Positions 1-56,697 of a stretch of DNA of 56,697 nt are shown here, in pieces. The notes below the pieces were generated by a model. The model saw only the letters and a program-made list of their open reading frames with translations, did not search any database and was not told where the DNA came from. A program made the position numbers and the translations under genes. Location of the stretch: positions 1-56,697 of the forward strand of contig JAKQEQ010000134.1 of NCBI GenBank assembly GCA_029556545.1, read 5' to 3'. This stretch comes from Candidatus Hydrogenedentota bacterium (lineage in GTDB: Bacteria; Hydrogenedentota; Hydrogenedentia; Hydrogenedentales; JAGMZX01). Numbering within the stretch: position 1 is the stretch's first letter; each line of letters opens with the position of its first letter.

Positions 1-658
1 CCCTGTCGAGCGCCTCGCGCGTCTGGCGTTTCTTTTGTTCGAAGAAGCCGCTACTCTCGGGGGTGCGGAAGACGTCGATGTGGCGGCTCTTGAAAACCTC
101 GACGGCTTTCTCGAGCACCTGCCGGGCCAAGGCGGGCGAACCAAGGCGGCACCGCATCTCGAGAACATACGAATCGCGCACAGGCTCGACAATCAACGCT
201 TCGTTGAGCTGCTGCATCGCCAGCTCGGTCCCGTCCGGCTTCTTCCTTATCTGCAAGATATCGAGCAGCGTGGCGACAAAGGCCCGCGTCGCGAGGAACG
301 GCGCGCGCAACGGGCCGCTGCCGTAGGGGAAGTCCGGGTGCTCCTCGAGTTTCATGTCGCGCACGACCGTCTCGAGGAGGTCGCGGCTGTGAACGAGTTC
401 GATCTCGGAGTTGAGGTCCTCGACCGTCAGCGAGATCATGGTCATGTCCTGGCCGCTCGAGGTAACCGTGGGATCGGTCTGGGAGACCTCGCGCCCGCGG
501 ACCAGGCGCACCTTCGCCATGGACTCATACGTGGGCGGCCACAGGTAGTTCCCGACGAAGACGACCGCAAAAATCAGAATCGGCAAGAACAGGATCAGCT
601 TGATCCGTTTGAAGATGACGGTCAGCACGTCGCGTACAAAGAATTGCCGTTGGTCCAT
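1..658 (-). CDS. Wzz/GumC-like polysaccharide chain-length protein (N-terminal part)
   Basis: The reading frame runs off the left edge, so only about 219 N-terminal residues are seen. It starts at the ATG complementary to 656-658, with GAGGAA about 9 nt upstream. The protein opens MDQRQFFVRDVLTVIFKRIK, followed by one strong membrane segment (about residues 21-40) and then PPTYESMAKVRLVRG, the layout of the Wzz/GumC/ExoP family (chain-length or co-polymerase proteins of polysaccharide export in the inner membrane). The periplasmic part repeats the family pattern of helices with QLNEALIVEPVRDSYVLEM. The missing C-terminus should hold a coiled coil and second membrane segment, with or without a tyrosine kinase. 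The gene follows a Wza-like lipoprotein 83 nt upstream on the same strand, which fits one export operon. Confidence 0.85.
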   Translation of the reverse strand, partial: MDQRQFFVRDVLTVIFKRIKLILFLPILIFAVVFVGNYLWPPTYESMAKVRLVRGREVSQTDPTVTSSGQDMTMISLTVEDLNSEIELVHSRDLLETVVRDMKLEEHPDFPYGSGPLRAPFLATRAFVATLLDILQIRKKPDGTELAMQQLNEALIVEPVRDSYVLEMRCRLGSPALARQVLEKAVEVFKSRHIDVFRTPESSGFFEQKKRQTREALDR

Positions 659-741
659 GGCGTCGATTCCTCTAAGTTCCTTCCGGCGGCGTCGCGGCGA
701 CGCGCGGCGGCTTTCCTCCCTTCCGCTGTTCAGGCGGATGA

Positions 742-2118
742 TTACGGGTTTAACACGTCAGCAATGCCGGTGAGTCCGGTGCTGAAATTGATGTTCTTGC
801 TCTTCGAATCGACCTCTTGCTCGTTCAGGTAGTAATGGGAACTTATGCCGAGCGTCGGGTTGAAGGGCACGACTTCTTCGATGTATTGCTCGACGAAGAG
901 GTTGAGCTTCGACACGGTCTTCTTCGGCACGTACACCGTGTCGAAGGGCCGGAGCATGATGTCGTTGTCCGTGTGGCCGCGCGTCAGGGCCACGCGCAGA
1001 TTCGTGTTGAAGACGTACGGCTTGCCGTTCGGGTTCCTGCGCAACACGATGACGTTGTTCAACCGGGAGGTGTCTTTGATCCCATTGGCCATGAGCACCG
1101 CTTGAAGCGCGGTCGGCGCGCCCTCGAGCGGATACACGCCCGGTTGATTGACCTCGCCGCCCACGTAGATGCGGCCGCCCGTGGCCTTCAGCACGTCCGC
1201 GTTGACCTCGACCGGATTGTGAATCAGTCCCTCGCAACGCTGCTGTATCGCGCTCACGAGTTCCTCCAGGCTGTAACCCGCGGCCGCCACGTTACCCAAG
1301 CGCGCCACGGAAACCTGCCCGTCCGGCCGCACCTGAACCGCGGCGGTCATGCCGCTGAGCACGCTGGTGTCCACCGCGGGGAAGATGATGAGCGCCGCAA
1401 TGGGCCGGTTCTGCATGACCTTGCCGGCCTCGGTCTCGATGAGGGCCGCCGCGTCGGTGACCGTCAACCCGGCAATCCGCATGTTCTGCTCGACACCAGG
1501 CAGGCTGATCCCGCCGTCGGGCCGGACAATCACGTCGCGGCTGAAGTCGTCGTAGCGGTCCATATTGACGAAATCGACGTTGACCGTGACGCGGGGCTCG
1601 CCCTCGATAAGGCCCGAATTGGCGTACACCTGTTTGAGTTGGTCCCGCAGTTGCAGGGGGGTCAGGCCGCGGGCCTGGACGTCGCCCACCTCGGGCGCGG
1701 TGATCATGCCATCGGGCCGGACCGTGCGCGTGACATTGAGCTGCCAGTTGTCGAGGAAGGAGATGCCGATCACGTCGCCGATCTCGAGCTTGTATTCGCC
1801 CGGTTCGACGGGTCGCGGCGAAAGCCGAACCTCCATGCTGTCGCCGACCTCGATCCGGTAATCCCACGGCACCTCATTCGTCCGCATGCTGCGGAGGGCG
1901 AAATCGAGGTTGACCACGTCGCCCACCTGCAAGTAGTACGGCTGTTCGAGCCCGCACATGACATCGATTTCCGCGGGGGTCACGGGTCGATTCTGGCCTT
2001 TCTCGCCAAGCATGATGATCCCGTCGCCGGCCCGGCCCGAAGTGGCGCAACCGGCGGCGACAAGCGCCAGGACGGCGAATGCACACACCAAGCAGGCGCA
2101 CTGGTACTGTGATTTCAT
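742..2118 (-). CDS. Wza-like polysaccharide export lipoprotein (Poly_export + SLBB)
   Basis: Outer-membrane or periplasmic component of polysaccharide export, 458 aa. I start at the ATG at 2118, not at an ATG 54 nt further out, because a GGAGG lies about 9 nt before it and the protein then opens with a lipoprotein signal (lipobox LVAAGC, Cys24). It contains poly-export segments (YKLEIGDVIGISFLDNWQL, TVRPDGMITAPEVGDVQARG, and a second VRPDGGISLPGVEQ) and a C-terminal SLBB-type segment (GRIYVGGEVNQPGVYPLEG). The poly-export unit appears at least twice (a first, shorter YYLQVGDVVNLDF near residue 60), more than in a minimal Wza. It lies between a secreted unknown protein and the Wzz-like gene, all on the minus strand, so a shared exopolysaccharide export operon is likely. 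Which polymer it exports cannot be read from here. Confidence 0.88.
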   Translation of the reverse strand: MKSQYQCACLVCAFAVLALVAAGCATSGRAGDGIIMLGEKGQNRPVTPAEIDVMCGLEQPYYLQVGDVVNLDFALRSMRTNEVPWDYRIEVGDSMEVRLSPRPVEPGEYKLEIGDVIGISFLDNWQLNVTRTVRPDGMITAPEVGDVQARGLTPLQLRDQLKQVYANSGLIEGEPRVTVNVDFVNMDRYDDFSRDVIVRPDGGISLPGVEQNMRIAGLTVTDAAALIETEAGKVMQNRPIAALIIFPAVDTSVLSGMTAAVQVRPDGQVSVARLGNVAAAGYSLEELVSAIQQRCEGLIHNPVEVNADVLKATGGRIYVGGEVNQPGVYPLEGAPTALQAVLMANGIKDTSRLNNVIVLRRNPNGKPYVFNTNLRVALTRGHTDNDIMLRPFDTVYVPKKTVSKLNLFVEQYIEEVVPFNPTLGISSHYYLNEQEVDSKSKNINFSTGLTGIADVLNP

Positions 2119-2228
2119 AGAAGGCAGCCTCCGTGATGGGTCCGTCTTTGTCTTGCGAACCATAGGTCTCATTCTTCCTTCCGCATATAACTTCGGGCCG
2201 CCTTCCGCGGCCCGATCGTCTCACGCAC

Positions 2229-3314
2229 TTACGGCCCTGTCATCGACCGTAGCGTCAACGGCGACGCCTGTTCGCCCATGATGATTTCCAGATTCTCCAT
2301 GCTTGCGGCGTCCACCGCGGCATAGGGCTGTTCCGGGACGGTCAATGGTTTGCCGGGCATGCCGGGCTTCTCGCGGCGCGGCTGTGGATCGCGAAGGCCG
2401 CGCATGCGCTGTTCCCGCGGGTCCACCGGTACGAGGTCTTCCCGGCCCCTGTATGGCGTGGGCTTGGGCGCCTGACCGCGCTCGACAGTCGTCGGACGCC
2501 CGCGCCGATAGGACGGCGCCTGTGATGCCGGGGTCACCGTCCGGCTCGAGGGGGTTACCGGCCTCTGAACGCGGATGAACCGCTGTTCTCCCTGCTCGGA
2601 TTCGAATCGCTGCAGTCGGTACGCGTCGCCGCGGCTCAGGTATTGCCCGCGGATATATCGCTGGCCCGCTCTGCCCCGCATCACGGTAAGCGGAAGGGAC
2701 GAAGGAAAGCGCTGGTCTTCGTTGAGCCATTGCAGCCCCACCTGCAAACCGTAATAGAGCGCTTCGCGCTGGATGCCGTGCGTGTCCGAAAGCACTTTCG
2801 CTATCTCCGCGTACACGGCGTCTATGGCGTCGTAAGCATCCACCTCGAAGACCCGCCCATACTCCGGAGACAAGCCAATCCCCTCCACCGTGATGCGATA
2901 CCGTTGGCCCGGATTCTTCACGTAGTTCGGCGCCGCGGTCAGGAGCACTTCCGAGCGGACCCGCGCCAGCATTTCCTCCGCCTTGAAGCGGATTACGGAT
3001 TCGTCCTCGCCGGTCTCCGGACTGATATACAGTTGCGGACCGCCCGGCGCACGTTCGTTCTTGCGAAGCTTGAAGGTGACGATGCCGTCTTCCTCCTCGA
3101 CAAGAAACATGTGTTTTTCGTCAAGGTAGTCGCCGTGATGGCGCACGAGGGCGCGCAACGTCTTTTCCTGAAATGGGATGCCCGCCCCTTTCGCGTTTGA
3201 CACCCCCATCTGCGGGCTCTGTGCGAAAGCGGGCAGATCGAGCAATCCCAGGCAGAGCGCGCCGCCAAGGAATGCGCAAAGCGCATACCGCCCACACTGT
3301 GCTCGTCTAGCCAT
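2229..3314 (-). CDS. secreted protein of unknown function
   Basis: A 361-aa protein with no family I recognise. The start at 3314 (MARRAQCGRYALC) gives a clean Sec signal peptide with likely cleavage after AFA near residue 31. An upstream ATG at 3422 in the same frame adds 36 residues that look like translated leader. The mature protein is acidic to about residue 200, then has an arginine/proline/glutamine-rich tail (VQRPVTPSSRTVTPASQAP and similar) that looks disordered. It is followed by the Wza-like and Wzz-like genes and preceded by a good sigma-70-type promoter, so it is probably the first gene of a polysaccharide export operon and may be an accessory envelope factor. That role is inferred from position only. 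Confidence 0.7.
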   Translation of the reverse strand: MARRAQCGRYALCAFLGGALCLGLLDLPAFAQSPQMGVSNAKGAGIPFQEKTLRALVRHHGDYLDEKHMFLVEEEDGIVTFKLRKNERAPGGPQLYISPETGEDESVIRFKAEEMLARVRSEVLLTAAPNYVKNPGQRYRITVEGIGLSPEYGRVFEVDAYDAIDAVYAEIAKVLSDTHGIQREALYYGLQVGLQWLNEDQRFPSSLPLTVMRGRAGQRYIRGQYLSRGDAYRLQRFESEQGEQRFIRVQRPVTPSSRTVTPASQAPSYRRGRPTTVERGQAPKPTPYRGREDLVPVDPREQRMRGLRDPQPRREKPGMPGKPLTVPEQPYAAVDAASMENLEIIMGEQASPLTLRSMTGP

Positions 3315-3529
3315 CAATGCACCGCCATCGTGCGAAAACGACAATCCGGTCGAGACACACACTCCCACTCCCGATATGGATATGTCTTTACGCATCATAT
3401 CCCATCCGCTCGGCGCGCGCAACTCCTAATATTGCGGTCAGTCGCCTGCCGCCTGGCCACTTACGCTTGCCACGCGGCCTGGGGCAGGGAGTATCGTATA
3501 TGCCTTCTTCTCATTCCCGCTGCGTACAT

Positions 3530-3558
3530 AATATACTAAATTCTTGACAATTTGTAAA
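3530..3558 (-). promoter_or_regulatory. sigma-70-like promoter for the polysaccharide export operon
   Basis: On the minus strand TTTACA (complement of 3553-3558) and TATATT (complement of 3530-3535) are separated by exactly 17 nt, in an unusually AT-rich island. Transcription would start near 3523 and give a leader of about 200 nt before the ATG at 3314. Arms ATATACT (3531-3537) and AGTATAT (3558-3564) form an inverted repeat bracketing the promoter spacer, which could be an operator. Confidence 0.65.
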
Positions 3559-3592
3559 GTATATCATTCTCGACCAATAAAATCAATTGTCG

Positions 3593-4576
3593 TCAGGCAT
3601 CCTTAACAGATGTATAGCCCCCTTGCTGAACCCAGCGGATCGTCTCGCGCAGCCCCGTGTCGAGCGAAACGCAGGGGGTCCACGAGAGCAGCCGGCGCGC
3701 TTTCCCGCAGTCAACGCGCACCCGGTATATTTCGCTTCTCCGTGGTCGCAGCCGCGAGGGTTCCTCTATGATCCGCGGCGTCACCCCCATCAGGTCGGCG
3801 ATCAGGGCAACCAGGGCCGCCATGCTTATCGAGTGCTCCGAACCGAAATGCACCACCTCTCCGACAACGCATTCCGCATCGGCCATGGCGAGATACGCAT
3901 CGAGGATATCGTCGACGTAAACAAAAGGACGAATGGGCGTCAGGTCGCCCAGGCGCAGTTCGGACCCCTGCATCAGTTGGGTGATGACGGTGGGCATGAT
4001 GAGATACGAGCCCATGCGGGGGCCGTAGACGTTGAACAGGCGGATGGTGGCGCCCGGCAGGTCATAGGACAGGCAGTAGGTCTGAACCGCCATGTCGCCG
4101 GCAAGCTTGCCCGCGGTGTAGGGGTTGCAGGCGGCCACGGGGTGGTCTTCCGTAATCGGTTGATCATCCCGCGCATTGCCGTATACGCCCGCCGTTGAAG
4201 TATGGACCAGTCGGCGCACACTTGCGTCCCGGCACGCCTCGCACACGTGGAGTGTGCCTAACGCGTTGACTTCGAACGTCTCCCGAGGGTTCTGATACGA
4301 GTAGGCCACGCTGGTGACGGCGCCCAGATGGAACACCGTGTCCGCGCCCGCGATGAGGCGCCGGACTGTCGGGAAATCGCGCAGATCGCCTCCTTCAACT
4401 TCGAGTTGCCCGCGAAGTTCCTCGGGAACGTGCGCGAGCCAACCGGGGTGTTGCCGAGGATCGCCGTGGGCCATCGCGCGCACGCGCGCGCCAAGGCGCA
4501 GGAGTCGTTCCGTGAGATGACTCCCGATGAAGCCCCCGGCCCCCGTTACAACAACCGGCCTGCCCTTCCAGTCCAT
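3593..4576 (-). CDS. NAD-dependent sugar-nucleotide epimerase/dehydratase
   Basis: Extended short-chain dehydrogenase of 327 aa, cytosolic, acting on a nucleotide sugar. The Rossmann motif TGAGGFIGSHL is at residues 11-21, STAGVYG at 127-133, and the catalytic YxxxK is Y153-T-A-G-K157. The start at 4576 is chosen because the complement carries GGAGGGG about 5 nt upstream and the Rossmann fold begins right after it; an in-frame ATG at 4639 would add 21 unrelated residues. It sits upstream of, and on the same strand as, the polysaccharide export genes but is separated by its own stop and their promoter. Precursor sugar supply for that polymer is a reasonable inference; the exact substrate (UDP-glucose, UDP-glucuronate, dTDP sugars) cannot be assigned. 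Confidence 0.9.
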   Translation of the reverse strand: MDWKGRPVVVTGAGGFIGSHLTERLLRLGARVRAMAHGDPRQHPGWLAHVPEELRGQLEVEGGDLRDFPTVRRLIAGADTVFHLGAVTSVAYSYQNPRETFEVNALGTLHVCEACRDASVRRLVHTSTAGVYGNARDDQPITEDHPVAACNPYTAGKLAGDMAVQTYCLSYDLPGATIRLFNVYGPRMGSYLIMPTVITQLMQGSELRLGDLTPIRPFVYVDDILDAYLAMADAECVVGEVVHFGSEHSISMAALVALIADLMGVTPRIIEEPSRLRPRRSEIYRVRVDCGKARRLLSWTPCVSLDTGLRETIRWVQQGGYTSVKDA

Positions 4577-4662
4577 GACCCCTCCTGCCGACAGCGAGCG
4601 CGTGGGCCTTACGCCCGCGCACGACGGCCATTCTTTCACAACGGCGGCATGCGTGCAAGCAT

Positions 4663-4698
4663 CAGGACGATATGGACAGTGTGGACGACATGGACGGT
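4663..4698. repeat. period-9 tandem repeat, four degenerate units
   Basis: Between two divergent genes, four 9-nt units occur head to tail: CAGGACGAT, ATGGACAGT, GTGGACGAC, ATGGACGGT. Similar arrays stand at 33672 and 50458, so this is a dispersed family rather than a chance run. Its function is unknown. Confidence 0.7.
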
Positions 4699-4783
4699 CG
4701 CTTGCTTGCTTGGCGCGCCGGGAAGCCGCGTGGTAGGATGCGTGCAGGCGCCGGGCGAAACTCGCCGCGCGGGAGGCACGGTC

Positions 4784-5896
4784 ATGAAGAAGATGCTGGT
4801 GTGGGGCTTAAATGTGATTTTGTTAGTGTGCGTTGTCGGTTGCGCGAGCCGGGGCGTCGAGCAGGCGCGCGAGGTGTTGAGCGCCTCCCCGACGACCGCA
4901 TGGTCGCTCCGGGCGTCGTCCGTCGAGCCGATCATCGACATGTCGCCCGCCCAGAAGACCTTGCGATTGGCGGGCAGCGCGGGAACGGTGCTGGGCACGG
5001 GCGTCTCGGCGGTGGTGAATGACAAGCTCCGCCGCCAGTTGCGCGACGCGCTCGACGGCTACGACGCGGGACTGGTCTTCGAGGAGCGGCTCGCGGCGCG
5101 GCTGACGGACGTGCTCGGGCCCAATCGCGTCGCGCCGCTCGGCTCCACCGCCGGCTACCAGGATCGGCGCGCGGCGCAGGAGGCGCGGTTCCGGCATCTG
5201 GGCGACACGGGGTATGGCGCCGCGCTCGATGTCAAGATGACGTTCGGGCTGTTCGGTCCGGCGGGCACGTTGGTCGCGGAGTTGGACGGCGCGTTATACA
5301 CCGTGCCGAAGGGCCATTTGCGCTGGTCGAACACGATCACGGTAACCCCCGACCCGATGCTCGCGGATACACGGCTGGGCAACCCGCGGGGCGGTCTGCT
5401 GCCCGATTTCGGCGGGAACCTCGTTTCCATCGAGGGCGGCGCGATGTCACAGTGGGCCGACGACGGCGGGGTGCGCTTCCGCTTGGCCCATGAAGCTTGC
5501 GTCGATGCCGCGGTATCCGCGCTGCTGTGCGAGTTGGGCTTTGTGCAGGAGGCCGCGGGCATGTACCAGTTGGGTCTTCAGACGTTGCACAAGAAGAACT
5601 TCGACGAGGCCGCGGCCTACTTCCGCAAAGCCCTCGAGTTGGATCCCGCGTTGCTCGACGCGAAGAACGCCTGGTCCGTGAGTGAAGCGCGCGCGGGCCG
5701 CCTCGAGGCCGCGATGGATTTTGCGCGGGCCATCCTGGAAATTGACCCCGATTATGGACCGGCGCACTATAACCTCGGCTGGTGGCACGCGATAGACAAG
5801 CGCGACATCGAGACCGCCCGCGGCCATTACGAGCGGGCGCTCGCGCTGGGCATGCCCATCTCCGAGAAGATGGAAAAGGCCCTTGCGGGGAAGTAG
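4784..5896 (+). CDS. lipoprotein with C-terminal TPR repeats
   Basis: A 370-aa lipoprotein. The start at 4784 is supported by GGGAGG about 7 nt upstream and an immediate signal (MKKMLVWGLNVILLVCVVGC, lipobox Cys20). The frame is open further upstream, but that stretch crosses the period-9 repeat and has no signal. The central part (about residues 50-240) is a novel-looking domain. Residues about 265-365 hold two or three tetratricopeptide repeats (MYQLGLQTLHKKNFDEAAAY, then FARAILEIDPDYGPAHYNLG). TPR lipoproteins usually scaffold envelope complexes. It is divergent from the epimerase and 55 nt upstream of a membrane glycosyltransferase-like gene. No specific function can be assigned. Confidence 0.82.
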   Translation: MKKMLVWGLNVILLVCVVGCASRGVEQAREVLSASPTTAWSLRASSVEPIIDMSPAQKTLRLAGSAGTVLGTGVSAVVNDKLRRQLRDALDGYDAGLVFEERLAARLTDVLGPNRVAPLGSTAGYQDRRAAQEARFRHLGDTGYGAALDVKMTFGLFGPAGTLVAELDGALYTVPKGHLRWSNTITVTPDPMLADTRLGNPRGGLLPDFGGNLVSIEGGAMSQWADDGGVRFRLAHEACVDAAVSALLCELGFVQEAAGMYQLGLQTLHKKNFDEAAAYFRKALELDPALLDAKNAWSVSEARAGRLEAAMDFARAILEIDPDYGPAHYNLGWWHAIDKRDIETARGHYERALALGMPISEKMEKALAGK

Positions 5897-5951
5897 CGCA
5901 CGGGGCGCGCACCCCGACGCGGGATCACGCCGCGAGCGCGCGTGAACGGAC

Positions 5952-7580
5952 ATGACCTCCGCGGATACACCGTTGTTCCGCCGTCTCCCGCCTTGGGGCC
6001 TATTGTTCCTGGCGGGCGTTTGCGTCTTCCTGATCGGTTGGCATTCCCTCACGCGGACCCTCCACCTGACACCGGACTCGTTCATCTATATCGACACGGC
6101 GCAATCACTGCTTCGCGGAAACGGACTCTCGCACGGCGTTCTGCAGCTTCATGACCCCGACATGCTGGAGGTCGACGACTTTCACGCGCCGAACACGACC
6201 TACGCGCCGCTGTACCCGCTCACCATCGCCGCATTGGCGGGTCTGGGGATCCACATCGTGCATGCGGCGCTGCTGGTCGCCGCGCTGGGCTACGGCCTCA
6301 CGCTGATCGCGACGTATCTCTTGGCTCGGCGGCTCTATGGCGCGCCAACCGCGCTGTTGACGACGGCTATCCTCTTGCATTTCCTGCCGCTGACCACTGT
6401 GGGCATATGCGCTTGGAGCGAATCACTCGGCCTGGCCTGCCTCGCGTTCGGGTTTCTCACCCTCACGCGCATAGGCACAAATGGGAACAGCCACCGTTTT
6501 CTCTTGTTGTCCGGCGTGTGTCTTGCCCTTGCGTTCGCCGCGCGCTACGCCCTGCTGCCCGCGTGTATTTTCGGCGTGATTGTGGTGGCACATCAGACGC
6601 ACGGTCTCCGACGGCGCACACACGCACTCGCCGCGTATGCTCTCGGCGTGCTGCTCGTCGCGCTTCCGATACTCGCGCGGAACTACGTCGCTTGCGGGCA
6701 CATGCTGGGGCCGCCCCGTCCTCCCTCGACGCGTGGACTGCTCGACAATTTGCGCGACCTGTACGCCGCCGCGCTCGAGAGTGGGCTGCCCGCCGAGTGG
6801 ATCGCGCCGGACCCGCAAAGCCGGCTCATCGCGGCGTTGCTCGTGCTGATCCTGGGCGTTCTTGTGCTGCGCCGCCGTGGGCGCGATGCGGCAAACACCG
6901 TCTTTGCCGGAAACCGCTGGATATTGCCGATATGGGCCGTGGTTTACACGGGCTTCCTGGTCGTTTATCGAACGCTTGTCACCTTCGACCAGATTGGTCC
7001 CCGTCTCGCCGTGCCGGGACTCGTGTTCGTGATCCCGCCGCTCGTGGCGGTGGCCATCGTCGCCATCCCGGGGCAGCCGCGGCTCATCGAGACGGTGACG
7101 GCGCTGCTGGTCGCGCTAGCGGTGTTTCGCGCCGGGTACGACCTCGCGACCACGCCGCAAGACAGCCCCGCCGCACGGGTCGCGCGATCCGAACGGCTGA
7201 CCTGGATCGCGCGGAATACCACCGACCGCGACGTTATCATCGGCGACTCGCTCATGGACCTGCCTGCGTACCGCGGCCCGCGCCGCTGCCTGTCATTCTT
7301 TCCCCTCGAAGGCGCGGAGTACCAGCTTACGCGCGAGAACCTCGCCGACTTTCTGAAGCCGCGCATCGGCCGCGTTGACCGGGCGTACATCGTGCTGCGC
7401 CGCGTGACGTATACGGAACCCAGTTACGAACCCCAGTGGCGACGCTACTGCGGCGACTTCATCACGGACCTGGTCTATGGCCGCGCCGACCGCTACCCCG
7501 GCATTCGCCCCTTGGCAAATTTGAAGGACGGATTTGTATTCGAGGTGGACACGACGCACATTTCCAACATGCTGGAATGA
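5952..7580 (+). CDS. polytopic GT-C-like membrane glycosyltransferase
   Basis: A 542-aa membrane protein with about ten hydrophobic segments. After the first segment comes a periplasmic loop LTPDSFIYIDTAQSLLRGNG, the position and acidic character expected of the first loop in GT-C enzymes (ArnT/PMT, GT39 or GT83 relatives), which transfer sugars from lipid-linked donors. The C-terminal roughly 150 residues are soluble (ARSERLTWIARNTTDRDVII onward). The ATG at 5952 has only a weak ribosome-binding site. It may be cotranscribed with the TPR lipoprotein. Its stop abuts the stop of the convergent YfhO-like gene with no bases between them. Glycosyltransferase activity is inferred from topology, not from a complete motif. 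Confidence 0.72.
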   Translation: MTSADTPLFRRLPPWGLLFLAGVCVFLIGWHSLTRTLHLTPDSFIYIDTAQSLLRGNGLSHGVLQLHDPDMLEVDDFHAPNTTYAPLYPLTIAALAGLGIHIVHAALLVAALGYGLTLIATYLLARRLYGAPTALLTTAILLHFLPLTTVGICAWSESLGLACLAFGFLTLTRIGTNGNSHRFLLLSGVCLALAFAARYALLPACIFGVIVVAHQTHGLRRRTHALAAYALGVLLVALPILARNYVACGHMLGPPRPPSTRGLLDNLRDLYAAALESGLPAEWIAPDPQSRLIAALLVLILGVLVLRRRGRDAANTVFAGNRWILPIWAVVYTGFLVVYRTLVTFDQIGPRLAVPGLVFVIPPLVAVAIVAIPGQPRLIETVTALLVALAVFRAGYDLATTPQDSPAARVARSERLTWIARNTTDRDVIIGDSLMDLPAYRGPRRCLSFFPLEGAEYQLTRENLADFLKPRIGRVDRAYIVLRRVTYTEPSYEPQWRRYCGDFITDLVYGRADRYPGIRPLANLKDGFVFEVDTTHISNMLE

Positions 7581-9818
7581 TCACATGCTCGGCGCGGCGC
7601 GCAGGCGCTCGAGGGCGAGGCGGGCGAGGCCGTAGAGAACGATGATCCCGGCGACGCCGCTGATGGCGAGTCCGACGACGAGGGATTGCGGCTGGTAGCG
7701 AAAGACGATCTCGTGCGCGCCTTCACTGACGCGCACGCCGCGGAAGAGGCCGTCCACGGGGAAGCTGTCGGTGGGCGCGCCGTCGATGGTGACCCGCCAA
7801 CCGGGATACCAGGCGTCCGCAAGCACGAGCACGCCGCGACGGGGGGTATCGACGCGGACGCGCACCAAGGCGCCCTCGTCGCGCACGTCGATAACGGCTT
7901 CCGCGTCGGCGCCGTCCGATTTCTCCGGCAGGAGCGGCGTCTCCATGGTGGGCAGACGGTTCCAGCCGATGATGTCGGGCTCGAACGACTCGACCGGCCG
8001 CCACACGTAGGCCATCCATGCGCGGGGCTTGGCTTCGTGGTCCTCGAAGAGCACGGCGCCGGAGGAGAACACGTGACGGATGCCTAACTCGGGGCGGACG
8101 GACGCGAAATTGCCCTGGATGTCGTCTTTCGTCAGGAGTAGATATCGCGATCCGGCGCGGCGGAGCATCAGCGGGTCGCGTCGCACGATATCCATGAAAG
8201 CGTTGTAACGGTGCAGCGCGACGCCGCCGGGATTGCGCAGTTGCTGGATGCCGTGCGCCGCCAGCGGCCACCGGGCGACGCCTTCGCTGCCGCTGATACG
8301 GGTGTCCGCGGCGCGCAGTTCCCGGATGAACGCCGTCTCGGGAAACACGTGATCCACGGGGGTCATGGGCGCGATGCCGCCAAGGACCCACCACAGGGAG
8401 CACGCCGTCAGCGCGACGGCGCCATAGCCCGCCACGCGCAGGTTGGGGCGGAACAGGGTGAACAGCACGAGCGCCGCGATGAGGGCGACCGAGACCGCCG
8501 CTGCCGCCGCCTCGGCGCGCCACGCGCCGTACACGGCCTCGATGTGGCCCGCCCGAAGCAACAGGGCCAGGAACAGCAGCGCCAGCAGCGCGGGCGCGGC
8601 CCACAGCAGTCTTGCCAGCGCGGCCTTGCACTGTTCGGCGTTCAGTTCGTGCCATTCCTCGAGCGCGGCCGCAGCTATCCAGGCAAGAACCAGGCCGCCG
8701 GCGCACAGCAGCGGCGGCGTGAGGGCGGTATGACCGGCATATGCCGCGACGAGCCCTGCAATCCCGAACAGCGCCGCCGTCAGCAGCAGCCCCTCGAAAC
8801 GCCGCCGGAGCGCCTCCTCTGTGAAGCGGCGCACCGCAAACCACAGCGCAAGCAGGAACAGGGAGACCGTCCCCGGATATAGCAAAGCAGTCAGGGGCAC
8901 GGCGTCCGCTTCCCGCGCGGACGCGAGGCTCGGCGCGAGCAGGGCGGTCAAGTGCGCAAGCCGCAGCGCGGGCGGCGCGGCGGCATCCGCCGCGCCATGC
9001 GCCATAAACTCGAAATACGGCGCCAGTTGGACGCCCGCAAGCGCCAACCCAAGCGCCAATGCGGCGAGAAAAGACCCGATTGCGCCGCGCATACGCCCCC
9101 CCTGTCCCTGACCGCGCGCGCGCAAAATCAGATAGACCGCAGCAAAGAGGAACAGCGTCACCAGCGCCGCCGGGTCCCCGCCCACGGCCATCAAAGCGGC
9201 GGCAACGGCCCCGAGCGGCCACGCCCGAAGTTGGCCGAGCGCGAGGCGTTCCGCGAACATGAGCAGCAAGGGGAGCCACGCAATCACGTCCGCGATCGGG
9301 AGGGCGCCCCACACGTATACCGGCGCGCTGAATTGAAACGCCGTCGCGGCGAAGAGGGCGAGGGCCGGCGGAAAGCCGAGCCTGCGCGAGACGTACCACG
9401 CGCAGAACCCCGCCGCCATCATTTTCAGCAGGAGCGACCACACCATCGCCTGATGCAGCGGCAGGAAGTGAAACGGCAAAGAGAACGGCGAGAAGACGCG
9501 CGTGCGCCATACGGCCAGGAACGGCGCGCCCGCGGCTTCGTCCGAGTTCCAGAGCAGCGACTCGTGGTTGCGCGCGGCGCGGTTCAGGAACGCGAATTCC
9601 GAGTAGATGCGACGGCCCTGTTCCCGCGCGAGGAAGAACGGCGCCGGTTCGATGCCGTCCGGGCGCGCTTCCTGCCAGGGCGCCTCGAAAAGCGCCTCGC
9701 GCAGGTCCATCGGCACATGCGTGCCGAGGATCCCCGGCAGCAGCGCCCCGCAGGGAAGCAGGACGAGCACGGCCAGGCAGATCAAATTCTCAAACGCGGC
9801 TCGATATCGGGGTCCCAC
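7581..9818 (-). CDS. YfhO-like large membrane protein
   Basis: A 745-aa polytopic protein with a GTG start at 9818 and GGGAG about 10 nt before it. The N-terminal signal-like segment, the loop LREALFEAPWQEARPDG, the rhythm of about 12 membrane segments, and the periplasmic end (VLVLADAWYPGWRVTIDGAP, then HEIVFRYQP and a last membrane helix) are the layout of the YfhO family. Those proteins are GT-C-related and linked to glycosylation of lipoteichoic or other surface polymers in Firmicutes; in Gram-negative phyla they are common but uncharacterised. It converges tail to tail with the GT-C-like gene, and the two may act in the same surface-glycan pathway. Confidence 0.82.
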   Translation of the reverse strand: MGPRYRAAFENLICLAVLVLLPCGALLPGILGTHVPMDLREALFEAPWQEARPDGIEPAPFFLAREQGRRIYSEFAFLNRAARNHESLLWNSDEAAGAPFLAVWRTRVFSPFSLPFHFLPLHQAMVWSLLLKMMAAGFCAWYVSRRLGFPPALALFAATAFQFSAPVYVWGALPIADVIAWLPLLLMFAERLALGQLRAWPLGAVAAALMAVGGDPAALVTLFLFAAVYLILRARGQGQGGRMRGAIGSFLAALALGLALAGVQLAPYFEFMAHGAADAAAPPALRLAHLTALLAPSLASAREADAVPLTALLYPGTVSLFLLALWFAVRRFTEEALRRRFEGLLLTAALFGIAGLVAAYAGHTALTPPLLCAGGLVLAWIAAAALEEWHELNAEQCKAALARLLWAAPALLALLFLALLLRAGHIEAVYGAWRAEAAAAAVSVALIAALVLFTLFRPNLRVAGYGAVALTACSLWWVLGGIAPMTPVDHVFPETAFIRELRAADTRISGSEGVARWPLAAHGIQQLRNPGGVALHRYNAFMDIVRRDPLMLRRAGSRYLLLTKDDIQGNFASVRPELGIRHVFSSGAVLFEDHEAKPRAWMAYVWRPVESFEPDIIGWNRLPTMETPLLPEKSDGADAEAVIDVRDEGALVRVRVDTPRRGVLVLADAWYPGWRVTIDGAPTDSFPVDGLFRGVRVSEGAHEIVFRYQPQSLVVGLAISGVAGIIVLYGLARLALERLRAAPSM

Positions 9819-9993
9819 GGTCGCGTTTCTCCCGTGTGTTGTCCGCGCCGCTCATCCGGTTTCACCGGCAAGCGCGCGCCGGACCGCCGTGCGGCAACCG
9901 CCGCGAACGCTACTCAACGGTCCAGCATAACCATAACACGCCCGGGCGTCCATAGAAAATTCGTTCATGGGAGTCCCACCCACGAACCTCCAG

Positions 9994-10010
9994 ATGGGCA
10001 AGATGCCCAT
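9994..10010. repeat. palindromic element (ATGGGCA-AGA-TGCCCAT)
   Basis: A perfect 7-bp stem with an AGA loop, followed by GCCAC, in the 200-bp gap between the YfhO-like gene and the end of lpdA. The same plan (arms ending in GGGC/GCCC, three-base purine loop, then CCAC or CTCC) recurs at 24406-24424 and 47651-47669. It may also act as a weak terminator after lpdA. Confidence 0.6.
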
Positions 10011-10019
10011 GCCACACAC

Positions 10020-11399
10020 TCACTTGCGCGGCGGCGTGTGAATGCCCATTCCGTAGTAATCTTCCGCCGCCTCCATCATCGCCTCCGACAGGGTTGGATG
10101 CGTGTGAATCGTGTGGGCGATTTCCTCGACGGTGGCCTCGAGCTTCATCGCGAGCGCGGCTGCGGCGATCATCTCGCCCGCCTCGTGGCCCATGATATGC
10201 ACGCCGATCACTTCGTCCGTGCGCGCGTCGCCCACGATCTTGACCATGCCGTCCGTCTCGCCCATCGCGTGGGCGCGCCCGTTCGCCATGAACAGGAACC
10301 GCCCCGTCTTTACCGGGACCCCCTGGGCCTGCGCCTCCTGCTCTGTCAGGCCGACACCGGCGACTTCGGGACTCGTGAACGCGCACGCGGGAACGACCCG
10401 ATAGTCCATCTTCTTGTTGCCGCCGCAGGCGTTGGCCGCCGCCACCAGCCCCTCGGCGGAAGCGCCGTGCGCGAGCCACGTCTTGTCCACCACGTCGCCG
10501 ATGGCGTAGATGCCCGGCACGCTCGATTCCATGCGGTCGTCGACGATGACGCCGCCCCTGGGGCCCACCTTCACACCCGCGTCGAGCAGGCTTTCCGAAT
10601 TACAGCGCAGCCCGATGGCAACCAGCACAAGGTCCACCGTGACCGTCCCGGCCTTTTTCCCCTCGAGGTGCACGACGACTGCGTTCTTCTGGTGTTCGAG
10701 TTTGGCCACTTTCGTGCCGGTGCGGACGTCCATGCCCTTCTTCTTCAACCCCGCCTCGAGCCGCTTCCCGAGTTCGGCGTCGGACTTCGGCAGCACGGTC
10801 GGCATCATCTCGATCAAGGTGACTTCCGCGCCGAAGGCGTTCCAGACGCAGGCGAATTCCGCGCCCAAGGCTCCCGCGCCGATCACGGCGATCCGCTTCG
10901 GCAGCTTCGTCAGTTCGAGGGCGTCCGTGCTGTCGATTACCGTTGTGTGGTTGAATTCCAGTCCTGGGATCACCGCAGGCCGCCCGCCTGTGGCCGCGAT
11001 GATCGCCTTGGCCTTGATCTCCTCCTTATCCACAAGCACGCGGCCCGCCGCCGGGACCCGCGCCTCGCCATGCACGACGTCGATCCCTCGCGCCTTGAAC
11101 AAGGCCGCGATCCCGCCCGTGTTCACCGCGACGACCTTCTTCTTGCGCTCGACGACCTTCTTCAGGTCAAAGCCTTTGAGGTCCAATTTCAGGCCGAATT
11201 CGTCGGCGTGCCGCATTTTCCGGTAGAGTTCCGCGCAGTAGATAAACGTCTTGGTGGGAATGCACCCGACATTCAGGCACACGCCCCCGAGCGCCTTGCG
11301 TTCGACCACGATGACTTTCTTGCCCAATTGGGCGGCGCGGATGGCCGCGACATAGCCGCCGGGCCCGCTGCCCACCACAAAGACGTCGCACTCTCGCAT
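10020..11399 (-). CDS. lpdA: dihydrolipoamide dehydrogenase (E3)
   Basis: Flavoprotein disulfide reductase of 459 aa that reoxidises lipoyl groups of 2-oxoacid dehydrogenase or glycine cleavage complexes, using NAD. FAD-binding GSGPGG is at residues 10-15, the redox pair is C41 and C46 in GGVCLNVGCIPTK, the NAD fold is VIGAGALGAEFA, and the C-terminal dimer interface has HTIHTHPTLSE with the catalytic His-Glu. The start at 11399 has AAGGAG about 7 nt upstream; the open frame continues further but overlaps the E2 gene. It follows the E2 gene by 26 nt on the same strand, so E2 and E3 are made together. No E1 subunit gene is in the window. Confidence 0.96.
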   Translation of the reverse strand: MRECDVFVVGSGPGGYVAAIRAAQLGKKVIVVERKALGGVCLNVGCIPTKTFIYCAELYRKMRHADEFGLKLDLKGFDLKKVVERKKKVVAVNTGGIAALFKARGIDVVHGEARVPAAGRVLVDKEEIKAKAIIAATGGRPAVIPGLEFNHTTVIDSTDALELTKLPKRIAVIGAGALGAEFACVWNAFGAEVTLIEMMPTVLPKSDAELGKRLEAGLKKKGMDVRTGTKVAKLEHQKNAVVVHLEGKKAGTVTVDLVLVAIGLRCNSESLLDAGVKVGPRGGVIVDDRMESSVPGIYAIGDVVDKTWLAHGASAEGLVAAANACGGNKKMDYRVVPACAFTSPEVAGVGLTEQEAQAQGVPVKTGRFLFMANGRAHAMGETDGMVKIVGDARTDEVIGVHIMGHEAGEMIAAAALAMKLEATVEEIAHTIHTHPTLSEAMMEAAEDYYGMGIHTPPRK

Positions 11400-11425
11400 G
11401 ACCTGCTCCTTGTTCGCGTCCCGCG

Positions 11426-12772
11426 TTAAACCTGGAATTCCGCGATCTCGAGTATCTGTTTCAGTCGGCCCATAAATTGCGCGGCCACCGCCCCGTCGAT
11501 CACGCGGTGGTCGCTCGACATCGTCATCTTCATCATGGGCCGGACATGAATGCCGCCCTCGCGCGCGACCACGCGGTCGGTAATGGCGCCCACGGCGATA
11601 ATCGCGCTGTCGGGTTGATTGATGATGGCGGTGAAACTCTCGACGCCGAACACGCCCATGTTCGACACGGTAAACGTATTGCCCGTGTAATCGTCCGGCA
11701 GCAGTTTGTTCGTTTTCGTCTTTTCCACCAGGGTCTTGGCCGCCTGCGCAAGCCCTTCGAGCGACAGGTGCTGCGCCTGTCGGACCACGGGCACCACAAG
11801 TCCGTTCGGCATCGCCACGGCCACGCCAAGGTTGACGTCCGCCACTTCCTCGATAGCGTCGCCCGCCCACCGCGCGTTCACGTGCGGAAATTCGCGCAGC
11901 GCGCGCACCGTTGCGAACAGGACGAGGTCATTGAACGACGCCTTAAACGGCAGCCGCTCGCGGAGCGCCTTGATCGCGCCCATGTCCACCTCGACGGTGA
12001 CGTAATAGTGCGGCGCGGCATATTTGCTCTCCGACATACGCTGCGCGATGATGCGCCGCATCGGCGTCAACGGGATGCGCCGCACGCCGTCGCCCGAGAC
12101 GGCGGGCGCGAGTTGTGGTCCGGGAGTCGCGGGCATTTCCCGGGCTCGGAGCACGTCGTCTTTCATTATCTTGCCGCGCGACCCCGTGCCGGCCACCGCA
12201 GCGAGATTCACGCCCGCCTGGGCCGCAACGCGCCGCGCCACAGGCGTCGCGCGGACAGAGGCTGCGGCGCCCGCGGCGGCGGTCACGTCCGCTTCGATCA
12301 CCCGGCCGCCCACGCCGGAACCGGCAAGCCGCGCGGCGTCAACGCCCAGTTCCGCCGCTTTCTTGCGGGCACGGGGAGACACCGGCGCCTGTACGGCGGC
12401 CGCTGCCGGGGCTGCGGGAGTCGCCGAGACAGCGGCAAGGGGGGAGACCGCCACTGGTTGCGGGGTCTCGGATGCGGACGGCGCGGGGGCCGCGCCGGGG
12501 GAAACGCCATATTGAGAAAGGTCGGGCAGGGCTTCGTCCGGCTCGCCGATTAGTGCGATTACGGTAAGAACGGGGACTTCGACGCCGGGTTCGAGCAGAA
12601 TCTTGCGCAAGACGCCCGACGCGGGCGATTCGCACTCGACCTCCGCCTTGTCCGTCTGGATCGAGAAGAGCGGATCGCCCGCGGCGACACGGTCGCCCTC
12701 GCTCTTAAACCACTGGACGATCGGGGCTTCCTCGACTGTCTGTCCCATCTTCGGCATGCGTACTTCGTACAT
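11426..12772 (-). CDS. dihydrolipoamide acyltransferase (E2) with two E3-binding domains
   Basis: Core subunit of a 2-oxoacid dehydrogenase complex, 448 aa. The lipoyl domain is residues 1-78 with the lipoylated K42 in QTDKAE. After an Ala/Pro linker there are two peripheral-subunit-binding motifs in a row: about 131-163 (VSPRARKKAAELGVD, then GSGVGGRVIEADV) and about 176-207 (TPVARRVAAQAGVNLA, then GTGSRGKIMKDDV). The catalytic domain ends with SSDHRVIDG (H422, D426). The start at 12772 has CAGGAG about 7 nt upstream and begins the lipoyl domain at once. The gene begins 2 nt after the mtlD stop and precedes lpdA. Two binding domains are unusual; most bacterial E2s have one. Whether it serves pyruvate, branched-chain acids or acetoin cannot be told without E1. 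Confidence 0.93.
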   Translation of the reverse strand: MYEVRMPKMGQTVEEAPIVQWFKSEGDRVAAGDPLFSIQTDKAEVECESPASGVLRKILLEPGVEVPVLTVIALIGEPDEALPDLSQYGVSPGAAPAPSASETPQPVAVSPLAAVSATPAAPAAAAVQAPVSPRARKKAAELGVDAARLAGSGVGGRVIEADVTAAAGAAASVRATPVARRVAAQAGVNLAAVAGTGSRGKIMKDDVLRAREMPATPGPQLAPAVSGDGVRRIPLTPMRRIIAQRMSESKYAAPHYYVTVEVDMGAIKALRERLPFKASFNDLVLFATVRALREFPHVNARWAGDAIEEVADVNLGVAVAMPNGLVVPVVRQAQHLSLEGLAQAAKTLVEKTKTNKLLPDDYTGNTFTVSNMGVFGVESFTAIINQPDSAIIAVGAITDRVVAREGGIHVRPMMKMTMSSDHRVIDGAVAAQFMGRLKQILEIAEFQV

Positions 12773-12774
12773 GG

Positions 12775-13962
12775 CTACTCCTGTGTTATCCACCCGTCTC
12801 GCGCGAGACGTTCATCGGCGCGACCAATCAGCGCGGCAAGCGGCGCATCCGCGTCCAGACCGCACACCGCCTTGAGAACCCCCTCGAGCCCCGATGCCGC
12901 GCGAGTGCGTTGGAGGGAGTGCGCGGCTGGATCATCGGGAGGATCGTAGCGCATTGCGGCGGCCGCTGCAAGTGCGATGCCCTCCGGCGCGACGCCCTGC
13001 TCGATGCACATGCAGGCCGCGCCGACGAGGCGGTCGTGCCGGCCCAGCTTGCGCAGCGGGTCCCGCGCCACCCGCGCCACCTGGTCGCCGAGCGCGCGGT
13101 TGGCGTATCGGCGCAACAAGTCCGCCCCGTGCGCGCGCAACTCCTCGAGGGACAGGCCATAACGCGCGTGCAGGCCGCGACAACTCTCATCGAGCGCCTG
13201 CTCGACAACGTCGCGGACGCACGGGTCCGCCACCGCCTCCCAGATGAACGTGTGCCCGCGCAGTGCGCCGAGATAGGCTGTCGCGGCGTGGCTCATGTTA
13301 TGGACGAAAAGCTTGCGTTCGACGTAGGCCCCGAAATTGCGCAACGGTTTCATGTGCGCGATGGCTGGTACTTCGCCCCGGAACGCCTCGGCGTCCACCG
13401 GCAGTTCGCAGTACGGTTCCACGCAGACCAGCAGCGGGTCCTCCGCCTTCACGGCGTCGGTCATCACGGGGACCATGCGCCCGATGGACGCCTCAACAAA
13501 TCCGACCTTTTCGTCGAGCAATGGGTGAAGACGCGGCGCAAGATGCTTCCAAATCTCGCCGCGGAGGAACGGCCCGGCGTCCAGCAGGTTCTCGCATACG
13601 ATGATGTTAAGCGGAGGCGCGGCGGGGTCCTCGAAACGACGGGCAAGTCCCTGGGCCAATAGCGGCGCGATGCGCGGCAGCACGTTCACGCCCACCGCCG
13701 TCGAGCCGATGGACGCCTCTGCGACGACGCGCGCCACGGCTTCCGTGTTCGCGGCGTGCAGGGCGTCCACATTCCGAATCCACATCGTTTCATCCGCGTC
13801 CGACACCGTGCGCAAGGGATAAGCGCGCCGCTCGTGCAGGCCGCGGACCACGTCCTCAATCACATCGATGAACGTCGTGGCGTACCCGGACTCGAAGTAC
13901 AATTGGCCGAGAAAGCCGCGCCCGATGTTCCCCGCCCCAAAATGTACCGCCGTTTTCTCCAA
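12775..13962 (-). CDS. mtlD: mannitol-1-phosphate 5-dehydrogenase
   Basis: A 395-aa polyol dehydrogenase that interconverts mannitol 1-phosphate and fructose 6-phosphate with NAD. The N-terminal cofactor motif is AVHFGAGNIGRGFLGQLYFE, and the family segments CENLLDAGPFLRGEIW, GFVEASIGRMVP and KLFVHNMSHAATAYLG are all present, including the catalytic Lys of the KLFVHNMSHA segment. Length is normal for MtlD (about 380-390). Its stop is 2 nt before the E2 start, and the E2 ribosome-binding site lies inside its last codons, so translation is probably coupled. No mannitol phosphotransferase genes are nearby, so it may work in mannitol synthesis rather than uptake; that is inference. Confidence 0.93.
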   Translation of the reverse strand: MEKTAVHFGAGNIGRGFLGQLYFESGYATTFIDVIEDVVRGLHERRAYPLRTVSDADETMWIRNVDALHAANTEAVARVVAEASIGSTAVGVNVLPRIAPLLAQGLARRFEDPAAPPLNIIVCENLLDAGPFLRGEIWKHLAPRLHPLLDEKVGFVEASIGRMVPVMTDAVKAEDPLLVCVEPYCELPVDAEAFRGEVPAIAHMKPLRNFGAYVERKLFVHNMSHAATAYLGALRGHTFIWEAVADPCVRDVVEQALDESCRGLHARYGLSLEELRAHGADLLRRYANRALGDQVARVARDPLRKLGRHDRLVGAACMCIEQGVAPEGIALAAAAAMRYDPPDDPAAHSLQRTRAASGLEGVLKAVCGLDADAPLAALIGRADERLARDGWITQE

Positions 13963-14166
13963 GACCGCTCCCTTCCTGGTTCCCGGAAAGGGGGCATTCT
14001 ACCAGACGGCTTCCCCGTTCACGAAGAGCGGGCGGGCCCGCGCGGGCTTTGCGGCCTGCCCCCCCGGCGGCTGCTGCGGGGGGCGCGCTCGACCGGTACG
14101 GCGCCGCAGCGTGTCGGCGTGGCTTGCATTTTTGTCGCTTGCGAATCGCTTTCGGGGGGGATTTTG

Positions 14167-14175
14167 TGCTACGAT
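14167..14175 (+). promoter_or_regulatory. extended -10 promoter for the nadC operon
   Basis: TGC followed by TACGAT forms an extended -10 element 27 nt before the nadC GTG. No good -35 sits at the right spacing. The same TG-N-TA-N-N-N-T form precedes the genes at 22910, 52054 and 54153. The rest of the 13963-14202 gap is GC-rich, with a hairpin near 14056-14090 (GCCCCCC against GGGGGGC). Confidence 0.5.
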
Positions 14176-14202
14176 ACTTCGTCTAAGCGGGAGGCGCATT
14201 CA

Positions 14203-15042
14203 GTGGCTGAAATCTCGGTGGACAACCTTGTCCGGGCGGCCCTCGAGGAAGATATCGGGCGCGAGGACATCACGACGAACGCGACCGTGCCGCCCGAGGC
14301 GCGCTGTGAAGCGCGGCTTGTGGCGAAGCAGGCGGGCGTGCTGAGCGGTATTGTGCCGTTTCGGCACGCTTTCGAGCTGATCGAGGCCGATGTCCGCAAC
14401 TGGCAATCGGCCAAGGACGGCGACCGCTTTGTGCCGGGCGACACCTTGGCGACTTTCAGCGGGCTGACGCGCGGCGTATTGACGGCGGAACGGACGGCCA
14501 TGAACCTGATTCAGCATCTTTCCGGCGTGGCAACGCTGACGGCGGAGTATGTCGATACGTTGCAGGGTCTTCCGTGCCGGGTCTGCGATACCCGCAAGAC
14601 GACGCCGGGGCTGCGGTATCTCGAGAAGGAGGCGGTCGCGGACGGCGGCGGCGCGAATCACCGCCATACCCTGTTCCATGGCGTGCTCATCAAGGAAAAC
14701 CACATCACCGCCGCGGGCGGCATTACGGAAGCCATCCACAAGGTACGCGGCATCGCGCCGCACATCCTGCGCGTCGAGGTCGAGGTCGGCTGTATGGAGC
14801 AAATGCGCGAGGCGCTGGCCGCGGGCGCGGATATCATCATGCTGGACAACATGTCCCTGGAAGAAATGGCCCAGGCTGCGAAAGAGGCCCACGGCCAGAA
14901 AGTGCTCCTCGAGGCCAGCGGCAATATCACCCTCGAGCGGCTGCGCGCTATCGCCGCGACCGGGGTGGACTTCATTTCGGTGGGCGCGCTCACCCATTCC
15001 GCCCCGGCGGTGGACCTTTCCCTATTGATTACCAATGGCTGA
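14203..15042 (+). CDS. nadC: nicotinate-nucleotide pyrophosphorylase (carboxylating)
   Basis: Quinolinate phosphoribosyltransferase of NAD synthesis, 279 aa, the usual length. I choose the GTG at 14203 because GGGAGG precedes it and the protein then begins at the conserved N-terminus (LVRAALEEDIGREDITT). The PRPP/quinolinate site is seen as CDTRKTTPGLR (about 128-138), EKEAVADGGGANHR and VLIKENHI. In most NadCs an Asp stands where this one has LFHGVLIKENH, a small deviation. It is first in a tight run nadC-birA-coaX-lptC-lptA-lptB. Its stop overlaps the birA start by 8 nt. An open stretch upstream of the GTG lies in the leader and is not coding. Confidence 0.94.
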   Translation: MAEISVDNLVRAALEEDIGREDITTNATVPPEARCEARLVAKQAGVLSGIVPFRHAFELIEADVRNWQSAKDGDRFVPGDTLATFSGLTRGVLTAERTAMNLIQHLSGVATLTAEYVDTLQGLPCRVCDTRKTTPGLRYLEKEAVADGGGANHRHTLFHGVLIKENHITAAGGITEAIHKVRGIAPHILRVEVEVGCMEQMREALAAGADIIMLDNMSLEEMAQAAKEAHGQKVLLEASGNITLERLRAIAATGVDFISVGALTHSAPAVDLSLLITNG

Positions 15043-15853
15043 CTCCACGCAAGCATTACGGGCTTCCACCCGTTCTTTTCCCCAGGGCGAGACCCCTTTG
15101 GGGGCGAGGCATGCCGCGCCTCTCGAAGGCGACGCCTTGAAGATCGCGCTACACGTCGGCCCGGATGGGCGCGTCCTGTTCTTCGAGTGCGTGGAATCCA
15201 CCCAATCCCTGGCGCTCGAACGCCGCCGGGACGGGCTCGTCATCTTAGCGGACGCCCAGACCGCCGGGCGCGGTTGCCACGGGCGCACGTGGCATAGCGC
15301 GCCGGGCCTCGGACTGTGGTTCAGCGTGGTAGTCGAGGGGCCGCCCGCGGGCCTCGCCTGGCTCGGGGCGCTCGCCGTGCGCGACGGGGTACGGACAGGG
15401 CGCCCGGCCGCGGCCCTCGAGGTCCGTTGGCCGAACGACCTCTTCCTGCGTGGCCGCAAGGTATCGGGGGTGCTCGTCGAGCACCGGGACGGTTGGAGCG
15501 CCCTCGGGATCGGCATCAATGTGCACCACCGTCCCGAGGATTTTTCCCCTGAGTTACGCGACTCGGCGGGGTCGCTCGAGGACCTGACCGGGGTTCCATG
15601 GGACCGCGCGGCGTTGTTGCGCCGCGTGCTCGAGGCGCTGGACCGGCGCGTGGCGCGCCTGCGCGCGGAGGGCATCGAGGGTATCCGCGCGGAATGGGCC
15701 TCGGCTTGCGGGGTGATCGGGCGCACGGTGCGCCAGGAAGACATCGAGGGCGAGGCGGTCGCCCTCGATGAGGACGGGGGCTTGATCGTGCGCGCCGGGG
15801 CGGGCCTGCGCCGCCTGACGCGCGGGCCGATTGCATTCGCGGACGGAGTCTGA
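15035..15853 (+). CDS. birA: biotin-[acetyl-CoA-carboxylase] ligase
   Basis: Biotin protein ligase of 272 aa. The biotinyl-AMP site GRGCHGRTWHSAPGLGLWFSV is a slight variant of the usual GRGRxGRxW. It is followed by VRWPNDLFLRGRKVSGVLVE and IGIGINVHH, both family hallmarks, and a C-terminal small beta domain. There is no N-terminal helix-turn-helix, so this is the enzyme-only class and not a biotin repressor. The ATG at 15035 overlaps the nadC stop. It leaves about 45 residues before the ligase fold that do not look conserved, so translation may start later. coaX follows after 3 nt. Confidence 0.9.
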   Translation: MADSTQALRASTRSFPQGETPLGARHAAPLEGDALKIALHVGPDGRVLFFECVESTQSLALERRRDGLVILADAQTAGRGCHGRTWHSAPGLGLWFSVVVEGPPAGLAWLGALAVRDGVRTGRPAAALEVRWPNDLFLRGRKVSGVLVEHRDGWSALGIGINVHHRPEDFSPELRDSAGSLEDLTGVPWDRAALLRRVLEALDRRVARLRAEGIEGIRAEWASACGVIGRTVRQEDIEGEAVALDEDGGLIVRAGAGLRRLTRGPIAFADGV

Positions 15854-15856
15854 GCG

Positions 15857-16630
15857 ATGCTGCTCGTCATGGACGTGGGAAACACGCAGACCGTGCTGGG
15901 CCTCTACGACGGCGATATCTTGCGCGGGCACTGGCGCATTTTCACGAATAATTATCGTACCAGCGACGAGTTGCGCGTGCTTTTTTTCATGTTGCTCCAG
16001 AGCGCGGGCATTGACCCCGGCATCATCGAGGGCTGTTGCATATCGAGCGTCGTGCCGCAGATCAACCTCGCACTCGAACACGTGTGCAAGAAGGTCTTCG
16101 GCGCGAAGCTGCTCATGGTCGGCCCCGGCGTGAAGACTGGGCTCGTGCTCCAGGTCGAGAACCCGAAGGAAGTCGGCGCGGACCGCATCGTGAATTCGGT
16201 CGCCGCGCGGGCCGAACACGAAGGGCCCCTTGTCGTCATCGACTTCGGCACCGCGACCACCTTCGACGCCGTCACGGCAAAGGGCGAATGGCGCGGCGGG
16301 GTCATTGTACCGGGCCTGCAACTCTCGGCGGACGTGCTGTTCGAACGATGCGCGAAACTGCCTCGAGTCGACATTGCCGTGCCGCCGTCCGTCATCGGGC
16401 GCGACACGATCGCGAATATCCGGTCGGGCCTGACTTACGGCTACGCGGACCTGGTCGACGGGCTGGTGCGGCGCATGGGCCGCGAGATGCAGTGCGAACC
16501 CACGACGGTCGCCACGGGCGGACTCGCGGAGCTCATCGCCGATTTGACGGACACCATCGACGTGGTTGATCCGTTACTTACCTTGAAAGGGCTCCGGCTC
16601 GTGTACGAGCGGAACGAAAAGCAATTATGA
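15857..16630 (+). CDS. coaX: type III pantothenate kinase
   Basis: First enzyme of coenzyme A synthesis, 257 aa, the CoaX family that does not respond to CoA feedback. The phosphate motif DVGNTQTVLGL is at residues 6-16, SSVVP near residue 60, GADRIVN near 110 and the second phosphate motif VIDFGTATTFDAV near 130, followed by GGVIVPGLQLSADVLFERCAKLP. All family signatures are intact. It begins 3 nt after birA and its stop overlaps the lptC ATG (ATGA). Cofactor genes nadC, birA and coaX therefore share a transcript with the lipopolysaccharide transport genes. Confidence 0.95.
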   Translation: MLLVMDVGNTQTVLGLYDGDILRGHWRIFTNNYRTSDELRVLFFMLLQSAGIDPGIIEGCCISSVVPQINLALEHVCKKVFGAKLLMVGPGVKTGLVLQVENPKEVGADRIVNSVAARAEHEGPLVVIDFGTATTFDAVTAKGEWRGGVIVPGLQLSADVLFERCAKLPRVDIAVPPSVIGRDTIANIRSGLTYGYADLVDGLVRRMGREMQCEPTTVATGGLAELIADLTDTIDVVDPLLTLKGLRLVYERNEKQL

Positions 16631-17211
16631 CTGCCCGTGGCGGCGTATATTGCGCGATCCTCGCGATCGTCGCGTTCGGGTGCGGGCCGGGCATCGCCCC
16701 CCCGTCGCCCGAGACCGCCACGCCCGCTGTCGGCAGGACCGACGGCGCGGTCAGCATGAGCGGCATCAACCTTTTCCTGCACGACGCGCGCCCCACCGCC
16801 GGCGCCGCGCGCAAGCCCACGTTCTGGGTTCACGCCGAATACTTCACCATGCTCGACGACCAGGTGTGGTCCTTCGAGAACGCCCAGGCGGCCATCTACG
16901 GACGCACGCCGGAGGAAAAACAGATTACGCTCGAGGCGGCGCGGGGCCGCTTCCAGGAAGACAGCGGGGCGCTGCTCGACGGCGGCGTCACGGCCTACGT
17001 CGGCGAGATGACGCTGGACCTCGCGGACATCGAGTGGATTAACCCGCGCCAGGAAGGCGAGGAGGGCATCGCGCGTTCGGACAGCCCGTTGCGGGTGAGC
17101 AGCAACAAGCTGCAACTGCGCGCTTCCAGCCTGCGCCTGTATCCGGAGTCGGACAAGTTCGTGCTCACGAACGTCTCCGGGCTCGTGCGTTTTGGAGACC
17201 ATGCGCCATGA
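16627..17211 (+). CDS. lptC: LptC-like lipoprotein of lipopolysaccharide export
   Basis: A 194-aa protein with a lipobox (AIVAFGC, Cys19). From about residue 45 it shows the LptC/OstA-type beta-jellyroll pattern (WVHAEYFTMLDDQVWSFENA, then LEAARGRFQEDSGALLDGGV). Sequence identity to E. coli LptC would be low; the assignment leans on the fold-like repeats and on its place directly before lptA and lptB. Canonical LptC is anchored by a membrane helix, so lipid anchoring is a variation. ATGA overlaps join it to coaX before and lptA after. It should pass lipopolysaccharide from the LptB2FG complex to LptA. Confidence 0.72.
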   Translation: MTARGGVYCAILAIVAFGCGPGIAPPSPETATPAVGRTDGAVSMSGINLFLHDARPTAGAARKPTFWVHAEYFTMLDDQVWSFENAQAAIYGRTPEEKQITLEAARGRFQEDSGALLDGGVTAYVGEMTLDLADIEWINPRQEGEEGIARSDSPLRVSSNKLQLRASSLRLYPESDKFVLTNVSGLVRFGDHAP

Positions 17212-18086
17212 GAAGTCTCATCCTTGCGACCTTCGCATGCCTCGCCGTCGTCGCGGCCTTCGGGCAGGACGACGGCATGGGCGGCTATAACGCGATGCGG
17301 GCCGACTATATCGGCGAGGTTACCGGCAGCATCGAGGACGGCAGCTTCGATACCATGTCCGGCGGCGTCGAGATCACGCTGATGTCGGACGACCCGGGCC
17401 GGAAACCGGTCCCCATCCGCGCGCGCACCATGACCTTCGCCTACGGCGCGTCCGGCGGCAGACCATCCCGCATCGCCATGCAGGGGAGCGTTCACGTGAA
17501 TCACCCCGTGGCCGCGGTGAACGCGGACAAGGCGGAATGGGACTTCGAGCGCGGCGAGATGGTCTTCACGGGCAACGTCGTCATGAACAGCGACCGCATG
17601 AAGAACGTGCAATGCGAGGAACTCGTGTTGAACTTCAACGACGGGCGCTACCGCATGACGAAGGTCAAGGCCGAACTCGCGCTCCCGCGCGAGTCGCCCG
17701 ACGCCGCGCCCGCCGACCCCGCGCTGCTGCGGGAATCCCACGTGACGGACTGGACGGGCCTGGTCAACACGCTCAAGCAACAAGCGGCCGCCGAGGCCGC
17801 CTCGCCGGGCAAACACGTGATCACGCTGCTCGACGCGGAGACGCGGGGCATCCTGACCTCCGCGCCGACCGAGACGATTGTCGCGAACAGGGAAAAGCTG
17901 CTCAAGCAACTCAATAAGGTGATGAGCAATCCCAAGCTGTACAACGAAGCGGCATGGGCGGGCGTCGCGCTGGACGACGAAGCCAAGGCGCTGCTCGACA
18001 AGCAGGACCGTGCGCCCGAGGAACTGACGCGGCTCAACCGGTTGCTGCTCCGGGCGGCCTACCCCGCGTACATCGCGGCGCCGTGA
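17208..18086 (+). CDS. lptA: LptA/OstA-like periplasmic lipopolysaccharide transport protein
   Basis: A 292-aa protein with a short Sec signal (MRSLILATFACLAVVAAFGQ). Residues about 30-165 carry OstA-type repeats: DYIGEVTGSIEDGSFDTMSG, then MQGSVHVNHPVAAVNADKAE, then MVFTGNVVMNSDRMKNVQCE. The C-terminal roughly 120 residues are extra compared with E. coli LptA (185 aa) and look helical. It starts inside the lptC stop (ATGA) and is followed by lptB. Function: the periplasmic bridge for lipopolysaccharide, inferred from the domain and the neighbours. Confidence 0.82.
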   Translation: MRSLILATFACLAVVAAFGQDDGMGGYNAMRADYIGEVTGSIEDGSFDTMSGGVEITLMSDDPGRKPVPIRARTMTFAYGASGGRPSRIAMQGSVHVNHPVAAVNADKAEWDFERGEMVFTGNVVMNSDRMKNVQCEELVLNFNDGRYRMTKVKAELALPRESPDAAPADPALLRESHVTDWTGLVNTLKQQAAAEAASPGKHVITLLDAETRGILTSAPTETIVANREKLLKQLNKVMSNPKLYNEAAWAGVALDDEAKALLDKQDRAPEELTRLNRLLLRAAYPAYIAAP

Positions 18087-18097
18087 AGGGAAACGGC

Positions 18098-18898
18098 ATG
18101 TCCGGCGAAAACGCGCTGCTCCGCACCCACGGCCTCGTCAAGGCGTTCAAGCGGCGCACCGTCGTGCGCGGCGTCTCGATCTCCCTCGACGCGGGCGAGA
18201 CCGTCGGCCTGCTCGGGCCGAACGGCGCGGGTAAGACGACGACCTTCAACATGATCGTCGGCCTCCTGCGGCCCGACGACGGCCGCATCGAGTTTAACGG
18301 ACGCGACGTGACGCGCATGCCCATGTACCGGCGCGCGCGCAGCGGCATCGCCTATCTGCCGCAGGAGCCGTCCGTATTCCGCCAACTCACCGTCCGGCAG
18401 AACCTCCTCGCCATCCTCGAATACCAGCCGCTCTCGAAAACCGAGCGCGAAGCCCGCGCCGAGGCGCTCCTCAAGGACCTCAACATCGCGCACCTCGCCG
18501 ACAACCCGGCCTACACCCTCTCCGGCGGCGAACGACGTCGCACCGAAATCGCCCGCGCACTCGCCACGGAGCCGCGCGTCTTCCTCCTCGACGAGCCTTT
18601 CGCCGGCATCGACCCCATCGCCGTCGCCGACCTGCAGGACACCGTCGCCGCACTCAAGCGCAAGGGCATCGGCGTGCTCATCACCGACCACAACGTGCGC
18701 GACACCCTCGAAACGACCGACCGCGCCTACATCATCAACGAGGGCAGCGTCATCGTCGCGGGAACCTCCCAGGAGGTCGCCGAAGACCCCCTCGCCCGGA
18801 AAATCTACCTCGGCGAACGCTTCAAGATGGACTTTGGCGGCGAACCGCCGCGCGAAGATTTCCCCGAAGCGCCGCGCAAGCGTCGGCGCGGGCGATAG
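18098..18898 (+). CDS. lptB: LPS export ABC transporter ATPase
   Basis: A 266-aa ABC ATPase. Walker A is GPNGAGKTT (40-48), the Q-loop is YLPQEPSVFRQLTV, the signature LSGGERRR is at 141-148, Walker B FLLDEP at 162-167 and the H-loop ITDHNVRDTLE. The PQEPSVFRQLTV and DHNVRDTLETTDRAYII segments are typical of LptB and separate it from LivF/LivG. The C-terminus has an extra Arg/Pro-rich tail (PREDFPEAPRKRRRGR). The ATG at 18098 has AAGGGA about 6 nt before it; a GTG at 18083 overlapping the lptA stop is also possible and would add five residues. LptF and LptG permeases are not in the window. Confidence 0.94.
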   Translation: MSGENALLRTHGLVKAFKRRTVVRGVSISLDAGETVGLLGPNGAGKTTTFNMIVGLLRPDDGRIEFNGRDVTRMPMYRRARSGIAYLPQEPSVFRQLTVRQNLLAILEYQPLSKTEREARAEALLKDLNIAHLADNPAYTLSGGERRRTEIARALATEPRVFLLDEPFAGIDPIAVADLQDTVAALKRKGIGVLITDHNVRDTLETTDRAYIINEGSVIVAGTSQEVAEDPLARKIYLGERFKMDFGGEPPREDFPEAPRKRRRGR

Positions 18899-18908
18899 GG
18901 CGCCCGCC

Positions 18909-19757
18909 GTGCCGCGCCGCACGCGCACGCAAGACGTGCCGCGACCATTCCTGAAATGGGCGGGCGGCAAGGGCCAACTTCTCGACGAACTGCGCGCGCG
19001 CGTTGTTCTAGGGCAGCCTTTCGCGCGATACCATGAGCCGTTCATTGGCGGGGCCGCGCTGTTCTTCGACCTGCACCGGTGCGACATGCTGCCGGAAGGT
19101 CGGTCCTTGTTGTCGGATACCAACGAACGGCTGATCGAGGCGTATCTGGGCGTGCGTGACGACGTAGACGGCGTGATCGCCCGCCTGCGTATGCACGCCG
19201 AGTGCCATTCTCGCGATTATTACTACCAGACGCGCGCGCGTGTGCCGGATGACCTCGCGGGCCGCGCGGCGCGGATCATTTATCTGAACCGCACGTGCTT
19301 CAATGGCCTCTACCGCGAGAACAGTCAAGGCGAGTTCAACGTGCCCGTCGGCGATTACAGGAACCCAATGATCTGTGACGAAGCGAATCTGCGCGCCGTG
19401 GCGTCGGCCTTGTCCAGGGCGCGCATCGAGGCGCGTCCCTTCGCAACGGTGCTCGATTATGCGCGACCTGACGATTTCGTCTATTTCGATCCGCCGTATC
19501 ACCCGATCTCGAAGACCGCTTCGTTCACCGCCTACGCCAAGGACAAGTTCGGCGAATCGGACCAGCGCGAACTGGCTGCGGTCTTTGCCGAATTGACCAT
19601 GCGCGGCGTCAAGGCGCTGCTCTCGAACTCGATGACCGACCTGATCCGCGACCTCTACCGGGATTTCACCATCGAGGAGGTCTACGCCAACCGCGCCATC
19701 AACAGCAACGCCGCGCGGCGCGGCAAAGTCCCCGAGGCGCTCATCCGCAATTTCTGA
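18909..19757 (+). CDS. dam: DNA adenine methyltransferase (Dam / D12 class)
   Basis: N6-adenine DNA methyltransferase of 282 aa. The AdoMet motif PFLKWAGGKGQLL starts at residue 13, DTNERLI is at 70-76, RTCFNGLYRENSQGEFNVP near 128, and the catalytic DPPY at 194-197 (YFDPPYHPISKTASF). This motif order is the alpha-class D12 family, whose best-known members methylate GATC. There is no restriction endonuclease next door, so it looks like a solitary methyltransferase; GATC is the likely target but is not proven. It begins with a GTG 10 nt after lptB and so may belong to the same transcript, though a horizontally acquired passenger is possible. Confidence 0.9.
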   Translation: MPRRTRTQDVPRPFLKWAGGKGQLLDELRARVVLGQPFARYHEPFIGGAALFFDLHRCDMLPEGRSLLSDTNERLIEAYLGVRDDVDGVIARLRMHAECHSRDYYYQTRARVPDDLAGRAARIIYLNRTCFNGLYRENSQGEFNVPVGDYRNPMICDEANLRAVASALSRARIEARPFATVLDYARPDDFVYFDPPYHPISKTASFTAYAKDKFGESDQRELAAVFAELTMRGVKALLSNSMTDLIRDLYRDFTIEEVYANRAINSNAARRGKVPEALIRNF

Positions 19758-19885
19758 GGCGAGAGCGCGGTGAAATCGCCTTCCGCGTTGACTCACAATA
19801 GGGCAGTCGGAAGCTTGTGCATAAACGGGGATCGCGGCCGCCATGATTAAGAGATGGGGCCTCGAAACACGAAAGGGACTTCCAG

Positions 19886-20833
19886 GTGTCGCGTCGCACG
19901 CCGCGTATCGCCGGAGCGGGGGTATGCTGCCTCGATCGCCTCGTCGTGACGCCGCCGTTGGCATGGGGCGAGACGGCGCACATCCGACGGTATGTCGAAC
20001 AGGGCGGCGGGCTCGTCGCCACGGCGCTGGTTGCGTGCGCCCGTCTCGGGGCCGAAACGGCGTTGTACAGCCTGTTGGGGGACGATGCGGTCGCCGCGGC
20101 CATCCTGCGCGAACTGGAGCAGGAAGGCGTATCGACGCGGCACGTCATCCGTGTTACCGGGGCAAGAAGCCCGTTCAGCATCGTCCATGTCGCCGCGTCG
20201 TCCGGGGAGCGCACGATTCTTCATTACAAGCCGGAGGGGCTCGCATGGCCCCGTGAAACAACGCCGGCATCCGTAGCTGAGGCGGATGCGCTGCTGATCG
20301 ATGCGTATTACGCCGACTTGGCGTCCCAAGCGGCGCGAGTCGCCCGCGCGGCGGGAATTCCCGTCATTGCCGACATCGTCCCCGGCCCCGAGCACGCGGA
20401 ACTGCTCGAACTGGTGGACGTATTGATCGCGCCGGGCGAGTTCCCACGGCGCGCGGGATTCGGCGACGATCTTGATGCCGCGCTTGACGCCGTTCACGCC
20501 TATGGGCCGCCCACGGCGGTGATCACGCTGGGCGCGGAAGGTTGGGTCTGTTCCGGCCCCGAGGGCCGCACGCGCGGCGAAGCCTTCCCGGTGGACGTCG
20601 TGGATACAACAGGGGCGGGCGACGTATTTCACGGGGCCTTCGCCTATGGCCTGGCGCGCGGCGGGACAACCCCCGAGTGCGCCCGGTTCGCCGCCGCGGT
20701 CGCCGCGCTCAAATGCGCCGTACTGGGCGGCCGCAGCGGCATTCCAGACCTGTCCACCGTGGCCGCGTTCCTGCGGTCGCGGCTGCCGGAAGACCAGTGG
20801 CCGCGATTTCTCGGGGGCAACCGGCGCGACTGA
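19886..20833 (+). CDS. PfkB-family sugar or nucleoside kinase
   Basis: Ribokinase-like kinase of 315 aa, with a GTG start at 19886. The N-terminal AGAGVCCLDRLVVTPPLAWG and EQGGGLVATALVACARLGAE match the substrate-binding part, and DVVDTTGAGDVFHGAFAYGL holds the anion hole and catalytic Asp (GAGD). The substrate cannot be told: ribokinase, fructokinase and adenosine kinase relatives share these features. It stands alone, 128 nt after dam, and is followed by a 332-nt gap. An antisense frame of similar length (19847-20857) lacks family features and is not a gene. Confidence 0.88.
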   Translation: MSRRTPRIAGAGVCCLDRLVVTPPLAWGETAHIRRYVEQGGGLVATALVACARLGAETALYSLLGDDAVAAAILRELEQEGVSTRHVIRVTGARSPFSIVHVAASSGERTILHYKPEGLAWPRETTPASVAEADALLIDAYYADLASQAARVARAAGIPVIADIVPGPEHAELLELVDVLIAPGEFPRRAGFGDDLDAALDAVHAYGPPTAVITLGAEGWVCSGPEGRTRGEAFPVDVVDTTGAGDVFHGAFAYGLARGGTTPECARFAAAVAALKCAVLGGRSGIPDLSTVAAFLRSRLPEDQWPRFLGGNRRD

Positions 20834-21165
20834 CCCCCGCGGAGGCCGTTGAAGCACCGCCGAATCACGTCAACCCGGCATTCCCGCCGCCCGTTGACTA
20901 TCTCGACGTGGCAGGCAGTTTCTTATGGGTGGCAGGTAGAACAAGTGTAACCGTTCGCCGAAATTGGCGGGAATTGGTCAGACCTAAGGGTAATATCTGC
21001 CAAGGTGGCGGAAATTGGCCCAGGCTCTTTGACGGAACCGCTCCATGCCGGACCGCGTAGGACATTGCAGGGCGGGAAGTTAAGTCAGGTCGGCGTGCGG
21101 TGGCGATTATTGGCACAAGAGTTGCTCGCTTGGAGACAAGCGCCGCAACAGGAAAGGCTGCGGAA
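20834..21165. other. gene-free stretch with sigma-54-like promoter at its end
   Basis: No coding potential is apparent here. Two similar short segments (AAATTGGCGGGAATTGG near 20964 and TGGCGGAAATTGGCCC near 21006) look like degenerate direct repeats and lie about 100-150 nt upstream of the -24/-12 element at 21111. That is the distance at which enhancer-binding proteins usually act, so they are candidate activator sites. Confidence 0.4.
21111..21126 (+). promoter_or_regulatory. sigma-54 (-24/-12) promoter candidate
   Basis: TGGCACAAGAGTTGCT fits the RpoN consensus TGGCACG-N4-TTGCW at every position except the seventh. The invariant GG and GC are separated by exactly 10 nt. Transcription would start near 21137, about 29 nt before the ATG at 21166. 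The gene for the sigma factor or its activator is not in this window. Confidence 0.6.
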
Positions 21166-21357
21166 ATGATAGTTCAGTGCTGCGTATGCGGGAAGGTCCG
21201 AAAGGGCGCCATCTGGGTGCTGGTGCAGGCGCCGCTCTCCCGCCACGCCGAAGTGAGTCACGGGTATTGTCCCGGCTGCGCCCACGCGGCGTTCGAGGAG
21301 ATGAAGCGCATACATCAACTGCGCCGGAAACAGGCTCAGGCGCGTTCGCCCGCGTGA
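21166..21357 (+). CDS. small zinc-ribbon protein with SHGxCPxC motif
   Basis: A 63-aa protein: MIVQCCVCGKVRKGAIWVLV, then a short linker and SHGYCPGCAHAAFEEM. Cys5/Cys8 and Cys35/Cys38 should bind one zinc. The pattern C-x-C-x-K-x-R, W, S-H-G-x-C-P-x-C is the same as the short tail found at the C-terminus of many PAS-containing response regulators and sensor kinases; here it stands alone. The start at 21166 has AGGAAAGG about 10 nt upstream. An in-frame ATG at 21100 lies upstream of the sigma-54-like promoter and can be discounted. A strong hairpin follows the stop. A PAS/HD-GYP gene converges on it. Its function is unknown. Confidence 0.72.
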   Translation: MIVQCCVCGKVRKGAIWVLVQAPLSRHAEVSHGYCPGCAHAAFEEMKRIHQLRRKQAQARSPA

Positions 21358-21384
21358 CCGGGCCCGGAACACGAGATAGTTCGC

Positions 21385-21420
21385 GGAAGGCCGTTCGCAT
21401 CGTGCGAGCGGCCTTCCTTT
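21385..21420 (+). terminator. intrinsic terminator after the zinc-ribbon gene
   Basis: Arms GGAAGGCCGTTCGCA (21385-21399) and TGCGAGCGGCCTTCC (21403-21417) pair over 15 bp with one wobble and a TCG loop, followed by TTT. It lies 28 nt past the stop codon. A weaker hairpin (AAACCG near 21484 against CGGTTT near 21496) lies between it and the convergent HD-GYP gene. Confidence 0.75.
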
Positions 21421-21569
21421 GCCCTGATGGACACCCGGCAAGGGATGTCGGTCCGCGACGGCGTTCCGCCGGGCGACCCGCCCGAAACCGTCTTCGGCGG
21501 TTTGTTACCTTTTTCGTCGCCAGGTCGCGGGTGATTGCGCGGGCCCAAGACGCGATTTGCGCAGTTTGC

Positions 21570-22565
21570 TCAGGCGACCATCGACTCCGGCGCGGGGAAC
21601 TCGTCGCGAATCCGATCAATGACGCCCTCGGCGTGTAATTCCAGGAAGGCGTCCACCACATGCGGGTCAAGGGCTTTCCCGCGCTGGGCGCGCAGTTCCT
21701 CGACCGCCGTCTCCACCGGCCACGCGGCTTTGTAGGGCCGCTCCGTGGTGAGGGCGTCAAACACATCCGCGACCGTCACAATACGCGACGCGATGGGAAT
21801 GGCTTCGCCCTGCTTGCCGTGCGGGTAGCCCGTGCCGTCCCATCGTTCGTGGTGATTGCCCGCAATGTCCCGCGCCACGCGGTAAAACGGCTTATCGCGC
21901 AGAATGATGACGCCATGCTCCGGGTGTTGGCTCATGACGTCCCACTCTTCCCGCGTCAGCGGCCCGGCCTTCTTCAGTACGGCGTCCGGCACGCGCATTT
22001 TGCCGACATCGTGCATCATGCTCGAATATCCGATTTCCTCCGCCTCCATCTCGGCAAACCCCAATCGTAGCGCGAGCGCCTGCGAGAAGTGCTGTACCCT
22101 CCGGATGTGGCTGCCAGTGACCTCGTCCTTTGCCTCGGACGCCACGGACAGCATGAAGATGGCTTCAAGTCCGGCGTCCTTAAGCTGCATCTGGAGCTGC
22201 TTCATCTCGGTAATATCCCGGGAAATGCCCACGTATGCGATCGGTTGCCCACTCTCATCGCGGATTTGCGAGATCGAAAGGTAGCTGTACCATTCCTCTC
22301 CGGTCTTCTTGACGTTCACGATTTCGCCGCGCCACCAGCCGCCGGCGCGGATAACGGACCACATCTGTTCGTAGGTCTCGGACGTGGTGCGCGCGGAGCG
22401 CATGATGTTCGGCTTGCACCCCAGAGCCTCTTCCGCCGTGAAGCCCGTTGTCGCCGTAAACGCGGGATTCACGTAACGGATTACGCTATTCATATCCGTG
22501 ATGATGACCGCGTCCACCGTGTTGTCCAAGGCAAAGCGATACGCATCGGGAATCAGTGCGTCCAT
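21570..22565 (-). CDS. PAS domain / HD-GYP cyclic-di-GMP phosphodiesterase
   Basis: A 331-aa soluble protein. The N-terminal PAS fold (residues about 6-122) contains ITDMNSVIRYVNPAFTATTG and ends in the PAC segment AYVGISRDITEMKQLQMQ. The HD-GYP domain (about 135-325) has HDVGK at 185-189, HHERWDGTGYP at 238-248 and VADVFDALTTERPYK. The catalytic His-Asp and the HHE/GYP residues are all present, so it should hydrolyse c-di-GMP. It lacks a membrane segment and a receiver domain, so the PAS domain would sense a soluble or redox signal. The ATG at 22565 has GGGGGAA upstream. A perfect TATAAT on the minus strand sits about 27 nt before the start. Confidence 0.92.
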   Translation of the reverse strand: MDALIPDAYRFALDNTVDAVIITDMNSVIRYVNPAFTATTGFTAEEALGCKPNIMRSARTTSETYEQMWSVIRAGGWWRGEIVNVKKTGEEWYSYLSISQIRDESGQPIAYVGISRDITEMKQLQMQLKDAGLEAIFMLSVASEAKDEVTGSHIRRVQHFSQALALRLGFAEMEAEEIGYSSMMHDVGKMRVPDAVLKKAGPLTREEWDVMSQHPEHGVIILRDKPFYRVARDIAGNHHERWDGTGYPHGKQGEAIPIASRIVTVADVFDALTTERPYKAAWPVETAVEELRAQRGKALDPHVVDAFLELHAEGVIDRIRDEFPAPESMVA

Positions 22566-22591
22566 CTCATGTTCCCCCGGGTTCTTGTGCC

Positions 22592-22597
22592 ATTATA
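22592..22597 (-). promoter_or_regulatory. -10 element for the HD-GYP gene
   Basis: The complement of 22592-22597 reads TATAAT, preceded by GTG. A leader of about 20 nt would reach the ATG at 22565. No convincing -35 box was found. Confidence 0.5.
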
Positions 22598-22824
22598 CAC
22601 GCTTTGCTCGTGACATGGGCATTCCACCGACCGCAGCCCCGGCTGGGGAGTTTCCAGGCCCTTCGCCGGACTCGCCGCCAGACATCGAGGAATGGATGCG
22701 GCCCGCAAGAGCGTTGATGCACAGTGAAGTGCACGTCTTCAGGAATGTGAACCCCCTTTAGCCGGGATATGCCCCGTACGGCCCGGCCCAGCGCTTGGGC
22801 GCATCGGCGCCGCCCGACCCTGTG

Positions 22825-22852
22825 TGAACAGTGCGGGCGATTCTGCTAGACT
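22825..22852 (+). promoter_or_regulatory. promoter for the FprA-type reductase
   Basis: TGAACA (22825-22830), a 16-nt spacer and TAGACT (22847-22852) with TGC directly before the -10 make an extended -10 promoter. The start codon is 57 nt downstream. The remainder of the 22566-22909 gap shows no gene or other signal besides the opposing -10 at 22592. Confidence 0.55.
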
Positions 22853-22909
22853 GCGCCCCGGTCGTCACGCGACCGTTCTCCCGTTATCTTGTTACGGCAG
22901 GAGTGTTGG

Positions 22910-24286
22910 ATGTCGGCACCAGGCAGAAATGAGCGCCCATTGCGCGTCGCGATAGTCGGCAGCGGTCCGAGCGGTTTCTATGCGGCGGACACGCTGTTCA
23001 AGAGCGACGTCGTGGTCGCCGTGGACATGTTCGACCGCCTGCCGACGCCGTTCGGCCTGGTGCGGGGCGGCGTCGCGCCGGACCATCCGCGCATTCGCAA
23101 CGTGGTCCAGGTCTACGAGCGGATCGCGACCCATGAGCGGTTCCGCTTCGTCGGCAACGTCGAGGTGGGCTACCACGTGACTATCCCGGAACTAGGCCGG
23201 TACTACGATGCGCTGCTGCTCGCGTGCGGCACGGAAACAGACCAACGTATGGCCATCGCGGGCGAGGAACTGCCCGGCAGCTACGGCGCTACGCAATTCG
23301 TCGGCTGGTATAACGGCCATCCAGACTACCGGCACCTCACATTCGATTTGTCGGTCGAGACGGCGGTCATCATCGGCGCGGGCAATGTGGCCATCGACGT
23401 GGCGCGCATCCTGTGCAAGTCGGTGAACGAACTGCGCCATACGGAGATTGCGCAGCACGCGCTCGATGCGTTGTCACACAGCCGCATCCGCGATGTCTAT
23501 CTCATCGCGCGGCGCGGCCCGGCCCAGGCGAAATTCACCACGAAGGAGTTGAAAGAACTCGGCGAGCTGGAGGACTGCGACCCGGTGGTGGATCCGGCGG
23601 ACCTGCAGATCGCGCCCGAGGACGAAGAGGACTTCCGCGATCCGACGAAAGCAAACAACCTGAAGTACCTGGGCCAGTTCGCGGAACGGGCCCCGTCGCC
23701 CGAGAAAAGCAAACGACTCCGTTTCAAGTTTCTCTGGAGTCCGATTAAGCTGCGGGGCGTGGGTCGTGTCGAGGAAATCCAATTGGGCCGCAACGAGTTG
23801 GTCGGTCCGGCGGGCGGCCGCCGTGCGCGCAGCACGGGCGAGACGACGCGCCTCGCCTGCGGTCTCGTGTTCCGCAGCATCGGCTACCGCGGTGTACCGA
23901 TCCCGGGGGTGCCGTTCAACGACCGTTACGGTCTTGTCCCGAACGAGGGCGGGCGCGTCACGGAAAACGGCAAGCCGGTGCCGGGCTTGTACGTGGCCGG
24001 CTGGATCAAACGCGGCCCGACGGGAATCATCGGCACCAACAAGCCGTGCAGCGCCGAAACGGTAAAGCACCTGCTCGAAGACGCGCCGAAACTGACGCCC
24101 TGCGAAGTCCCGGACACACAGCCGCTGCTCGACCTGCTGCGCGAGCGCGGGACGCGCGTTGTCGGCATGGCCGACTGGCGCATCATTGATCAGGCCGAGA
24201 TTCTGCGCGGCCAAGCGGTCCGGAAACCGCGCGAGCGGTTTACACATTACCACGAGATGCTGTCGCTGCTGGAGGACGAACAATAG
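22910..24286 (+). CDS. ferredoxin/adrenodoxin-type NADP reductase (FprA family)
   Basis: A 458-aa two-dinucleotide flavoprotein. FAD-binding VAIVGSGPSGFYAADTLF is near residue 15, PTPFGLVRGGVAPDHP follows, the NADP fold VIIGAGNVAIDVARIL is in the middle, and the end has VAGWIKRGPTGIIGTNKPCS. This is the layout of mycobacterial FprA and mitochondrial adrenodoxin reductase: electron transfer between NADPH and a ferredoxin. The ATG at 22910 has GGAG about 9 nt before it; an in-frame TTG/ATG further out is not needed. No ferredoxin or P450 gene is next to it, so the partner is unknown. It ends with TAG, part of a period-9 repeat. Confidence 0.92.
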   Translation: MSAPGRNERPLRVAIVGSGPSGFYAADTLFKSDVVVAVDMFDRLPTPFGLVRGGVAPDHPRIRNVVQVYERIATHERFRFVGNVEVGYHVTIPELGRYYDALLLACGTETDQRMAIAGEELPGSYGATQFVGWYNGHPDYRHLTFDLSVETAVIIGAGNVAIDVARILCKSVNELRHTEIAQHALDALSHSRIRDVYLIARRGPAQAKFTTKELKELGELEDCDPVVDPADLQIAPEDEEDFRDPTKANNLKYLGQFAERAPSPEKSKRLRFKFLWSPIKLRGVGRVEEIQLGRNELVGPAGGRRARSTGETTRLACGLVFRSIGYRGVPIPGVPFNDRYGLVPNEGGRVTENGKPVPGLYVAGWIKRGPTGIIGTNKPCSAETVKHLLEDAPKLTPCEVPDTQPLLDLLRERGTRVVGMADWRIIDQAEILRGQAVRKPRERFTHYHEMLSLLEDEQ

Positions 24287-24326
24287 GCCGTATAGGACCT
24301 ATACGACCTATTCGTCCTGTTCGCCT
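24282..24326. repeat. period-9 tandem repeat overlapping the FprA stop
   Basis: Five 9-nt units follow one another: AATAGGCCG, TATAGGACC, TATACGACC, TATTCGTCC, TGTTCGCCT. The first unit contains the TAG stop of the reductase gene. The closest relative in the window is the array at 40186-40221. Confidence 0.65.
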
Positions 24327-24363
24327 CTGGCACGCCGCGCCTGATAAGACCGCCCTCTCACTC

Positions 24364-24424
24364 CCCTCTCCCCGGGGGAGACGGTTGGGGTGAGGGTTCC
24401 TTATTCGGGGGCGGGACGCCCCCG
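24364..24424. repeat. two adjacent palindromic elements
   Basis: CCCTCTCCCC (24364-24373) pairs with GGGGTGAGGG (24387-24396), one mismatch. It is followed by a perfect hairpin CGGGGGCG-GGA-CGCCCCCG (24406-24424). The first matches an element inside the coding region at 35410-35442. The second matches those at 9994 and 47651. The pair sits between two convergent genes. Confidence 0.7.
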
Positions 24425-24427
24425 CTC

Positions 24428-25834
24428 CTATCGCTGCGGCACGGGCCACTCGGCGGAATCGGTGCGTTGATCGCGGAAAAGCGCCTCGGCCCGGCGCACG
24501 AGGCCGGGTTGATCCGCCGCGAGGTCCCTTGTTTCGCCGATATCCGACGCGACGTCGTATACCTCGATGGGCGCCTTGGTTCCTGGCCGCACGATCTTCC
24601 AATGATCGATGCGCACCGCCTGATTGAAGCCGCCTTCATGGAACTCCCAATAGAGGAACTCGTGCCGCCGCTGGCGGTCCGCCGCGTCCAGCAGCGTGGG
24701 CGCGAAAGAGACGCCGTCAAGTCCCGGCGGCGCGGTCGTGCCCGCCAGCTCCGCCGCGGTCGGCAGGAAATCCCAGAACGCGCATACGTGGTCGCTGGTT
24801 GCGCCCGCCGGGACCGCGCTTGGTCCCCAGACAATGAACGGCACGCGAATGCCGCCGTCGTAGAGATCGCGCTTGATCCCGCGCACCGGCCCGGAACTGC
24901 GGAAGAAGTTCGGGGCGGCGCCCGCTTCCTTGTGCGGGCCGTTGTCGCTCGAAAAGAACACGAGCGTGTCTTCCGCGAGCCCGCGCTCGCGCACGCGGTC
25001 CAGCACCCGGCCCACGTCGCGGTCAAGCCGCGTAATCATGGCGGCGTGGTTCTTCTGCGGCTGCGGCCACGCCTCGTCCGAATACGGCGCGTCCGAGGGC
25101 GTCTCCATGCCGTTGCCTTCGGCGTGGCCGCGTTCGTTGTTCGCGTGCGGGATGGTATAGGCGAGGTAAAGGAAGAACGGCTTGTCCCCCTGCGCATCGG
25201 TGAATCGCAGCGCGTCCTCGGTGAACAAGTCATGGCTGTATTGGGCGCATTGGGCCGCCACGCCGTCTTTCTCGCTCTGCACATTGCCCTCGATGGGCAC
25301 GCGCTCCTCGTTGCGCCAGAGGTAGTCGGGGTAGTAGTTGTGCGCGTGGCGCTGGTTGAGATAGCCGAAGAAGTAATCAAAGCCCTGGCGGTTCGGGACG
25401 CCCGTGGTCTCGGGCTCGCCCAGTCCCCACTTGCCGATGAGCGCCGTCGTATAGCCGGCGTCGCGCAAGACCTCGGCCACCGTCACGTCGTCCGGGAGCA
25501 GTGGCACGAGCTTGTTCCCGCGGACCGTGCAATGTCCCGTGTGCAGTCCGGTCATCAGGGCACAGCGCGACGGCGCGCACACCGTGCTCCCCGCGTAAGC
25601 GTCGGTGAAACGCATGCCTTCCGACGCCATCGCGTCGAGCCGGGGCGTCCGTATGCGTTCCTGGCCGTAACAGCCGAGGTCGCCATAACCCAGGTCGTCC
25701 GCCAGGATGAAGATGATATTCGGCGGGCGGCGCGCAGGCGTTTCGCCGCGCGCGCGTCGCGGTGTTCCCAAGGCCGTCGTGGCCGCGCCCGCCGCCACGC
25801 TCCCGAGCCATGCGCGACGTGTGATTCCCTGCAT
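24428..25834 (-). CDS. twin-arginine-exported sulfatase
   Basis: Arylsulfatase-family enzyme of 468 aa. It has a Tat-like signal (MQGITRRAWLGSVAAGAATT) and then the sulfatase fold: metal-binding NIIFILADDLGYGDLGCYG (Asp46, Asp47) and the formylglycine motif C86-A-P-S-R90 in STVCAPSRCALMTGLHTGHC, with GKWGLGE further on. The Cys must be converted by a formylglycine-generating enzyme, which is not in the window. It likely desulfates a polysaccharide or glycan outside the cytoplasm. The ATG at 25834 has AAAGGGA about 7 nt upstream. It is divergent from hemB. The substrate cannot be assigned from sequence alone. Confidence 0.92.
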   Translation of the reverse strand: MQGITRRAWLGSVAAGAATTALGTPRRARGETPARRPPNIIFILADDLGYGDLGCYGQERIRTPRLDAMASEGMRFTDAYAGSTVCAPSRCALMTGLHTGHCTVRGNKLVPLLPDDVTVAEVLRDAGYTTALIGKWGLGEPETTGVPNRQGFDYFFGYLNQRHAHNYYPDYLWRNEERVPIEGNVQSEKDGVAAQCAQYSHDLFTEDALRFTDAQGDKPFFLYLAYTIPHANNERGHAEGNGMETPSDAPYSDEAWPQPQKNHAAMITRLDRDVGRVLDRVRERGLAEDTLVFFSSDNGPHKEAGAAPNFFRSSGPVRGIKRDLYDGGIRVPFIVWGPSAVPAGATSDHVCAFWDFLPTAAELAGTTAPPGLDGVSFAPTLLDAADRQRRHEFLYWEFHEGGFNQAVRIDHWKIVRPGTKAPIEVYDVASDIGETRDLAADQPGLVRRAEALFRDQRTDSAEWPVPQR

Positions 25835-25913
25835 AAGGCGTCCCTTTCGATTGCGTCCTGTCGGCCAGTTTAGGCATCGCGCGCGACAACATCAAGGCGC
25901 GGCGAGCAGTGCG

Positions 25914-25943
25914 TTAAGGATCGCCACGCCTTTTGTGTACAAT
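25914..25943 (+). promoter_or_regulatory. promoter for hemB
   Basis: TTAAGG (25914-25919), an 18-nt spacer and TACAAT (25938-25943), preceded by TGTG. The ATG of hemB is 43 nt downstream of the -10. Confidence 0.5.
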
Positions 25944-25985
25944 GCCTTGCGGCAAGCGCCCACACCGGGCGGAGGAGACCAAAGC

Positions 25986-26972
25986 ATGCCCTACCCCATA
26001 ACGCGCCTGCGGCGCATGCGCCGTAATGAAACGCTGCGGCGCATGGTCCGCGAAACGCACCTGCGCGCCGACGACCTGATCATGCCGTTGTTCGTGCGGC
26101 CCGGCGCGGGCGTGCGCAACCCCATCGCGTCGATGCCGGGCCAATTCCAGTGGTCCGTGGACACACTAGTGGAGGAGGCGCGAGCCGTCGCGGACGCGGG
26201 CGTGCCCGCGATCATCCTGTTCGGCATTCCCGAGCATAAGGATGCCGCCGGTTCGGAGGCGTATGCCGACGCCGCCGTCGTCTGTCGCGCCATCGAAGCG
26301 GTGAAGAAGGCGCGGCCCGAACTGTGCGTTATCACGGACGTGTGCCTCTGCGAATACACGGACCACGGCCATTGCGGCGTGATCGCAAAGAACCGCGACG
26401 GCGCGCCCGACGTCGCCAACGACGCGACGCTTGAATTGCTGGCGAAGGAGGCGCTCGCCCACGCGCGCGCGGGCGCCGACCTCGTCGCGCCTTCGGACAT
26501 GATGGACGGGCGCGTCACCGCCATACGCGACGCCCTCGACGACAACGGCTTCCAGGACGTGCCCATCATGGCGTACAGCGCGAAATTCGCGTCCGTGTTC
26601 TACGGGCCGTTCCGCGACGCCGCCGAATCGCCGCCGCAATTCGGCGATCGCCGGTCGTACCAGATGGACCCGCCGAACCTTGAGGAGGCGATGCGCGAGA
26701 TCGAGGAGGACATCGACGAAGGCGCGGATATCGTCATGGTCAAGCCCGCGCTCGCGTACCTCGACGTGATCCGGCGCGCGGCGGACGAGTTCCCGATGCC
26801 CATCGCCGCCTACAGCGTCTCGGGCGAATACGCCATGATCGAGGCGGCGGCGGCGAACGGATGGATCGAGCGCGAGCGCGCCATACGCGAGGTGCTGCTC
26901 GCGATTCGCCGCGCCGGCGCGAAATTGATCCTCACCTACTGGGCAAAAGAGGCGGCCAACTGGCTGAAGTGA
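25986..26972 (+). CDS. hemB: delta-aminolevulinic acid dehydratase
   Basis: Porphobilinogen synthase of 328 aa, second step of the C5 heme route. Zinc ligands C120, C122 and C130 are in DVCLCEYTDHGHCG, so it is the zinc-dependent type. Schiff-base lysines are K200 (AYSAKFASVFYGPFR) and K253 (MVKPALAYLD). The start at 25986 has GGAGGAG about 8 nt upstream and gives the standard N-terminus (PITRLRRMRRNETLRRMV); the longer open frame overlaps the divergent sulfatase. hemL follows 82 nt downstream. Confidence 0.97.
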   Translation: MPYPITRLRRMRRNETLRRMVRETHLRADDLIMPLFVRPGAGVRNPIASMPGQFQWSVDTLVEEARAVADAGVPAIILFGIPEHKDAAGSEAYADAAVVCRAIEAVKKARPELCVITDVCLCEYTDHGHCGVIAKNRDGAPDVANDATLELLAKEALAHARAGADLVAPSDMMDGRVTAIRDALDDNGFQDVPIMAYSAKFASVFYGPFRDAAESPPQFGDRRSYQMDPPNLEEAMREIEEDIDEGADIVMVKPALAYLDVIRRAADEFPMPIAAYSVSGEYAMIEAAAANGWIERERAIREVLLAIRRAGAKLILTYWAKEAANWLK

Positions 26973-26989
26973 GCGGGAAAGCCGTTCGC

Positions 26990-27034
26990 AGTTCAGCCTT
27001 CATGCTGTTCCAAGGACAGGCTGAAGCCTGAACT
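26990..27034. repeat. imperfect inverted repeat between hemB and hemL
   Basis: AGTTCAGCCTTCATGCTG (26990-27007) pairs with CAGGCTGAAGCCTGAACT (27017-27034), 15 of 18 matching, 9-nt loop. A half copy with the same core (CAGCCTTCAGGCTG) lies near 51909. It could attenuate hemL or act as an RNA-stability hairpin, but the dispersed copies make a repeat family more likely. Confidence 0.65.
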
Positions 27035-27054
27035 ACTAACAAAGAGGCGACTTT

Positions 27055-28344
<1,290 letters not shown>

Positions 28345-28402
28345 GAGTGGCTAAGGCAAACGCGCGCCTATTTGTCTTGCTCATACTCGTTGCCGTGTCT
28401 GT

Positions 28403-30322
28403 TCATAATCGTTGCGCTGGCGCCGCCTCGTGTTCCCCATCGCCAGTAGCCGTCGTCGGCGCACGCCCCATCAGGCTCGCCACGAAGAGAAACAGGGCCG
28501 GCGCGGCATGGAGGATCAAACGGGGAAGTGCAGTGTAGACTTGATGACGAATGAAATTCGCCGGCCATCCCAAAAAGGCGACGATGGACAACCCAAGGAG
28601 GCCAAGCCCGGTAATTGCCAGGAACCTTTCGCCCGGTCGCCAAACCTCACCAAAGCGAAGCGCAACGAACAGCGCCATGCCCGCGAACAGAGTCCATCCC
28701 GCCGCTCCCGTCCAGTAGTCAGGCGGCGCAAAGATATTGTCGAAAAGCAGTTGGACCTTCCCCCATGTAACGGGCTCTTGGAAATGCGCCTCCTTCACAA
28801 AGCCACGAGACGATTGGTGCCAGTGCCACCCTATCGTAATAAGCGCTGGAAGACAGAAACTCGCGCCCACCAACCAGCCGCGCCAACTGAGAGGAAAACG
28901 CGGCCAACACAAGGCCAGCGCCGCCGCCACGACAATCACCGTTGGTCCACCTTCAAACTTTGTTCCAGCCACGGCGCATAAGAAGAGAAATCCCGGCACA
29001 AGATAGCGTAGCCGCCCCTCCTTGCCGAAAACCCCGGTAAGCGCCGCAAGCGCCGCGGCCAGGAACGCAATCAGAGGGGTATCCGCGTAGGCCCAGCGCA
29101 ACGAAGGGTCATTGAAACAAATAATGAAGAGGGGCAAGAATGCCCAGGTAAAGAGCGGGGAAACACCCAACATGGCGCAAGCGCCCATCAGTTGTGTAAG
29201 AAAGGCAATCAGCAGCGCCGCAATGGTCCACTTGGCAAGTTCATCATGGATACCGCCCGCGAGCACGTACTGCATGGCAATGTTCAGCGGCCAAAGCAGC
29301 GGGTATTCATTGAGGCGGGTAAACTTCGAGGATTCAAGCGTCGGTATCTGGAAGAGTACGTTGGCCTTATAGACCCAGTGGGACAGGGCATCAAAGGAAT
29401 AGACCGGCGACAAGACAACGGGCACGAGATACAGGCTGACATAGTATGCCACGCCGATGGCCACAGCGGCGCCCAACGGGGAGAGCGGCAGACTTGCACG
29501 GAGGCTCTTCTCCGCCACCAACTCTCGCAGGCGGCTCGCGCACCGCCGGCAGGCAGGCAGGCCAAGAAGCAGTGGTATGCCTATGGCGACTATCCAGACG
29601 GCCGCGGGCGTCAACGAACCGCCGAGCACAAGCCATACCCAGAGCGCGCCCGTCAGCATGGCAAAACCGGCAAGAAAAGACGCTCCGAGAAACCACAGGG
29701 AACCGCCTCGTTCCGGGCCAATCCCGGCGACGCTGAGCGCTGCAAACCCGCCCAGCGTCTGCGCGAAAAGCAATACTGCGAAGGCGAAGAGGCGACGCTT
29801 GAGTGAGGCTGCTGGGCGCGGCGCCGGGGGCGGTATCTCATAACCAGGACGGGAATACAGCATGACGCCGCCGGAAAGCCGCACGCTATTCCATTCCGGA
29901 GGCGGGTCTTTTACCTCTCGCCCCATATCCAGGAAGTACTGCCACCGATGATCATCGACTGTCCAGAATGCGCTTGTCCGATTGTTCGGACACATGGCGT
30001 AGCGTACGCGGACCTCCGTCCAATTACCCCGCCGTGTGTAGTAATACACCGCATCCGGCGGGATGCGCGCCGCGGCCTCCCTCGCAACCCGCATCTCGTC
30101 GTTCCCGTCTCGCACGCCTTCGTAATCGCGGCCCGCTTCTCGAAACACCTTCACCCACTCGCGTGACGTCTGCTGCAGCTCCTTGATATTGCCGAAAATC
30201 ACGAAAAGGATCACAAGCGCACCTACACGTACCGCAACATCGAGCTTATTGCGCCATATGCATCGCCACGTCAATGTACTGCACTCCCCACTTGCCGCCT
30301 GAGCGCACCGAGAGTATATCAC
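28403..30322 (-). CDS. large polytopic membrane protein, glycosyltransferase-like
   Basis: A 639-aa protein with one N-terminal membrane segment (ALVILFVIFGNIKEL), a periplasmic domain of about 110 residues (REAAARIPPDAVYYYTRRGN), and then about 12 membrane segments. A loop after the fourth or fifth (PVYSFDALSHWVYKANVLFQ) is placed like the acceptor/donor loop of GT-C or O-antigen-type enzymes, but no defining motif is complete. The start is a GTG at 30322 with a weak GGA upstream, so the first 25 residues are uncertain. It is divergent from the GT2-methyltransferase gene across a 143-nt gap, which suggests a shared glycan or glycolipid pathway. Confidence 0.7.
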   Translation of the reverse strand: MIYSRCAQAASGECSTLTWRCIWRNKLDVAVRVGALVILFVIFGNIKELQQTSREWVKVFREAGRDYEGVRDGNDEMRVAREAAARIPPDAVYYYTRRGNWTEVRVRYAMCPNNRTSAFWTVDDHRWQYFLDMGREVKDPPPEWNSVRLSGGVMLYSRPGYEIPPPAPRPAASLKRRLFAFAVLLFAQTLGGFAALSVAGIGPERGGSLWFLGASFLAGFAMLTGALWVWLVLGGSLTPAAVWIVAIGIPLLLGLPACRRCASRLRELVAEKSLRASLPLSPLGAAVAIGVAYYVSLYLVPVVLSPVYSFDALSHWVYKANVLFQIPTLESSKFTRLNEYPLLWPLNIAMQYVLAGGIHDELAKWTIAALLIAFLTQLMGACAMLGVSPLFTWAFLPLFIICFNDPSLRWAYADTPLIAFLAAALAALTGVFGKEGRLRYLVPGFLFLCAVAGTKFEGGPTVIVVAAALALCWPRFPLSWRGWLVGASFCLPALITIGWHWHQSSRGFVKEAHFQEPVTWGKVQLLFDNIFAPPDYWTGAAGWTLFAGMALFVALRFGEVWRPGERFLAITGLGLLGLSIVAFLGWPANFIRHQVYTALPRLILHAAPALFLFVASLMGRAPTTATGDGEHEAAPAQRL

Positions 30323-30465
30323 CGTCTATCCGTGTCCACTCAACCGCCCGGCGCGTTCCGGCAGTTCTTGAGCAGCCTGATCGACCGACCACGTTCCCCG
30401 TTTGAGAGGCGAAGGAATGGTATACTTCTCTCCAATCGGAATCGTCGAAGCGAGTCAACGATCTC

Positions 30466-31899
30466 ATGAAACAAGCTGGCAGTCTATCCACACAGAAACT
30501 CAGTATCCTCGTTCCCGTTTATAACGAATCTCGCACACTGAGACCTTTGCTGGAGAAGGTGCTCAGTGTTCCACTGCCGATGGAACGCGAGGTGGTGGTT
30601 GTGGACGACGGATCGTCGGACGGCAGCCGCGATATTATCGCGGCCATGGCTCGTGAGCACGATGTCATCAAGCCCGTCTATCACGACCGGAATCAGGGAA
30701 AGGGCGGCGCAGTACGCACCGCCATCCAGCACGCGACCGGTGACTGGATGATTATCCAGGACGCCGATCTCGAGTACGACCCGTATGACTACGTCGCGTT
30801 ACTGGAGCCCGTCAAGGATGGCGTGGCAGACGCGGTTTTCGGATCGCGGTTTCTTGTTGGACGCTACTCCCGGGCCATGTACTTCTGGCACATGGTAGCC
30901 AATAAGGCGCTTACCCTGCTCACCAATATTCTGAACGATCTCAACCTTACCGATATGGAAACATGCTACAAGCTCGTGCGCGCGGATATCATGCGGCAAT
31001 TGCTGCTCCGCAGCGCCGGTTTCGATCTGGAGCCGGAACTGGCGACAAAGCTCGCCCGTTGGGGCGCGCGCATTTACGAGGTGCCTGTTTCCTATCGTGG
31101 CCGAACATATCCGGAGGGCAAGAGGATCACATGGCGCGACGGCGTGAAGGCACTCTGGGCGTTATTTCGCTACCGCTTCGAGATCCGTTACTGCAAGCAT
31201 GAGGGCTTTCTCGTATTGCAGGCGATGCAACGCGCGAGGCGGTTCAACCGGTGGCTTCTTGCTCAGTTCGCGCATTATCTGGGCGAGGAAATCCTGGAGG
31301 CGGGAGCCGGCATCGGCAATCTCACGGAACTCTTGCTGGACAGGCGGCGCCTGTGCTGTGTGGAGGACGATCTATTCTATGTTGAACGCCTCGAACACGC
31401 CTATGGCCACCTACAGAACGTCCGCATCTGCCAAGGGAATCTAACCAACCCCAAGGACATGGAACGAGCGACCCAGGACGGAGCGTTTGATTCCGTCCTG
31501 TGTGTCAATGTGATGGAACATATTGAAGATGAACTCCTTCTCCTGCACGGATTCCTTCGTGCGTTGAAGCCCGGAGGATGCGTTGTCATCCTTGTTCCGA
31601 ACAATCCCGCGCTCTATTGTGAGATCGACAAGACACTGGGCCATTTTCGGCGCTACACGGAGACGGCGCTAGGCAATCGTCTCAGAGACGCGGGATTTGA
31701 TGTTGTCAGGATCAGGGGATTCAACCGCGTAGGCGGATTCGGATGGCGGGTATCCGGCAAGGTATTGCGCAAGGATACACTTGAGCCGGGTCAAATGCGC
31801 CTTTTTGAGCTGCTGATGCCGTTGGTTCGCATACTGGAACACCTGCCTTTTCATAGTCACAACAGTATTATCGCCATTGGCCGCAAGCCGGCGGAGTAA
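30466..31899 (+). CDS. glycosyltransferase family 2 fused to a SAM methyltransferase
   Basis: One 477-aa protein holds two enzymes. Residues about 11-240 are a dolichol-phosphate-mannose-synthase-like GT2 domain: LSILVPVYNESRTLRPLLEK, VVVDDGSSDGS (44-54), IIQDADLEYDP with the DxD metal site (99-101), and LNLTDMETCYKLVRADIM. Residues about 265-440 are a class I methyltransferase: EEILEAGAGIGNLTELLLDR (274-293), VNVMEHIEDELLLLHGFLRA, KPGGCVVILVPNNPALYCEI and the FRRYTE segment. The sequence is continuous, with no stop or frameshift between them. It probably transfers a sugar to a polyprenyl or lipid carrier and methylates a related product; both substrates are unknown. A divergent membrane protein (28403-30322) is its likely partner. 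Confidence 0.88.
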   Translation: MKQAGSLSTQKLSILVPVYNESRTLRPLLEKVLSVPLPMEREVVVVDDGSSDGSRDIIAAMAREHDVIKPVYHDRNQGKGGAVRTAIQHATGDWMIIQDADLEYDPYDYVALLEPVKDGVADAVFGSRFLVGRYSRAMYFWHMVANKALTLLTNILNDLNLTDMETCYKLVRADIMRQLLLRSAGFDLEPELATKLARWGARIYEVPVSYRGRTYPEGKRITWRDGVKALWALFRYRFEIRYCKHEGFLVLQAMQRARRFNRWLLAQFAHYLGEEILEAGAGIGNLTELLLDRRRLCCVEDDLFYVERLEHAYGHLQNVRICQGNLTNPKDMERATQDGAFDSVLCVNVMEHIEDELLLLHGFLRALKPGGCVVILVPNNPALYCEIDKTLGHFRRYTETALGNRLRDAGFDVVRIRGFNRVGGFGWRVSGKVLRKDTLEPGQMRLFELLMPLVRILEHLPFHSHNSIIAIGRKPAE

Positions 31900-31937
31900 G
31901 GCGGGCAATCGCCCCCGTCACCATGCCGCGGTGCTCG

Positions 31938-32513
31938 TCAGCGGAGGGCGTCTTCGAGAGCGGGATTCGCCGGTAAAGACGGGGCGGGCTCTCGATCGTC
32001 GGCTTGACCGCGTTCGAGCGCCTCGGCGGCTCGCCGCTCGAGTTCGATGTTATAGGCGTCCTCGGCCGAGATATGGCGGTCCGTCACCAGGACGATGTGG
32101 AAGCCAAATCTTGTCGCGATAACATCGCTCAAGTAGCCGACCGGCCCGTTCCACACGTATTGCGCGAAGGCCGGTTCAAGCTCGTCCATCCGCCGGAACG
32201 GCGGCAACTCGCCGCCGCGCGTGGCGCTGTTCTTGTCGCTCGAATACTCGCGCGCAAGCCTCGCGAAGTCCTCTCCCGCCAGGACACGCTCGCGCAGGCG
32301 CGCGGCCAACTCGAAGGCCCGCTCGCGGTCCGCGGGGTTGCCGGGATCATAGCCGATGAGGATGTGCTTGCTGTAAACGATGGACGTGCCCGGCTCGGGT
32401 CGCCCCGCCCACCACAGGATGAGGGCCATGAGGGCCAGCATCGCCACGATGCCGACCCAAAGCAGTTTCGTCCAGTCCCGCGTCTCGCGCGGCGTCTCCT
32501 GATCAAGCGTCAT
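31938..32513 (-). CDS. membrane-anchored parvulin-type peptidyl-prolyl isomerase
   Basis: A 191-aa protein with one N-terminal membrane anchor (LLWVGIVAMLALMALILWWA) and a periplasmic PpiC/rotamase domain: SIVYSKHILIGYD, FARLAREYSSDKNSATRGGE, FAQYVWNGPVGYLSDVIATRFGFHIVLVTDRH. This corresponds to the parvulin fold in order and size, like the domain of SurA or PrsA, and should assist folding of exported proteins. The C-terminal 40 residues are charged and probably flexible. It lies 33 nt after the GspF/PilC gene on the same strand, with GGAGAAGG before its start, so the two are likely cotranscribed. Confidence 0.88.
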   Translation of the reverse strand: MTLDQETPRETRDWTKLLWVGIVAMLALMALILWWAGRPEPGTSIVYSKHILIGYDPGNPADRERAFELAARLRERVLAGEDFARLAREYSSDKNSATRGGELPPFRRMDELEPAFAQYVWNGPVGYLSDVIATRFGFHIVLVTDRHISAEDAYNIELERRAAEALERGQADDREPAPSLPANPALEDALR

Positions 32514-32546
32514 ACCGCCCTTCTCCGTCCACTTGTTCCGGGATAC

Positions 32547-33575
32547 TCAACGAATGCTGTTCAGCATCCCGCCATAATAGTTCGTGTAGAACGAAATGAC
32601 GATGTACCCGATAACGAGCCCCACAAGCAAGGTGATGGCGACGCGGGCCACGCGCGCCAGCACCGCCAGCGCGTGCGTCGCTTCGTTCATGTGATACTCG
32701 GCGACCTTATGCAGCGTGTGATCGAGCCTGCCGCTGGTTTCGCCCACGGCGAGCATTTCGCGCGCGGTCGGCGTCAGCACGCGGCTCGCGCCAAACGCCT
32801 CGACGAGGGAAGCGCCCTGCATCACGTAGGGCACGGCGCGCACAAGGTCGTCCGCGACGTAGGCGTTGCCGGACGCGGCGGCGGCCTGCTCGATGCAGCG
32901 CTGCACGGGCAGTCCGCTCGCGATGAGCAGCGCGAAGGTGCGGAAGAACCGCGCCAGCGCGAATCGTTGCGCGAGTGCGCTCACCGGCCAAACCGAGTAG
33001 GCCACACGGCCCCACACGTGGCCGAAGAGCCCCGCCCGCGCCAGCAGAATCCCCGCGGTCGCCGCCGCCGCGGCCACGAGCAACGCGGCCGCTTGAAACC
33101 ACAGGTACGACTGAAAATAGTTCCCGAGACTGAAGGCGCGTGTCGACGAAAAGTCAAGGTTCCGGACCAGCCCGAGCGCAAAGGTCCCGAGGAACCACGC
33201 CGCGACCAGTTGCAGCAAGGGCAGCGTAAGCGCGGAAAGGGTCTTGCGCCGCATCTCGAGTCGGTCTTCGTAGTACTGCGCGAGATCGCGCAGCATGACG
33301 TCGAGGCGGCCGCCCGTCTCGCCGACGCCGAGCAAGGTCACCAGCATTTCGGGGAGATACGCCCGCTGGCGTCGCGCGGCCTCCGCCAGCGTGCCGCCGT
33401 CGCGCACGTCGGCTTCCATCGTGCGCAACACCTCGCGTGCGCGCGGGTGGCGCTCCATACCCGAGACCAGCGCGAGCGACTGGACGATGGGAATGCCCGC
33501 GTCGTAGGCCGTGGCCAGTTGGCGGCACATCGGCACGAGCGTCTTCATGGGCAGTTGTGACGACACGAGACTCAT
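32547..33575 (-). CDS. GspF/PilC-type inner membrane platform protein
   Basis: A 342-aa polytopic protein with two copies of the T2SSF domain: residues about 9-130 (LVPMCRQLATAYDAGIPIVQ, VGETGGRLDVMLRDLAQYYE) and about 205-330 (FFRTFALLIASGLPVQRCIE, VGETSGRLDHTLHKVAEYHM). It has three membrane segments. GspF/PilC proteins are the inner-membrane base on which the secretion or pilus ATPase acts. At 342 aa it is shorter than the usual 400. The start at 33575 is chosen because the preceding 66 open codons are translated repeat sequence. GspE, pilins and secretin are absent nearby; only the parvulin gene follows. Confidence 0.9.
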   Translation of the reverse strand: MSLVSSQLPMKTLVPMCRQLATAYDAGIPIVQSLALVSGMERHPRAREVLRTMEADVRDGGTLAEAARRQRAYLPEMLVTLLGVGETGGRLDVMLRDLAQYYEDRLEMRRKTLSALTLPLLQLVAAWFLGTFALGLVRNLDFSSTRAFSLGNYFQSYLWFQAAALLVAAAAATAGILLARAGLFGHVWGRVAYSVWPVSALAQRFALARFFRTFALLIASGLPVQRCIEQAAAASGNAYVADDLVRAVPYVMQGASLVEAFGASRVLTPTAREMLAVGETSGRLDHTLHKVAEYHMNEATHALAVLARVARVAITLLVGLVIGYIVISFYTNYYGGMLNSIR

Positions 33576-33671
33576 TTTCGATTCCGATGGTGGAGTGAAC
33601 GATTGTAGCAAACGCGCCACCGACGGTGAAATGGCGACGCGGCCTGCGCCATACTGCGTGGAAGGTGCCGA

Positions 33672-33768
33672 ATGGACGATATGGACGATATAGACAGCAC
33701 GGACAGTAGAGACGGTGTACGGCGGGCGAGCCCCGCTCCCAACGCAGGAATTTGTCCATATCGTCCAT
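33672..33768. repeat. period-9 array closed by a 15-bp inverted copy
   Basis: Five 9-nt units (ATGGACGAT, ATGGACGAT, ATAGACAGC, ACGGACAGT, AGAGACGGT) run from 33672 to 33716. An exact inverted copy of the first 15 bases stands at 33754-33768, so the region could fold into a long hairpin. The GC-rich centre (GGCGGGCGAGCCCCGCTCCC) resembles the other palindromic family. The first 24 bases are identical to 50476-50499. It lies between the divergent gspF-like and spoU-like genes. Confidence 0.72.
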
Positions 33769-33795
33769 AGCACAAGGCCACGGGAGACTGCTTCA

Positions 33796-34329
33796 ATGGC
33801 GGAACGCGAGCCGCATTACGCCGGTGTGCCCCCAGAAACGCTGCCACCGGTATCGCGTCATCCGATTCACGTCGTACTCGACAATTTCCGCAGCGCGTAC
33901 AACGTCGGGTCCGCCTTCCGCACCGCGGATGCGGCGGCGGTCGCGCATGTGCATCTGTGCGGCATGAGCGCGCACCCGCCGCACCGCAAGATCGAGAAGA
34001 CCGCGCTCGGCGCGTTCGATTACGTGCCGTGGACCTATCACGAGCGGGTCAAGGATTGCCTGGCCGCGCTTCGCGCGGACGGCGTCCCGATCGTCGCGAT
34101 CGAGGTGGCGGACGGCGCGACGCCGTTCACCGATTTCGCATGGCCGCAACCCGTGGCGGTCGTTTTCGGCAACGAAGTCACGGGCATCAACGAGAGCGTG
34201 CTGCGCCAGTGCGACGGTGTGGCGTGCATCCCCATGTATGGCCATAAGAACAGCGTCAATGTGGCGACCGCCATCGGCGTGATCCTCTACGGCATTCTCA
34301 CGTGTTGGCAACAAGCAGGTCCCGTCTAA
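33796..34329 (+). CDS. SpoU/TrmH-family RNA 2'-O-methyltransferase
   Basis: A 177-aa SPOUT methyltransferase. Motif 1 is NFRSAYNVGSAFRTADAAA, motif 2 is VVFGNEVTGINESVLRQCD, motif 3 is IPMYGHKNSVNVATAIGVIL, which together form the trefoil-knot AdoMet site. The start at 33796 has GGGAG about 7 nt before it; the open frame upstream runs through the repeat at 33672-33768 and is not coding. Such short SpoU proteins methylate ribose 2'-OH in tRNA or rRNA, and the exact position cannot be read from sequence. Its end overlaps the possible start region of the PEP-synthase-like gene. Confidence 0.92.
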   Translation: MAEREPHYAGVPPETLPPVSRHPIHVVLDNFRSAYNVGSAFRTADAAAVAHVHLCGMSAHPPHRKIEKTALGAFDYVPWTYHERVKDCLAALRADGVPIVAIEVADGATPFTDFAWPQPVAVVFGNEVTGINESVLRQCDGVACIPMYGHKNSVNVATAIGVILYGILTCWQQAGPV

Positions 34330-34352
34330 AACGGGACCGACGAGACCGCGGC

Positions 34353-36782
34353 GTGACAAGCGGCATTCTTCAGACGCCCGAGGAACTGACCGGAGCGACC
34401 ATCGGCGGCAAGGCGGAGGGACTCTTGCGCCTGACGCGGGCGGGCGCGCCCGTTCCGCCTTGGCGTGTCATTCCCGCGGAACATGCGGCCGCACGGCCCT
34501 GGCGGCATGACGAAGCCACGCGCGAGGCGTTGCGCGCCTGTTTCCGGGAATTGAACACCGAGCCGTTCCAAGGCGTGGCCGTGCGCTCTTCCGCGTGCGG
34601 CGAGGACAGCGCCGAATCGTCGCTTGCGGGCGTCTTCGAAACCCGCTTTGCCGAAACGGAAGCGACTTTCTTTGCCGCCCTCGATGCGGTCGCGGACGGA
34701 GTGGATTCGGCGCGGGCGCGTCTCCACACCGGCCCGGAATCAACGCCGATGGCGATCATTGTGCAGGCCGCGGTGCAGCCGGTCCTGGCGGGGGTGCTGT
34801 TTTCCGCAAACCCCGCCGCAGCCCATCCCGAGCAGTGCTGCATCGAGGCCGTCCATGGACACGGCGCTGGGCTCGTCGATGGAACGCGCGCGCCGTCGCG
34901 TTTCCATGTCTCGATTGCGGATGGCGCGGCGGTCTCTTCGGAAACCGGTGCGGACGGCCCCCGTGAACTGGAGACTGGTCTCATCGCCGAGTTGCTGGGT
35001 CTGCTCCTGACCTGTGAAACGCTGTTCGACACCGTCGTGGATATCGAGTGGGCCGTGGACGCAGGGGGACGCGTCTGGCTGTTGCAAGCGCGGCCCATCA
35101 TCACGCTGTCCGCGGACCCCGCGCTGCTGCCGCCGGTCTGCGCCACGAGCTGGTTTTTCGATCAGCGGTTTCTCGAACCGATCACGCCGATCACGCGCAC
35201 CACGCTGCTGCCGATCATCCTCCGCGTCGCCGTCGAAGAAGCGCTCGCCATGCGCCGCCAACCCGTCCCGCGGCCTCTGTTCTGGATGTACGGCAGCCAA
35301 GCGTACGTTGCGCATGAAGCGCACCGCCGCATGTTCGCGGGCGCGCCGCGCGGCTTGGTGTCCGAAGACCTGCGCCAACTCCTCCCGGCGCAATGCCCGT
35401 GCTTAGACGCCCTCTCCCCGAGGGAAAGAAACGGGGCGAGGGTGTATGGAGACCTTCGGTCGGGGCGGTGGCGCGGTCAGGAGACCGGCCACAACAAAGG
35501 TCAGGAGACCGGCCACAACGTGGGTGCGTTCCTGAGTTTTGCCGTCACGTCCCTGTGGACCCTCCTGCGCCACGCCCCCGACGCACTGCTTAACCTGTAC
35601 GTCTGGCGCCGTTTCCGCCGAAAGATCGAACGGACACTGGCCGCATTGCCGCCGGTCGCGTCCGAGTCGCCGGACGCTTGGCTTGATCGTTGGCGCATGC
35701 TCGACGCCCTGACGCTGCGATTCCTGCGCATCCACCGCTGGAGCCTGCTCTGGGCCGATTACGGCTACCGCATCTACCGTCTCCTATTGCGCTGGATGCC
35801 GCGCGGCTGGGCTGCCTACGTCAAGGATCGGCTGCGCACGGAAATGCGACTCGTAACCCAGGCGGCGAACCGAGCGCTCGAGGAAGTCCTTGCCGGTCAT
35901 TTCCGCGAACAAGGGAATCCACCAGACGCCGCCGCCCATGCCGCGTTCCTGCAACGCTACGGCCATCGTGCCGCGTCGCTCGACTATGCCGCGCCGACGT
36001 GGGCCGACCTCGACCGGGAAGGCCGTCTGTGCGAGGTCTACGGCGTCGCCGTGCCCGCGCGGGCGAAAGCGACGGCGAAGAGGCGGCGCGGGCCGCTCTC
36101 CGTGCTGCTCTGGCCGTTGCGCCGCGCCCTCGAGATGCGCGAGGAGCAACGCTTCACGTGGGAGCGCGTGCTGGCGCGCCAGCGTGTCATGCTACGCGAC
36201 GCCGCGGCCTTTCTTGCGACACGGGGCCAACTCGCCCGGCGCGATGACATCTGGTTCCTGGAATGGGACGAATTCCGTGCGACGCTGGTCGGCGGCGCGA
36301 CGCCGGACCACCGCATCCTGACATTGCGCCGTCACACCGCGCGCGTGGAAGCTCGGTTCGCGAAGCCGCCGTACATCGGGCCGCGTCTTCCAAGTCCCGA
36401 AATCTCCGACGCCCGCGTGATCTCCGGCATCGGCGCGTCGCCGGGCGCGGCGCGCGGCACGGTGCGCGTATTTGCGGGGACGCCCACGGCGTGGACCCCT
36501 ATGACCGATCACGAAGAGACCATTGCCGTCTTACAGGCCCTTGACCCCGCGTGGACGATTCTCCTGCCCCATGTGGCCGGCGTCGTGCTCGAACGCGGCG
36601 GCCTGCTTTCGCACGCGGCCCTCCTCGCGCGCGAGTACGGCGTGCCGATGGTGGTCGGTGTCGAGAACGCGACGCGATTGCTGCGGGACGGATTGGAGGT
36701 CACCGTCGACGGCGTCGCGGGGCGGGTCATAGTCCACGACGAAGACCCTGCTGTCTCCGGTGACGCGCCCCCGGAAGCATGA
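34353..36782 (+). CDS. PEP-synthase / rifampicin-phosphotransferase-like dikinase
   Basis: About 809 aa. The N-terminal ATP-grasp-like domain (residues about 1-245) holds ATIGGKAEGLLRLTRAGAPV and VAVRSSACGEDSAESSLAGV. The C-terminal swivelling domain carries the phospho-histidine in ERGGLLSHAALLAREYGVPM. The central roughly 400 residues (starting SWFFDQRFLEPITPITRTTL) replace the PEP-binding barrel with a helical region like that in rifampicin phosphotransferases and related antibiotic or small-molecule dikinases. It therefore likely uses ATP to transfer phosphate to an unknown acceptor. Residues about 352-389 are an in-frame insertion of repeat DNA (see repeats at 35410 and 35475). The GTG at 34353 is preferred over an in-frame ATG at 34302 that overlaps the methyltransferase gene. 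Confidence 0.82.
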   Translation: MTSGILQTPEELTGATIGGKAEGLLRLTRAGAPVPPWRVIPAEHAAARPWRHDEATREALRACFRELNTEPFQGVAVRSSACGEDSAESSLAGVFETRFAETEATFFAALDAVADGVDSARARLHTGPESTPMAIIVQAAVQPVLAGVLFSANPAAAHPEQCCIEAVHGHGAGLVDGTRAPSRFHVSIADGAAVSSETGADGPRELETGLIAELLGLLLTCETLFDTVVDIEWAVDAGGRVWLLQARPIITLSADPALLPPVCATSWFFDQRFLEPITPITRTTLLPIILRVAVEEALAMRRQPVPRPLFWMYGSQAYVAHEAHRRMFAGAPRGLVSEDLRQLLPAQCPCLDALSPRERNGARVYGDLRSGRWRGQETGHNKGQETGHNVGAFLSFAVTSLWTLLRHAPDALLNLYVWRRFRRKIERTLAALPPVASESPDAWLDRWRMLDALTLRFLRIHRWSLLWADYGYRIYRLLLRWMPRGWAAYVKDRLRTEMRLVTQAANRALEEVLAGHFREQGNPPDAAAHAAFLQRYGHRAASLDYAAPTWADLDREGRLCEVYGVAVPARAKATAKRRRGPLSVLLWPLRRALEMREEQRFTWERVLARQRVMLRDAAAFLATRGQLARRDDIWFLEWDEFRATLVGGATPDHRILTLRRHTARVEARFAKPPYIGPRLPSPEISDARVISGIGASPGAARGTVRVFAGTPTAWTPMTDHEETIAVLQALDPAWTILLPHVAGVVLERGGLLSHAALLAREYGVPMVVGVENATRLLRDGLEVTVDGVAGRVIVHDEDPAVSGDAPPEA
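35410..35442. repeat. palindromic element inside the dikinase gene
   Basis: CCCTCTCCCCG (35410-35420) pairs with CGGGGCGAGGG (35432-35442), 10 of 11, with an 11-nt loop. The intergenic element at 24364-24396 has the same arms. Here it is translated in frame as part of the dikinase. Confidence 0.68.
35475..35519. repeat. 24-bp tandem duplication containing a GGTC/GACC palindrome
   Basis: A 21-bp unit beginning GGTCAGGAGACCGGCC occurs at 35475-35495 and again, unchanged, at 35499-35519. It is translated as GQETGHNKGQETGHN. Each unit holds a small hairpin GGTC-AGGA-GACC. The period of 24 keeps the reading frame. Confidence 0.8.
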
Positions 36783-36835
36783 ACCGCGCGGGGACCGCGC
36801 CGTGCCCGTTTCGCTCGGGCGGGGAAGCCCGCATA

Positions 36836-38560
36836 TCACATCCGCTCGGGGACCTCGATGCCGAGCAGATACAGTGCGTTCGCGATGGTCTGGCGCGTGG
36901 CCGCGCAAAGTTGGGCGCGGGCCTGCACGAGCGCCGGAGTCTCGGCCGTGAGCACGGGGCACTCGTGGTAGAACGTGGTGAACAGGCGCGCGGTCTCGAG
37001 AGCGTACTGGGCCACGGGCGAGGTGGTCCGCTGGTTCAGGCAGCCCGCGACGACGTTCGGCAGGTCCGCCAACTTGAGGAGCAGCGCCCATTCGGCGTCG
37101 GTCGTGAGCGGAAACTCCTCCGCGGGGATTTGGGGCAATTCCTTGCCGTACTTGCGCAGGATCGATTGGATACGCGCGCACGAGTACTGGATGTACGGTC
37201 CCGTGTCTCCGGTGAACGACAGGTTCGCCTCCATGTCGAACATCACGTTCTTGTTCGGGCTGACGCGCAGCACGCTGAAGCGCACCGCGCCCACGGCCAC
37301 CTGCGCCGCGATGGTCCGTTGATCCTCGGGGGAGAGGTCGTGGCATTGCTCGGCGACGCGCGCGGCGGCGAGCGCGGTCGCTTGGTCCAGAAAATCGGAG
37401 AGGAGCACGACGTTGCCCTGGCGCGTGGACATCTTTGTGGAGTCGCTCGAATCGCGGCTCTCCTTGAGCAGGATGTAGGCGTAATAGACGGCTTCCGGCG
37501 CGCGATGGCCCGCGTTATCGAGTATCTGCGCGATCTGCCGCTGGTACGTCTTGTGGTCTTCGCCGAGTATGACGAGGTTGAGGTCCGCGCCTCGGCCTTC
37601 CTTGTCGATGTTGTAGGCCAGGTCGCGATAGCCGTACATGCTGCTGCCGTTCGCGCGCATGAGCACAAAGAATCGCCCCGCGTCCCGCTTCTGCTGAGGA
37701 TAGCCAATCTTCACGAGGTCCACGACCAACCGCTGCTCGTCGTCGACGAAGAGCGCGTCCTTTGCGCGCAGCGCCTCGAAGACGGGATCGAGGCGCGGAT
37801 CCTTCAAGTAGGCTGATTCGTAATCGAAGCAGTCGTAAGCCACTCCCAGCCGCCCGAGCACGCCCAATTGCCCGCGCAGGCACAGGTCCACGACCTTCCG
37901 GAACCGCGCCCGTGTGTCCGGGTCGCCCTCTTCCATCTTCGCGAGCAAATCGAATCCTTGCGCCGCGAACTCAGGGTCGGCCTCGGCCCGTGCGTTGGCC
38001 TCGACGTACAATCGAAGTATCTGGTCAAAGGCCAGGTCCTCCCGGTCCGCCGCCGCGAGCACGAGCAAGCCAATCTGCTTGCCGATGTCATTGACGTAGT
38101 AGTGGACCTCAAGATCGAAGCCCTCGAAACGGAAGAGCCGCGCCAGACTGTCGCCGATCATGGCGTTGCGCGCGCGGCCGATGTGAGGACTGGCGTTCGG
38201 GTTGATGCTCGTGTGCTCGATAAGCGCCCGTTTCCCCGCGCCGAGGCCGCTCGCGCCGAAGCACGGCCCCGACGCCAGGATTGCGTCGACAATCTCGCGC
38301 GCGAAGGCGGCGCGGTCCACGCGCAGGTTGAGGTACGGCCCCGCAGCCTGCGCCTCGATCACCCGGGGCCCAAGGTCCGCGCCGGCGAGGGCCGCGGCGA
38401 GTTTTGCGGGGGCCGTGCGCAACTTTTTGGCCGCCTGGAAGAGGTGGACGGCCACGTCGCCCAGTTCGAGGTTCGGCGGCGGCCCGAAGCCGATGTCGTC
38501 CGGTTCGAGGCCGGGATACGCCGCCGCGATGGGCGCCGCAAGATGCTGAAATGGATTCAC
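36836..38560 (-). CDS. argS: arginyl-tRNA synthetase
   Basis: Class I aminoacyl-tRNA synthetase of 574 aa. The N-terminal Add1 tRNA-recognition domain spans residues about 1-85 (NLELGDVAVHLFQAAKKLRT). The HIGH-type motif is SPHIGRARNAMIGDSLARLF, followed by VHYYVNDIGKQIGLLV. The KMSKS-type loop is KMSTRQGNVVLLSDFLDQA. The C-terminal DALR anticodon-binding domain ends with RQTIANALYLLGIEVPERM, a normal ending. KMSTR in place of KMSKS is common for ArgS. A promoter lies at 38617-38644 on the minus strand. It converges on the dikinase gene, 53 nt apart. Confidence 0.97.
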   Translation of the reverse strand: MNPFQHLAAPIAAAYPGLEPDDIGFGPPPNLELGDVAVHLFQAAKKLRTAPAKLAAALAGADLGPRVIEAQAAGPYLNLRVDRAAFAREIVDAILASGPCFGASGLGAGKRALIEHTSINPNASPHIGRARNAMIGDSLARLFRFEGFDLEVHYYVNDIGKQIGLLVLAAADREDLAFDQILRLYVEANARAEADPEFAAQGFDLLAKMEEGDPDTRARFRKVVDLCLRGQLGVLGRLGVAYDCFDYESAYLKDPRLDPVFEALRAKDALFVDDEQRLVVDLVKIGYPQQKRDAGRFFVLMRANGSSMYGYRDLAYNIDKEGRGADLNLVILGEDHKTYQRQIAQILDNAGHRAPEAVYYAYILLKESRDSSDSTKMSTRQGNVVLLSDFLDQATALAAARVAEQCHDLSPEDQRTIAAQVAVGAVRFSVLRVSPNKNVMFDMEANLSFTGDTGPYIQYSCARIQSILRKYGKELPQIPAEEFPLTTDAEWALLLKLADLPNVVAGCLNQRTTSPVAQYALETARLFTTFYHECPVLTAETPALVQARAQLCAATRQTIANALYLLGIEVPERM

Positions 38561-38594
38561 GATGTCGCTCCAGGAGAAAATACTCCGCCGCAGG

Positions 38595-38626
38595 TTGTAA
38601 CGTTCGGGAAGACTGCATTATATAGT
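38595..38626 (+). promoter_or_regulatory. divergent promoter for the pilin-like small gene
   Basis: TTGTAA (38595-38600) faces either TATATA (38619-38624, 18-nt spacer) or TATAGT (38621-38626, 20-nt spacer). It overlaps the argS promoter on the other strand, so the two probably compete for polymerase. Confidence 0.45.
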
Positions 38627-38644
38627 ATGCGGGAATGTGGTAAA
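38617..38644 (-). promoter_or_regulatory. argS promoter
   Basis: On the minus strand TTTACC (complement of 38639-38644), 16 nt and TATAAT (complement of 38617-38622). The start of transcription would lie near 38610, about 50 nt before the argS ATG. Confidence 0.62.
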
Positions 38645-38702
38645 AACCGGGGCGGCCCCGCGAGGGTCCAATGCGGGCCGGACGAAGAAAGGACGCAAGC
38701 GA

Positions 38703-38867
38703 ATGCACACCCGAGCGATTACGCGCGCGCCGATGGCCGGGCAATCGGGTCAGACGACCGCCATCGAAAGTATCATTATCCTGTTGTTGACCGTCTTCTT
38801 CCGCACGTGGGACAACTTCCCGACGGTTGTCCAGAATCTTTCCAAGTACTACGCCAAGACGCCGTAA
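38703..38867 (+). CDS. small single-membrane-segment protein, pilin-like
   Basis: A 54-aa protein, MHTRAITRAPMAGQSGQTTA followed by IESIIILLLTVFFRTWDN and a short tail. The run G-Q-T-T-A-I-E followed by a hydrophobic stretch resembles the N-terminus of class III / Flp / TadE-like type IV pilins, where cleavage occurs after the Gly, although the Glu is one residue further along than in typical pilins. AAAGGA lies about 10 nt before the ATG at 38703. An in-frame upstream start at 38637 would lie too close to the promoter. It is divergent from argS and converges on thrC. It may be a minor pilin or a stray membrane peptide; confidence in function is low. Confidence 0.5.
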   Translation: MHTRAITRAPMAGQSGQTTAIESIIILLLTVFFRTWDNFPTVVQNLSKYYAKTP

Positions 38868-38879
38868 GCGCGCATGCCA

Positions 38880-40121
38880 CTACAGTACGCTCTCGGGCAA
38901 GACCGCGCGGACGGCGTCGATATCCGGCGCAACCAGCGGCGGCGCGAAAGTCTGATCGCGCAACGTACCGATTTCCTTTACCCCGCTGCCGGTCAACACC
39001 GCGCATACGCGCGCCCCGGACGCCTTCTCAGCCAAGCGCGGCAGCGCCGCGATGACCACCGCGCTCGTCAATTCACAAAGCAAGCCGACCTCGCGCGCCA
39101 GCAGCCGCCGCCCCTCCTCGATGGCCCCGTCCTCGACCGCCAGCGCCATGCCGTCCGTCATGCGGAGCGCGGGCAGGGCCGTATGACCGTCGAAGAGGAT
39201 GTCGTCGGCGATGCCGCCCGCGATCGTGTGGGGATTCGGCCACGGCTCCCGCAAGGTGTCGAGGAACGACAGCCCCCGTTCAAGGGCGCGCACGAGCGGC
39301 GCGCACCCGGCAGCCTGGATGCCCGCGAGACGCGGCGGCGCCTCGATGAGTCCCAGCCGTTGCAGGTCGAGAAAGCCACGCCACACGCCGCCGAGCAAGC
39401 CGCCGCCGCCCACGGGAACCACGACCCAGTCGGGCAACCGGCCCTCGTACTGTTGATACAGTTCGTACGCGATGGTTTTCGCGCCCTCGACATTGAACGG
39501 CTCATACATGCCCGCGGTGGACACGTGCCGCCACCCCCAGCGCGCGCAGGCCTCGATGCAGAGCGAAAAGACCCGGCTCGGCGAGGGGGAGTCCACGCGA
39601 ACCACGGTCGCGCCATACGCCGCCGCCTGCGCGATCTTCCCTTGCCCGGCGTGACCGTGCATGAAAAGGACCGCGTTGAGCCCCGCCCGCGCCGCGTAGG
39701 CCGCCGTCGCCGCCGCCACGTTTCCCGACGACACCGCGGCCACGGTCCGCGCGCCGAGCGCCCGCGCGTGGGTGACCGCCGCCGCAATCTGCCGGTCCTT
39801 GAACGAGCCGGTGGGGTTGGCCATTTCGTTCTTGAACCGCAGTTCCGAGAACCCGAACCGTCTCGCAAATTGTAGCGCGTCGACCAGCGGCGTGGCCCCC
39901 TCGCCCAGCGTGACCACGTGCTCGGGGGAGGCAACGGGCAGCAGGTCGATGTAATGCCACATCGACCCAGGGCGAGTCTTCAGATGCTCGACGGCAGGCA
40001 ACGTGTGCACGCGGAGGGAACGCGGTTCGCCGCACCGCGCGCACGAGATGGCATCCTCCAGGTCGGCGGCGCCGCCGCAGCCGTAACAGAACAGGTCGAA
40101 ATGGCTTACCGGGGAAAACAT
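38880..40121 (-). CDS. thrC: threonine synthase
   Basis: PLP-dependent enzyme of 413 aa that converts O-phosphohomoserine to threonine. An N-terminal zinc ribbon (C12, C15, C27, C30: FCYGCGG and SCARCGEP) precedes the catalytic domain, as in one class of ThrC. The PLP lysine is K108 in NPTGSFKDRQ; the phosphate loop is PVGGGGLLGGVW. The start at 40121 gives the zinc ribbon at once, though its ribosome-binding site is weak. Related cystathionine beta-synthase-fold enzymes (for example threonine dehydratase) lack this zinc ribbon. No other threonine gene is near. Confidence 0.9.
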   Translation of the reverse strand: MFSPVSHFDLFCYGCGGAADLEDAISCARCGEPRSLRVHTLPAVEHLKTRPGSMWHYIDLLPVASPEHVVTLGEGATPLVDALQFARRFGFSELRFKNEMANPTGSFKDRQIAAAVTHARALGARTVAAVSSGNVAAATAAYAARAGLNAVLFMHGHAGQGKIAQAAAYGATVVRVDSPSPSRVFSLCIEACARWGWRHVSTAGMYEPFNVEGAKTIAYELYQQYEGRLPDWVVVPVGGGGLLGGVWRGFLDLQRLGLIEAPPRLAGIQAAGCAPLVRALERGLSFLDTLREPWPNPHTIAGGIADDILFDGHTALPALRMTDGMALAVEDGAIEEGRRLLAREVGLLCELTSAVVIAALPRLAEKASGARVCAVLTGSGVKEIGTLRDQTFAPPLVAPDIDAVRAVLPESVL

Positions 40122-40185
40122 GGCGCCATTCTGCCACGACGCGGCCCGGCATTGCACCGGGGCATGATGGCGGGTCGGGGGAAAC

Positions 40186-40221
40186 ATATGACCTATAAGC
40201 CCCATAGGCCCTAAAAGGCGC
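40186..40221. repeat. period-9 tandem repeat upstream of thrC
   Basis: Four 9-nt units: ATATGACCT, ATAAGCCCC, ATAGGCCCT, AAAAGGCGC. The closest match in the window is the array at 24282-24326. It lies 65 nt upstream of the thrC start. Confidence 0.6.
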
Positions 40222-40333
40222 GTAGGAACGAGCCGCACAATCGGATCAACCAGTCATGACAGCGCCACGGGTAATGTTTTCTTTACAATATGGCGATTTT
40301 CTTTATTTTCGAAGACATTTTGCATATTGAAAA

Positions 40334-40351
40334 TAGATATTACTAGATATT
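40334..40351. promoter_or_regulatory. operator candidate, two TAGATATT direct repeats
   Basis: TAGATATT occurs at 40334-40341 and 40344-40351, spaced 10 nt (one helical turn), and ends 10 nt before the -35 of the promoter at 40362. The surrounding 130 nt are strongly AT-rich compared with the rest of the window. This is where an activator or nucleoid protein could bind. Confidence 0.4.
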
Positions 40352-40361
40352 GTGGGCAATC

Positions 40362-40390
40362 TTGACTTTAGCTTCAATATTTAGTATGCT
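40362..40390 (+). promoter_or_regulatory. sigma-70-like promoter for the P-loop/coiled-coil/MshEN gene
   Basis: TTGACT (40362-40367), exactly 17 nt, TATGCT (40385-40390). The start of transcription would be near 40397. The GTG at 40412 is then only about 15 nt inside the transcript and has no clear ribosome-binding site; an ATG at 40466 is an alternative start. Confidence 0.65.
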
Positions 40391-40411
40391 GCGGTTATTA
40401 GTTGACAACCG

Positions 40412-42838
40412 GTGGAGATTGGCGCACCTTTGTGCGTCTGCAAAATTCCGCCACAAATACCCGGGATGCGAGGGTCCTGGCGTCCGACGCCTGGAAGGTT
40501 TGCAGTACCTCATCTCGCACCCGAGGGGAGCGCGCATACGTTGCCCCGGAAAGGCACAGGATTCCGAGTAACGGCGCACAACCGCGAGGCGGTCGCGGTC
40601 TGCAAGGAAATTGCCTCGCTGTCCCGCCGGTCCTGGGAACCCGTTGTGCTCGTGGGCAATCGGGGTGTCGGCAAGACCTATCTCCTGAGTTGTCTCGCGC
40701 GGTACCTGCGCGAGGCCAGCGTCGGCATGGCCGTCGCGTGCCTGTCGCCGGTACACTTTCCGAGCGACGTGCGCGCGCTGATCGCGGACCCCGGCCCGAT
40801 TGCTCCGGATCGACCGGCCGCTCTGCTGGTGGACGCGCTCGAGCGGTTTAACGGGGAGGCGGAACTGCTTGAGGCGGTGGTACGAGTGTTCGTCGAACGC
40901 GGCCACGCAGTGGTCGCGACCTCGACCCTGCCGCCCGCCCACCTCGATAATCTGACGCCAGGGTTGCGGGTCCTCTTGGCGCGGGGCCGGACGGTAGCCA
41001 TGTCCGCGCCCGACCGCGTATGCGATCCTTCGGCGGGCGCGCTCACGCCCGCGACGCTCTCGTCGGAAGTCGCCCGGCTGCACCGACTAATCGCGGCCAT
41101 GCGCGGCCGCGCGGCGGCGGCGGAAGTCGCGGAGCGGGAGTTGTGCCGCGCGCTCGAGCAGGAACGCGAGATTTCGGCGGCATTGGCGCGGGCCTACGAA
41201 ACGGTCCGGGCCGAGCGGCGCGTCGAACGCCGGCAAGCGCGGGCGCTCTACACGGAACTCCTGCAATTGCGGGAGACACTCGGCCGCTATAGCACGATCG
41301 CGATGGCCCTACCGGACCTGCAAGGGCCGGATTTCTCCCTATCAGGAATCGCACTTACCGCCGCGGAACGGGTGCGTGTCATGGAGGCGGCGCGAGACTC
41401 CGCCGTCGACCGCGCCACACGCATTGCCCGGGAGGCGCGCGCGGAAAATACCCGGCAACAGGAGGAGATCGACATTCTCTTGGCGCGGTTGTGGGACCTC
41501 GCCGCCGACTTGGCGGCGACGCGCCGCCAACTGGACGCCTCGGAGCGGTTGCGTACCCTGCAAATGCGCCAGTTTGACGCACTACTCGAGCGTCGTCGCG
41601 TCGCCGAGGCGGAGGCCGTCGCAGCCCACGCCCTCGCCCGGGACTTCGAGGTGGCGCGCGATCGCGCGTGGGAGCGGCACGCCGCACTGTGCAAGGCCTA
41701 TGAAGAACTGCGGTACAGGGCCCAGTCTCCAGCCGAACCGCGCCGGTATGCCGCCGAAACGGCTGTGGTCATCGACCGCCTTGTCGCGGACAAGACGCGC
41801 GCGGACGCGCTCGCGGAGCAGCTCGAACGGCGGCTCCGGGCTTCGGAAGAGGAACTGGTGCGCGCGCGCCTCGAGATGGACGCGCTGGTCGGGAGCAACG
41901 AGCGGGTGTTGGCGCGTGCATCGGCCATGCAGGAGCGTGTAAACGCGATCCTCCAGGAACATGCCCGCCAGTCGCGCGAAATCGAGGCGCTGCACGCGGC
42001 GCGGGCGCGCGCGGAAGCGCACGCGACCGAGACAAGGGCCTTGGTCCAGCGACTGCGCCGCGACCTGCGGAAGGTTGCGCGGCAACGCGATGCGCTCCTC
42101 GCGCAATTGGACCGCGCCCTGGCGCAGCGCGAGGCGCTGCGGGGCGAATTGCGGCGACTGCATCGCGAGCATGTCGCGCTCGAAACGCGCTGGGACGACG
42201 CGCGGCGCGACGCGACGGCGCTGCGCGAGGAACTGCGCGCCGCCGCCGAAACGCAGCAGCAATTACGAGAAGGGATGCTGGATCTCTTCGCGGTAATCGA
42301 GTCTCTGCAACGTCAACTCGACATTCTGCATCTGCACGTGGGCGACACGCCTCCACAAGAAGTGCGTCGCTCTTTCGGGGCCCATGCTCCCAGTCCGCGG
42401 GGACGCAAGCGCACTCGGTGGCTCGGAGAGGTCCTGACTTCGATGGGCGCGGTTACCCGGCAGCAACTGGATAAGGCGTTGCGCGCCCAAGCCAAGCAAC
42501 GGATTCAGCGCCTCGGGGAGGTGCTGATCGAGCAGGGGGTCGTTAGCGAGGATCGCGTGCTACAGGCCGTCGCACGACAGCAGGGCCTTCCCTTCCTGAG
42601 GATTCTCCCGGAGAACGTCAAAATGCCGGCGGCCACGCTCGTGCCGGAGTCCGCCGCGCGGGAGTATCGCTGTATCCCGCTTCACGCGACGGACCGCGAG
42701 CTTGTCGTCGCCATGGCCGACCCGCTGGACCGGCGGGCAATCGCGGCCATCGCGCAGCATGCGCACCGGCGGGTGCGCGTGGTGGCGTCGCCGCGGACGG
42801 ATATCGAGCAAGCGTGGGCTTGGCATTACGCCGCATAA
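40412..42838 (+). CDS. DnaA-like P-loop + long coiled coil + MshEN (GspE N-terminal) domain protein
   Basis: An 808-aa protein with three parts. Residues about 51-210: an AAA-like P-loop module with GNRGVGKT (82-89), a Walker-B-like ALLVDALERF (137-146) and, further on, VVATSTLPPAHLDNLTPGLR, the spacing and sequence style of the DnaA/Hda core. Residues about 212-665: an almost unbroken Arg/Glu/Ala-rich coiled coil. Residues 669-808: the N-terminal domain of GspE/MshE ATPases, with two repeats (RWLGEVLTSMGAVTRQQLDK and QRLGEVLIEQGVVSEDRVLQ) that fit the c-di-GMP-binding MshEN motif, then REYRCIPLHATDRELVVAMA. The GspE ATPase itself is absent. I know of no characterised protein with this order of domains. 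A role in cell-pole positioning, secretion or signalling is a guess. The start codon (GTG at 40412 or ATG at 40466) is uncertain. Confidence 0.83.
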   Translation: MEIGAPLCVCKIPPQIPGMRGSWRPTPGRFAVPHLAPEGSAHTLPRKGTGFRVTAHNREAVAVCKEIASLSRRSWEPVVLVGNRGVGKTYLLSCLARYLREASVGMAVACLSPVHFPSDVRALIADPGPIAPDRPAALLVDALERFNGEAELLEAVVRVFVERGHAVVATSTLPPAHLDNLTPGLRVLLARGRTVAMSAPDRVCDPSAGALTPATLSSEVARLHRLIAAMRGRAAAAEVAERELCRALEQEREISAALARAYETVRAERRVERRQARALYTELLQLRETLGRYSTIAMALPDLQGPDFSLSGIALTAAERVRVMEAARDSAVDRATRIAREARAENTRQQEEIDILLARLWDLAADLAATRRQLDASERLRTLQMRQFDALLERRRVAEAEAVAAHALARDFEVARDRAWERHAALCKAYEELRYRAQSPAEPRRYAAETAVVIDRLVADKTRADALAEQLERRLRASEEELVRARLEMDALVGSNERVLARASAMQERVNAILQEHARQSREIEALHAARARAEAHATETRALVQRLRRDLRKVARQRDALLAQLDRALAQREALRGELRRLHREHVALETRWDDARRDATALREELRAAAETQQQLREGMLDLFAVIESLQRQLDILHLHVGDTPPQEVRRSFGAHAPSPRGRKRTRWLGEVLTSMGAVTRQQLDKALRAQAKQRIQRLGEVLIEQGVVSEDRVLQAVARQQGLPFLRILPENVKMPAATLVPESAAREYRCIPLHATDRELVVAMADPLDRRAIAAIAQHAHRRVRVVASPRTDIEQAWAWHYAA

Positions 42839-42914
42839 GGTGTTATAGGACTCATGCGCCGTGCGGGACCCACGGAAGGTCGGCACTGTCGGATGCGACG
42901 AATCAAGCGACGGC

Positions 42915-44687
42915 CTACCGGGTGAGCGCTTCGAGGTACACGCTTCCGAACTGCTCTTCGCAGAGATTCCGGTAGGGGCCGGGCGCGCTGACCAATTCAG
43001 GATGCGCGCCCTGCTGGACAACGCGGCCTTCCTCAAGAACCACCACGCGGTCACAGCCTTTGACGGTCGACAGCCGATGCGCGATGACCAGGGTGGTGCG
43101 GCCACGCATCAGCCGCGCGAGCGCATCCTGGATTATCGCCTCCGCGTGCGAATCGAGGCTCGAGGTGGCCTCGTCAAGGATAAGGATGCGCGGGTTGCGC
43201 AGGAACGCGCGCGCGATGCTCAATCGCTGCTTCTGGCCGCCGCTCAACGTGACGCCCCGCTCGCCGATGACCGTATCGTAGCCTTTGGGCAGGTCCTCGA
43301 TGAATTCATCGACGTGCGCCATCCGCGCCGCATCGAGAATCTCCGCCTCCGTGGCGCCGTGCCGCCCATAGGCGATGTTCTCGCGCACGCTCGCGTCAAA
43401 GAGGATCGTGTCCTGCATGACCATGCCGATCCGGCCGCGCAGCGAGGCCAGCCTGACGTCGCGCAGGTCCTGCCCGTCGATCCGTATCGCGCCGCCCGAC
43501 ACGTCGTAGAAGCGCGGAACCAATGCCACAAGCGTGCTCTTGCCGGCGCCGCTGCGTCCCACGATGGCCACCGACTGGCCGGCCTCGACGGTGAACGATA
43601 TCCCCCGCAGTACGGGATGCCCCGGCAGATAGGCGAACCACACATCGTCGAACTCGAGGCGGCCCGCGTCGCATCGCAGGGGCCGCGCATGGGGTGCATC
43701 CCCGATGTCGGGCTCGATATCAAGCACCTGGAAGACGCGGTCCATGGCCGCGAGCTGTTGCTGCAGCGCGGCGGTCACGTCGCCGAGGCGTTGCGTGGGG
43801 GTGTAGAGATAACCAAGAAATCCGTAGAAAACGAGCAGTTCTCCCGGCGTGAGGAACCCGTTGATGACGCGGTACGCGCCGTAACTCAATACGATGACCG
43901 GGCCGAGCTGTGTGAGGAATTCTCCGACCGCGAGCAGTGCGTAGCGCAGCCGCACCTGGCGCATGACGCCCGCGAAGTACTTCCGGTGCAGGGTGAAGAA
44001 GTGCCGCCGCTCGGTCCGCTCGCGAACGAACGCCTGCACCACCGGCAACCCCGCGATCTTCTCGTTGACCTCGCCGGACAGCCGCGACATCTGCGCCTGC
44101 ACCTCGTGCGCCGCCGCGCGCAGGCGCGGGCGCAGAAAGCCGAATATCCAGGCATGGGCGGGAAGGGTAAACAGGCTGACCGCGGCCAGCCGCCAATCCC
44201 ACATCACCAGAAACACCGTCACGCCCAAGAGGAATAGCACGTCCACGGCGATGGACATGACGCCGCGGTCCAGGATGCCTTGGGACGTATTGATGTCGTT
44301 TATGATGCGCGCGGCGATCGTGCCGACGCGATGCCGCGTGTGATAGTTCCTGCTGAGGCGCTGCACGTGGGCGTAGAGTTCCTCGCGAATGTCGAAGATG
44401 GTGCGGTTGCCCGCCTGCTCGGCGAACCACGAGCGATAGAATGTGATCGGAACACGCGCGACGTACCCCACGATCAACACCAGCACGAGCCAGCCCAATC
44501 GTTCGAGTTTCGTCTCGACGGGCGCGTCCGCAAGGATGACATGGTCCGTGACCAGTCCGACCGCCCACGGGAGCATCAGCGCCAAGGTAAACTTGAGGAC
44601 GCCGCAGATTATCGAGGCGATGACCAAGACGCGATAAGGCCGCGCATAACGCAGAAACCGCCGGAATGTGGGGGAACCGAACACCAT
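42915..44687 (-). CDS. MsbA-type ABC exporter (fused permease and ATPase)
   Basis: A 590-aa half-transporter. The first roughly 310 residues hold six membrane segments and the type I exporter loops (RIINDINTSQGILDRGVMSI). The ATPase follows: Walker A GRSGAGKS (377-384), signature LSGGQKQR (481-488), Walker B ILILDE (501-506), H-loop H537. This is the MsbA / lipid and multidrug exporter class; with Lpt genes elsewhere in the window lipid A or another lipid is a fair guess, but multidrug export is equally possible. The ATG at 44687 gives the standard N-terminus (FGSPTFRRFLRYARPYRVLV). The ribosome-binding site is weak. It is divergent from the ClC gene. Confidence 0.92.
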   Translation of the reverse strand: MVFGSPTFRRFLRYARPYRVLVIASIICGVLKFTLALMLPWAVGLVTDHVILADAPVETKLERLGWLVLVLIVGYVARVPITFYRSWFAEQAGNRTIFDIREELYAHVQRLSRNYHTRHRVGTIAARIINDINTSQGILDRGVMSIAVDVLFLLGVTVFLVMWDWRLAAVSLFTLPAHAWIFGFLRPRLRAAAHEVQAQMSRLSGEVNEKIAGLPVVQAFVRERTERRHFFTLHRKYFAGVMRQVRLRYALLAVGEFLTQLGPVIVLSYGAYRVINGFLTPGELLVFYGFLGYLYTPTQRLGDVTAALQQQLAAMDRVFQVLDIEPDIGDAPHARPLRCDAGRLEFDDVWFAYLPGHPVLRGISFTVEAGQSVAIVGRSGAGKSTLVALVPRFYDVSGGAIRIDGQDLRDVRLASLRGRIGMVMQDTILFDASVRENIAYGRHGATEAEILDAARMAHVDEFIEDLPKGYDTVIGERGVTLSGGQKQRLSIARAFLRNPRILILDEATSSLDSHAEAIIQDALARLMRGRTTLVIAHRLSTVKGCDRVVVLEEGRVVQQGAHPELVSAPGPYRNLCEEQFGSVYLEALTR

Positions 44688-44837
44688 AGGCGATGAAGTA
44701 TAGCAAAGCAGCCCCGCGAGCGGGGAAACGCGCGCCCGCCACGCTTTCGCCTCGTTTTGCATCGCGCGGCGGACGGCCCGTATCATGCGGCCCGGCAAGC
44801 GGCGCGGCGACAGGCGGCGTCGGACCCGGAACAGGCA

Positions 44838-46859
44838 GTGGTGGACACCTTTCGATTTCAGTGGCGGCGGTTCGTTGAGCGGTTGCGCGCTTCCGAGACG
44901 GCCGGGCCCGTGGTTATCGCGGTAACGATCGGCATCGGCGGCGGTCTCGCGTCGATCCTTTTTCGCCGCCTGATCGATCTGGCGCATTTCCTTTCCTACG
45001 ACGTGCTCGGCGGTCAAGTCTCGCCGCTGCTTGGCGCGGCAATCACTGTCCCCGTGGTGGCGTTGGGCGGGCTGTTGTCGGGCCTGATCACGCGGCTCGC
45101 GCCGGAAACCCAAGGTCACGGCGTGCCCGAGGTCATGGTCGCCGTGGCGCATCGCGGCGGACGCATCCGTCCCCGGGTAACCGCGCTGAAGACCATCGGC
45201 GCGGCAATCACCATCGGCACGGGCGGGTCGGCGGGCCGCGAAGGTCCAATCGTGCAGATTGGCGCGGCGTTCGGTTCATCTATCGGGCAATGGCTGCGCC
45301 TCCCTGATCGGCGCATCGTGCTTTCGGCGGCCTGCGGCGCGGCGGCGGGCATCGCGGCGACGTTTAACGCGCCGATGGGCGGCGTGATCTTCGCGCTCGA
45401 GGTCATTCTCGCGCGATTCACGGCCCTGTCCTTCGGGCTTATCGTCATCAGTGCGGCCACGGCCACCGTGGTGTCGCGGTCCCTCTCGCTCGAAGGCGAT
45501 TCCCCGGCGTTCGCCGTGGTCCAGGAACACGCCATGCGCGGGCTCCCGGACCTGTTCTGTTTCGTGGCGCTCGGGGTGCTGTGCGCGCTCGTTGCTCAGG
45601 TCTACGTGCGTTTCCTGTATCTAGTGGAGGATGCCAGCGGAAAGGCTCGGCTGCCCGAGTACGTCAAGCCGATGATCGGCGGGGCGCTCGTGGGCGTTGT
45701 CGCCATCTGGGCGCCGCAGATCATGGGGTCGGGTTACGAAACCATCGAGACCGCGCTGCACGCGGGCATGACGATGCAATTGCTCTTCCTGCTCTGCGCC
45801 GCCAAGATCGCATGCACCGCGTTTACGGTGGGCAGCGGCGGATCCGGCGGCATCTTCGCGCCCGCGCTCTTCACCGGGGCGATGTTCGGCGGCGGCTATG
45901 GCGTCCTGCTGAACACGTGGTTTCCGGACCACGTCTCGGCGCCGGGGGCGTTCGCATTGGTGGGTATGGCGGCGGTCTTCGGCGGAGCGGCGCACGCGCC
46001 GATTACCTCGATTTTCATTCTGTTCGAGATGACCGACGACTACCGCATCATCGTGCCGCTTATGAGCGCCACGGTCATCTCGACCCTCATCTCGCAGCGG
46101 CTGTCGCCCGAGTCGATTTATACGCTGAAGCTGCGCCGCCGCGGCATCGACATTGGCCACGGGGGGGAAGTCAACCTCATGGACGCGGTGACGGTTGCGG
46201 AAGCCATGGACGAATGCGTCGAGGGCGTGCCGCCCAACCTGCCGCTGGAGGAGTTGATGAAGAAGCTCAGCAGCCGCCACGAGCGGGGCTACCCGGTCAT
46301 CGACGTGGACGGTCGGCTCGTCGGCATTATCACCATGCGCGACATCGAGGAGGCGCTGCTCTCGGGCCGGAACACCGGGGACCTCACGGTCGCGGATGTG
46401 TGCACCCGCAACGTCATCGTCTGCCGCCCCGATCAGACGCTGAACGAGGCGCTCTCGCAGTTCGGCGCGCACAGCGTGGGCCGCCTGCCCGTCATCGATC
46501 CTGAGCGCCCGGACCGCATTATTGGCGTGCTGGACCGTGCGCACATCGTGTCGGCCTATGCCGAGGCGTACCGCCGCCAGAAGGAACTCGTGCCGCGCGC
46601 CGACGCGATCCAGAGCCTGAATGAGGAAAGCGAAATGGTCCTCGAGCAAGCGCACGTTACCGCCGGCAGCCGGCTCGCCAACGTGTACGTGCGCGACGCG
46701 GGGTTCCCGCCCGAGTCCACCTTGGGCGCGATCCGGCGCGCGCGGCAGACTGTCGTGCCGCATGGCTCGACCTGCATCCAACCCGGCGACCAGCTTATCG
46801 TATTGACGACGCGGGAGAACGCCCGCAATGTACGCCAATGGCTTGAGCAAATGACATAG
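44838..46859 (+). CDS. ClC chloride channel/transporter with CBS pair and C-terminal regulatory domain
   Basis: About 673 aa. ClC hallmarks: GHGVPEVMVAV (as GSGIPE), GGSAGREGPIVQIGAAFGS with the gating Glu, and GSGGSGGIFAPALFTGAMFG. Where E. coli ClC has the internal proton glutamate (E203), this one reads FALEVILARF, with Val at that position, so it may be a channel or use a different proton path. Residues about 435-560 are two CBS domains (MDECVEGVPPNLPLEELMKK, VCTRNVIVCRPDQTLNEALS) and the last roughly 80 residues resemble a TrkA-C domain (FPPESTLGAIRRARQTVVPH). The start is uncertain: paired GTGs at 44838 and 44841 or a TTG at 44757; I prefer 44838. Divergent from the ABC exporter. Confidence 0.9.
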   Translation: MVDTFRFQWRRFVERLRASETAGPVVIAVTIGIGGGLASILFRRLIDLAHFLSYDVLGGQVSPLLGAAITVPVVALGGLLSGLITRLAPETQGHGVPEVMVAVAHRGGRIRPRVTALKTIGAAITIGTGGSAGREGPIVQIGAAFGSSIGQWLRLPDRRIVLSAACGAAAGIAATFNAPMGGVIFALEVILARFTALSFGLIVISAATATVVSRSLSLEGDSPAFAVVQEHAMRGLPDLFCFVALGVLCALVAQVYVRFLYLVEDASGKARLPEYVKPMIGGALVGVVAIWAPQIMGSGYETIETALHAGMTMQLLFLLCAAKIACTAFTVGSGGSGGIFAPALFTGAMFGGGYGVLLNTWFPDHVSAPGAFALVGMAAVFGGAAHAPITSIFILFEMTDDYRIIVPLMSATVISTLISQRLSPESIYTLKLRRRGIDIGHGGEVNLMDAVTVAEAMDECVEGVPPNLPLEELMKKLSSRHERGYPVIDVDGRLVGIITMRDIEEALLSGRNTGDLTVADVCTRNVIVCRPDQTLNEALSQFGAHSVGRLPVIDPERPDRIIGVLDRAHIVSAYAEAYRRQKELVPRADAIQSLNEESEMVLEQAHVTAGSRLANVYVRDAGFPPESTLGAIRRARQTVVPHGSTCIQPGDQLIVLTTRENARNVRQWLEQMT

Positions 46860-46940
46860 GACGGGCGGCGAGGCGGGCGCGGCCACGAGGACGAGTACGT
46901 TCGCGCAAGCGGCGCTGAAGCGGGCTGAGAGCGCTTTGGG

Positions 46941-47023
46941 TCGAGCTTCGGAGTAGTCGATTACGATCACGAGTTGTCATGAAATCCTCCTGCGGTGGAT
47001 TTCTCCCGCAGAGCATGAAAATG
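46941..47023. repeat. direct repeat, copy A (83 nt)
   Basis: Shares most positions with copy B at 47326-47400. Both run from TCGAG-TTCGGAGTAGTCGA through GAGTTGTCATGAAA to TTTCTCCCGCAGAG and end with ATGAAAATG. Copy A is 8 nt longer in its middle. A shorter third piece (TTCGGAGTAG) stands near 47507. Confidence 0.8.
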
Positions 47024-47325
47024 GATGCTAAAGCAGTACACAAGCGGCGCTGAAGCGCCCTTTGGCAGGCAAGACCTCGTTACCCCCCGGCTGAAGCCGG
47101 GGGCAAAGAAGAGCCCGCTGAAGCGGGCTGACAGGCCCGTCAGCGTCGATCTTGGGAATAGCGGGCTGACAAAGTGGACTGGCGGGATGCCGCATGGCCC
47201 CGAAGGGGCCAAACGTGAGTAGCCGTAGGCGAAAGCCTACGGATACGGGACGCCCATCCCCTTTCCCCGGCCCCGAAGGGGCCGAACGTGAATACTCGCG
47301 GGTACGCACCTGGCGCGACATTAAG

Positions 47326-47400
47326 TCGAGTTTCGGAGTAGTCGATTACGATTACGAGTTGTCATGAAACCAGTGGTTTCTCCCGCAGAGGATGAAAATG
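47326..47400. repeat. direct repeat, copy B (75 nt)
   Basis: Second copy of the element at 46941-47023, same orientation, 385 nt away from start to start. The hairpin cluster lies between the two copies, as if it were inserted or flanked by them. Confidence 0.8.
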
Positions 47401-47650
47401 CGCGACGCATGTGGACTGCGCAAGCTTGCTTGCGCTCTTGTCCGGCAAGCTAGCTTGCTGGACGGGAAAGCTGGAGCAAGCTCCAGCACTCCAAAGCGAG
47501 TCGATTTTCGGAGTAGTACGAGTAGGAGTAGGAGTACGAGTAGGAGTACGAGACGTGGGAAGGCCGGCGGGTTGATTGTCGGCGTGACGGGCGGCTTACT
47601 GCCGCGAGCGGGCGGTTGTTTCACGTGGCATGAGCGTCTTGGTCATGATT

Positions 47651-47669
47651 CACGGGCGGGACGCCCGTG
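47651..47669. repeat. palindromic element CACGGGCG-GGA-CGCCCGTG
   Basis: Perfect 8-bp stem with a GGA loop, followed by CCACG. It is of the same plan as the hairpins at 9994-10010 and 24406-24424. Confidence 0.7.
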
Positions 47670-47810
47670 CCACGCGGTTAGGTCGGAATGGTCGAAGCAA
47701 GTTGAACACACGATGAATGGCACGCGGAGGGAGTTGTCGCCGACGGCGGGCGTGTCCGTCGGGCCGTCAGCGAGCGGCGTCTTGGTTGATCGCGCGACTT
47801 GATCGCAGTG

Positions 47811-49142
47811 TCAGAGGGTCCATCCCTCGCGGAAGTCGCGGCGGAGGAAGCGGTCCGCCTCGGGTTCGTTGGGGAAAGTCATGTTCGCCGCGTCCCACTC
47901 GATGGGACCCGAGGCGCGCATGGCGATGATGCCCAGCAGCGCGACTTCCGTGAGCGGCCCGGCGTAGTCGAAGTTCGAGACCGTCGGCCCGCCCGTCTTG
48001 CACGCTTCGACCCAATCGAGTTGGTGGCCCTTGGTGCGCTCGCGCTCGATCTTGGGCCGCTCGGTCTGTTCGGCGAGGGCTTTCGGCAGTAGTTTGAGGC
48101 CCATGCCGTAGGTGCCGACCGCGATCTTGCCCTTCTCGCCGATGAAGAGGCTGCCGCCGTCGTTGTCGCCGAGGCGCTCGCCTTCCTCGGCTTCCTCGGG
48201 CCGGGGCGGCATGTTGCCGCCGTCGTACCAGGTAAGTGTGACGGGCGGCTTACTGCCGCGCGCGGGGAATTCGTAGCGGATGATCGAGGACTTCGGCGCG
48301 GTCTCATCGTTCACGCCCGAGGTTTCGGCGGAAAGCCGGGCCGGCGCGCCGAGTTCGAGGGCGTAGAAGGCCGGGTCGAGGATGTGGCATCCCATGTCGC
48401 CCAGGGCGCCCTCGCCGAAGTCCCACCAGCCGCGCCAGTTGCGGGGGCAGTAGACGCCGTGGTAGGGCCGCTGTGGCGCGGGGCCGAGCCACAGGTCCCA
48501 ATCGAGCGTATCGGGGACGGGCGGCGTATCCGCCGGGCGATCGATGCCCTGCGGCCAGCTGGGGCGATTGGTCCAGCATTGGACCTCCGTTACATTCCCG
48601 ATGACGCCCTGATCGAGCCATTCCTTGAGTTGGTAGACGCCGCGCATCGAGTGCCCCTGGTTGCCCATTTGCGTGACGACTTTGCAGCGGCGCGCGGCCT
48701 CGACCAGTACGCGCGTCTCGTGGATGTCGTGGGCCATGGGCTTCTCGACGTACACGTGTTTGCCCAGTTGCATCGCCGCCATCGCGGCTACGGCGTGGAT
48801 GTGGTCCGGCGTTGCGACCACGACCGCGTCGATGTTGTTCGCCTCCTGCTCCAGCAGGACGCGGAAATCCTTGTATCGTTTCGCGTCCGGCTAGCGGACG
48901 AAGGCGTTCGCCGCGCGCGCGTCGTCCACGTCCGCCAAGGCGACGATATTCGCGCCCTGCGAGACTTGGCCGAGGTCGTGCATCGCCTGGCCGCCCGCGC
49001 CGATGCCCGCGACATTCAGCGTCTCCGACGGCGGCGTCTGCCCCGCGCCCAGTACATGGCGAGGCACGATGGTGAACAGGCCGGCCGCGCCGGCGGCGCG
49101 CCGCAGAAACGCGCGGCGCGTCACGGTTCTCAAGCGATTCAT
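47811..49142 (-). pseudogene. Gfo/Idh/MocA oxidoreductase interrupted by an in-frame TAG
   Basis: Read from the ATG at 49142 (GGAGGAG upstream), the protein has a Tat-like signal (VTRRAFLRRAAGAAGLF) and a Rossmann start (LNVAGIGAGGQAMHDLGQ), but codon 84 at 48891-48893 is TAG. The same frame goes on with [16 protein letters not shown], then [30 protein letters not shown] and a full C-terminal domain to 47811. Apart from the stop, about 442 codons are intact, the right length for the family. TAG is a normal stop for several genes in this window (for example those ending at 5896, 18898 and 24286), so routine read-through is unlikely. A Tyr codon (TAC/TAT) is the likely original. It may be a young pseudogene, a polymorphism or a sequencing error. 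An alternative GTG at 48821 could start a truncated protein without the NAD fold. Confidence 0.82.
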
Positions 49143-49366
49143 GGGGAAACTCCTCCGTTTTTCCGGCATTGTATCGTGTGATGGACCGTCCGGGCCAATG
49201 GAAGGTTTCCCTTGTACCCATATATGGCACAGGCAACGTGGTCCGTCGAATGCGGAGAGGATTGCGAATTGCGGGCACCCGCCATGGGCGCGCGTTTTCG
49301 GGACCTACTACTTTACCCCTGCGGCAGGGTACCATAGGCGGCCACGAAACGAAGGAGTATGTTTTC

Positions 49367-50425
49367 ATGCGGAAGGAGTCACTGGATTTTCTGAAGCAGT
49401 TGTTGATCACGCCGAGCCCGTCCGGGTTCGAGGAGCGCGTGCAGGCCGTCTGCCGCGAGTACGTCGCGCCCTTCGTGGACGAGGTCTACAAGGACGTACA
49501 CGGCAATCAATACGCGGTCCGCAACAAGAGCGCGCCGTTGCGCGTCATGCTCGCGGGGCATGTGGACGAGATCGGCCTGATGGTGAACACGATCGACGAA
49601 AAGGGGTTCATCGGTTTCGTGCCCATCGGCGGGGTAGACGCCGCGACGCTGCCTGGGCAGCGGCTGCTGGTGCATGGCCGGAAGGGGCCGGTTCCCGGCG
49701 TGATCGGGCGCAAGGCCATCCACCTGATACCGCCGGACGACCGCAAGAAGTTCACGGATTTCCACGAGATGTGGATCGATATCGGCGCGAAAGACAAGAA
49801 GGACGCGGAGAAACTGGTCGGCATCGGCGACCCGGTCACGATCGACGTGGGCTACCTCGAATTGCGCGACAACAAGGTGGTGGCCCGCGCGCTGGACGAC
49901 CGGATCGGCGCGTTCGTCTGCATCGAGGCGATGCGTCTGCTCGAGAAGCGCAAGATCGAGGTCGCCGTGTATTGCGTGACGACGGTGCAGGAGGAGATTG
50001 GCCTGCGCGGCGCGACCACGAGCGCCTACGGCTGCAATCCCCACGCGGGGATCGCCGTTGACGTGGCGTGGGCCACGGACCACCCGCGCGGGGACGGCGA
50101 CCGGTACGGGCACACGAAGATCAACGGCGGCCCGATCCTCGATCGCGGACCGAACATCAACCCGGTCGTGCACGCGGGCCTCGTGCGCACCGCGGAAAAG
50201 CACAAGATTCCCTTGCAGCACCGCGCCTCGCCCCGGGCCACCGGCACCGACGCAAACGCCATGCAACTCAGCCGCGACGGGGTGGCCACGGCGATCGTCG
50301 GCATCCCGAACCGCTACATGCACACGCCGGTCGAGTTGGTCTCGCTCAAGGACGTCGAGAACGCCGCCCGGCTCATCGCGGAATGGGTCTGCACACTGAA
50401 GCGCGACGCCGCGTTCATCCCGTGA
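49367..50425 (+). CDS. M42-family aminopeptidase
   Basis: Co-catalytic metallopeptidase of 352 aa. Metal ligands are visible as AGHVDEIGLMV (H65, D67) and ALDDRIGAFVCIEAM; the catalytic Glu is in VTTVQEEIGLRGA, and AVDVAWATDHPRG follows. The PDZ-like insertion domain typical of the family (about residues 75-165) is present. M42 enzymes form tetrahedral dodecamers that trim peptides in the cytosol; glutamyl aminopeptidase or TET peptidase and an old 'endoglucanase' label are common names. The start at 49367 has GAAGGAG 9 nt upstream. It is divergent from the oxidoreductase pseudogene. Confidence 0.93.
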   Translation: MRKESLDFLKQLLITPSPSGFEERVQAVCREYVAPFVDEVYKDVHGNQYAVRNKSAPLRVMLAGHVDEIGLMVNTIDEKGFIGFVPIGGVDAATLPGQRLLVHGRKGPVPGVIGRKAIHLIPPDDRKKFTDFHEMWIDIGAKDKKDAEKLVGIGDPVTIDVGYLELRDNKVVARALDDRIGAFVCIEAMRLLEKRKIEVAVYCVTTVQEEIGLRGATTSAYGCNPHAGIAVDVAWATDHPRGDGDRYGHTKINGGPILDRGPNINPVVHAGLVRTAEKHKIPLQHRASPRATGTDANAMQLSRDGVATAIVGIPNRYMHTPVELVSLKDVENAARLIAEWVCTLKRDAAFIP

Positions 50426-50457
50426 GGCGGACGGCATCCGTCGAGTCCGTGCGAAAA

Positions 50458-50502
50458 ATGGACGGTATGGACGGTATGGACGATATGGACGATATAGACG
50501 GG
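50458..50502. repeat. period-9 tandem repeat, five units
   Basis: ATGGACGGT, ATGGACGGT, ATGGACGAT, ATGGACGAT, ATAGACGGG, head to tail. The 24 bases from 50476 are identical to 33672-33695, which lies about 17 kb away. It sits between two convergent genes. Confidence 0.8.
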
Positions 50503-50524
50503 CCGCGCTGCTGACTCGGAGTGC

Positions 50525-51814
50525 TCAGCGGCGGCGCGGCGCTTCGAGGTTGTGCTTGATGATGGTCCTGCCGCGCGCGCGGTTCTCGATGCGCTTCCTG
50601 CCCGCGAACACGTTCTCCGTAATAAGCCCGCGTGTCACGTCCCGGCCCAGGCGCACCTGGAGTTTGTCCTCCTTGAACTCGCAGCCGCGGACGAGCACCG
50701 TGCCGCTTTGCGCGTCGATGGCGGGCATGCCCGCTTCGCGATGGCCCCATTGCGTGAAGGTGCAGTCGCTGAACCCGACCGTTCCCTTCCCCTCGATGAC
50801 GGCGATCCGGCTGCACGGCCCCCAGAACGCGCAATTCACAAAACGCACCGTACCGGCGTGCTTCTCCGTGACGCGCACCATTGTCGGGTCAGGACCGTGG
50901 AACGAGACGAATTCGCCGTTCGTAATCAGCAGGCCGAAGGGCGCGCTTTGATCAATCTGGATGGCGGCGGTGTAGCAGTCGTCCGCGCCGATGCCGAGGA
51001 AATTGCCATTGCACACGCCCTTTTCGGTCTTGATGAACTGGTAGCCGATGGCGTAGCCGAAGCAGAACGTGTTGAGCACGTAATGCCAGTCCGTCCGCCC
51101 GAAGATAAACCCGACGCCGTGTTGCGTCTGCCACTCGTAGACGGGCGTCCCGATGCTCCACCACGGGTTCCAGTGGACGTTTTCGATGCGCCCGATGTCG
51201 TAAACTTCATCGACGAAGACGCCGATGTGGATGGGCTGGCCGTGAATGTTGCGGATAAGCGCGCGCTGGTTGCGCGAGGCGTCGATGGCGTTGTATGGAT
51301 TCAACAACTGCACGTCCATGATAGCCGGGTTGTTGCCGCGCATGGCGACGGTGTACGGATACGGCGTGGGCGCGGCGGCCGCCGGGTCCTGGTCCGGGTA
51401 ATGAACCGTGAACCCTTGCAGCGCGGCGTTCGACTCGATGGTGATGAACGGCGCGCCCTCCTCGCCGCCCGCGCCCGCGTGCGGTTCGAGCACACTGCCG
51501 TAGACCGGCTTCGGACCGCCCGCGTCGCGAAGTCCGGCGTGTGCCGGCGCATAGGCGTACACGCCGCGCAGCGTCACGTCCTCCGGCACGGTCAACACGC
51601 CGTCGAAACGGTAGCGACCCGTCGGCGCTATCACGACGCCGCCGTTCGCCGCGCGCGCGGCATCGAGCGCCTGTTGAAAAGCAGCGGTGCAATCCACGGA
51701 CCCGTCGCCCGCCGCGCCGAAGTCCGCCACGTTCCACTCCGATGCAGGGCAAACGCCTTCCGCCGCGCATAACGCCAAGACACCCATCGTTACAGCAAGA
51801 ATCCGTCGAGACAC
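50525..51814 (-). CDS. secreted right-handed beta-helix protein (pectate-lyase-like)
   Basis: A 429-aa protein with a GTG start at 51814 (AAGGAG about 9 nt before) and a Sec signal (ILAVTMGVLALCAAEGVCPA). The opening WNVADFGAAGDGSVDCTAAFQQALDA is the N-terminal cap of pectate-lyase-superfamily / GH28-like beta-helix proteins, followed by GGVVIAPTGRYRFDGVLTVP. The rest is a regular beta-helix repeat (VRFVNCAFWGPCSRIAVIEG and similar). No complete polygalacturonase active site was recognised, so it may be a lyase, a hydrolase or a phage-tailspike-like binding protein. It is convergent with the M42 gene. Confidence 0.85.
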   Translation of the reverse strand: MSRRILAVTMGVLALCAAEGVCPASEWNVADFGAAGDGSVDCTAAFQQALDAARAANGGVVIAPTGRYRFDGVLTVPEDVTLRGVYAYAPAHAGLRDAGGPKPVYGSVLEPHAGAGGEEGAPFITIESNAALQGFTVHYPDQDPAAAAPTPYPYTVAMRGNNPAIMDVQLLNPYNAIDASRNQRALIRNIHGQPIHIGVFVDEVYDIGRIENVHWNPWWSIGTPVYEWQTQHGVGFIFGRTDWHYVLNTFCFGYAIGYQFIKTEKGVCNGNFLGIGADDCYTAAIQIDQSAPFGLLITNGEFVSFHGPDPTMVRVTEKHAGTVRFVNCAFWGPCSRIAVIEGKGTVGFSDCTFTQWGHREAGMPAIDAQSGTVLVRGCEFKEDKLQVRLGRDVTRGLITENVFAGRKRIENRARGRTIIKHNLEAPRRR

Positions 51815-51993
51815 GCTGTGTTCTCCTTCCGGTTGTGAATAATCCGCCGTCTGCCCGCGCAGGATACCCGGAACGTCCCGCCCGACGCGAGCGCCGTCGG
51901 TTCGTAGTACAGCCTTCAGGCTGCCTCAAGACACGTTGAAGCGCGTATTACGAACAGCTTGTGCGTTGCGCACTGGAGCACTGGGCGCGCGTG

Positions 51994-52002
51994 TGCTACA
52001 CT
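51994..52002 (+). promoter_or_regulatory. extended -10 promoter for the YbjN-like gene
   Basis: TGC followed by TACACT, 51 nt before the ATG at 52054. The half copy of the palindrome CAGCCTTCAGGCTG lies about 70 nt upstream of it. Confidence 0.45.
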
Positions 52003-52053
52003 CGGCTTCGGGCGCGCCGCGCGCCGAAGATCCATATTTTCGGAGATACGTCC

Positions 52054-52659
52054 ATGAAACGCCGTTACTTGCGCTGGTCGCTCCTTCCCGCACTGCTGTT
52101 TGCATGCGGAATGTCCCTGTTCGCCACGGCCCAGGACCCGGCCGAGGCCGCTCCAGCGGCCGAGACGGACGCCCCGGTCGTTGCACCCGCCGAGACGCCG
52201 TTGCTGGACATCATTCAGAAGTTCCTCGATGACGACCACTGGCATTACGAGCGCATCGAGGATCGGACCGCGCTTCGCATGGCGTTCAAGGGCGACAACG
52301 GCGAGTGGACCGTCGTCATTCGGACCAAGGAAGACTCGCAGCGCGCGATCTTCTATTCCCTGCTGTCGGAAACCGTGCCGGCGGATCAGCGCGCGCTCGC
52401 GGGCGAGTACCTTCATCGCGCCAATTTCGGCCTGCCCATCGGTTGCTTCGAACTCGACTACGACGACGGAGAAGTGCGGTTCCGCACGTCGCTGGACACC
52501 GAAGGCGCCCCGCTGAGCGCGGCACAGGTCAAGACCTATCTCTACATCAACGTATCCACGTGCGATCTGTACCTTGGCGGTCTGAAACGGGTCCTCAGCG
52601 GCGCGGTCACGCCGGAAAACGCGATCCGTGAAATCGAAGGCGATCCGGTGAACCCGTAA
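52054..52659 (+). CDS. secreted YbjN-domain protein
   Basis: A 201-aa protein with a Sec signal (MKRRYLRWSLLPALLFACGM), an Ala/Pro/Glu-rich linker to about residue 50, and a YbjN-type domain: LDIIQKFLDDDHWHYERIED, then EDSQRAIFYSLLSETVPADQ, YLHRANFGLPIGCFELDYDD and GEVRFRTSLDT. YbjN proteins resemble type III secretion chaperones and are normally cytosolic, so export of one is unusual. The start at 52054 has GGAG about 9 nt upstream. It converges on the thiolase gene. Its function is unknown. Confidence 0.82.
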   Translation: MKRRYLRWSLLPALLFACGMSLFATAQDPAEAAPAAETDAPVVAPAETPLLDIIQKFLDDDHWHYERIEDRTALRMAFKGDNGEWTVVIRTKEDSQRAIFYSLLSETVPADQRALAGEYLHRANFGLPIGCFELDYDDGEVRFRTSLDTEGAPLSAAQVKTYLYINVSTCDLYLGGLKRVLSGAVTPENAIREIEGDPVNP

Positions 52660-52719
52660 ACCCGGCTGCGACACCCCGAACGTGATTCCGTCCATCCCGT
52701 TCACTCTTATCCGCCCTTA

Positions 52720-53955
52720 TCAATCCCGCCCCAGGATCAGGCACACGTTCGTTGTCGCGCTGCCACCCATGTTGAAAAGCGCGCCGGTCCGCGCCCCCGG
52801 AATCTGGTACGCCCCCGCGCATCCCGCGACCTGCTTGTAGACATCAAGGACCATGCGCACGCCGCTCGCGCCGACCGGGTGCCCCACGCCGATGAGCCCG
52901 CCGCTCGGGTTGAGCGGCAGCCGCCCGCCGAAGTCGATGGTCCCGTCCTCGATCGCCTTCCAGTTTTCGCCGGGCGGCGTAATCCCAAAATGGTCGATCG
53001 CCATATAGGCGGTCGGCGTGAAGCAATCGTGCGTCTCGATGCAGTCCAGCGCCTCGACGCCGGGCATTTTCGCGCGGCGGAAGGCGTCCTGAATCGCGCC
53101 GCGCACATGAGGGAACACATAAGGACTCGCCGCGGCCTCGGCCATCTTGTCGTCGAACGCGAGACGTGCGGTCCGATGTCCCCAGCCCTTGATGCGGACC
53201 AGGTCCTCGAAGCGGAACCCGTGGCGCTGCGCGTATTCCCGCGCGAAGCGCGCGGACGCGAGCATCACCGCGACACCGCCGTCGGTGACCTGGCTGCAAT
53301 CCTGCCTGCGGATGCGGCCCTCGATGACCGGATTATGCTCGTCGCTTTCGCCGAAGCTGTCTTCCGTGATTGTCCAATTTCGCGTCTGCGCGTTGGGGTT
53401 GCGGCGCGCGTTCTGGAACGCGTTGCGCGCTAGATGCGAGAGGTGCTCGCGCTTCAGGCCGTAGCGCCGGTCGTACTCGTCGGCAAGCCGGCTGAACAGG
53501 CGCGGCCAGGGATACGTCACGCCGCGACACTCGCGGTCGAACCACGCCGCGAGTCCGAGATGCGTCGCCGTCTCCGTCGTCGGGAGGTTGCGTTCCATCT
53601 CGACGCCGGCGACGCAGGCGCAGTCGTAGCGTTCCGCCTCGATGTCCGCCATGGCGGCGAGCAGCGCCACGCCGCCCGAGGCGCACGCCGCCTCGTGCCG
53701 CATCGTCGGCAGGCCGGAGAACACCGGGTCCACCTCAAGGAACATCGCGTTCAGGTGCGCCTGATAGCAGGTGTGCTCTCCGATGAAATTGGCGACATGC
53801 GCGACGCCCACTTCGCGGGGCTCGATGCGCGTCTCGCGCAACGCGCCGGTCACCGCGTCCTTGAAGAGGTCCAGAACGCCTTTGCCAGCGCGGGCGTAAT
53901 GGATCTCGAAATCCGTCTGAAACCCGCCCAGCACGAATACGGAATGCGCATTCAC
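52720..53955 (-). CDS. thiolase-family acyl-CoA acetyltransferase (SCP-x type)
   Basis: A 411-aa thiolase. The active-site Cys is C91 in HEAACASGGVALLAAMADI, and the His loop is GGLIGVGHPVGASGVRM. The end NMGGSATTNVCLILG replaces the usual C-x-G-x-G, as in SCP2/SCP-x thiolases, which lack the second canonical Cys motif. These often act with a small zinc-ribbon DUF35 OB-fold partner; none is seen here. It likely makes or cleaves acyl-CoA chains. GTG start at 53955 with AAGGAG about 9 nt upstream. Confidence 0.9.
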   Translation of the reverse strand: MNAHSVFVLGGFQTDFEIHYARAGKGVLDLFKDAVTGALRETRIEPREVGVAHVANFIGEHTCYQAHLNAMFLEVDPVFSGLPTMRHEAACASGGVALLAAMADIEAERYDCACVAGVEMERNLPTTETATHLGLAAWFDRECRGVTYPWPRLFSRLADEYDRRYGLKREHLSHLARNAFQNARRNPNAQTRNWTITEDSFGESDEHNPVIEGRIRRQDCSQVTDGGVAVMLASARFAREYAQRHGFRFEDLVRIKGWGHRTARLAFDDKMAEAAASPYVFPHVRGAIQDAFRRAKMPGVEALDCIETHDCFTPTAYMAIDHFGITPPGENWKAIEDGTIDFGGRLPLNPSGGLIGVGHPVGASGVRMVLDVYKQVAGCAGAYQIPGARTGALFNMGGSATTNVCLILGRD

Positions 53956-54103
53956 GAGCCACGCTCCTTTTTCTTGATCCGCGTCGCGCGATTATATCGG
54001 CCTTCCAGTAGACGCGGCATCCCTGCCGCGTTTTGTGGTCGGCGGAGATTGCGGACATTAACGACTTTCTCGCGAGCGGGTGCTGTCGCTCTGCCGCGTA
54101 ACG

Positions 54104-54112
54104 TGATACACT
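54104..54112 (+). promoter_or_regulatory. extended -10 promoter for the tandem CNB gene
   Basis: TGA followed by TACACT, 40 nt before the ATG at 54153. The -35 region has no clear match. Confidence 0.45.
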
Positions 54113-54152
54113 GGAGGGTGAGAGGTGCAATCCAAAATGGGAGGCCCGGCTT

Positions 54153-55004
54153 ATGGAACGCGGGGACTTGTTACGAAGACTGGAAAGGCTGCCGCTCCTG
54201 CGGTACGTGTCGGAAGCGTTGCGCCCGCGTGTGGCGGAAGCGCTTCTTGACATTTCGCGCGAGGTCGTGCTGGAACGCGGCGATATCCTGATGCGGCAAG
54301 GCGAGATCGGGGGTGAGACGGGTTTTGTATTGGTCGAGGGCGAAGTGAATGTGGAGCGAGGGGACGACCGGCCCCTTGTCGTGCCGGGACCGGCGCTGCT
54401 GGGCGAGATGTACCAGTTCAATCCCCACGCGCAGCGCACGGCGACAGTTCGGGCGCAAACGGGCGCGATAGCCGTGCGGTTCTCGTGGCCGGGTTTCTAC
54501 AAGGAGGCCAAGGCGCGGTTCAGCGACGCGGAACAGGCGGAGATCGTGGATGCGCTGGAACGTTGTATCCTCGAGCGATTTGATCGAAGCATGCTGCTTG
54601 ATCTGGCCTTATTCCGCGGACTGAGCGACGACCTGAAACTGCGCATTTGCCTGCTACTGCAATGGGTGACACAGGCCATAATCCTGCAAGATGGGCAGGT
54701 ATTGTTTCACCAGGGTGGCATGTGCGGCGGCGAGGGGTTCTTGTTAACCCACGGACAACTCGAATTGCGCAAGGCTGGGCAACTCTTCGACATTAGAAAG
54801 GCACCCGACCTGCTCGGGGTCTTGCCGGAATTTGATCCGGACCTGCGCTGGGCCGCGTCGGCCGTGGCGCGCGGGCCGGTCGAGGCGTTGAAGTTCTCCT
54901 GGTTGGAGTTCAACGCTCTGTTCGGACAACGAGCGACGCCCGAATCGCGCGAGCGGCTGCTCGAGGCCGTGCGGAACAACGCAGCGGCCCATTTTTTGCA
55001 CTAG
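54153..55004 (+). CDS. protein with two cyclic-nucleotide-binding-like domains
   Basis: A 283-aa soluble protein made of two cNMP-binding folds. Domain 1 (about residues 10-135): VLERGDILMRQGEIGGETGF, then VVPGPALLGEMYQFNPHAQR, a variant of the phosphate-binding cassette. Domain 2 (about 148-260): LQDGQVLFHQGGMCGGEGFL, then PDLLGVLPEFDPDLRWAASA. The Arg that contacts cyclic phosphate in true receptors is in a weak position (HAQRTATVRAQ in domain 1; no clear equivalent in domain 2). There is no DNA-binding, kinase or membrane domain, so it resembles a free-standing regulatory subunit. The start has GGGAGG 7 nt upstream. A partner protein is expected but not seen. Confidence 0.82.
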   Translation: MERGDLLRRLERLPLLRYVSEALRPRVAEALLDISREVVLERGDILMRQGEIGGETGFVLVEGEVNVERGDDRPLVVPGPALLGEMYQFNPHAQRTATVRAQTGAIAVRFSWPGFYKEAKARFSDAEQAEIVDALERCILERFDRSMLLDLALFRGLSDDLKLRICLLLQWVTQAIILQDGQVLFHQGGMCGGEGFLLTHGQLELRKAGQLFDIRKAPDLLGVLPEFDPDLRWAASAVARGPVEALKFSWLEFNALFGQRATPESRERLLEAVRNNAAAHFLH

Positions 55005-55095
55005 GCGCCGTGGCTTTGCCTCTCGGATACCAGCGTGCGGCGGGGGGGGTAATGGGTCTGCAACAGCCGCCGGTATCACAGGTATTATGAGCAGG

Positions 55096-55121
55096 CCGGC
55101 GAGATGGATAGTTCTCGCCGG
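55096..55121. terminator. hairpin after the tandem CNB gene
   Basis: CCGGCGAG (55096-55103) pairs with CTCGCCGG (55114-55121), 8 bp, 10-nt loop, about 90 nt after the stop. No T-run follows, so it may be a Rho-assisted terminator or another palindromic element. Confidence 0.4.
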
Positions 55122-55182
55122 GAACGGGCTGATTCGAGCCGAAGAAGGTTGACAACTCGTTGCGTTGCCGGGAGTGGTTGTG

Positions 55183-56697
55183 ATGCGAAAGTCGATGTGT
55201 TTTGTCGCGCTGGTATGTTGCGGGGCGTCGCGCCTCCTGGGCCTTCCCATTGAAGTCACGACGCATCTGGACGTGCAGGATGCCAGCCTGACCGCCACCA
55301 TAGAAGACCTTGTCAACGGCGCCACGGGGCCCGACGGTCTAATCTCTTTGCGCGAGGCTGTTCAGGCCGCGAACGTAACGCCGGGACAGGACGTCATCTA
55401 CTTCTCGCCCGATGTCACGGAACCGATCCGCCTGGGCACGGGCGGTTCCACGTCCGAACTCTGGCTGACCGACAATTCCGGCGGAACAACGATTACCGGA
55501 GATGGGATTGTGATCGACGGGGGCGCGTTCCAAGTGACGGAGGCCGGACTGCGCATTGTGAGCGGAGAAAACGTGATAGTAGGACTCACCATCGTGCGGT
55601 GCCCGCTCGCGGGCATTTGTCTCGACGGGGTCAATGCGACGGCAAACGTGATTGCCGGCTGCCACATCGGAATCCTGAACGGCGCTGCAGCCCCGAATCG
55701 CTTCGGCATCGAGATTCGAAACGGCGCGAACGGCAATATCATCGGCGCGGGCGGGATCGAGTTTCCCAACGTCATTTCCGGCAACCAGGAGGCGGGGATC
55801 TTCATTTACGGCGAGGGTACGGAAAATAACTCGGTAGTGGGGAACTTCATCGGCACGAACGAAGGCGGCGCGCAAGCGGTCCCGAATGGTCTGAACGGGG
55901 TGACGATTGGATATGGCGCGTGCTCGAACGTCGTGGGTGGCCTGCTCCCGGAGATGCGCAACGTCATCTCAGGCAACACGCGAAGCGGCGTCTTTCTCAT
56001 CGACAATAACCCCGGAATTGTGACACGGAACAACGTAATTTGGGGCAATGACATCGGATTAACCGCGGACGGCCAGGCTGCGCTGGGCAACGGGTTCTGG
56101 GGCATCTACATGGGCGGCGGTCCCACGGGCAACTTCGTAGGAGGCGCGACGGAGGGGGCGGGCAATCGCATTGCGTATAACGGGCGGGACGGTATCGAAC
56201 TGAACGGGGCCGCGACGCGCGAGAATCGCATTCTGGGAAACCGGATCTTCATGAACCAAGAGAAGACAATCGACTTGGTGGCCGGCGCGAACGGTGGGAT
56301 ACAGCCGCCCGTGATCACGGGGGTAAATCCCGTGCGTGGGACTGCGGGGCAACCCAACGCCGTGGTCGAGGTGTTTGCGGACCCCGACGACGAAGCGTGG
56401 GATTTCCTCGGACGAACCACCGCGGATGAGGGCGGCGCATTTGTGCTCGACCCGTACATCCTGGTGTCCGGCGGGGGAAACATTCTGGCAACCGTCACGG
56501 ACGTTGCCGGGAATACCTCGGCGCTGAGCGCGCCGTTCCCGATTTCCGAGACGCCCGGCGAGGGCGAGGGCGAAGAACCGCCGCTGACGCCGTGGGTAAC
56601 GGTGGCGATCACGGAGGCGAACGATCTGTGCCGGGTGTATCTGAATGGGGAACTTGCCGTGGAGACGGCCTGGGGCGAGGGGCCGGGCGGCATCGAG
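55183..56697 (+). CDS. secreted CSLREA / parallel beta-helix protein (N-terminal part)
   Basis: The frame runs off the right edge after 505 residues. The start at 55183 has GGGAG about 8 nt upstream and is followed by a Sec signal (MRKSMCFVALVCCGASRLLG). Residues about 40-75 are a CSLREA-like domain (ATGPDGLISLREAVQAANVT). Then come many PbH1-type beta-helix turns (GLRIVSGENVIVGLTIVRC, NVISGNQEAGIFIYGEGTEN, NVISGNTRSGVFLIDNNPGI). After about residue 380 there is a fibronectin/Ig-like domain (AVVEVFADPDDEAWDFLGR), then an acidic linker GEGEGEEPP and a new domain. This is the layout of large cell-surface proteins in PVC and Hydrogenedentota-type genomes. Whether it ends in a sorting signal cannot be seen. 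Confidence 0.85.
   Translation, partial: MRKSMCFVALVCCGASRLLGLPIEVTTHLDVQDASLTATIEDLVNGATGPDGLISLREAVQAANVTPGQDVIYFSPDVTEPIRLGTGGSTSELWLTDNSGGTTITGDGIVIDGGAFQVTEAGLRIVSGENVIVGLTIVRCPLAGICLDGVNATANVIAGCHIGILNGAAAPNRFGIEIRNGANGNIIGAGGIEFPNVISGNQEAGIFIYGEGTENNSVVGNFIGTNEGGAQAVPNGLNGVTIGYGACSNVVGGLLPEMRNVISGNTRSGVFLIDNNPGIVTRNNVIWGNDIGLTADGQAALGNGFWGIYMGGGPTGNFVGGATEGAGNRIAYNGRDGIELNGAATRENRILGNRIFMNQEKTIDLVAGANGGIQPPVITGVNPVRGTAGQPNAVVEVFADPDDEAWDFLGRTTADEGGAFVLDPYILVSGGGNILATVTDVAGNTSALSAPFPISETPGEGEGEEPPLTPWVTVAITEANDLCRVYLNGELAVETAWGEGPGGIE

Follow-up and report, generated by a model that had tools for sequence, protein, structure and literature searches.

A Hydrogenedentota protein uniting a DnaA-like P-loop head, a coiled coil and a C-terminal MshEN domain: a putative c-di-GMP-responsive scaffold

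MshEN domains fused to many other domains are already known (PMC5013675), and their C-terminal placement is established in NfrB of E. coli (PMC8669469). Contacts such as L54/L58 matter for MshE (PMC5013675), while position 1 of the c-di-GMP motif has been extended to R/K/L with large hydrophobics favoured, and the PilF variant K167L, changed at this position, binds c-di-GMP at 2 nM compared with 6 nM for the wild type (PMC11731258). The c-di-GMP outputs of uncultured phyla are almost unknown, and the protein described here adds a receptor architecture: of its 808 residues, 51-201 form a DnaA-family P-loop and 669-807 a C-terminal MshEN domain, with a mostly helical stretch of about 435 residues between them. 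The preliminary description had proposed this order and called it undescribed; Pfam, NCBIfam and AlphaFold (AF2) models with Foldseek matches at both ends confirm the order, and no such protein was encountered in the literature searched. That search, which covered few subscription papers, returned neither a DnaA plus MshEN protein nor an MshEN/coiled-coil protein of this type. What appears to be new is the combination of DnaA head, coil and MshEN, whereas MshEN fusions, including those with C-terminal placement, are known already.

The gene (protein P0001) is located in the window, the whole 56,697-nucleotide stretch analysed from an uncultured Candidatus Hydrogenedentota bacterium, and runs on the forward strand from a GTG start at 40412 to a stop at 42838, the same frame (40412-42838) as first reported. 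An ATG at 40466 is an alternative and could be the true start; residues 1-50 (40412-40561, forward strand), a Pro/Gly-rich tail, are poorly conserved (28-34% identity, dN 0.64-0.76). A same-genus genome carries a full-length orthologue that is 58% identical, and comparison with it indicates weak constraint on residues 1-50 and 641-668. The dN/dS values against this orthologue are 0.26 for the P-loop, 0.38 for the coil and 0.22 for MshEN, so the frame is a conserved protein under purifying selection and not a chance ORF. A sigma70-type promoter (TTGACT-17-TATGCT; 40362-40390, forward strand) ends about 21 bases 5' of the GTG and is conserved in the orthologue together with an adjoining upstream ATTGTGGG(C/T)AAT element; this region (40340-40391) shows much higher conservation between the two species than the DNA on either side of it. 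The element is a possible operator, to judge from its conservation, and a search for its regulon gave no second exact match of TTGTGGGNAATNTTGAC anywhere in the genome. With a conserved promoter and an adjoining element that occurs in exact form nowhere else in the genome, the gene probably forms a transcription unit by itself. The neighbouring genes encode ArgS, a PALP-family enzyme (threonine synthase-like), an ABC transporter and a ClC channel, and the same-genus orthologue sits in a different gene neighbourhood; a single-copy gene without conserved neighbours offers no guilt by association.

The head (residues 51-201; 40562-41014, forward strand) was assigned to the DnaA family by Pfam, by AF2/Foldseek and by phylogeny, and comprises the base subdomain only, with no lid. 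Pfam Bac_DnaA matches residues 52-194 (E=6.9e-9, 36.5 bits; curated cut-off 23). The AF2 models were built from the window and relative sequences only and were compared with the PDB by Foldseek; that of residues 45-205 (pLDDT 87.5) has DnaA domain III as its nearest fold (8bv3, E=9e-9), in agreement with the DnaA similarity proposed earlier for the N-terminus. PDB sequence matches likewise lead to DnaA at the N-terminus, and to the N-terminal domains of PilF, PilB and MshE at the C-terminus. The head was aligned with the genome's own DnaA, a canonical 477-aa protein encoded elsewhere, and three other DnaAs, and motifs were counted over 35 family members. The Walker A motif GNRGVGKT (residues 82-89; 40655-40678, forward strand) was correctly recognized at the outset, with G87, K88 and T/S89 found in 35/35 members. 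The proposed Walker-B-like ALLVDALERF (residues 137-146; 40820-40849, forward strand) is degenerate: the Mg aspartate D141 is as invariant across the 35 members as G87 and K88, whereas the second acid is replaced by A142. This second position is not conserved in the P-loop family (E/Q/D/N/A) and reads A, A or Q in the three dual (P-loop plus MshEN) members. The head thus retains an AAA+ base fold with Walker A and Mg aspartate.

In the same DnaA alignment the sensor-1 Asp is absent, contrary to the sensor-type segment in DnaA/Hda spacing that had been reported. Also absent are the box VII arginine finger, replaced by L188, the lid with sensor II (missing in the family counts as well), part of the initiator-specific region and, from the protein as a whole, the DNA-binding domain IV helix-turn-helix. 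The term 'DnaA-type switch' was therefore overstated, as the residues for hydrolysis, oligomerisation and DNA binding are lost. The head is DnaA-derived but, because these features are missing, would not be expected to form DnaA-like filaments, hydrolyse ATP in the manner of DnaA or bind origin DNA, an expectation that follows from established DnaA biochemistry.

The helical/coiled-coil region (residues 206-640; 41027-42331, forward strand), which is low in Pro/Gly and had been described as unbroken, falls into three segments according to its Pro/Gly breaks and heptad periodicity. It is interrupted at residues 291-312 (41282-41347, forward strand) by G291-P301-G305-P306-G312 and at residues 440-443 (41729-41740, forward strand) by P440/P443. 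The hydrophobic periodicity is 3.52 for residues 206-300, 3.53 for 300-400 and 3.50 for 500-640, and the periodicity analysis gave no heptad signal in residues 400-500. A similarity to the SMC-like TIGR02169 (2.7e-4) is of low significance and generic for coiled coils.

The MshEN domain (residues 669-807; 42416-42832, forward strand) is complete, as previously claimed, both N and C subdomains being recognized by Pfam, NCBIfam, PDB sequence matches and AF2/Foldseek. Pfam MshEN matches residues 725-807 (E=5.3e-18, above the curated cut-off) and NCBIfam c-di-GMP_motif NF053729 matches residues 671-723 (1.2e-13, 50.6 bits; cut-off 38), while the strongest NCBIfam match of the C-terminus is NfrB. 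The AF2 model of residues 657-808 (pLDDT 92.7) has the N four-helix bundle and C subdomain of the MshEN fold; its nearest PDB fold is c-di-GMP-bound MshE (5htl, E=1.3e-10), and the top-scoring folds are c-di-GMP-bound MshE and PilF, with the non-binding XpsE lower. The T2SSE catalytic domain PF00437 was unmatched in the protein by Pfam, and the frame stops one residue past MshEN. This placement had been considered odd on the ground that MshEN normally precedes an ATPase, a view at variance with the other established fusions and with the C-terminal MshEN domains common on coils in this phylum.

Motif I (residues 670-693, WLGEVLTSMGAVTRQQLDKALRAQ; 42419-42490, forward strand) keeps the Gly, Leu and Gln contacts with Trp in place of R9, and motif II (residues 700-723, RLGEVLIEQGVVSEDRVLQAVARQ; 42509-42580, forward strand) has Val at L54 and L58 with the others kept, the two being separated by a 6-residue spacer. 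Together they represent the pair of RLGxx..G..L...L..Q motifs typical of MshEN receptors. The 14 contact positions used in V. cholerae MshE (PMC5013675) read W-L-G-G-L-L-Q / R-L-G-G-V-V-Q in the alignment, and 11 of the 14 are identical to MshE, so the nucleotide-contact residues are present apart from R9W and the conservative changes L54V and L58V. The two RLGEVL repeats of the preliminary description are accordingly exact in the second case and W670-LGEVL in the first. Of the 39 coiled-coil/MshEN relatives, only 19 carry Arg at position 1, and 38 have V or I at position 54. By analogy with PilF K167L, which binds as tightly or tighter, Trp at motif I position 1 would be compatible with stacking on c-di-GMP. 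The ligand is presumably made by the host, as 11 GGDEF proteins (diguanylate cyclases) are encoded in the genome, and the MshEN end very probably binds it, judging from the motifs and the model.

Relatives were obtained from a P-loop alignment search, a single-protein scan of the genome contigs having returned none. The three-part architecture was identified in 3/68 Hydrogenedentota genomes, namely the window genome, a congener and a genome of another family (G054) with a 524-aa version. Nearly all of the named sequences close to the head come from Candidatus Hydrogenedentota MAGs. Transfer out of the phylum was considered for records labelled 'Rhodothermaeota' and 'uncultured bacterium' and rejected as naming differences, because their contig coordinates equal those of the Hydrogenedentota genomes G028 and G030. 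The P-loop/coiled-coil family that includes the window head forms a clade apart from DnaA on a 100/100 branch. Since the P-loop trees unite the three dual members in a single clade (support 88/95 and 96/88), with which the MshEN tree is compatible (support 41/92), the three-part protein would most simply have arisen by one fusion of two phylum-wide modules. One source comprises P-loop/coiled-coil proteins without MshEN, which are widespread in the phylum and represented in the same genome by a 484-aa paralogue (G000:C183); the other comprises coiled-coil proteins ending in MshEN, which are common across the phylum (320-1271 aa among the examples read). As the latter are normal in Hydrogenedentota, it is the head, and not the C-terminal MshEN on a coil, that is the unusual part.

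Across the phylum a two-gene unit was observed in which a DnaA-like P-loop/coil protein (~295-1576 aa) is followed by an HD_3/YfbR-like phosphohydrolase, whose gene often overlaps the first or starts within a few bases of it; the unit of the window genome contains the above paralogue (L037 8235-10290, forward strand). The HD_3/YfbR-like gene was not found at loci L036 and L039, nor among the neighbours of the window gene. The same genome encodes several coiled-coil proteins ending in MshEN (320, 402, 469 and 1271 aa; two lie in tandem) at L053 4579-8394, L052 6889-9145 and L118 4727-6136 (all forward strand), and no conserved neighbours of coiled-coil/MshEN genes were found. Two further MshEN effectors without an ATPase have MshEN N-terminal to domains that by eye look HDOD-type (L115 6672-8159, forward strand) and cyclic-nucleotide-binding-like (L116 6001-7350, reverse strand).

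A DnaA-domain search of the genome revealed a second DnaA plus MshEN protein (G000:C100, 787 aa; L051 9655-12018, equal to G000:C100:139657-142017, reverse strand), with an N-terminal MshEN (residues 137-222, 2.5e-17), a linker and DnaA domain III (residues 550-707, 5e-56). Its TIGR00362 match reaches position 338/437 and thus lacks domain IV, and alignment with DnaAs indicates that it retains the DD Walker B and both the SRF and the lid arginines. This MshEN-DnaA occurs across Hydrogenedentota, is distinct from canonical DnaA and immediately precedes pilB on the same strand in 20/20 loci examined (L051, L204-L221 and L223), including that of the window genome; pilT, pilS and pilR then follow in most loci where contig and stretch permit. 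A search of 149 Planctomycetota genomes did not show it: the best matches listed there cover the DnaA part only (query ~550-780) and sit in ordinary DnaA-sized frames. Because its DnaA part is separated from the window head by a 100/100 branch, the two DnaA/MshEN pairings look independent in origin. Derivation of P0001 from the pilus protein was also considered and is supported by neither the P-loop nor the MshEN tree. The coupling of the window protein to a pilus or secretion machine, as first suggested, finds no pilus gene near it or its same-genus orthologue, and the idea of a DnaA-type switch acting with c-di-GMP at a pilus machine fits MshEN-DnaA better.

We give about an even chance to the window protein being a c-di-GMP-responsive cytoplasmic coiled-coil scaffold with a nucleotide-binding head. 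The MshEN end would with good confidence bind c-di-GMP, with Trp670 taking the place of MshE Arg9 in stacking on guanine 1, and the coil would plausibly dimerise or oligomerise the protein into a long rod. The head may bind ATP/ADP and so offer a docking surface that depends on nucleotide; lacking the features for hydrolysis, oligomerisation and DNA binding, it would not be expected to build DnaA-like filaments or remodel DNA. Binding of c-di-GMP at one end might conceivably make the rod hold or release the head's putative partner, or hold it elsewhere. The phylum's coiled-coil/MshEN module would have been added once to the P-loop/coiled-coil family, with the HD-phosphohydrolase partner gene perhaps lost from the neighbourhood upon that fusion. 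Only three known members, a single-copy gene without conserved neighbours, the missing heptad signal in residues 400-500 and the L54V and L58V changes, conservative but at contacts of a kind that matters in MshE, count against this reading. The head might also be an inert relic, which would make the protein one more of the coiled-coil/MshEN proteins common in the phylum; the loss of catalytic residues is in line with this, yet the head is as constrained as MshEN (0.26 compared with 0.22), retains the Walker A G-K-T and D141 and has a confidently predicted fold, so that a non-functional head is distinctly unlikely.

Regulation of type IV pili, in which the protein, once loaded with c-di-GMP, would dock on PilB or the pilus MshEN-DnaA, would suit a genome with 17 T2SSE-type motor ATPase matches and 15 MshEN domains, and the phylum's pilus operon, with its fixed DnaA/MshEN pairing, shows that modules of the two kinds come together at this machine. 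It seems unlikely nevertheless, given the gene neighbourhoods, a P-loop tied to MshEN-DnaA by general DnaA homology only, an MshEN domain that groups elsewhere in the tree, and a pilus protein that is phylum-wide where the window protein has its three genomes. A broader version, that DnaA-family ATPases were recruited twice into Hydrogenedentota c-di-GMP signalling, as the pilus MshEN-DnaA and as a rod with a degenerate head, and that at the pilus the window protein serves the MshEN-DnaA ATPase as a scaffold or decoy gated by c-di-GMP, is decidedly improbable. There is precedent for a c-di-GMP-binding nucleoid protein in CdbA of Myxococcus (PMC7156744), and the DnaA/Hda fold and SMC-like coil similarity could point to an effector whose head contacts DnaA or DNA under c-di-GMP control; this is very unlikely, considering that domain IV, initiator-specific motif, arginine finger and lid are lacking and that the coil similarity is the generic one.

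Beyond the scaffold proposed for P0001, the pilus operon of one phylum contains a protein in which a DnaA-family ATPase is joined to a c-di-GMP receptor domain. This MshEN-DnaA gives a specific example, amenable to testing, of an ATPase of the replication-initiator type put to use in surface machinery. It shares with the window protein the union of DnaA-family ATPase and MshEN, and differs in its opposite order, its complete domain III with lid and arginine finger, and its position upstream of pilB. Within Hydrogenedentota the head belongs to the P-loop/coiled-coil family, whose members apart from the three dual ones lack MshEN and are followed by the HD_3/YfbR-like gene in 24/34 loci, the window protein being opposite on both counts. 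DnaA domain III and Hda, the best PDB matches, have the fold and Walker A in common with the head; the window protein differs in having no ISM, no arginine finger, no second Walker-B acid, no lid/sensor II and no domain IV, and DnaA is phylogenetically far from it. The MshEN domain resembles V. cholerae MshE and T. thermophilus PilF GSPII-B (nearest PDB entries 5htl and 8pdk) in fold, 24+24-residue motifs and Gly/Leu/Gln contacts; unlike in these proteins, there is no T2SSE motor ATPase, motif I starts with Trp, the spacer has 6 residues, and MshEN ends a coiled-coil protein. E. coli NfrB likewise carries a C-terminal MshEN without a motor ATPase, but its effector is a membrane glycosyltransferase, in place of which the window protein has a P-loop and a coil.
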